Shown here one piece after another: positions 1 to 34,500 of a DNA stretch of 34,500 nt; position 1 is the first letter of the stretch, and each line of letters starts with the position of its first letter. This stretch comes from Gammaproteobacteria bacterium (GTDB lineage: Bacteria; Pseudomonadota; Gammaproteobacteria; SZUA-152): positions 1 to 34,500 of the forward strand of contig JAKIUF010000048.1 in the NCBI GenBank assembly GCA_021647705.1. Reading direction: 5' to 3'. The notes under the pieces were generated by a model. It saw only the letters and a program-made list of their open reading frames with translations. It was not told the origin of the DNA and did no database searches. The translations under genes were made by a program, and so were the position numbers.

Positions 1-1
1 T

Positions 2-106
2 AAAACATTCAGGGCTGCTTGTATCAATTTCTTCAAGAAAATTGATCAATATGCTGATGAAATCACTTCTCTAATGAGCGGCGGATTTGAAATCGATTAC
101 ACCTAA
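2..106 (+). pseudogene. C-terminal remnant of an IS630-like transposase, cut by the window edge
   Basis: An open frame enters from the left edge and ends at TAA 104-106, giving about 34 residues. The pattern is FRAAC, then FFKKIDQY, then SLMSGGFEI near the end. This resembles the extreme C-terminus of IS630-family DDE transposases, which commonly end with an aromatic pair, a Tyr, a Ser-Leu and a final Phe-Ile. The catalytic DDE residues would lie upstream, outside the window, so it cannot be told whether the element is intact. The family call rests on a short tail and is tentative. Confidence 0.5.
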
Positions 107-386
107 ATCTCAATCGCTACGGGTATACATAAAGCACTTTTCTCCGCGCTCTTTACATCTCTGCGCCCTCTGCGTTAATCACACTGAACTCAACACCCTG
201 CATTGAAGACATGTCATGTTGGCATCAAAATCGATGCGCATCATCGTATATCAGCCAAAAAAGCACACAAATAATATACCTTAAACATACCAATCCGATA
301 TCTTTTCCTATTTGGTTTATTTATTAGCCTCCTTTGACGATTATCACCTCCAACAGAACACGATAATCACAGCAAAGGAAAAAATT
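107..386. other. Intergenic region before aas, containing half of a dispersed repeat
   Basis: No gene is visible between the transposase remnant and aas. Positions 142-179 hold one arm of the GCAGAG/CTCTGC repeat family described at 3946-4024. The remainder is AT-rich and must contain the aas promoter, but no convincing -35/-10 pair stands out. Confidence 0.5.
142..179. repeat. Dispersed CTCTGCG repeat, half copy
   Basis: The sequence contains CTCTGCGCCCTCTGCGTTAAT, which matches the right arm of the palindromic repeats at 3946-4024 and 21922-21993. The left arm is missing, so this is a partial copy. It lies beside the transposase remnant. Confidence 0.6.
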
Positions 387-2528
387 ATGTTTAAAGTCAT
401 ACTGCGTTGGATACTGAAAACCCTGTACCGCGTCGAAGTAAAAGGTGCTGAGCACCTGACTCAGTTCAGCGAACGCACATTGGTCGTCGCCAACCACACC
501 TCATTCCTGGATGCCGTGCTGCTGTACGCCTACCTCCCCATATCAGCTACCTTTGCAATCAACACCTACATCTCCCGTCGCTGGATTGGCCGCCTGGCTA
601 ATGTGATTGGCAACCTGTTTCCCATCGACCCTAGCAACCCGCTTTCCATCCGCGCCCTGATCCGTCGCCTGCAAAAAGGTGGCACGGTGGTCATTTTTCC
701 CGAAGGACGCATCACAGTAACTGGCTCTCTGATGAAAGTGTATCCCGGCCCCGGCCTGGTGGCTGATCGATCCCATGCCACGGTACTGCCAATCCGCATC
801 GATGGTGCCCAATACACACCCTTTTCTCGTCTTCGTGGTCGTGTACGTCTGAGCTGGTTTCCCAAAATCACCTTGAATGTGCAAGCGCCCCGTTGTTTGT
901 ATATTGCGGACGAATATCGTGGCCGTCGTCGCCGTGAACAGGCGGGCCGTTTGTTGTCAGAGTTGATGACTGAAATGATGTACAGCACAGCGAACACAAA
1001 TCAAACACTGGCGGAGCGTTTACTCGATGCACGTCGTATTCACGGTGGTTCACACATTATTGCCGAAGACATCAATCGTACACCGCTCAGCTATAACAGC
1101 CTGATCACTCGCTCGGTTGTGTTGGGTCGCCAGTTACTCAAATATTGTGATGGTGACGATACCCTGGGTGTTTTGTTACCGGGAACGCTGGCCACCGTGG
1201 CAACATTCTGGGGTTTACAGCTGCATAATAAAATCCCGGCCATGCTGAATTACACCGCAGGCGCACAGGGAATGATTGCTGCGTGCGAAACGGCTCGTCT
1301 GCGGCGCGTGATCACATCCCGTCGCTTCGTCCAACAGGCCAAAATTGAAAAAGCTGTGGAAGCTCTGGGTAAAAAAGTTGAGCTGATTTATCTTGAAGAT
1401 GTCGCAGAAACCATTGGACTGTTTGACAAATTGTTGGGCTTGGCAAAAAGCCGGATCGACAGCTGGTTGTTACGTGATACCAACCGTGACACATCACAAC
1501 GTGCGGTCATTTTGTTTACTTCGGGCTCTGAAGGCACACCAAAGGGGGTCGTACTGTCTCATCACAATTTGTTAGCTAATATTCAGCAACTGATGTCACG
1601 GATTGATTTTAATGCCCAGGATATCGCTCTTAATGCCTTGCCTTTATTCCACTCTTTTGGATTAACCGCAGGTATGATCCTGCCGCTGACATCGGGTGTG
1701 CGGGTTTTCTTCTATCCCTCACCATTACATTACCGCGTCGTGCCGGAGGTTGCGTATGAAATCAATGCCACGCTTCTTTTTGGCACCAACACCTTCCTGT
1801 CAGGCTATGCACGTTTTGCCAATGCCTATGATTTTTACAGTCTGCGTTATGTTTTCGCCGGAGCTGAAAAACTTCAGGATGAAGTCCGTCGCACTTGGCA
1901 GGACAAATTCGGCGTGCGCATTTTTGAAGGTTATGGCGCAACCGAAACCAGTCCTGTTATTGCCGGCAATGCACCATTGGCAAACCGCCCAGGCACAGTC
2001 GGTCAATTAATGCCCGGCATGGAATACCGCTTAATCAACGTACCGGGTCTGGAAGAAGGTCAGCGTTTGCACGTTAAAGGCCCGAATGTCATGCAGGGTT
2101 ATTTGTTTCATGATAACCCTGGTGTGCTGGTGCCGCCTTCATCGGAACTGGGAGATGGCTGGTATGACACGGGTGATATTGTCACTATTGATGCCGATGG
2201 TTTTGTGCGAATCTGCGGTCGCGCCAAACGTTTTGCAAAAATTGCCGGGGAAATGGTCTCGTTGACCTCTGTTGAAGTCTTGGCCAGCAAAGTGTGGCCC
2301 GATGCTCTGCATGCCGCCATTGCCATTCCAGACGCCAAAAAAGGTGAACAAGTGATATTACTGACAACAATTGATAGCGCTGACCGTGCGGCATTGCTGG
2401 CACAAGCGAGAAATGAAGGTTATGCGGAAATCAGCGTACCTCGAAAAGTCATGCATATCGATAAGATGCCGGTTTTAGGTACAGGTAAAATCGATTATGT
2501 TTCGGCCAACAAACTGGCAGCCGCTTGA
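387..2528 (+). CDS. aas: Bifunctional 2-acyl-GPE acyltransferase / acyl-ACP synthetase (Aas)
   Basis: Aas re-acylates lysophosphatidylethanolamine at the inner membrane: an acyl-ACP synthetase activates fatty acid with ATP and the acyltransferase transfers it. Both domains are visible. The N-terminal PlsC-like domain has the NHTSFLD motif (HX4D) and FPEGR. The C-terminal AMP-binding domain has the P-loop-like FTSGSEGTPKG, the GYGATETSP motif and a YDTGD motif. From ATG 387 the protein has 713 residues, close to the 719 of E. coli Aas. A longer reading from TTG 312 exists, but ATG 387 is preceded by AAAGGA at good spacing and starts directly at the conserved domain. lplT follows at once, as in E. 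coli, which supports the assignment and suggests one transcript. Confidence 0.93.
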   Translation: MFKVILRWILKTLYRVEVKGAEHLTQFSERTLVVANHTSFLDAVLLYAYLPISATFAINTYISRRWIGRLANVIGNLFPIDPSNPLSIRALIRRLQKGGTVVIFPEGRITVTGSLMKVYPGPGLVADRSHATVLPIRIDGAQYTPFSRLRGRVRLSWFPKITLNVQAPRCLYIADEYRGRRRREQAGRLLSELMTEMMYSTANTNQTLAERLLDARRIHGGSHIIAEDINRTPLSYNSLITRSVVLGRQLLKYCDGDDTLGVLLPGTLATVATFWGLQLHNKIPAMLNYTAGAQGMIAACETARLRRVITSRRFVQQAKIEKAVEALGKKVELIYLEDVAETIGLFDKLLGLAKSRIDSWLLRDTNRDTSQRAVILFTSGSEGTPKGVVLSHHNLLANIQQLMSRIDFNAQDIALNALPLFHSFGLTAGMILPLTSGVRVFFYPSPLHYRVVPEVAYEINATLLFGTNTFLSGYARFANAYDFYSLRYVFAGAEKLQDEVRRTWQDKFGVRIFEGYGATETSPVIAGNAPLANRPGTVGQLMPGMEYRLINVPGLEEGQRLHVKGPNVMQGYLFHDNPGVLVPPSSELGDGWYDTGDIVTIDADGFVRICGRAKRFAKIAGEMVSLTSVEVLASKVWPDALHAAIAIPDAKKGEQVILLTTIDSADRAALLAQARNEGYAEISVPRKVMHIDKMPVLGTGKIDYVSANKLAAA

Positions 2529-2530
2529 GC

Positions 2531-3775
2531 ATGAAAGACAAAATGCCCCATAAAATAAATAACAATATCTATCGTGTGCTGGCCACTCAATTTCTGACAG
2601 CCTTTGCTGATAATGCTATTTTATTCACAGCCATTACCATCATCATGCAACAGGTCGAGCCTGGGAATTGGTACATACCTGCCTTACAGGCGTCGTTTCT
2701 GGTTGCCTTTGTCTTGTTGGCCCCCTGGGTGGGCCGACTTGCCGACTCCCGCCCCAAGCCTCGCGTATTGTTCGGTGCGAACACGGTAAAAGCCTTTGGT
2801 GCGAGTTTGTTATTCCTGAATATCGAACCACTTATTGCTTATGCCATTATTGGTCTTGGGGCAGCGGCATACAGCCCGGCAAAATACGGCATTCTTCCGG
2901 AAATGGTTGATGAAAACACACTGGTCAAAGCAAACGGCTGGATAGAAGGATCAACCATACTTGCCATTCTCAGTGGCACTGTGGTCGGTGCGGCACTATC
3001 AGAATACTCCATTAGCATCGCGCTTTTCACTGTCATTACCTTGTACATTATTTCCGCACTGATTGCCTTAACCATTCGGCACAACGTCATTGTCGGGGTA
3101 AAAACAGAAAATGCACTCGGCAATTTCCACACACAAATGAAAGCTCTGCTGGCCACACCACGGGCCCGCTTTTCGACACTCGGAGTGAGTTTATTCTGGG
3201 CTGCCGCCACCGTGTTACGTGTGCTTTTAATCGCGTGGGCCCCGGCGATGCTATTCATTTATTCAACCACCGACATTGCCATGCTGACCATGGCTGTCGC
3301 TATTGGTATTGCCTTCGGTGCATTACTGGTGCCGCGTCTTATTCCCTTGGCTTATCTGCGTCGCGCACGACTGGCGGCCTATGCCATGGGTATCGTTATC
3401 ATCTTGCTGGCGACAGTGGACAATATCTGGGTGGCGCGCTTTGCGCTATTTTTGGCGGGCACTTGCGGTGGTTTATTTGTCGTACCCATTAATGCGGCAT
3501 TACAGGAAATAGGGCATAAATCCATAGGCAGCGGTGGTGCAGTAGCTATCCAGAATTTTTTTGAAAACCTGGCAATGTTAACCGCCACCGGAATCTACAT
3601 AATCGTCGCTGGTATCGGCGTGGATCCCGTTGTTACTATGATGTGGCTGGGGGCATTAGTGATTATTGCAACCACAATTGTTTCGTGGCGCTTACCTAAA
3701 GATACGGGAGAACTGTTTGATAACAGTCCTGATAAACAAATGACCTCACAGGAAATTAAATCTCCTGGAGATTAA
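2531..3775 (+). CDS. lplT: Lysophospholipid transporter LplT (MFS)
   Basis: LplT flips lysophospholipids from the outer to the inner leaflet of the inner membrane so that Aas can re-acylate them. The protein has 414 residues from ATG 2531 (E. coli LplT: 397) and many hydrophobic helices typical of the major facilitator superfamily. The N-terminal FLTAFADNAILF matches the family's FLSAFGDNA-type start, and a conserved SPAKYGILPE follows TM3-4. The stop of aas (2526-2528) lies 2 bases before this ATG; TTG 2525 would overlap the aas stop and is an alternative start. The tight linkage indicates translational coupling. Confidence 0.92.
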   Translation: MKDKMPHKINNNIYRVLATQFLTAFADNAILFTAITIIMQQVEPGNWYIPALQASFLVAFVLLAPWVGRLADSRPKPRVLFGANTVKAFGASLLFLNIEPLIAYAIIGLGAAAYSPAKYGILPEMVDENTLVKANGWIEGSTILAILSGTVVGAALSEYSISIALFTVITLYIISALIALTIRHNVIVGVKTENALGNFHTQMKALLATPRARFSTLGVSLFWAAATVLRVLLIAWAPAMLFIYSTTDIAMLTMAVAIGIAFGALLVPRLIPLAYLRRARLAAYAMGIVIILLATVDNIWVARFALFLAGTCGGLFVVPINAALQEIGHKSIGSGGAVAIQNFFENLAMLTATGIYIIVAGIGVDPVVTMMWLGALVIIATTIVSWRLPKDTGELFDNSPDKQMTSQEIKSPGD

Positions 3776-3840
3776 ATTCCAGGTGAGTGTGAATTAAGGG
3801 TCAAATTACTCTATAAGCGTTTTTTTACAGAAAACACCGT

Positions 3841-3866
3841 CATTCCGGCATGTTGTTAGCCGGAAT
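3841..3866. repeat. CATTCCGGC inverted repeat (REP-like)
   Basis: ATTCCGGC (3842-3849) pairs with GCCGGAAT (3859-3866) around a 9-base loop. A related hairpin with the same CATTCCGG stem lies at 23068-23091 between gap and tkt. Short stems of this kind are common dispersed REP-like elements in Proteobacteria. Confidence 0.6.
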
Positions 3867-3945
3867 CCAGAGGTTTACATCCTAGGACAATCGTTCCAGT
3901 ACATTGGGAGCTTATATTGTAGTGGTACTGACAAATGGCGTGTTA

Positions 3946-4024
3946 TAAACGCAGAGGTCGCAAAGGCGCAGAGAAAAACACTAAAAACTCTGTGCCTCCT
4001 GCGTCTCTGCGATTTCTGAATTAA
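3946..4024. repeat. Dispersed GCAGAG...CTCTGC palindromic repeat, full copy
   Basis: The left arm 3951-3973 (GCAGAGGTCGCAAAGGCGCAG then AG) is the imperfect reverse complement of the right arm 3989-4011 (CTCTGTGCCTCCTGCGTCTC then TGC), with an AT-rich loop between. The same sequence family recurs at 142-179, 21922-21993 and 29745-29775, always between genes. Confidence 0.75.
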
Positions 4025-4079
4025 TATCCAGCAATTTTTAAAAGCGGGTTTTTTAGCGCTTACTTCTTATTTTATGCAA

Positions 4080-4114
4080 CAAATAAGGCAACTAGCCAAA
4101 CCCGGTTAATTGCC
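4080..4114 (-). terminator. Probable Rho-independent terminator of the ABM-like gene
   Basis: Read on the minus strand, GGCAATTA (4114-4107) pairs with TAGTTGCC (4094-4087), with one G-U pair and a 12-base loop, and is followed by TTATTT. It lies 26 bases after the stop of the minus-strand gene ending at 4140. Confidence 0.5.
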
Positions 4115-4139
4115 TGTTGTACAGTCGTATCTTATATTC

Positions 4140-4472
4140 TCAGCTGTGTTTTGCCTCATACACGGCAAGTGATTTAAAATGCCTCACACCTGCCTCAGGG
4201 TTTGTCTCATCCATTTCCATCAGTGAGAAAAACGCCATACAGGCATCTGAACTCATTTCCTGAGTCAACACAGCTTTAGCGTCCTCCATACTTTGCCAAT
4301 GTATAATATCTGCGTATTCGTTATCTTTTACATGTACCAATTCACGACTGATGAAACCCTTTAAATTATTAACAAAATCCTGTTGGAATTTCTCTGATGC
4401 CCGTAACAAGTCCTGCTCTGTTTTTCCCGGCAAAAGTTTTATCGTTGCCATTTCAATGATTTTCCCACCCAT
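4140..4472 (-). CDS. ABM-like (dimeric alpha-beta barrel) small protein
   Basis: The protein has 110 residues. The pattern resembles the antibiotic-biosynthesis-monooxygenase/stress-response dimeric ferredoxin-like fold: an N-terminal strand (IIEMATIKLLPGK), a helix ending in QQDFVNNLKGFISREL, a strand with YADIIHWQSMEDAKA, and a final helix and strand (FKSLAVYE). In this superfamily members are small oxygenases, heme-degrading enzymes or proteins of unknown function, so the substrate cannot be named. The frame is open back to 4601, but ATG 4472 is chosen because AAAGGGAG lies just upstream on the minus strand and the fold starts there. It stands alone, with its own terminator. Confidence 0.65.
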   Translation of the reverse strand: MGGKIIEMATIKLLPGKTEQDLLRASEKFQQDFVNNLKGFISRELVHVKDNEYADIIHWQSMEDAKAVLTQEMSSDACMAFFSLMEMDETNPEAGVRHFKSLAVYEAKHS

Positions 4473-5041
4473 TATCAAATCTCCCTTTAGCTGTTCCAGT
4501 AAAAAAATGTTAATAAACGGGTTATTTTCACTTGTTAGGCTTAACCAACCCGAATAATTCATGAATAAATGACAACTATAAACACCTGCTACTGACAGCA
4601 TTCTGTCAGCAGTGATGATTATTTTTCATAACGCATGGATAAATACCTCCTCATCCCTATCAATCGTTCCTTTATCACTGCGTTATCAACAGTAAACACA
4701 ACGCTACAACCCAAGGAGACATATTATGTAATGCACCAAAACCTGCCACATCGGCCTGCGTGCTGCCTTGCTAACCCTCCTACTGCTGACTAATGCTGGT
4801 TATAAACCGGCGTGGCAAACACCTGCAACGTCATTCTAGGCTCAATACTGGTCCTTCATTCTTAATCCATCTGCCTTCGGACTCCAACTCTCATTACTAC
4901 TTTTTATTTTTCCAGTTAGTGATGTTACATTACATCTTTATGGGCTATGGATAAGCTGGAAAACCATAGGCCCCTTTATCTTTCAATGCAAATGACGTTA
5001 ACTCAATAATCAACCAGCATTAAATTACAAGTATTCACCTT
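4473..5041. other. Intergenic region with a broken small gene and a hairpin
   Basis: The region upstream of the ABM-like gene holds its promoter, a tiny gene with a stop at codon 2 (4726-4839) and a hairpin at 4942-4973 (GGGCTATGG against CCATAGGCCC with one bulged G). No other gene is supported. The longer reading frames here lack ribosome sites and family features. Confidence 0.5.
4726..4839 (+). pseudogene. Possible small signal-peptide gene with stop at codon 2
   Basis: A strong Shine-Dalgarno sequence (AAGGAGA, 4713-4719) precedes ATG 4726, but the next codon is TAA. Beyond it the frame stays open for 35 codons to TAG 4837-4839 and reads like an export signal: basic residues, then GLRAALLTLLLLTNAG. 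An overlapping ATG at 4731 reads another frame for only 17 codons. The simplest view is a small secreted-protein gene inactivated by a nonsense or indel mutation and truncated. A sequencing error in the start region is possible. No family is recognised. Confidence 0.35.
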
Positions 5042-5302
5042 ATGAAACATAACGAATTTTCTATTGGACAGGACTTTCGGTGCGGAGAACGTCTGTGGCG
5101 CTGCACTGACATAGGTACACGAGTAATCGTAGCCATTCCAGCTGATTATGCGGAAATAACAACAGCATCGGGTGAGCCTCCTAATCTGCAACTTAGTAGC
5201 CAAACCCAGCATTTAACCGAAAGTGATTTTAATGGCCCACCCTATGCGTTAGCCGAAATCGTATTTGATGAGGATGATATTGTTGCTTGTGGGCGTATTT
5301 AA
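5042..5302 (+). CDS. Small conserved hypothetical protein
   Basis: The protein has 86 residues, starting at ATG 5042 in MKHNEFSIG. It has the pattern F-x2-G-x2-FRCGERLWRCTDIGTRVIVAI, then FNGPPYALAEIVFDEDD near the C-terminus. As recalled from proteobacterial genomes, small stand-alone proteins with this WRCTDIGTR and NGPPY...FDEDD layout recur, but their function is not known. There is no signal peptide or membrane segment, so a cytoplasmic location is likely. The two nearby Cys residues (FRCG, WRC) could bind metal, but this is only a guess. No operon partner overlaps it. Confidence 0.7.
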   Translation: MKHNEFSIGQDFRCGERLWRCTDIGTRVIVAIPADYAEITTASGEPPNLQLSSQTQHLTESDFNGPPYALAEIVFDEDDIVACGRI

Positions 5303-5421
5303 CTTTTATAAATATAAACTGTGATTATATTTACCACCCTTTTTGAGTAGCACCCCCCAAAAACGAGAAAATCACAAAATAGCATTCAAAATATTATAGG
5401 TTTTTATCAGCAAACTTCTCC

Positions 5422-5437
5422 GCTCTTAAGCAAGAGC
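5422..5437. other. Short perfect inverted repeat upstream of the sirtuin gene
   Basis: GCTCTT (5422-5427) and AAGAGC (5432-5437) flank AAGC. It lies about 85 bases before the sirtuin ATG, in a gene-free stretch (5303-5521), and might be an operator or chance palindrome. Confidence 0.3.
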
Positions 5438-5521
5438 TTCTTAGCCTGTATGCACCCAATTTAAATTACCTATTTGAAAAGTATATTGCTCATTCACAAA
5501 CATTTTATTTATACTGGAAAC

Positions 5522-6244
5522 ATGACAAAACCAAACATCGATAACAAAAAGATTTTAGTATTCACTGGAGCCGGTATCAGTGCCGAAAGCGGCTTACAAA
5601 CCTTTCGTGACGGCGGGGGATTGTGGGAAGGGTGTGATGTGATGGAGGTTGCCTCCCCAGGCGGGTGGGCAAAAGACCCTGGCCACGTCCTCTCCTTTTA
5701 TAATTCACGCCGAATGGAAGCGGCACAAGCTCAGCCCAATGCTGCTCACCTGGCCGTTGCAACACTTGAGAAAAAATATGAGGTCATGGTTGTTACGCAA
5801 AATGTTGACGATTTGCATGAGCGCGCAGGTTCCACTCGGGTTATTCACGTTCATGGTCAATTGAACTTTGCACGCAGCTGTGTGGATGAAACACTCATCT
5901 ACCCGATTGGTGATAAACCTATCCACTTGGGTGATGTTTGCGAAAAAGGCAGTCAACTTCGGCCTCATATCGTTTGGTTCGGCGAAAAAATTCATCACTA
6001 TGATGTGGCCAGGGACTTTATCTGCCAAGCAAGCCGGGTATTAGCCGTGGGCACATCCCTTAGTGTCTACCCGATTGCAGGTCTTTTAAAAAAGGCGCGG
6101 GGGCGAGCAGAAAAAATAGTGCTGGCTCCCGATATAGAGAAAAAGCCATACGGTTTCAACTGGTTCAGGGGTAAAGCAACTCACCTAGTTCCTATAATAA
6201 CCGAACGCTGGTTGTCTGGGCTGCGCGTCGATCAATTAAAATAA
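5522..6244 (+). CDS. cobB: NAD-dependent protein deacylase, Sir2/CobB class III
   Basis: Sirtuins remove acyl groups from lysine using NAD+. The Rossmann motif GAGISAESGLQTFRD lies near the N-terminus, followed by QNVDDLHERAG and the catalytic His in VHGQL. FYNSRR supplies the Tyr-x-x-Arg pair that marks class III desuccinylases such as E. coli CobB. The protein has 240 residues from ATG 5522, preceded by CTGGAAA. A TTG 16 codons upstream is a weaker start. The small zinc module is unusual: only two Cys (ARSC and GDVC) remain where E. coli CobB has four, although RPHIVWFGE after it is conserved. Some bacterial sirtuins lack the zinc site, so activity is still plausible. The substrate is unknown. 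Confidence 0.88.
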   Translation: MTKPNIDNKKILVFTGAGISAESGLQTFRDGGGLWEGCDVMEVASPGGWAKDPGHVLSFYNSRRMEAAQAQPNAAHLAVATLEKKYEVMVVTQNVDDLHERAGSTRVIHVHGQLNFARSCVDETLIYPIGDKPIHLGDVCEKGSQLRPHIVWFGEKIHHYDVARDFICQASRVLAVGTSLSVYPIAGLLKKARGRAEKIVLAPDIEKKPYGFNWFRGKATHLVPIITERWLSGLRVDQLK

Positions 6245-6386
6245 AGGAGCGCAAACTAATGCTGTTCAACCAGCAACGAAATAGATTTAAAATATTCTTT
6301 GAGCACTATTGATCACCTTATCTCTACAATCAATATCACGCAGAAAAGTGACACAGCACAGGAATATCACCGAATACAAATACACA

Positions 6387-6430
6387 CTGTCACCAAACCG
6401 TCACACATTCTTCATCAAACATTCATTTAT
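6387..6430 (+). promoter_or_regulatory. Pho-box-like array of four 11-bp units upstream of the porin
   Basis: Four consecutive 11-base units can be read: CTGTCACCAAA (6387-6397), CCGTCACACAT (6398-6408), TCTTCATCAAA (6409-6419) and CATTCATTTAT (6420-6430). PhoB sites are known to be tandem 11-base repeats with consensus CTGTCAT plus four AT-rich bases. The first two units match well and the last two are degenerate. TATTAT at 6428-6433 could be a -10 element about 12 bases after the second-third unit pair. The site is 76 bases before the porin ATG. Confidence 0.65.
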
Positions 6431-6505
6431 TATCGCCACACTCCCACCTTTCTATTTATCACCTGCGGATTCACAGGTAATTATTCTTAATTTGGGAGTC
6501 ATGAA

Positions 6506-7567
6506 ATGAAAAAAAATCTGTTTGTTTTGTCGGTAGCCGTCGCACTGACGACACCGGTTGCCGCAATGGCTGTCGAAGTCTCTGGTGAAAAACTGGAAAT
6601 TTACGGCAAGCTTCACATGTCCATCGACAACAGCAACCAGGATGACCCGGCGACCAATAACGATGGCATGAGCATTTCCAGCAATTCTTCCCGCCTGGGA
6701 TTCAAAGGAAAAATTCCTCTGGAGAATGGCATGAAGTTAATCTGGCAGGCCGAGCAGGAGGTACGTTGGGACGACAGCTCCAAAGGTAACTTTTCTGATC
6801 GTAACAGTTATCTGGGACTGGCCAGCGGTGTACATAGTCTCCGTGTTGGCATTTACGACACACCATTCAAGACTGTGGCTTCCAAGTGGGGTTTGTTTGG
6901 TGACTCCGTGGGTGAGCGTCGCTCCATACTCGGTGCCGGTTATGACAACGGCAACCAGTTGAACGAACGTGTGAAAAACATGGTGATGTACCAATTCAAA
7001 AACAAGGCATTAAAAATCCGGGCCATATATGCCGTGGAGCCGGAAGATTCATCCAATGGTGTTGATAACAATGATGAAACCATGAGCGGTGCGGGCCTGT
7101 GGTGGAAAAACAGTCACCTGAAACTTTCTGCCAGCTACGAAAACTGGAAACAGCACAGCAAAATGGCGGACGGTTCCGCTTGGCGAGCAGCCGCTGTCTA
7201 CCAGCTAAGCACCCATCAGCTTGGTGTCATTTATGAGGATATTGACTCCGATACAGTTAACGAATGGAAACGCTCCGCTTATGGTATTAACTGGAAATGG
7301 GCATTCTCTGGTCGCACGAATATTCGTGCTCAGTACATTACGGTAGAAGATGCTGAAAATACCGAAGACACCAGTGCAAGCAAAATCGCTGTGGGCGTTT
7401 TCCACACGTTGGATAAAAAAGCTCAGGTCTATCTGGCCTATGCTGCTACCGACAATGATGCCAATGCCAAATTTCAGGCTGTCGATGGCGGCCATGGAGA
7501 CGAAGTCAAAACAGTTGCAGGTGGCAACCCCAATTCCATTTCCGCTGGATTGATTTACAAGTTCTAG
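6506..7567 (+). CDS. Gram-negative porin, possibly phosphate-regulated
   Basis: A 353-residue outer-membrane porin of the Gram-negative trimeric type. It starts with a signal peptide (MKKNLFVLSVAVALTT...AMA), then VEVSGEKLEIYGKLHMSID, the usual first strand of such porins. The last residues are LIYKF, ending in the Phe recognised by the BAM assembly machinery. A GGGAG ribosome site precedes ATG 6506. Internal strands alternate polar and aromatic residues. An upstream Pho-box-like array suggests induction by phosphate starvation, so a PhoE-like role is plausible but inferred. No specific ion selectivity can be read from the sequence. Confidence 0.88.
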   Translation: MKKNLFVLSVAVALTTPVAAMAVEVSGEKLEIYGKLHMSIDNSNQDDPATNNDGMSISSNSSRLGFKGKIPLENGMKLIWQAEQEVRWDDSSKGNFSDRNSYLGLASGVHSLRVGIYDTPFKTVASKWGLFGDSVGERRSILGAGYDNGNQLNERVKNMVMYQFKNKALKIRAIYAVEPEDSSNGVDNNDETMSGAGLWWKNSHLKLSASYENWKQHSKMADGSAWRAAAVYQLSTHQLGVIYEDIDSDTVNEWKRSAYGINWKWAFSGRTNIRAQYITVEDAENTEDTSASKIAVGVFHTLDKKAQVYLAYAATDNDANAKFQAVDGGHGDEVKTVAGGNPNSISAGLIYKF

Positions 7568-7574
7568 ACTAAAG

Positions 7575-7605
7575 GGAAGAAAAATGCGCAGGGACGCGCG
7601 CCTTT
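7575..7605 (+). terminator. Possible terminator after the porin gene
   Basis: Just after the porin stop, GCGC and GCGC flank AGGGAC in a GC-rich block followed by CCTTTAATT. The stem is short, so this is weak. The rest of the gap to 7723 shows nothing else. Confidence 0.3.
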
Positions 7606-7723
7606 AATTCAAGCACTTATTTTTACCTGAACCCAGGGCTACTCAATCAGACTATCGATCCAACCTGTGCCGGAATGGCGGTAGTTTCAAGTGGACGCCA
7701 AACCATCCCCCATAGCACCATCC

Positions 7724-8887
7724 CTAAAATTTCCGCGTATAACGCGCGTAGAGATCCTTGTCTTCACGTTTTTCGGTTTTGTCAGTACGTTGTTCAATAT
7801 CAGTACGATAACGCACGCGAATTTCGAGGCGCTGTTTTTTGGCAATATTCCAACGGTAACGTGTTTCGTACAGATGCTGATTATTTTTAAAGTCGGGTGA
7901 AAGCAACCAACCACCCTCCACTCTACCCACCACGACACCCACACTGTGACGCGGCACAATATCGATAAAGTTGAAGGTCACCTGCGTAGCATTGCCACCG
8001 GCATCGCCACTGTTGCCTAAATTAAGCGCGGTGTTGGTGGGCGTGTTGGGAGCATAGCCCAGCTCACCGGCCAGCAAAAACTTCATGCCACCTGCCCCCG
8101 TGGGCCACTGTGCGGCAAAACGTCCCACAAACGCCAGATAATCATCAATATTGCCTGTAGCACTACCATCAGTTTGCAAGGCGGATGGCAGGTAAGTGAT
8201 ATTCAGGGAGCGCTGCACAATAGTGGCTTTTTTATCGGTTTTTTCGTACGCAAGAAAATAACTGACCCGACTGTCGCTATCGGCAAAATCCAGCGTTTTG
8301 CGACGCACTTGTGTGGCCCCTTCTTCAGGGTTGTATTGCACAATGGCATGGGTATTCCAGCCGTTGCTGCCTTTATGTTTAAAATAAAGCCCGTCCGTCC
8401 AAGCGATATCAGTGTTAGGACTGTCATTGCGATCCAGGGATTTTTTCGCCACGCCCACTAACTCCAGTTTGGTCTGCATGCGCCCTGCGCGCAGACTCCA
8501 AGCTCCCCGGGTATAATTCAACCACATTTCATCGAAAGTGGCCTGCCCCATTTTCAGGCCATCAGACCCCGGAGTGATGCCGGATGAATAAAGCTCAAAT
8601 TCTGGGTCGGCGGCACTACGATGCGTAGAATAACGCCCGGCGAAGCGCACCCGGGCACTGAGCGATTCGCTGATCGTCGCATGTAAACCCGCACGCAAAC
8701 GCAGTCGCCACTCATCTTTTTCCGACGTGCTGCCATCGCGGTCATCACGATCCAGCATATAAAGCCCGGCACGCACATCCCCCACCAGACTGAAAGTATC
8801 GTTAATTGGCACAGCGGCCTGTAATGTGCTTTGAGTCAACAGCGCACTCACTGCCAACGTGCTACTCACTATCAATTTTTGAGTCAT
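7724..8887 (-). CDS. Outer-membrane beta-barrel protein, alginate-export-like
   Basis: A 387-residue protein with an N-terminal signal peptide (MTQKLIVSSTLAVSALLTQ...LQA). The mature part shows barrel strands with alternating residues, including RLRLRAGLHATISESLSARV, then ATFDEMWLNYTRGAWSLRAGRM, and a terminal ARYTRKF ending in Phe. The layout (an arginine-rich first strand, then a strand holding LRAGR) resembles the alginate-export/porin-type family, but the substrate cannot be assigned and alginate is not implied. It is transcribed convergently with the porin and ends 156 bases from it. The ribosome site is weak (AAAAGAAA). Confidence 0.7.
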   Translation of the reverse strand: MTQKLIVSSTLAVSALLTQSTLQAAVPINDTFSLVGDVRAGLYMLDRDDRDGSTSEKDEWRLRLRAGLHATISESLSARVRFAGRYSTHRSAADPEFELYSSGITPGSDGLKMGQATFDEMWLNYTRGAWSLRAGRMQTKLELVGVAKKSLDRNDSPNTDIAWTDGLYFKHKGSNGWNTHAIVQYNPEEGATQVRRKTLDFADSDSRVSYFLAYEKTDKKATIVQRSLNITYLPSALQTDGSATGNIDDYLAFVGRFAAQWPTGAGGMKFLLAGELGYAPNTPTNTALNLGNSGDAGGNATQVTFNFIDIVPRHSVGVVVGRVEGGWLLSPDFKNNQHLYETRYRWNIAKKQRLEIRVRYRTDIEQRTDKTEKREDKDLYARYTRKF

Positions 8888-8946
8888 ATTTATTTCTTTT
8901 AAGTTTGGAGAATTTTATTGAGCAGAACACCGGGGCGGCTTTGTTT

Positions 8947-9414
8947 TCAGTCGTCTTCGCGACGATATTCACCCTCGATGGTATTTGGCCGATGCGTGCC
9001 TGACGAGGACTCTCCTCGATGCGGGTCGCCCATTCCACCAAAACCACCCGGCGGTGTCAAAAATCGTCCCAGTATCCAGCGAATCATGGTACGGCGTAAT
9101 GAGGGGATCAAACACAAAAAACCGATGGCATCGGTAAAGAATCCTGGAGTCAGCAACAATGCGCCAGACACCAGCAACACTGCACCTTCCAGCATTTCGA
9201 TAGCGGGAATCCCTCCCTGGGCCATGGTACGTTTTACCCGGGCCAGCGTGGCAAAACCTTGAATACGCAACAACCATGCACCCAGCACAGCAGTAAACAC
9301 CACCATAAATACCGTAGGGAGAGCACCGATGATGCTGCCCACTTTGATCAGCAGGTAGATTTCCAGCAGAGGAATGGTCAAAAACAGAACAAGTAATATT
9401 GAGAAGGGGTTCAT
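8947..9414 (-). CDS. fxsA: FxsA family membrane protein
   Basis: A 155-residue protein. It begins NPFSILLVLFLTIPLLEIYLL, the typical FxsA start, followed by hydrophobic segments (PTVFMVVFTAVLGAWLL, then AVLLVSGALLLTPGFFTDAIG) and RRTMIRWILGRF, then a polar acidic tail. In E. coli, overproduced FxsA suppresses F exclusion of phage T7; its normal role is not established. It is divergent from cutA-dsbD. GGAAA precedes ATG 9414. The end lies 59 bases upstream of the barrel gene start on the same strand, so the two may be co-transcribed. Confidence 0.88.
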   Translation of the reverse strand: MNPFSILLVLFLTIPLLEIYLLIKVGSIIGALPTVFMVVFTAVLGAWLLRIQGFATLARVKRTMAQGGIPAIEMLEGAVLLVSGALLLTPGFFTDAIGFLCLIPSLRRTMIRWILGRFLTPPGGFGGMGDPHRGESSSGTHRPNTIEGEYRREDD

Positions 9415-9710
9415 TTATTATTTCCAGTGCGGCTGTTCCGATGACCGGCTGTTTTCAAGATCAATTATTTTCAAAAACCATTTCCAAAAATCAATAGCCG
9501 CACTATATCAGAGCTTTTCCCGTGATATGTGATCACTTTTGCCGGAAACAAGCATCACCCATCCTGCAATTGGCTTCTCCAAAAGTGCCCCCTAATACAT
9601 CCACCATATAAATCAAACGGTTAGCAGAAAAACACTCATCGACTCTTATTAACAAGCGTGTAAAGATATGCCAGCCACGATACGATATGACAGAAGTAAG
9701 GAATCAAGTA

Positions 9711-10061
9711 ATGCATAGGCCCGCACAGCAATCAACATCGCATCTACTTATTCTGTGTACCTGCCCGGATCAAACCACAGCACAGAATATTGCCGATCAA
9801 CTGGTGGATCAGGCATTGGCAGCCTGTGTAAATATCCTGCCGGGGCTGACATCGGTCTACCAATGGCAGGGAAGACGGGAAATGACTCAGGAGTATTTGC
9901 TCTTAATCAAAACCACGGACACAGCATACCCGGCGCTGGAACAGGCCATTACAGAGCTGCACCCGTATGAACTTCCCGAGGTAATCGCTGTCCCCATAGC
10001 CCAGGGGCTGAATGGTTATCTCCAGTGGATTGAACAACAAACAGCAACCAAAACAAACTGA
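9711..10061 (+). CDS. cutA: CutA1 divalent-cation tolerance protein
   Basis: CutA1 is a small trimeric protein linked to copper/divalent cation tolerance in E. coli, with an uncertain molecular function. The sequence shows CTCPDQTTAQNIADQLV, then the conserved LAACVNILPGLTSVYQWQG and LHPYELPEVIAVP. It has 116 residues from ATG 9711, which follows AAGGA at good spacing. An upstream ATG at 9687 is in frame but lacks a ribosome site. The stop overlaps the first base of the dsbD start (TGATG), a sign of translational coupling; cutA before dsbD is a known gammaproteobacterial arrangement. Confidence 0.9.
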   Translation: MHRPAQQSTSHLLILCTCPDQTTAQNIADQLVDQALAACVNILPGLTSVYQWQGRREMTQEYLLLIKTTDTAYPALEQAITELHPYELPEVIAVPIAQGLNGYLQWIEQQTATKTN

Positions 10062-12373
10062 TGAGACACACTATGACCATTGCGCAACGACTGCTACTCA
10101 CCCTTCTCATATTGCTGCTGGGCGGCAATATCCAGGCCGGTGCTGACAGTTTCGAGGATGAAGAACCGCTGATGCCCGACGAGGCTTTCGTGCTTAGCAC
10201 TAAAGTCATCGATGCCAATACCATCCGTGCTGAATGGAAGATTGCCGACAAATATTATCTGTACCGCGACAAATTCAAATTCGTCAGCGAAACAGAAAGT
10301 ATCCAGCCCGGCACGCCCAGTTTTCCCAAAGGGAAAATCAAAGACGACGAATTTTTCGGCAAGATGGAAACCTACAACAAGCACGTTGCCATCGATATTC
10401 CCATCACCCGCACGGGTACTGCCAACACACTAAACATGAAAATCACCTCGCAAGGCTGCGCAGACATCGGGCTTTGTTATCCACCACAGACCAAAACCGT
10501 CACTTTTAACCTGCCCCCGCTAGCCTCTGCCGAAACTGCCACCAGTAACTCGGGCGGTTTTAGCCCACTCAATGCATTAAAAAGTCTGGGCAGCAGTCTG
10601 GGGCTCATTGATTCTGACGATGGCTTTCTACACCCCGACCAGGCTTTCACTTTTTCGGCAGAGGCCATTAACGGCAACACTCTACGTGTCCGCTGGGATA
10701 TCGCCGACAAAGTCTACCTCTACCGGGACAAATTCAAGTTTGAATTAAAAGAAGCTAACGGCATTACCCTTGGCACGCCCGTATTGCCCGAAGGCAAAAA
10801 GAAGATTGATGAGTCCTTTGGCGAAATGATGGTTTATTACCATGATGTGGACATCGATATCCCGTTAGAACGCACAAACCTTAACGCCACCGACGTTATC
10901 CTCGTGGTCAAATATCAGGGCTGTGCCGATGCTGGTTTCTGTTATCCACCCATCACCAAAGAAATGCCCGTTGCTCTGCCTGCCGCTTCAGCCACGACAA
11001 CAACAACCGGGACGGATACAAACGCTAACAGTGCGGATGACGTACCCCGCTCCGAACAAGATCGCATTGCCGACTCGCTGGCCAGTGGCAACATCCTGCT
11101 CACTATTCTCACCTTCTTTGGTTTTGGCCTGTTGCTGGCCTTCACTCCCTGTGTTTTCCCGATGATACCTATCCTTTCCAGCATCATCGTTGGCCAGGGT
11201 GAAAGCATCACCACTCGTCGTGCCTTCATCATGTCACTGGTCTATGTGCTGGCCATGGCGCTGACTTATACCGTAGCCGGTATCGCTGCCGGTGCCTTTG
11301 GCCAGAATTTACAAGTCGCTTTCCAGAATCCGTGGATACTCGGCAGTTTTGCCGCTGTGTTTGTGGCGCTGTCATTTTCCATGTTCGGTTTTTACGAACT
11401 GCAAATGCCCTCGTTCATTCAAAACAAACTCACCAGCGCCAGTAACCGCCAGCAAGGCGGCACTCTGACAGGCGTCGCTATCATGGGTCTGCTGTCTGCT
11501 CTCATCGTTGGTCCCTGCGTAGCCGCGCCACTGGCGGGTGCGCTGATCTACATCGGCCAGACCGGCGACATGGTACTCGGCGGCATGGCCTTGTTTGCTC
11601 TCAGCATGGGCATGGGAGCACCACTGTTGGTCATTGGTGCCTCGGCAGGCAAACTGCTGCCCAAAGCCGGTGCCTGGATGGACATCATTAAAGCCGTATT
11701 CGGCGTAATGATGCTGGCTGTTGCCGTATGGATGCTGGAACGCATCATACCTGTGGGTGTGGCCATGATGCTGTGGGGCACACTGATGATCGGCTCCGCC
11801 ATTTACATGGGTGCATTAGATCCCGTGGGCGAAGGCTCCGGCTGGCGTAAACTGTGGAAAGGCTTGGGTGTCGTGCTGCTCATTTACGGTGCCCTGCAAC
11901 TGTTCGGCGCAGCCGCAGGCGGCAAAGATACCCTGCAACCCCTGCATGGTTTGGCCATGGGCGGAGGTGGCGGTGGCGCAGCGATGGGCAACATGCAGCA
12001 CGGCGGCGAAATGGTCTTTAAGCGCTTCAAGGGATTAGCCGAGTTGGAGCGTGAAGTCGCCACTGCCTCTGCTGCGGGCAAATCGGTAATGGTGGATTTT
12101 TATGCCGACTGGTGCGTGTCCTGCAAGGAAATGGAAAAATACACCTTCTCCGATGCCGGTGTACAAAAGGCGCTGGCCAACACCGTATTATTACAGGCTG
12201 ATGTCACCGCTGATGATGACATCGACAAAGCACTGATGAAAGAATTCAGCATCTTCGGTCCACCCTCCATTCTCTTCTTTGGCGTCGATGGGAAAGAACG
12301 CCGCAGCTATCGTGTGGTAGGCTTTGTGAAAGCCGACCCCTTCCGTGAGCATGTGGAAAAAGCGCTCCGTTAA
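10061..12373 (+). CDS. dsbD: Thiol:disulfide interchange protein DsbD with duplicated N-terminal domain
   Basis: DsbD carries electrons from cytoplasmic thioredoxin through the inner membrane to periplasmic partners. The protein has 770 residues against 565 in E. coli DsbD. After a signal peptide there are two consecutive nDsbD-like domains, about residues 35-155 and 188-305. Each contains DKxYLYRDKFKF and a redox pair: C133/C139 (GCADIGLC) and C288/C294 (GCADAGFC). The membrane domain follows, with C364 (FTPCVFP) and C486 (VGPCVAAP), then a thioredoxin-like domain with C685-x-x-C688 (DWCVSCK). Start ATG 10061 overlaps the cutA stop; ATG 10073 is an alternative. A TlpA-like gene follows 19 bases later. 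All cysteine pairs are intact. Confidence 0.93.
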   Translation: MRHTMTIAQRLLLTLLILLLGGNIQAGADSFEDEEPLMPDEAFVLSTKVIDANTIRAEWKIADKYYLYRDKFKFVSETESIQPGTPSFPKGKIKDDEFFGKMETYNKHVAIDIPITRTGTANTLNMKITSQGCADIGLCYPPQTKTVTFNLPPLASAETATSNSGGFSPLNALKSLGSSLGLIDSDDGFLHPDQAFTFSAEAINGNTLRVRWDIADKVYLYRDKFKFELKEANGITLGTPVLPEGKKKIDESFGEMMVYYHDVDIDIPLERTNLNATDVILVVKYQGCADAGFCYPPITKEMPVALPAASATTTTTGTDTNANSADDVPRSEQDRIADSLASGNILLTILTFFGFGLLLAFTPCVFPMIPILSSIIVGQGESITTRRAFIMSLVYVLAMALTYTVAGIAAGAFGQNLQVAFQNPWILGSFAAVFVALSFSMFGFYELQMPSFIQNKLTSASNRQQGGTLTGVAIMGLLSALIVGPCVAAPLAGALIYIGQTGDMVLGGMALFALSMGMGAPLLVIGASAGKLLPKAGAWMDIIKAVFGVMMLAVAVWMLERIIPVGVAMMLWGTLMIGSAIYMGALDPVGEGSGWRKLWKGLGVVLLIYGALQLFGAAAGGKDTLQPLHGLAMGGGGGGAAMGNMQHGGEMVFKRFKGLAELEREVATASAAGKSVMVDFYADWCVSCKEMEKYTFSDAGVQKALANTVLLQADVTADDDIDKALMKEFSIFGPPSILFFGVDGKERRSYRVVGFVKADPFREHVEKALR

Positions 12374-12392
12374 CCAAAAAAACGACAAATAG

Positions 12393-12956
12393 ATGGCCAG
12401 CAACACACCACAGAAAAAAAAGCTGCTGAAATACACCGCGTACTTGCTGACCTTCGTGGTCGGCATATGGGGTGGGCGTATACTCATTGACCAAATAACC
12501 GGTAACGCCCAAGGCCGCGAGGCAGCACAAGCCATGGTCGATAGACCGGCACCCGGATTCAGCCTGCCGGACATGAACGGCACCATGCGTAATTCCCATG
12601 AATGGGACGGCAAAGTGGTCATCCTTAATTTTTGGGCCACCTGGTGTCCGCCCTGTCGCAGAGAAACCCCCATGTTCGTCGAAATGCAAGAAGAATACAG
12701 TGCCACTGGCTTGCAATTTATCGGTGTTGCCATCGACACAGCAGAAAAAGTACAGGATTTCATGGATACCTACGGCATTAACTATCCCATGCTTATCGGT
12801 GAAGACGATGCGATTAACGTCGCCAAAGACTATGGCAACCGTTATGGTGCCCTGCCTTACACCGTTATTATCAGCCGCAACGGAAACATTCAGTTTGTGC
12901 ATCGCGGCGAAATGACCCGGGAAATGATAGAAAACACCATCAGTCAGCTGCTATAA
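12393..12956 (+). CDS. TlpA/ResA-like periplasmic thioredoxin
   Basis: A 187-residue membrane-anchored periplasmic thioredoxin. The N-terminus has a basic stretch (PQKKKLLKY) and a hydrophobic helix at about residues 13-31, probably an uncleaved anchor. The fold then shows PAPGFSLPDMNG, NFWATWCPPCRRETP (C85/C88) and a cis-Pro segment (GALPYTVIIS). TlpA/ResA proteins reduce disulfides, often in apocytochrome c or cuproproteins. It follows dsbD closely on the same strand, so DsbD probably recharges it. The client protein is not identifiable here. Confidence 0.87.
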   Translation: MASNTPQKKKLLKYTAYLLTFVVGIWGGRILIDQITGNAQGREAAQAMVDRPAPGFSLPDMNGTMRNSHEWDGKVVILNFWATWCPPCRRETPMFVEMQEEYSATGLQFIGVAIDTAEKVQDFMDTYGINYPMLIGEDDAINVAKDYGNRYGALPYTVIISRNGNIQFVHRGEMTREMIENTISQLL

Positions 12957-13250
12957 CCTACAATTTCTGTCATTCTGCCACGATCACTCCGGCAACGTCG
13001 GCGAAATCCGGGAAATCTTCAAAAACGTAGACATTAAAACCCCATCGGGGCATACTGCATGTGGCCTTATGCGGAAAAACACATGTTCAGCGCATTTATG
13101 TCTTTTTTCCTGCCGGTTGGCACCGTAATTGCCACACTTGGCAAACCTGGACACAGGTATGTGCCAAACCGAACATTCTGCCGTAAAAACTAGGTAAAGG
13201 CCCGGCTGACCCGTTGAGCCTATAGATAGAAAGTAGAAAGCAATTACACC
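12957..13250. other. Intergenic region before aroQ
   Basis: Between the TlpA-like gene and aroQ. It includes a short CCCC-ATC-GGGG hairpin near 13040 and an AT-rich aroQ leader. TATAGA around 13220 could be a -10 element. No gene is supported. Confidence 0.4.
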
Positions 13251-13688
13251 ATGGCAAACATTCTCGTTCTCAATGGTCCTAACCTCAACCTGCTGGGCAG
13301 CCGTGAGCCCGACCACTACGGGAAATCCACACTTCCGGAAATTACCGAACACCTGGTCAACGTTGCCAAAACCGCAGGGCACGTACTGAATCATTATCAA
13401 AGCAACGCTGAGCATGAGCTGGTGGATCGTGTACATCAAGCGGTGGCGGACAAGGTCGAATTCATCATCATCAACCCTGCTGCATTCACGCACACCAGTG
13501 TGGCACTACGCGATGCGCTGGCCGGTGTGGCCATCCCGTTCATTGAAGTACATTTATCAAATATTCACGCCCGCGAAGCCTTTCGCCAGCATTCCTATTT
13601 TTCTGATATCGCTACGGGCGTCATCAGTGGACTGGGTGCCCAGACTTACGAATTGGCGTTAGAGGCGGCAATCAGCCGACTGAGCTGA
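13251..13688 (+). CDS. aroQ: 3-dehydroquinate dehydratase, type II
   Basis: AroQ converts 3-dehydroquinate to 3-dehydroshikimate in the shikimate pathway. The 145-residue length is typical for the dodecameric type II enzyme. The motifs are [13 protein letters not shown], a Tyr near residue 23 (catalytic in the family), [16 protein letters not shown], and [17 protein letters not shown] carrying the active-site His and Arg. aroQ next to accB-accC is a common gammaproteobacterial order. It lies 65 bases before accB and is probably co-transcribed. Confidence 0.95.
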
Positions 13689-13753
13689 CACCCCAATAAA
13701 ATAATATGCAAAACAATCTATTCACCGTTAACAAAAATCACAGGCACTAACCA

Positions 13754-14197
13754 ATGGACATTCGCAAAGTTAAAAAACTCATTGAACTGCTGGAAGAATC
13801 CAATATTGCCGAACTGGAAATTCATGAAGGCGAAGAATCTGTTCGCATCAGTCGTTATGGTTCCGGTGCTGCCGCAGCACCTGCACCGATACTGGCCGCT
13901 GTGCCCGCTGCACCACCAACAGCGGCTCCCGATGAAACCGCCAGCAACGAAGTAGAGATCAGTGGCCACAAAGTAACCTCTCCCATGGTGGGCAGTTTTT
14001 ATCGTGCTCCTTCACCCGGTGCCGCTCCCTTTGTGGAGAAAGGCCAAAGTGTCAAAGTAGGAGACACTTTGTGCATCATCGAAGCAATGAAACTACTGAA
14101 CCAAATCGAAGCCGACAAGGCCGGTACCATCAAGGCTATCCTGGTGGAGAACGGCGAGCCGGTGGAATACGGGCAAACACTGTTTATTATTGAATAA
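13754..14197 (+). CDS. accB: Biotin carboxyl carrier protein of acetyl-CoA carboxylase
   Basis: AccB carries CO2 on a biotin between biotin carboxylase and carboxyltransferase in malonyl-CoA synthesis. The protein has 147 residues: an N-terminal segment ([16 protein letters not shown]), a Pro/Ala linker at about residues 40-62, and a biotinyl domain with [20 protein letters not shown] and the biotin Lys113 in EAMKLLN. The usual EAMKMMN is slightly altered, as in many homologues. accC follows 74 bases later. Confidence 0.95.
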
Positions 14198-14271
14198 ACG
14201 TGTTGCCAACAACCGAAACAACCACATTGTAATGCAGATTCTGACGTAGACCCTGAATGTAGGCAAAAAAC

Positions 14272-15612
14272 ATGTTTGAAAAAATCGTTATCGCCAACCG
14301 CGGGGAAATTGCCCTGCGTATTTTACGCACCTGCAAAGAGCTGGGCATCCAGACAGTTGCTGTGCATTCCGAAGCTGACCAGGATTTAAAACACGTCCGC
14401 CTCGCCGATGAAACTGTCTGCATCGGCCCTGCTGCTTCGGCTGGCAGTTATTTGAACATCCCGGCATTAATCAGTGCAGCAGAAGTCACCGATGCCGTGG
14501 CCATTCATCCCGGTTACGGCTTCCTCGCGGAAAATGCCGACTTTGCCGAACGTATCGAGCAAAGTGGTTTCACCTTCATCGGCCCCAAACCGGAAACAAT
14601 CCGTCTGATGGGCGACAAAGTGTCCGCCATCAAGGCCATGCGTAAATCCGGCGTACCTTGCGTACCCGGCTCCGACGGCCCACTGGGAGATGACGAAGAG
14701 ACCAACAAACGCGTTGCCAACGACATTGGCTACCCCATTATCATCAAAGCCGCAGCAGGTGGCGGTGGTCGCGGTATGCGCGTGGTACATTCCGAAGCCA
14801 ATCTGGCCAATGCCATTTCACTCACCACTGCCGAAGCCCAGGCGGCCTTTGGCAGTGGCGTGGTGTATATGGAGAAATACCTGGAAAACCCGCGTCATGT
14901 AGAAATCCAGATACTCTCGGACCAACACGGCAACGCCATTCACTTGGGGGAGCGTGACTGCTCCATGCAACGCCGACATCAAAAAGTGTGCGAAGAAGCC
15001 CCCGCCCCTGGCATCAGCCCTGAGCTGCGCGCCAAAATCGGTGGCCGTTGTGCCGAAGCCTGTCGTAAGATTGGCTATCGTGGCGCTGGCACCTTTGAGT
15101 TTTTGTACGAAAACGGTGAATTTTATTTCATCGAAATGAATACCCGCATCCAGGTAGAGCATCCCGTCACCGAAATGATCACCGGCGTGGATTTGATCAA
15201 GGAACAAATTCGTATCGCTGCCAACCTGCCGCTGAGCTATCAGCAGGATGACATCAAGATTCGCGGCCACTCCTTTGAATGCCGCATCAATGCCGAAGAC
15301 CCGGAAAATTTCATGCCGTCACCGGGCACCATCAGCCAGTTCCATGCTCCGGGCGGGCTGGGTGTACGTGTTGATTCTCACATTTACAATGGCTACCGCG
15401 TGCCGCCCTATTACGATTCCATGATCGGCAAACTCATCGTACATGGGGATACCCGTGAAATCGCCATGGCACGCATGCGCACAGCCTTGAGTGAATGTGT
15501 TATCGAAGGCATCAAAACCAACATCCCGTTACAACAGAATATTTTCAACGATGCCGCGTTTGCTGCCGGTGGCACCAATATTCACTACCTTGAGAAAAAG
15601 CTGGGACTTTAA
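14272..15612 (+). CDS. accC: Biotin carboxylase subunit of acetyl-CoA carboxylase
   Basis: AccC carboxylates AccB-bound biotin with ATP and bicarbonate. The protein has 446 residues, the usual length, starting [17 protein letters not shown]. It has an ATP-grasp domain with the glycine-rich [42 protein letters not shown] and [10 protein letters not shown]. No anomalies are seen. A strong hairpin closes the operon just after the stop. Confidence 0.97.
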
Positions 15613-15617
15613 AGCAC

Positions 15618-15652
15618 AAAAAAGGGCAAGCCATATGGCCTGCCCTTTATAT
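15618..15652. terminator. Bidirectional terminator between accC and the lipoprotein gene
   Basis: AAAGGGCAAGCCATATGGCC then TGCCCTTT forms a near-perfect palindrome (15621-15648) with an A-run before and T-rich bases after it. It lies between convergent genes and can serve both. Confidence 0.85.
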
Positions 15653-15670
15653 ATCGAGGCAACAAAATAG

Positions 15671-17770
15671 TTAAAAATCAGCCGCTTTAATGCCAGACGG
15701 TGTAAAGCTGCCGGTACCGTTGGTACCACCGGCCCAAGTGATGGTGCCAACGAAACAGCTATCGGTAGCGGTGTCGCTGACCATTGAACCGCAGTTCACC
15801 TGAGCCACGGCGGTGCCTAATATGGATATGGTCACAGTGACATCGGTTTCAGCTCCAGCAAAGGCATCAACATAAACTTCATAGTTTCCATCTTCTGTAA
15901 TCTGGTTCATCCAGATATTCTCGATGCCATTGCCACAGGCGATACAGTCTACGTCCAGCTTCGGGTCATCCTCTTCGCCACCGGTTCCCCAGGAAATACT
16001 ATTGCTTCCTGTGCCGGCCAAACCGACATTGCAGCCGCTGTAGTTACAATCATCAGCGCCCCCACCTCCGTTGGAATACCCTGTTCCGCTTACACTTACC
16101 GCACGTACAACATGCAAGTCCATATCGGTGGAACCATCCCAGGTTAATTGTGCGCGAAATAAGGCAAGGTCGGTTAACGATGTCAGGGTAATGGTTTGAC
16201 TGCAACTGCTATTATCAGCATAAATACCCGAGACGGTGATGTGATTGCCGCCCGCAAACAAGGGGACGTTCAGTGAAAAATTGTTACCTGTGAGAGATAT
16301 GGCGATAGTGTTGGATTGCTCACCACCAGTTATCGTTACATAGGCTTCAGTTGGTGAGCCGGTAATCGTACCGGCCAAGGTAATAGCTGTCTCTACAAGA
16401 TTGATGTTATCGATATGACTGGTAATGTTTACATTGGTACAACTTGCGGTGGAAACTCGCACACCACAGGCAGTGCCGCCAAGGTGATCAACATTGTCCA
16501 CATAGTCGGTACCTATATCGAAGCTACCATTGCCATTGGTATCAACCACTACGTCATAACATGTTGTGCCGCCCAACGCGCTCAAACTCATATGGGTTGC
16601 CAGTACCCAAGGAGCCTCACTGTTACTGTCATTCTGAACAGGGCTCACTTTGAAATCATCGCCCGCACCTGCGGCCACTCCAGTCAACGGATCACCGTCA
16701 GACCATGTAGCCTGATGGTTAACCAGATAGGTACGCACACTACCCGGCTGTTGTATTGCTGAACGTTCTGTTGGTGTAACAAAAGCTTGAATATCCCGAA
16801 TTGCAGCGACATTCGCATTGGGGTCAAAAATCTCACGTTTATTGCCATTTTTATCCGAGGCGATTTGCTGCACTGTTATTGCGCCTGCTGATTGCACAGC
16901 AAAACAGGATAATAAGCGGTTATGACGAGAAATCAGGTCAGTGCCCTGATTGAAGACGCCATTTCTATTGATATCGACAAGTACATCATAGGTGCCCGCA
17001 GAAAAAGTGCCTAATGGCACGGTACCCGTACCGCTGGCAATGGTGACATTTAATGGCGAACCTCCAATGAGGCCATCATTTGCTATAACTTTTTCAGCAT
17101 CTGACATCACATAAACGTCGTAATCACCATCCACCAGAAAACCATCATTTTTGTCAATTTTGGCAAACACCGTCTCACTTGCCAAAAAAGAAGCTTGTGG
17201 ATTGCTGGCGTTATCAACGCATTGCACCCTGCTGCGGTTTTCCAGCGTGTAATTAAGCGTTTGCATGGTTGCTCCACCCTCAACAGCAACGGCAACGGCA
17301 TAAAGGCCAAGCTCACTAGCAGCTGGCATATTTTGCACAATGATAGCCTTGTTAATCGCACCAGCACTGTCTGAAGTAGCGATCAGCCCTCCGGCTGGAG
17401 TAATTTCCGCGGCAAGTGGATCTGTGATAACAATGGTATGACGGGTATTAGCGGCTAAGCCACTGACAGACATGGCGATAGGGTCATGTAAATCAACTGC
17501 GCCAGTCAATGCGACTCCACACGCATCAATAATACCCGTCTCATTACTGTTGCAAATGGGCACTACACCAACAACCCCACCACCTTGCGTTGGGGTACAG
17601 CCTGCTCCTGCAAAAGGGCTGGAGCACGATAGAGAGGAACCGCCACCACCGCCAGACGTAAATTTTGAACCAGGCTCCCCACCGCCACAGGACACAAGCA
17701 ATAACAAGGCAATTGTGGAGAAGGCTCCGGTGATGATAATTTGGTTAGGATTTGAACCATTAATGCGCAT
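15671..17770 (-). CDS. Large surface lipoprotein with Ca-binding-like loops and YfaP-like C-terminus
   Basis: A 699-residue lipoprotein. The signal peptide ends in LLLLVSC, a lipobox with Cys at residue 28, followed by GGGEPGS and a glycine/serine linker. The long middle part is built of Thr/Ser/Gly-rich beta-type segments with scattered cysteines. Two loops match the calcium-binding pattern DxNxNGxFxxGTD (about residues 266-278 and 410-422). Near the end AQLTWDGSTDMDLHVV resembles the DUF2135/YfaP domain found in envelope proteins. ATG 17770 is chosen because AGGGA precedes it; TTG 17776 is two codons earlier. It stands alone, convergent with accC. Function is unknown; adhesion or surface attachment is speculation. 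Confidence 0.75.
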   Translation of the reverse strand: MRINGSNPNQIIITGAFSTIALLLLVSCGGGEPGSKFTSGGGGGSSLSCSSPFAGAGCTPTQGGGVVGVVPICNSNETGIIDACGVALTGAVDLHDPIAMSVSGLAANTRHTIVITDPLAAEITPAGGLIATSDSAGAINKAIIVQNMPAASELGLYAVAVAVEGGATMQTLNYTLENRSRVQCVDNASNPQASFLASETVFAKIDKNDGFLVDGDYDVYVMSDAEKVIANDGLIGGSPLNVTIASGTGTVPLGTFSAGTYDVLVDINRNGVFNQGTDLISRHNRLLSCFAVQSAGAITVQQIASDKNGNKREIFDPNANVAAIRDIQAFVTPTERSAIQQPGSVRTYLVNHQATWSDGDPLTGVAAGAGDDFKVSPVQNDSNSEAPWVLATHMSLSALGGTTCYDVVVDTNGNGSFDIGTDYVDNVDHLGGTACGVRVSTASCTNVNITSHIDNINLVETAITLAGTITGSPTEAYVTITGGEQSNTIAISLTGNNFSLNVPLFAGGNHITVSGIYADNSSCSQTITLTSLTDLALFRAQLTWDGSTDMDLHVVRAVSVSGTGYSNGGGGADDCNYSGCNVGLAGTGSNSISWGTGGEEDDPKLDVDCIACGNGIENIWMNQITEDGNYEVYVDAFAGAETDVTVTISILGTAVAQVNCGSMVSDTATDSCFVGTITWAGGTNGTGSFTPSGIKAADF

Positions 17771-18020
17771 AAACAATCCCTGAAATGTTAGATATTGGGA
17801 ACATGGTAGTGAAAACCACCGGTACGGTCTAGCAACGGCGGATTATGATATTTCTGAAGATTTTTATTTTGCGGCTGGTACCCCATAGCGCCACTTGATA
17901 CGTTCATGATAACCGGCAATTTTGTCTGTTCCAAAAAAAAGAGAGAGCGCTGAAAACACTCCCTCTCTTTTTAAAACACTTTTTTGTAGCAAAATGACTA
18001 CACAGATGATTTTTTACATT
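17771..18020. other. Intergenic region between the lipoprotein gene and fba
   Basis: It holds the lipoprotein promoter region and the fba terminator (17933-17972). No gene is seen. Confidence 0.4.
17933..17972 (-). terminator. Rho-independent terminator of the tkt-gap-pgk-pyk-fba cluster
   Basis: On the minus strand AAAAAGAGAGGGAGTG pairs with CAGCGCTCTCTCTTTTT across a TTTT loop, with a few mismatches, and is followed by further T. It lies about 50 bases after the fba stop. Confidence 0.75.
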
Positions 18021-19058
18021 TTATTTGTAAAAACTAATCATCTTCTCCAGTGAAAGCGGGGTAATCTTCGCAGCATGCCCCTCACAGCCGAATGCTTCAA
18101 AACGGGCCTGACAGATGCTCTTCATGGCGGCTGTGGATTCCTTGAGGAATTTACGCGGATCAAAATTGGAGGGATTCTCCATCAAATGCCGACGCACTGC
18201 ACCCGTAGAAGCCATGCGCAGATCAGTGTCAATGTTGACTTTGCGTACACCATTTCTGATGCCTTCCTGGATTTCTTCCACAGGCACGCCATAGGTTTGA
18301 CCCATTTCGCCACCATGGCTATTAATGATTTCCAACCAGTCTTGGGGCACAGAAGAAGAACCATGCATCACCAGATGGGTGTTGGGAATCACTTTGTGGA
18401 TTTCTTTGATGCGGTCAATACGCAGCACGTCACCAGTGGGCTCTTTGGTGAATTTATAGGCGCCGTGTGAGGTACCGATGGCAATGGCCAGGGCATCCAC
18501 GCCGGTTTGCTCCACAAAGTCTTTGGCTTCCTGGGGGTCGGTGAGCAGCATATCAAGGTCAAGCTTGCCTTCGGCACCGTGGCCGTCTTCCTCACCCATT
18601 TCACCCGTTTCCAATGAACCCAGACAACCTAGTTCGCCTTCCACGGAAACACCGCCAGCGTGAGCCATTTTCACCACTTCAGCAGTAGTATTGACGTTGT
18701 ATTCAAAGCTGGAGGGAGTTTTCATGTCGGCTTCCAGAGAACCATCCATCATCACCGAGCTAAAACCGGACTGAATGGAGCGCAAACAGACCGCAGGCTC
18801 AGAACCGTGATCCTGATGCATGACGATAGGAATATGTGGATACTGCTCAACAGCGGCTGAAATCAGGTGACGGAGGAAAGGCTCTCCCGCATAAGAGCGT
18901 GCGCCAGCAGACCCTTGCATGATAACCGGGCTATTGACCTCATCAGCAGCCTGCATGATAGCGTGTACCTGCTCCATATTGTTGACATTGAATGCGGGCA
19001 TACCAAAATCGTTTTCGGCGGCGTAGTCCAGTAATTGACGCAGTGAAATAAGGGCCAT
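18021..19058 (-). CDS. fba: Fructose-bisphosphate aldolase, class II (Calvin-cycle subtype)
   Basis: FBA condenses glyceraldehyde-3-phosphate and dihydroxyacetone phosphate, reversibly, using Zn2+. The protein has 345 residues, starting [21 protein letters not shown]. The zinc site is visible in [18 protein letters not shown] and [16 protein letters not shown] is also conserved. This long form resembles the CbbA-type aldolase found with Calvin-cycle genes, but no RuBisCO is present here, so glycolysis/gluconeogenesis is equally possible. AGGAG lies before the ATG. It is the last gene of the five-gene block. Confidence 0.93.
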
Positions 19059-19153
19059 CAGTTTCTCCTAAATATTTTTCCAAAAAAAATGTTAACAAAA
19101 ATACAAATAATATTAAAAATGATACAAAGCAAGTATCCGAAAAATCGATACTC

Positions 19154-20602
19154 TTAATCTGAGTTATTGGGCATTTCGTCTCCCACACGGACGATTTTCA
19201 TGGCATTGGTACCACCCAGCACACCCATCAAGTCACCCTTGGTAATAATGACCAGATCACCATCACGTACCACACCCCGACGTTTGAGTTCATCAATTGC
19301 CTCGTGATTTACCACGGCGTGATCCTTGCTGTCGGTATTAAAGCTGATAGGATAAACGCCACGGTACAGCGTCACCTTGCGTCGTGTACCGACGTGGCTG
19401 GTCAGTGCATAAATCGGGATGCCGGAGCTGATGCGTGACATCCACAGCGGTGTGGAGCCGGACTCGGTAAGTGAGGCGATAGCCTTTACACCAAGATGGT
19501 TGGCACTGTACATGGTAGCCATAGCGATGGCTTCGTCAACACGACCGAAAGACGTGTCAATACGGTGATCGGAGCGTATAGCCACATCCTGTTTTTCAGC
19601 CTCACGGCACACCCGGTCCATGGCTGAAACAGCCAGATCTGGATATTTGCCCATGGCCGTTTCTGCGGACAACATCACGGCATCAGTACCGTCGAGCACT
19701 GCATTCGCTACGTCGAAGACTTCCGCGCGAGTGGGAATCTGGTTTTCAATCATGGACTCCATCATTTGTGTAGCGGTAATCACCACCCGGTTCAGACGGC
19801 GCGCCCGCTTGATGATGTCTTTCTGCACTTGTGGCAGAGCAGCATCACCAATTTCCACACCCAGGTCTCCGCGTGCCACCATAATGGCATCTGAGGCAAG
19901 AATGATGTCATCAATGACATCCAGCGCCTCGGTGCGCTCAATTTTGGCAACGATACCGCCTTTTCCGCCAGCAGATTCCACCAGCCCTCGCGCCAGCTCT
20001 ACATCCGCAGCCGAACGAGGAAAGGAAATGGCCACATAATCAGCCTGCAAGGCCGCAGCGGTTTTAATATCTTCTTTGTCCTTCTCGGTCAGAGCGGGTG
20101 CCGATAGCCCTCCCCCCTGCCGGTTGATACCTTTTTTGTCTGAAAGTTTGCCGCCCACCTTAACCTTACAATGAATTTCGGCACCTTTGACTTCATCGAC
20201 CCAGAACACCATGCGACCATCGTCAAGTAATAAAACATCACCGCGACTCACGTCTCTGGGCAAATCTTTGTAAGCAATACCTACACGTTCCTGATTACCT
20301 GCATCCGGGGCACAGTCTGCATCAAGAATAAAAGTGTCACCGTCAGCCAGCATGATGGGCCCGTTTTTAAAGGAGTCGATGCGAATCTTTGGCCCCTGGA
20401 GATCAGCCAGCACACCCACTTGACGCCCGTGCGCGCGCGCGCGGTTGCGTACCGTTTCGGCGCGCGCGGTATGCTCCTCCGCCGTGCCATGGGAAAAATT
20501 AAGGCGTACCACATCGACACCAGCCTCGATGAGCTTGTCCAAGGCCTTGGGGTCATCCGTTGCCGGGCCCAGGGTTGCGACGATTTTTGTTCTTCTTTCC
20601 AA
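19154..20602 (-). CDS. pyk: Pyruvate kinase
   Basis: Pyruvate kinase makes pyruvate and ATP from phosphoenolpyruvate and ADP. The protein has 482 residues. It begins ERRTKIVATLGPATDD, a typical start, and contains LNFSHG, KIERTEALD, ARGDLGVE and TATQMMESM. The start codon read here is TTG at 20602, preceded by TGGAG 8 bases away; no better ATG exists upstream. Placing pyk between pgk and fba in a carbon-metabolism cluster is seen in several Gammaproteobacteria. Spacing to pgk is 48 bases, so co-transcription is likely. Confidence 0.93.
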   Translation of the reverse strand: MERRTKIVATLGPATDDPKALDKLIEAGVDVVRLNFSHGTAEEHTARAETVRNRARAHGRQVGVLADLQGPKIRIDSFKNGPIMLADGDTFILDADCAPDAGNQERVGIAYKDLPRDVSRGDVLLLDDGRMVFWVDEVKGAEIHCKVKVGGKLSDKKGINRQGGGLSAPALTEKDKEDIKTAAALQADYVAISFPRSAADVELARGLVESAGGKGGIVAKIERTEALDVIDDIILASDAIMVARGDLGVEIGDAALPQVQKDIIKRARRLNRVVITATQMMESMIENQIPTRAEVFDVANAVLDGTDAVMLSAETAMGKYPDLAVSAMDRVCREAEKQDVAIRSDHRIDTSFGRVDEAIAMATMYSANHLGVKAIASLTESGSTPLWMSRISSGIPIYALTSHVGTRRKVTLYRGVYPISFNTDSKDHAVVNHEAIDELKRRGVVRDGDLVIITKGDLMGVLGGTNAMKIVRVGDEMPNNSD

Positions 20603-20650
20603 GTCTGTTGCTCCAGGTGTGTCAGATCAAATTAAGTATAAGGCTATCTA

Positions 20651-21835
20651 TTAACTGTTAGCACGTTCTTCGAGAATTGCCACGGCCGGCAATTGCTTGC
20701 CTTCCAGAAATTCCAAAAATGCGCCGCCGCCGGTGGAAATGTAAGACACCTTGTCGGCAATATTGTATTTATCCACTGCGGCCAGAGTGTCGCCACCACC
20801 AGCAATGGAAAAGGCATCACTTTCAGCAATGGCCTGGGCAATGGCCTTGGTGCCTTCACCAAACTGATCAAATTCAAACACACCCACCGGACCGTTCCAG
20901 ACGATGGTCCCTGCGTTTTTCAGCACATCGGCCAAAGCCGCAGCAGAATCAGGACCGATGTCAAAAATCATGTCGTCATCGGTAACATCGGTGACATTTT
21001 TCAAAGTGGCTTCAGCGGTTTCGGCAAACTCTTTGGCACACACAACATCGGTGGGCACAGGAATATCACCATCGCGTGCCTGTGCATCAGCGGTCAGCTT
21101 TTTCGCCGTGTCCACCAGATCAGCTTCGTATAAGGATTTACCAACATTGTGGCCTTGCGCAGCAATAAACGTATTGGCGATACCACCGCCGACGATCAGT
21201 TGATCCACAATTTTGGACAATGACTCCAACACAGTCAGTTTGGTGGAGACTTTGGAGCCACCCACAATGGCCACCATGGGCCGGGCGGGATTATCCAGCG
21301 CCTTGCCTAATGCTTCCAGTTCACCCGACAACAGAGGACCGGCACAGGCTACAGGGGCAAATTTGGCCACACCGTGAGTCGAGGCCTGGGCGCGATGCGC
21401 GGTGCCAAAAGCATCCATCACAAAAACATCACACAGCTCAGCCATTTTCTTTGCCAGCGTATCGTCATTCTTTTTCTCACCGACATTGAAACGCACATTT
21501 TCCAGCAACACCAGATCACCGTCGTTCATGGGATCAATCCCTTTTTCGATCCAGTCCTTGACCATTTTCACTTCACGACCCAGCAGTGTGGCCATATGAC
21601 TTCCCACAGGAGCCATGGAAAACTCTTCGTTGAACTCACCTTCGGTGGGTCGTCCCAAATGAGACATCACCATAACTTTGGCACCCGCTTTCATGCAATG
21701 TTCAATAGTGGGCAATGACGCAAGGATACGCTTGTCACTGGTGACTTTGCCATCTTTGATAGGCACATTGAGATCCTGGCGGATCAGCACACGCTTACCG
21801 GCCAGATCCAGGTCAGTCATTTTTATTACGGACAT
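20651..21835 (-). CDS. pgk: Phosphoglycerate kinase
   Basis: Pgk interconverts 1,3-bisphosphoglycerate and 3-phosphoglycerate with ADP/ATP. The protein has 394 residues. Motifs include the N-terminal [39 protein letters not shown] and the C-terminal GGGDTLAA. A strong AGGAGT precedes the ATG. A dispersed palindromic repeat lies in the gap before it, downstream of gap. Confidence 0.97.
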
Positions 21836-21921
21836 GTCTAACTCCTAATCTTATATTTTGAAAACCATTTGCCAAATAATCTCAGGAAATTTGGCAAATA
21901 ACTTTCCCATCACAAAAGTCA

Positions 21922-21993
21922 TTAACGCAGAGGCCGCAAAAGCGCAAAGAACGCTTATTGCGTCCTTCGCGGCTTTGCGATCTTTGCGTTAAC
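21922..21993. repeat. Dispersed GCAGAG/CTTTGCG palindromic repeat between gap and pgk
   Basis: TTAACGCAGAGGCCGCAAAAG on the left pairs imperfectly with CGGCTTTGCGATCTTTGCGTTAA on the right, ending in perfect TTAACGCA/TGCGTTAA. It belongs to the family at 142-179, 3946-4024 and 29745-29775. It lies within the glycolytic block, so it may act as a transcript hairpin between gap and pgk. Confidence 0.75.
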
Positions 21994-22010
21994 AATACAA
22001 ACCTGAACGA

Positions 22011-23018
<1,008 letters not shown>

Positions 23019-23067
23019 TCAAAAGTGTACTAAAAATAAAAAATGTTACAAAAATTCATTTTCCCCA

Positions 23068-23091
23068 TCATTCCGGCCTGTACCGGAATGA
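23068..23091. repeat. TCATTCCGG hairpin between tkt and gap
   Basis: TCATTCCGG (23068-23076) and CCGGAATGA (23083-23091) form a perfect 9-bp stem with loop CCTGTA. It is related to the repeat at 3841-3866. Lying just after the tkt stop, it might also act as a transcript hairpin. Confidence 0.65.
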
Positions 23092-23114
23092 CAGGGAATT
23101 AAATAAGCGCTTTC

Positions 23115-25091
<1,977 letters not shown>

Positions 25092-25543
25092 GTGATTCTC
25101 CTAAAAACAAGTTCAAAAAATGTAAACAATCTTCGTTGCAGCAACATGAACGATTCGCCGCGTAAAACCCTTGGGTGACCAGTGATAAATGCAACCAGTT
25201 ATAACAAAGGCCTAAAAAATTCGTCGTAATGCGTAATAAATCGCAAGAGTTTTGCTGTTATAAACAACAGATAGAGGAGTTCGCGAGGCAAACCCAAGGA
25301 ACGGTTAACCCATCCAGGGTTAACGACAGAATTATGGTGTCGTTGTTAATCTCCTCCCTCCAGGCTGGCGCACCCAATACAGCTGTTGTGTTGTGTACCG
25401 CCAAGCCTCCCCCCAACTCCCCCCACTTCAATCAGGCTTAACGCCGGGGGGAACCTGTAATTGTCCTCGATCATCGCCATCAGAGCAAGAGCTGATCCAG
25501 CAAGGCGTCAAAAAGCCGTCACCCCAGCCAATGCTAACCAGCA
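25092..25543. other. Long leader/intergenic region upstream of tkt
   Basis: About 450 bases lie between the thioredoxin-fold gene and tkt, both on the minus strand. The far part is C-rich on the plus strand (two runs of six C near 25411-25426, and GGGGGG at 25446-25451). The middle carries overlapping inverted repeats (25273-25356). No protein gene is supported. Confidence 0.5.
25273..25356 (-). promoter_or_regulatory. Candidate structured leader RNA or operator upstream of tkt
   Basis: Three inverted-repeat pairs nest here: GAGGAG with CTCCTC at the outer ends (near 25275 and 25351); AACGACA (25322-25328) with TGTCGTT (25338-25344); and GTTAACCC (25304-25311) with GGGTTAAC (25317-25324), perfect with a 5-base spacer. 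If transcribed with tkt they could form a three-way junction; as DNA the last pair could be an operator. No known riboswitch class is recognised. Confidence 0.4.
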
Positions 25544-26104
25544 TTATTCAGCCATTTCCTTCCATTTGATGGAACAACCCATACTGGGTACCTGCTCTAC
25601 CGGTCCCTTGCCAGTTTGCGCCACCTGCTTCATGGCCTCAAACAAGTCACGCCGCGCACCTTCGACGGCTTCTTTGCGACTTTCATCCAGTCGACCGCGA
25701 TATTGTAGCTGTAGATCCGCGTTGTAGCCGAAAAAATCCGGGGTGCAGACAGCACCGTAATTTTTCGCGACTTCCTGTGTTTCATCAATGAGATAAGGAA
25801 AAGAAAAATCAAATTCGCGGGCAACAGCCTGCATGTTTTCAAAAGAGTCTTCCTCGTACTCTGTAGGGTCATTGGACATAATGGCCACAGTATTCACACC
25901 CAGCGTTTTTAATTCCTGGGTATCCCGCACAATACGGTCGAGAATGGATTTCACATAAGGGCAATGATTACAAATAAACATCACCAGCAGCCCTTTTTCT
26001 CCTGCACAATCGTTCAAACTCCAGGTCTTGCCATCGACACCCGGCAGGGCGAAATCAACGGCAGGCTGGCCAAAGTCACAAATCGGTGTTTCTGTTCTAA
26101 CCAT
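25544..26104 (-). CDS. Thioredoxin-fold redox protein with CNHC motif (AhpC/TSA-like)
   Basis: A 186-residue cytoplasmic thioredoxin-like protein. It begins with a PAVDFALPGVDGKTWSL strand pattern as in AhpC/TSA and TlpA proteins, then MFICNHCPYVK with C45/C48. CNHCPYVK is typical of a bacterial thioredoxin-family group of unassigned function. A cis-Pro-like CTPDFFGY follows. No signal peptide is visible. The role could be peroxide reduction or disulfide handling, but it is not known. The stop lies 452 bases upstream of tkt on the same strand, and trhP starts divergently 203 bases away. Confidence 0.8.
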   Translation of the reverse strand: MVRTETPICDFGQPAVDFALPGVDGKTWSLNDCAGEKGLLVMFICNHCPYVKSILDRIVRDTQELKTLGVNTVAIMSNDPTEYEEDSFENMQAVAREFDFSFPYLIDETQEVAKNYGAVCTPDFFGYNADLQLQYRGRLDESRKEAVEGARRDLFEAMKQVAQTGKGPVEQVPSMGCSIKWKEMAE

Positions 26105-26307
26105 GCGGGACTCTCCTTCCTTCTATATCTGTTTAATATCTGCCCACTTTCAGCCATGCTGAGGCGCAATGCTTATTGTGGACAAAAAGTAAATTCGGGC
26201 GGCCATCATACACGAAGAGACTAGCGGTGCTTACTTTACGCCCCGGCATGATACAATGCCCGCCCTTTTATTCTGTATTACCTCGCGCGCTCCGCACCTA
26301 TTATCCA

Positions 26308-27669
26308 ATGAACAAACGACCTGAACTGCTTTCTCCCGCTGGCACCTTAAAAAACATGCGCTACGCCCTGGCCTATGGCGCTGATGCCGTATATGCCGGT
26401 CAGCCGCGTTACAGCTTGCGTGCACGCAATAATGATTTCGACCTCGCCAACTTGAAAACCGGCATCGACGAAGCTCATGCGCAAGGCAAAAAACTGTTCG
26501 TAGCCAGCAATATTTCACCACACAACACCAAAATTGCCACTTACATGAAGGACATGGCACCGGTAATCGCCATGCAACCCGACGCACTGATTATGGCCGA
26601 CCCTGGCCTGATCATGATGGTACGCGAACGCTGGCCGGAGATGCCTATTCACCTGTCAGTACAGGCCAACACCGTTAATTACGCCACAGTACAATTCTGG
26701 CATTCGTTAGGCATTGAGCGAGTGATTCTCTCGCGAGAATTATCCCTGGATGAAATCGCCGAAATCCGACAGCAATGTCCGGACACCGAACTGGAAGTGT
26801 TTGTACACGGCGCATTATGCATCGCCTATTCAGGGCGCTGCCTGTTGTCGGGTTATTTTAATCACCGTGACCCCAATCAAGGCACCTGCACCAACTCCTG
26901 CCGCTGGGACTACAAAGTCTCCGCCGCCACGGAAGATGCCACGGGTGATCTGCACATTGCCACACCAGTAAAAACCAATGCGCCCATCAACAATGCCGCC
27001 TGCGGTGGTGCTCCCCGGCACCCTGCTGCCGACCAGCCCGTACTCATCGAAGAACCCGGCCGCCCCGGTGAACTCATGGCGATGGAAGAAGACGAGCACG
27101 GCACTTACATCATGAATTCAAAAGACCTGCGCGCAGTGGAGCATGTGCAACAACTAGTGAAAATGGGTATCGACTGCCTCAAAATCGAAGGCCGCACCAA
27201 ATCGCACTACTACGCTGCACGTACCGCACAGGTTTATCGACAAGCCATTGATGATGCTGTTGATGGCAAAGCGCTTGATCCACAGTTATTGGGCGTACTC
27301 GAAGGGCTGGCTAACCGTGGTTACACCGATGGCTTTTACGAACGCCACCATAGCCACGAAACCCAAAACTATCTCGCCGGGCATTCGCGCAGCAGCAAAC
27401 AACAGTTTGTCGGCGAAATTATCCGCATCGATAAAAAACGCGGATTAGCCGAAGTTGAAGTAAAAAATAAATTTTCAGTGGGAGACACATTGCAATTAAT
27501 CCATCCCGACGGTAATCGTGATGTAGTGTTGTCACACATGAGTAACCTTAAAAACCAACCAATGGACGTAGCCCCCGGTAGTGGCCACCAAGTATTGATT
27601 CCCTGGGATACGCAGAGTAATGAGCAAAACTCCGACGGGCTGGGGTTACTTGCACGTTATCTGGCATGA
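26308..27669 (+). CDS. trhP: TrhP (YegQ), peptidase U32 family, tRNA 5-hydroxyuridine synthesis
   Basis: TrhP/YegQ takes part in forming 5-hydroxyuridine at tRNA position 34, upstream of cmo5U, using prephenate. The 453-residue protein closely follows E. coli YegQ throughout: RPELLSPAGTLKNMRYALAYG near the start, HLSVQANTVNYATV, then the U32 signature HGALCIAYSGRCLLSGY with four conserved cysteines, CTNSCRWDY, and TYIMNSKDLRA. ATG 26308 is chosen because homology starts there; the in-frame reading from 26176 adds a non-homologous leader. A clear terminator follows. Confidence 0.94.
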   Translation: MNKRPELLSPAGTLKNMRYALAYGADAVYAGQPRYSLRARNNDFDLANLKTGIDEAHAQGKKLFVASNISPHNTKIATYMKDMAPVIAMQPDALIMADPGLIMMVRERWPEMPIHLSVQANTVNYATVQFWHSLGIERVILSRELSLDEIAEIRQQCPDTELEVFVHGALCIAYSGRCLLSGYFNHRDPNQGTCTNSCRWDYKVSAATEDATGDLHIATPVKTNAPINNAACGGAPRHPAADQPVLIEEPGRPGELMAMEEDEHGTYIMNSKDLRAVEHVQQLVKMGIDCLKIEGRTKSHYYAARTAQVYRQAIDDAVDGKALDPQLLGVLEGLANRGYTDGFYERHHSHETQNYLAGHSRSSKQQFVGEIIRIDKKRGLAEVEVKNKFSVGDTLQLIHPDGNRDVVLSHMSNLKNQPMDVAPGSGHQVLIPWDTQSNEQNSDGLGLLARYLA

Positions 27670-27723
27670 CTAACACACCTGAATAAAAAAACAGGTGACC
27701 CGGAAACATTAACCTACTGATGA

Positions 27724-27755
27724 AAAAAGCCGCGCCCAAACTGGACGCGGCTTTT
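27724..27755. terminator. Bidirectional terminator between trhP and the carbonic anhydrase gene
   Basis: AAAAAGCCGCG (27724-27734) and CGCGGCTTTT (27746-27755) form a perfect 10-bp stem with A and T tails. It serves trhP (+) and perhaps the convergent carbonic anhydrase gene (-). A weaker CACCTG...CAGGTG hairpin lies at about 27676-27697. Confidence 0.85.
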
Positions 27756-27812
27756 GATCTACTGCTTAAAGATGCGAGGGGTTCGCTATGCTTCTCATTT
27801 TACATCAGCGAA

Positions 27813-28571
27813 TCACATCGCCCTCAGTTCCCGTGCGTGAACGGGTTGCACGGGACGAGCATTGCTGCCAATGACTTTGGCAAACTGTTTGATTTGCGCA
27901 TTAGAAGCTTCAATAGGTGTTTTCAACACCATCCACTTTACACCTTCACTACAGGGTGGGGTGGTTAACGAACCATTGAAACTGTAATAGCTACGGTCAG
28001 CTGGTAATAGCTCAGCCGCGTTAACACTTACCGATGCCAACATTTTCTTATCGCCCGCTTTATTCGGCATATGCTCCCAAATTTTGTCCAGCGCCGTATT
28101 TTTAGCACCTTCCTTGGTGAACACGCCCACTACTGCTAGCTGCCCTTTGGCATTTTTATGTACCAGGTGCATCTCTTTGGGAAAAGCTTTGCCGTCCACG
28201 ATATTTTCACTGGGAGTGTGAAAATGAAACTGTAAGAGTTCATATTTCTCCCCACCCACAGTAATACTACTACCCGCAGCGTGATTCACTTGAATAGTAT
28301 GGCCGTTATTGAGAATTTCCAGACTACTGGGCTTATAATCAAATTGAATAACAGGCAAGTTTGATATTTTTGCGCCACTGATGTTAACCGGCGATTGCTC
28401 TTTACCTTTGCCGCAAAGCGCAAACTCCTTACTGATATTGACCCAATGCTCAGGACCAGCATGGCCAGTATACCCCCAACCACTATCATGGCCATCACCA
28501 GCAATCGCGCCCATAGGCACGGAAGTAATTATGGCAGTAAAAAAAACTACAGTTGTTATGGTTTTAATCAT
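27813..28571 (-). CDS. cah: Periplasmic alpha-carbonic anhydrase
   Basis: The enzyme interconverts CO2 and bicarbonate. The 252-residue protein has a signal peptide (about 24 residues, ending GAIA). It shows WGYTGHAGPEHW, QSPVNIS, and the zinc histidines H116 and H118 in FHFHTPSEN and H135 in EMHLVHKN. SLTTPPCSEG and C53 likely form the conserved disulfide. A periplasmic enzyme may help supply inorganic carbon or buffer pH. It is convergent with trhP and separated from it by a terminator. Confidence 0.94.
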   Translation of the reverse strand: MIKTITTVVFFTAIITSVPMGAIAGDGHDSGWGYTGHAGPEHWVNISKEFALCGKGKEQSPVNISGAKISNLPVIQFDYKPSSLEILNNGHTIQVNHAAGSSITVGGEKYELLQFHFHTPSENIVDGKAFPKEMHLVHKNAKGQLAVVGVFTKEGAKNTALDKIWEHMPNKAGDKKMLASVSVNAAELLPADRSYYSFNGSLTTPPCSEGVKWMVLKTPIEASNAQIKQFAKVIGSNARPVQPVHARELRAM

Positions 28572-29122
28572 TATGCTTTCTCCTTGTTTTACTTGTCGGG
28601 CAAATGGAAGCCTGTTTTTTTTTGCCTCTCTAAAAAACGAGTGAGCAACACAGATCTAATATGCTTTACGCACGACAAGAATATTTCCCAATACTTAAAT
28701 AAATCTGAAGCATAGGTTGTGAGCAAAAACCAATAAGCTCACGTAACCCCCCCAAACTAATATTGACATAAATACGCGGGTATTAAAAAACAGAAAGCCC
28801 CCACAACCGAAATAATTGTTGAGCACTGCTGGAACAAACAATGTGTTGTGAGCGCAAACAACGGCTGCAAAAAAAAGAAAACGAAAAAGAAAGAAAAACA
28901 CACAACATTGCGCGCTTTAGATTTCGCCTTTGCAATCTCTTTGGTTAAGAAAGCACCCAAGCAATCGATTTTGTCGCTTTAGATTTTTTTGGCTAGAAAT
29001 AGCCTGATTCACCTTGCGTTAAACCTGGATTAATTCAGGTTAAATACTCAGTGATTTTTTAGAAAGGGGCATTTTCAACCCCCTGACTCATCTTGAAGAG
29101 AAAATAGTAAAAAGAGTGTCGA
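28572..29122. other. AT-rich intergenic region with repeats
   Basis: No gene is supported. A 12-base direct repeat, CGCTTTAGATTT, occurs at 28913-28924 and 28975-28986. ACACAACATTGC around 28900 recurs near 29908. AACCTG...CAGGTT forms a small hairpin near 29025, and GGGG...CCCC at 29066-29083 may terminate the minus-strand gene ending at 29123. The short minus-strand frames here are Phe-rich, driven by A-runs, and look like chance. Confidence 0.5.
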
Positions 29123-29545
29123 TCATTCAGCAGACACATTAGGATCAGCTAATATTGCACCCGTAACGATCACCAACCCGCGCGCCAATAAAATACCGAT
29201 ACCCTGCGAGCGATGATCGCGACGCGCCGCCGCCATCTCCTCTGGGTCCACAGCCTGTTTAGATGAACGTAACATCTTCAATACCGTCTGCACCTGAATC
29301 ACATACAGCACATAGAGGGTGATAATCAGCCCGAAGTGCATCCACACACCAAAAGAAAGGATATCGCCATTATCGATCAGCCGCGCCTTCCAATCTCGTG
29401 TAGACACCAGATAAAAAGGCATAGCCACATCAAAACAGATGATAAAAACCATTACCGACATATGAAAACGCCGCAAGTGACGCCATTTATACGCCACCAA
29501 CATCAACAAATAAGTCAAAAAGGCAGCAATAATTGGGCCGGTCAT
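29123..29545 (-). CDS. Small integral membrane protein of unknown function
   Basis: A 140-residue protein with about four hydrophobic segments: GPIIAAFLTYLLMLVAY, then SVMVFIICFDVAMPFYLV, WMHFGLIITLYVLYVIQV and GIGILLARGLVIVTGAIL. Histidines sit near two helices (RRFHMSV and WMHFGL), which recalls heme- or metal-binding membrane proteins such as DUF420, but no clear family match can be claimed. It stands alone. A GGGG...CCCC hairpin follows the stop. Confidence 0.6.
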   Translation of the reverse strand: MTGPIIAAFLTYLLMLVAYKWRHLRRFHMSVMVFIICFDVAMPFYLVSTRDWKARLIDNGDILSFGVWMHFGLIITLYVLYVIQVQTVLKMLRSSKQAVDPEEMAAARRDHRSQGIGILLARGLVIVTGAILADPNVSAE

Positions 29546-29744
29546 TTCAGGATTCGCTCAAATAATAAAATATCGGCGTAGTCTACCACCTTGGTAGTGA
29601 TAAATGAGTTACCTGTATTGGATAAGGTCTTTCTATGCGGCAAATAAGACCCGTGCTGACTTATCCAGGCAAAATCATTGGCTTGGCTTGGCGTGATGCG
29701 GTGGGGCTCAGGGGCTAACGTCAGAGGCCAAATAATGAAAATCC

Positions 29745-29775
29745 AACGCAAAGGCGCAAAGACTCAGAGGGCGCA
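29745..29775. repeat. Dispersed AACGCAAAGGCGCAAAG repeat, half copy
   Basis: AACGCAAAGGCGCAAAGACTC then AGAGGGCGC matches the left arm of the family at 3946-4024 and 21922-21993. The opposite arm is absent or decayed. Confidence 0.6.
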
Positions 29776-29845
29776 TAAGGGTTAGAGAATAACGAACCGC
29801 AGAATTCCTACGCTCTTTCTCCCGTGTCGAAGGGAAGCAAAATGA

Positions 29846-29953
29846 TGTTGTGTATGGCAACAGGCCGTTTCAATAGACACAACACAATTTGTGTTTAGTC
29901 AGCTAAACACAACATTGCTTGTGCCGGATAAAATGTGAGCCCGGCATACACAA
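29846..29953. repeat. Cluster of three hairpins built on TTGTG/CACAA
   Basis: H1: TGTTGTGT (29846-29853) with ACACAACA (29877-29884). H2: TTGTGTTTAG (29889-29898) with CTAAACACAA (29903-29912), a perfect 10-bp stem with loop TCAG. H3: TTGTGCCGG (29919-29927) with CCGG (29941-29944) and CACAA (29949-29953). The three lie in tandem without a reading frame. It could be a non-coding RNA, a protein-binding array or a mobile-element trace. Confidence 0.5.
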
Positions 29954-30203
29954 AACTGCTTTACGGGGTCAGCCCCGCGCGACTTGAATAATCACACGAT
30001 GGATTGCGAAGCCTGTATCCGCATTTCTATGAGGTTTCTAAAAGCACCTCATATAAAACTGCGGCTAGCAAAACCTCAAAACTTATTGATTTGCGGGTAC
30101 CAGAGTAAAGAGGGGGAGAAAAGCTCCAGCCTACTAATACAGCCAACCTGCTAGCGTTGGCTATTATGGAAATACAGAAAAGACTGTAACGTATTGATTT
30201 GAA

Positions 30204-30279
30204 TGGTGGCCGGAGGTGGAATCGAACCACCGACACGAGGATTTTCAATCCACTGCTCTACCGACTGAGCTATCCGGCC
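30204..30279 (-). tRNA. tRNA-Phe (anticodon GAA)
   Basis: Read on the minus strand: acceptor GGCCGGA pairs with TCCGGCC, D-arm AGCTCAGTCGGTAGAGC, anticodon loop TTGAAAA (anticodon GAA), T-arm GGTGG-TTCGATT-CCACC, and an encoded CCA. The sequence matches gammaproteobacterial tRNA-Phe closely. The anticodon stem reads GTGGA against TCCTC, leaving a U-U mismatch at 28-42 where G-A-G-G-A/U-C-C-U-C is expected. Confidence 0.95.
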
Positions 30280-30408
30280 ATCTAGGGGTGCGTATTAAAG
30301 CGGCTGACCTTCACCGAGTCAAGCCCGAAACACCCCAATCTGGCAACCAAAGCCCACAAAACACCCTATAATCGCCAAATATCCTTCCGGCACCGAAAAT
30401 ACTGACCG

Positions 30409-30881
30409 ATGACACACAATATTCACCACCACGAGCAATATCGGCTGATCGAAACCAGATGCAGCGGTTGCCACAATCTGGGGATTTCCTGGGGAGCCCG
30501 TGCTCTGGACAAGCTGGCACAAAAACAGTCCGCCGCAGCATACGTCAGACCCGAACGACGTGCTGAAGCCGCCCTGCATCACAGCGGTGTGGATGGCATC
30601 GCCTTCACCTATTCGGGCCCCACCGTGTGGCTGAAATACGTCATCGGCGTGGGGCAACGCTCGCCGCCGCACTGGAACGCCGCGCAGGCCTGCAAAATGT
30701 CTATTTTTATGATGACAAGGGCTACAACTGCGCCGACAGCAACCTACCGGTTGCAGCTTATCTCGACGATGACCCGCTGGCGGTACACACGGTGAAAAAA
30801 TGTGCCGCAGATTGCTGTAGTGGTAATGAAGGTGTGTTGCTCAAGAAATATGAACACAATAACCCATTTCACAATGCTTAA
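30409..30881 (+). pseudogene. Decayed radical-SAM (AmrS/PflA-like) gene with frameshift
   Basis: Two overlapping frames give pieces of one protein. Frame 1 from ATG 30409 has CSGCHNLGIS, a partial Fe-S cysteine motif, then SGVDGIAFTYSGPTVWLKYVI, which resembles the conserved GIAFTYNEPT-V/I-W region of radical-SAM activating-enzyme-like proteins. The sequence continues in frame 3 with TLAAALERRAGLQNVYFYDDKGYNCAD and AYLDDDPLAVHTVK, which resembles the following helix, strand and NVY-x-NGY segment. Restoring one G in the run GGGG at 30651-30654 joins the frames. The first cysteine of CxxxCxxC is not seen and the C-terminal half is missing. A sequencing error could explain the shift but not the losses. 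Confidence 0.6.
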
Positions 30882-31452
30882 TCAGCTGAAATTGAGAGAG
30901 CAACGGCCGACAATATTATTATTGTGCGCCTTTATATTTTGTATAACCACTGCACCCGGTCAGGCCGGGGTTTATCGCTGGAAAGATGACAATGGAAAAA
31001 CCGTATTTGGCGACACCCCGCCCAAAGACAAAACTGCCACGACGGTCAATATCGAAAATACGGAAAACTCCGGCACACAATTTGCCACCCCTGAGCAGGC
31101 GAAAAATATTGAGCGCGATGCCAAAAATCGTCGGCATAAAAAAGCGCCCTCAACTGCCCGTAACAACATTGATGCATATTGCCGCCGATATATCAGTGAA
31201 CTGAACAAAGTCGAAATTTATCTGCAACACACCGATACCCAACGCGACCAGCTCAAAGCCCGCGACCTGCGCAAACTCATCGCAAAAGAATGCGCGGGAA
31301 ACGTGTTAACAAAAAGGTTTGATGATGCAAGGTGTACCCGCTACCGCAAAAACTTGAGCAAAACAGAGATATTTCTTGAGCACACACCCAATCCACGCGA
31401 CGAGCAAAAAATCAAAGATTTACAAAAACAAATAGCCCGTGAATGTCGATAA
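30850..31452 (+). CDS. DUF4124 secreted protein with internal 38-residue duplication
   Basis: A 200-residue exported protein from ATG 30850 (ATG 30874 is an alternative). A hydrophobic segment (TILLLCAFIFCITTAPGQAG) suggests a signal peptide. VYRWKDDNGKTVFGDTPP is the DUF4124 motif, known in many proteobacterial envelope proteins of unknown function. After a charged linker, two units follow, residues 111-148 and 162-199, sharing C-x2-Y...L-K-EI-L-HT...RD..K..DL.K.IA.EC. Each unit begins and ends with Cys at the same spacing. The start overlaps the end of the pseudogene frame. Confidence 0.75.
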   Translation: MNTITHFTMLNQLKLREQRPTILLLCAFIFCITTAPGQAGVYRWKDDNGKTVFGDTPPKDKTATTVNIENTENSGTQFATPEQAKNIERDAKNRRHKKAPSTARNNIDAYCRRYISELNKVEIYLQHTDTQRDQLKARDLRKLIAKECAGNVLTKRFDDARCTRYRKNLSKTEIFLEHTPNPRDEQKIKDLQKQIARECR

Positions 31453-31629
31453 AAACCAGCAACCAGCACAGTCTCGGCTTGAAAAATTATTAGGCACTTT
31501 TACTCAAATGCTTAATTATTAAATCAACCGTCTCTCAAATTGAAGATACTTGACGCCACTCATCATAACGAGGACTCACTGAAAACTATTTTTCTAAAAC
31601 CATTATCGTAAGTGTTGCATCATCAATAT

Positions 31630-32160
31630 TTATTTATTCTGTGTTCTTTTTTTAATTCGACACAAACCAACAGGCGTAACCCCCAAATAACGTGCCAAAT
31701 CATTTTGAGTTACTTTTTCTAAAAGGCTTGGGGAATTATTTTCAAGTATACAAAATCGTTCCTCGGCACTTAGACAAAGAAGCTCATACTCTCGCTTTTC
31801 TTTTTTCATGGCAAAGCGCAGCAAAAACTCAATCATCTCATTTGCTATTTCCATATCTTTTTTGCTGTATTCCCAAAGATTCTTAAACGGTGTTTTTATC
31901 AAAACCGTAGATTCCAAACAAAGAAGACTAAAAGAACAAACTCCTTCTGAATATGCCGAAGTTAAGCTCCCAATTATATCATTGGATAAAAGAAATGATT
32001 TTACTGATTCTTTTCCATCCTCAGACGTGTAATAGGCCTTCAGTAAGCCTGATTGGATAAAATAAAGTGACTTGTCTGAATCCCCCTGCATAAAGACATG
32101 TTCGCCCTTTTCCTTTTCTATCGTTACTCCTTCAAGCTGAAAAAGTTCCTGAAAATTCAT
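31630..32160 (-). CDS. Crp/Fnr-family transcription regulator
   Basis: A 176-residue regulator. The N-terminal cyclic-nucleotide-binding-like beta-roll shows EHVFMQGDSDKSLYFIQSG and LKAYYTSEDGKESVKSFL, then a dimer helix (NEMIEFLLRFAMKKEKREYELL), then a C-terminal helix-turn-helix (TQNDLARYLGVTPVGLCRIKKR). No FNR-type N-terminal cysteine cluster is present, so the signal is unlikely to be oxygen through an Fe-S cluster. GAGG at -11 serves as ribosome site. It is divergent from the mipA-like gene across only 53 bases, and a palindrome covers its ribosome-site region, suggesting autoregulation. Confidence 0.85.
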   Translation of the reverse strand: MNFQELFQLEGVTIEKEKGEHVFMQGDSDKSLYFIQSGLLKAYYTSEDGKESVKSFLLSNDIIGSLTSAYSEGVCSFSLLCLESTVLIKTPFKNLWEYSKKDMEIANEMIEFLLRFAMKKEKREYELLCLSAEERFCILENNSPSLLEKVTQNDLARYLGVTPVGLCRIKKRTQNK

Positions 32161-32165
32161 TTGTT

Positions 32166-32179
32166 TTAACCTCGGTTAA
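32166..32179. promoter_or_regulatory. Palindromic operator candidate in the divergent promoter
   Basis: TTAACC-TC-GGTTAA is a perfect 14-bp palindrome covering the ribosome-site area of the Crp/Fnr gene and the upstream region of the mipA-like gene. GAGTTAA repeats directly at 32181-32187 and 32200-32206. Binding by the adjacent regulator is an inference. Confidence 0.45.
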
Positions 32180-32213
32180 TGAGTTAAGACCCGAAATTTG
32201 AGTTAATTAGACT

Positions 32214-33065
32214 ATGAAGCGACTATTCAAGCAACTCTTTACATCGGTGATTTTTATCAATATCTCATGCGTCTTAGCTGAACATCAACCCCTCTGGGAA
32301 ATTCACGCGGGCCTTGTGGGTATGCAATTACCTCATTACCGTGGTTCCAATAGCTACAGTACGCCGATATATCCATTCCCGGCCTTGATATACCGAGGTG
32401 AACGCCTCAAAGCAAGCGATGGAAAAATACAAGGATTACTTTATACATCTGAAATAGTGAATCTCGATGTGAGCCTTGCTGGGAGCCTGCCCGCCAGCCC
32501 TGATGATAATAGCGCACGAGCAGGGATGCCACGACTAGACACAACATTTGAAATCGGGCCATCACTCATTACACATTTTTGGACATCTGAAGATAAAAAT
32601 ACCCGCTTATCGTTAGAGCTCCCCATAAGAGCTACCTTTTCCATAAATATAGACAGTCCCACTATAAGAAATCGTGGATGGACGTTTGCACCCTCTATTG
32701 GCATAAAACACCACATGAATAACTGGAAAGGGGAAATTTTATTTGGTCCCATTTTTGCCGACCGTCGTTATCATGGCTATTTTTACGATGTTCCAGCCCA
32801 ATACGAAACTTCAGTGCGCCCCACATACAATGCGAGAAGTGGTTACAGTGGTAACCGAATTACTCTATCGATAGATAAGCATTTCAAGAAGCTATCAGTC
32901 ATAGCACTGGTTCGCTACGACGCTCTGTCGAACTCAGTATTCATGGATAGCCCGCTGATAGAGCACTCCAACAACCTCAGCGTCGGACTCGTCATTATGT
33001 GGCAGGTTGCAAAATCAAAACAATCAATAAGCCACGCAGAAGGAAACAACCATGAAAATTATTAA
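32214..33065 (+). CDS. MipA/OmpV-family outer-membrane protein
   Basis: A 283-residue outer-membrane protein with an N-terminal signal peptide (MKRLFKQLFTSVIFINISCVLA). The mature part shows LWEIHAGLVGMQLPHYRGSN, PIYPFPALIYRGERLKA, and later RLDTTFEIGPSLITHFW and YSGNRITLSIDKHF. This pattern (ALIYRGER, EIGPSL, and the Tyr-Arg-Gly-Ser after the first strand) matches the MipA/OmpV family, which includes murein-associated and stress-related barrels. The stop overlaps the SDR start by 14 bases. Its AT-rich base use differs from the central genes. Confidence 0.85.
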   Translation: MKRLFKQLFTSVIFINISCVLAEHQPLWEIHAGLVGMQLPHYRGSNSYSTPIYPFPALIYRGERLKASDGKIQGLLYTSEIVNLDVSLAGSLPASPDDNSARAGMPRLDTTFEIGPSLITHFWTSEDKNTRLSLELPIRATFSINIDSPTIRNRGWTFAPSIGIKHHMNNWKGEILFGPIFADRRYHGYFYDVPAQYETSVRPTYNARSGYSGNRITLSIDKHFKKLSVIALVRYDALSNSVFMDSPLIEHSNNLSVGLVIMWQVAKSKQSISHAEGNNHENY

Positions 33066-33783
33066 TAAACGCATTGTCATTACCGGGGGCACTTCCGGTA
33101 TTGGATATGAAATGGTGAGATATCTTTGTCCTGATAATGAAGTGATCGTGGTGTCTAAAAATATAAATAAACTTAATGAACTATCTCGAAAATTTGATGG
33201 GGTTACTACCTATCAGGCTGATTTATCAAAGACTGGAGATACAGAAACCATAGCAGACATTATTGTCAAGCGTTATGAATCAATAGACATACTCATTAAC
33301 AATGCAGCGGTTCAACATTCAGCAACATTTATAGACGAAGAATTTAGGTACGAAAGCATCTCTTATGAAATAGCATTAAATTTTACCAGCATCTGTAGCA
33401 TGACCTACCTCTTGTTGCCTGCTTTATTACATAAAGAAAAAGCGATCATTATGAACGTTAACTCAGGACTCGGGCTCACACCAAAAACATCATCAGCAAT
33501 TTATTGTGCAACAAAGGGAGCCCTCAATATTTTCTCCCAATCACTTCGTTATCAGCTCGAAAAAACAAATATTAGCGTCCAACAAGCATTTTTGGACTTA
33601 GTTGACACAAAAATGACAAAAGGCAGAGGAAAAAACAAAACGGCCCCTGAAGTCGCTGCAAAAAAAATTATTTATGGGCTTGAGCACGACATACCAGATC
33701 ATGATATTGGCAAGGTCAAATTGCTCAGAGCACTGATCAGACTGTCCCCATCCATTGCACAGAGAATCATGAAAAAACATTAA
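33052..33783 (+). CDS. Short-chain dehydrogenase/reductase (DltE-like)
   Basis: A 243-residue NAD(P)-dependent oxidoreductase. The nucleotide-binding TGGTSGIG is at residues 11-18, NNAA near residue 83, and the catalytic set Ser138, Tyr151 and Lys155 (YCATK). The sequence most resembles the DltE-type SDR group. The substrate cannot be predicted. ATG 33052 follows GGAAAC and overlaps the upstream barrel gene, so the two are likely translationally coupled. The DUF2141 gene follows 13 bases later. Confidence 0.87.
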   Translation: MKIINKRIVITGGTSGIGYEMVRYLCPDNEVIVVSKNINKLNELSRKFDGVTTYQADLSKTGDTETIADIIVKRYESIDILINNAAVQHSATFIDEEFRYESISYEIALNFTSICSMTYLLLPALLHKEKAIIMNVNSGLGLTPKTSSAIYCATKGALNIFSQSLRYQLEKTNISVQQAFLDLVDTKMTKGRGKNKTAPEVAAKKIIYGLEHDIPDHDIGKVKLLRALIRLSPSIAQRIMKKH

Positions 33784-33796
33784 GGAGAACAATTAC

Positions 33797-34231
33797 ATGA
33801 ATAAATTTTTCGTTATTTTATATGGCGTTTTTATGCTATCAACAGACAATGCATGGGCAACAGAATTGAAAATTAAAGTGAATAACATTGATATAAAACG
33901 AGGTGGAAACATTATTGTAATGATTTTTGGTGAAGAAGGGTTTCCCAAAAAACATGAAATGGCGATTTTTACTCAGTCAAAAAAATCACAACATGAAATG
34001 ATGGAGTTTATCTTTGATGTGAACGTGGAAGCATTAGCCGTTAAGGTACTACATGATGAGAACGGCGATGGAAAAGTAACCAAAAACTGGACAGGTATAT
34101 GGCCAAAAGAAGGTCTTGGGTTTTCTAACGACCAGAAAATAAGCCTAAAGGGGGCTCCGAAATATAAAAACTCAAAGCTGCTTAAAGAACAGCTCAATGA
34201 CGGGATAAATATTTCAATTATTTACCCATGA
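33797..34231 (+). CDS. DUF2141 periplasmic protein
   Basis: A 144-residue exported protein with a signal peptide (MNKFFVILYGVFMLSTDNAWA). The mature part shows IKVNNIDIKRGGNIIVMIFG, then VKVLHDENGDGKVTKNWTGIWPKEGLGFSNDQ, the usual DUF2141 signature with a DxNxDG calcium-like loop. The function of this family is unknown. AAGGAGA precedes ATG 33797. It is the third gene of the operon; a fourth starts 13 bases after its stop. Confidence 0.82.
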   Translation: MNKFFVILYGVFMLSTDNAWATELKIKVNNIDIKRGGNIIVMIFGEEGFPKKHEMAIFTQSKKSQHEMMEFIFDVNVEALAVKVLHDENGDGKVTKNWTGIWPKEGLGFSNDQKISLKGAPKYKNSKLLKEQLNDGINISIIYP

Positions 34232-34244
34232 AGGAGTGACAGCA

Positions 34245-34295
34245 ATGAAACCATTAATAAAAATTATTTGTAACTACTCAGCTTACTTTTCGTAG
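34245..34295 (+). pseudogene. Fourth operon gene, truncated by an IS66-family element
   Basis: AAGGAG (34230-34235) precedes ATG 34245. The frame reads MKPLIKIIC and then continues into a GTAACTACTCAGC sequence and stops at TAG 34293-34295. The leading residues are a normal signal-peptide start. GTAA at 34270 resembles the terminal bases of IS66-family elements, so the gene was probably cut there. The remaining gene would lie on the far side of the element. This is inferred from a short tail. Confidence 0.4.
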
Positions 34296-34500
34296 GAGCT
34301 AGGTTTTTTCTTCGGAAAGGATCAACGCAGCACCGTCAAATGCATCGCACAATGCTTTGAAGACATTATGCCCCTGCTTTTTAACGGTGGAGATGTAGCT
34401 CCGAATACGGCAAAATGTCTCCGCGCCCTGATTGGAGCGGAAGCAACCTGAGATCTTTTGCTTCACTTTGACCATACGCACATCACGTTCGGCCAGGTTA
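34270..34500 (-). mobile_element. IS66-family insertion sequence, end fragment continuing beyond the window
   Basis: The segment begins with a GTAACTACTCAGC-like end at 34270, consistent with IS66-family termini that start GTAA, and contains the C-terminus of a transposase. Only the end of the element is in the window; the left-end boundary is inferred. Confidence 0.6.
34299..34500 (-). CDS. IS66-family transposase, C-terminal part (partial)
   Basis: The minus-strand frame enters from the right edge and ends with TAG at 34301-34299. It reads NLAERDVRMVKVKQKISGCF, then RSNQGAETFCRIRSYISTVKKQ. This is the characteristic conserved C-terminal region of IS66-family transposases, around the last acidic catalytic residue (ERD) and the FCRIRSYIST motif. 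The N-terminal part lies outside the window. It is likely intact here, with no stop or shift seen. Confidence 0.85.
   Translation of the reverse strand, partial: NLAERDVRMVKVKQKISGCFRSNQGAETFCRIRSYISTVKKQGHNVFKALCDAFDGAALILSEEKT

Follow-up and report, generated by a model that had tools for sequence, protein, structure and literature searches.

A four-unit Pho-box array precedes a porin gene in the window (the whole 34,500-nucleotide stretch of gammaproteobacterial DNA analysed here). Its best explanation is that it forms the operator of a PhoB-activated promoter predicted to drive the porin, a reading to which we assign a probability of roughly 0.9. As judged from sequence, a promoter of this type is very likely. 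Control by PhoB is well supported because the genome encodes PhoB and PhoR and carries sites at the pst genes and a weak one at phoB, because the array is conserved in orthologues, and because its spacing to the -10 is like that in E. coli. What the genomes show by computation is the site with its fixed geometry, how it is conserved, its sister sites, and genes for PhoB, PhoR and Pst proteins. The features of the promoter and gene are:

6387..6430, + strand: four-unit Pho-box array, 11-base direct repeats with a TCA core (matrix score, simulation and conservation)
6387-6397, + strand: Pho unit 1, CTGTCACCAAA (read directly)
6398-6408, + strand: Pho unit 2, CCGTCACACAT (read directly)
6409-6419, + strand: Pho unit 3, TCTTCATCAAA (read directly)
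6420-6430, + strand: Pho unit 4, CATTCATTTAT (read directly, contiguous with units 1-3)
6387..6408, + strand: units 1-2, forming the upstream Pho box (fits the E. coli consensus best, one mismatch to the pattern used)
6409..6426, + strand: downstream Pho box, the conserved 18 bases of units 3-4, at the -35 place (from its spacing to the -10)
6437..6442, + strand: predicted -10, CACACT, 10 bases past the downstream 18-base box (A in second and T in sixth position)
6494..6498, + strand: likely ribosome-binding site GGGAG (by eye; kept in L042-L046)
6506..7567, + strand: 353-aa porin of the Porin_4 family (by eye, the start resembles a signal peptide and the last residue is F)

The array is predicted to bind PhoB, presumably as two dimers. 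When phosphate is scarce, PhoR would phosphorylate PhoB, whose dimers would bind head-to-tail on the four 11-base units with the downstream dimer at the -35 place. Bound PhoB would then recruit RNA polymerase to the weak -10 hexamer CACACT (6437-6442), with transcription probably starting near 6449-6450. The porin (6506-7567) would be made and would let phosphate or small phosphorylated solutes cross the outer membrane. Such a promoter is ordinary in kind; the wider result is that a conserved Pho promoter accompanies a porin clade of broad distribution.

The array and its promoter geometry

Four units at exact 11-base spacing had been described in the first-pass annotation, which proposed a scan with a PhoB weight matrix. 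The units are present and contiguous over 6387-6430, and in such a scan the array is by far the top place in the window. Our 11-base unit matrix comprises 15 units from six E. coli MG1655 promoters (phoA, phoB, pstS, phoE, ugpB, and phoH), which were located with the Pho-box consensus; phnC was viewed but kept out of the matrix. The four-unit score at 6387 is 28.5, compared with 5.2 at the next separate place in the window, and none of 19.14 million first-order Markov positions reaches 28.5. The best four-unit score at spacings of 8-10 and 12-15 bases on the + strand of the window is 9.0 (versus 28.5 at 11 bases), and the maximum on the - strand of the window at any spacing is 17.5 (at a spacing of 9). 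In the 4,439,413-base genome the porin array is the sole match to TCA-N8-TCA-N8-TCA-N8-TCA, and the reversed control pattern has no match. According to PMC2648988, a Pho box consists of two or more 11-base direct repeats, each of CTGTCAT and four less conserved bases, and the porin array has this organization.

The two-unit score of the porin array is 18.1, and about six positions per genome are expected to score that high by chance. The pattern CTGTCAYNNANCTGTCAY, with up to two mismatches, has 31 matches in the genome versus 26 for its reversed control, so two units alone are insufficient to define a regulon. Further matches to the loose pattern include C6:45327 (20.3) and C29:46248 (four-unit score 16.7), and one candidate, C67:29437 (two-unit score 20.6, four-unit score 16.5 by the E. 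coli matrix), sits within a 556-aa reading frame and was set aside as chance. A two-unit match by itself is unconvincing, and the case is made by the four units together with their conservation. The six or so two-unit positions expected per genome could suggest that the array is a functionless chance run of TCA-rich words, but this is at odds with the four-unit simulation (0 of 19.1 million positions), with the uniqueness of the exact fourfold TCA in the genome, and with its recurrence at 17 of 20 related porins, as far down as 42% identity. Because the array is conserved across porins, we consider a chance origin hardly credible.

The porin promoter has a box at the -35 place and a predicted -10 about 10 bases downstream. 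This arrangement is like that of E. coli phoA, phoB and pstS, in which 11-base Pho boxes stand in tandem and a hexamer resembling a -10 follows the 18-base box after 10 bases. In the best-fitting register, the E. coli hexamers are TATAGT (phoA), CATAAT (phoB), TATTTT (pstS), and GAAACT (phoH). Those of phoE (TAAAAA at the -10 distance, with boxes weaker than the window array) and ugpB (TACAAA) fit less well, and A at position 2 with T at position 6 is found in four of the six promoters. Across 18 arrays, which are kin and hence not independent trials, the hexamer six bases past the fourth unit has this A and T in 16 cases, compared with at most 3 of 18 at 29 other offsets. The two exceptions are L070 and L099, and the commonest form of the hexamer is CANNNT. 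The unit core over the same arrays reads T (68 of 72), then C or A (72 of 72), then A (69 of 72). Array positions were fixed by the E. coli matrix, which excludes the hexamer. L068 (the same locus as L044) and L099 apparently have five Pho units, not four, and for this reason their register was moved one unit by hand; when unmoved, L068 fails the hexamer test (15 of 18). The set omits L066, a near copy of the window, and the array-less L076, L049, L096 and L098.

TATTAT at 6428-6433 was considered as a -10 and rejected: it shares bases with unit 4, and L044 and L045 lack it. No consensus promoter came out of a sigma-70 scan over 6240-7750 (2.2 expected), as is expected if Pho boxes replace the -35 element. 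The fixed distance from the array to the -10 would serve as a transferable mark of direct PhoB activation in bacteria remote from E. coli.

PhoB and sister sites in the genome

The first-pass annotation named the lack of a PhoB homologue, or of matches at other Pho-regulon genes, as refuting its reading, and suggested a look at the pst genes; the genome has both the homologue and such sites. PhoB (C38:10355-11023) scores 325.6 bits against a curated cut-off of 296.2 and shares 58% identity with E. coli PhoB. Its segment DRTVDVHIRRLRKALEP, which we take to be the recognition helix (the DNA-reading segment), is identical to that of E. coli and differs in all six other paralogues aligned there; a seventh, L011, aligns in the receiver domain only and is outside this count. 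Downstream of phoB are PhoR (456.9 bits, cut-off 334.2) and a PstS-family protein (TIGR02136, 281.6 over 206.6; 42.9 of 205 with the other PstS model). C76 carries a PstC-like protein, PstA, PstB, and PhoU. The PstC-like protein scores 190.7, slightly under the cut-off of 196.45, and has a long extra N-terminal part with a weak WD-repeat match below cut-off. It measures 772 aa (L055:5683-8001, - strand) and PstA 594 aa (4023-5807, - strand), while the family models span about 300 positions.

Pho boxes are found before pstC (ATGTCACAAAACTGTCAT, two-unit score 21.9 by the E. coli matrix) and pstS (four units, 18.9 by the same matrix), and weakly before phoB (two-unit score 12.0). Ten bases past the last 18-base box, the hexamers are TATCAT at pstC, GATACT at pstS, TTTAAT at phoB (which has no A at position 2), and CACACT at the porin. 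A combined pattern of two loose units and the -10 has 13 matches in the genome, with the porin, pstS and pstC among them, versus 9 for the reversed control, and is thus not enriched genome-wide. At 12-base spacing the same combined pattern gives 20 matches (12 for the control), none of them at the porin or pst genes.

Another regulator of the OmpR/PhoB family (ArcA-like, TorR-like or CpxR-like) could bind the array. Several members of this family use short direct repeats, at least six other regulators in the genome match nearly the whole PhoB model, and the array drifts to TAA cores in the orthologues L097 and L075. As described in PMC3798270, ArcA boxes too are built of 11-base repeats, commonly three to five in number, with a composition highly similar to that of Pho boxes. 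Their position relative to the promoter is not conserved, whereas the distance from array to -10 is fixed here. The genome search with the ArcA model found no protein that reaches the cut-off, the top match (142.7 of 334 bits) being PhoB itself, which speaks against a promoter of the ArcA-box class. The same motif and spacing at pstC and pstS also count against a regulator other than PhoB. We consider such a regulator improbable, and PhoB is the preferred candidate.

Several Pho-like sites were observed elsewhere in the genome. On C4, a two-unit site with the right -10 spacing lies 25 bases before a phosphoenolpyruvate phosphomutase-family gene (L120:1501-2394); the gene is possibly phosphonate-related, and its site may be due to chance. 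On C45, a two-unit site, also with the -10 spacing, lies 46 bases before a thioredoxin-like gene (L128:1501-2064). Divergent from phoB lie genes for a DUF47 protein resembling PhoU and for a phosphate transporter of the PHO4 type (L053:11199-13195), and a two-unit Pho-like match (13.8) lies beside them at L053 11199. No array was found near the other Porin_4 matches, C19 and C23 (the latter below cut-off and with an approximate start): the best four-unit scores upstream are -18.6 and -6.0, respectively, and the score is at most 2.0 in the 14-18 kb around these matches.

Conservation of the array among related porins

Related porins were collected from named genome contigs (one scan, 8 loci), from 114 relatives (match at E 1e-20 in 24 genomes, own included), and from 369 genomes of the class, of which 15, the window's own among them, gave a match at E 1e-60 and partly overlap the set of relatives. 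After removal of copies (L042, L043, L044, and L045 duplicate L066, L067, L068, and L095, respectively), there were 38 porin loci. Arrays were called by their p values against 10,000 Markov simulations of the upstream region of each locus. At identities of at least 41% (n = 20, window included), 17 porins have the array at p <= 0.01 and 15 at p <= 0.001. Below 41% identity it is detected in 2 of 18 at both thresholds, and in 5 of 18 at p <= 0.05. The array is absent in L096, L049 and L098 (72%, 51% and 42% identity, respectively), also on looking further upstream. By the E. coli matrix some five of the 17 arrays score low (4.3 to 11.6), and among the reversed or complemented controls one reversed control, that of L048, reached 12.8, which exceeds the scores of these weaker arrays.

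The porin tree comprises 38 sequences, namely 37 loci and the C19 paralogue; L093, which has a broken frame, was counted in the upstream array test and left out of the tree. The distribution of the array on this tree requires 6 changes versus 12.9 in shuffles (0 of 500 as low), and 18 of the 19 array rows fall within one supported group of 23 (95/96). The array rows of this group span 10 family labels, and L078, outside the group, adds an eleventh (L046, L047 and L048 carry no family label). Identity among the array rows is as low as 32% (L089, L078). All porin relatives in the plasmid collection (24 records) are under 60% identity.

The array coincides with an edge of similarity. Beside the porin, DNA similarity to L044 and L045 sets in at 6387, exactly where the array starts, and similarity to L042 at 6380; immediately upstream of the array the sequences of all three diverge from the window. 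In L044 similarity resumes further upstream, to window 972-4799, which indicates the same locus differing in the stretch with the SIR2-family gene (about 4800-6386); this stretch (window about 4800-6390) is absent there. L043 retains the end of the SIR2-family gene, L042 stops 199 bases above the array, and L045 has no similarity upstream of it. The edge at the array, together with the differing upstream DNA, suggests that array and porin stay joined while the adjoining DNA is exchanged. A close orthologue (at least 87% identity) is present in 4 of 12 genomes examined of the window's genus and in none of 12 genomes from the family's other genera, two of which have distant matches only (28% and 32%); several of the genomes compared are incomplete. 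This patchy distribution could be explained by transfer or repeated loss. Convergent to the porin, a 387-aa protein is encoded (7724-8887, - strand) that has a signal-peptide-like start and a C-terminal F by eye and no Pfam or NCBIfam match. The Rfam search of the window found a tRNA alone.

The porin and its possible solutes

Among Pfam families, the porin matches Porin_4 (129.3 bits), weakly Porin_1 (32.3 bits), and no other. Its structure model, built with nine sequences, is of medium quality (pLDDT 68.7, pTM 0.71) and has an Omp32/PorB-like fold. The best solved folds among the matches listed are BpsOmp38, Omp32, chitoporin, OmpT and PorB, and the top query TM-score within the best 50 matches listed is 0.74 (Omp32). 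Omp32 (Comamonas/Delftia acidovorans), PorB (Neisseria) and BpsOmp38 are the nearest solved sequences as well as folds, although their identity to the window porin is about 20%. Three arginines (R63, R99, and R155) are invariant in nine sequences and align with Omp32 arginines 38, 75 and 133 (chain positions, hand-counted), which presumably line the pore.

The first-pass annotation had predicted a phosphate-starvation porin like PhoE or OprP. The regulatory part of this prediction is well supported by PhoB, the sister sites, the conservation and the spacing, and the likeness appears to be one of regulation only. E. coli PhoE, which has an extra pore lysine, shares with the window porin a general porin fold and a Pho-type promoter; by family score the window porin is Porin_4 and weakly Porin_1. 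Pseudomonas OprP and OprO are controlled by phosphate starvation, and OprP has an arginine ladder. Their family, PF07396, has no match in the genome, the window porin included. OprP is described in PMC3706956 as a porin of phosphate acquisition.

We lean slightly towards the view that this distinct Porin_4 clade, whose arrays occur in at least 10 labelled families of the class, provides its mostly uncultured bearers with their phosphate-starvation porin, which would fill the place of PhoE in enterics or OprP in pseudomonads and keep a multi-unit Pho promoter despite upstream exchange. No description of a Pho-controlled Porin_4 clade was found in the literature searched (titles and the starts of abstracts, with most subscription journals outside its scope). 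The array provides a sequence handle on how uncultured Gammaproteobacteria may pass scarce phosphate through the outer membrane, and 'porin' genes in uncultured genomes can in this way be assigned a regulatory role.

The porin could also be under Pho control and serve another solute (e.g. organic acids or sugars) or general permeability, and not phosphate. This possibility concerns the pore and not the promoter, and its odds do not compete with those of the PhoB-activated promoter. It is in line with the net acidic mature porin, with a fold that resembles Omp32, PorB, OmpT and OmpF equally, and with the lack of a match to an OprP-type family in the genome. The net charge is -6 past residue 22 and ranges from -11 to +6 in eleven rows at no less than 43% identity, and neither it nor the arginine alignment nor the fold discriminates anion or phosphate selectivity of the porin. 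Conversely, the entry for Omp32, one of the nearest folds, calls it an anion-selective porin in its title, and PhoE, itself a Pho-controlled porin, is termed anion-selective in PMC3511308. We regard another solute as possible but less likely than not, with phosphate or small phosphorylated solutes as the proposed cargo. PMC3511308 also terms Vibrio cholerae VCA1008 a PhoE homologue and links it to phosphate starvation; like the window porin, for which such a link is predicted, VCA1008 is a porin outside the enterics.
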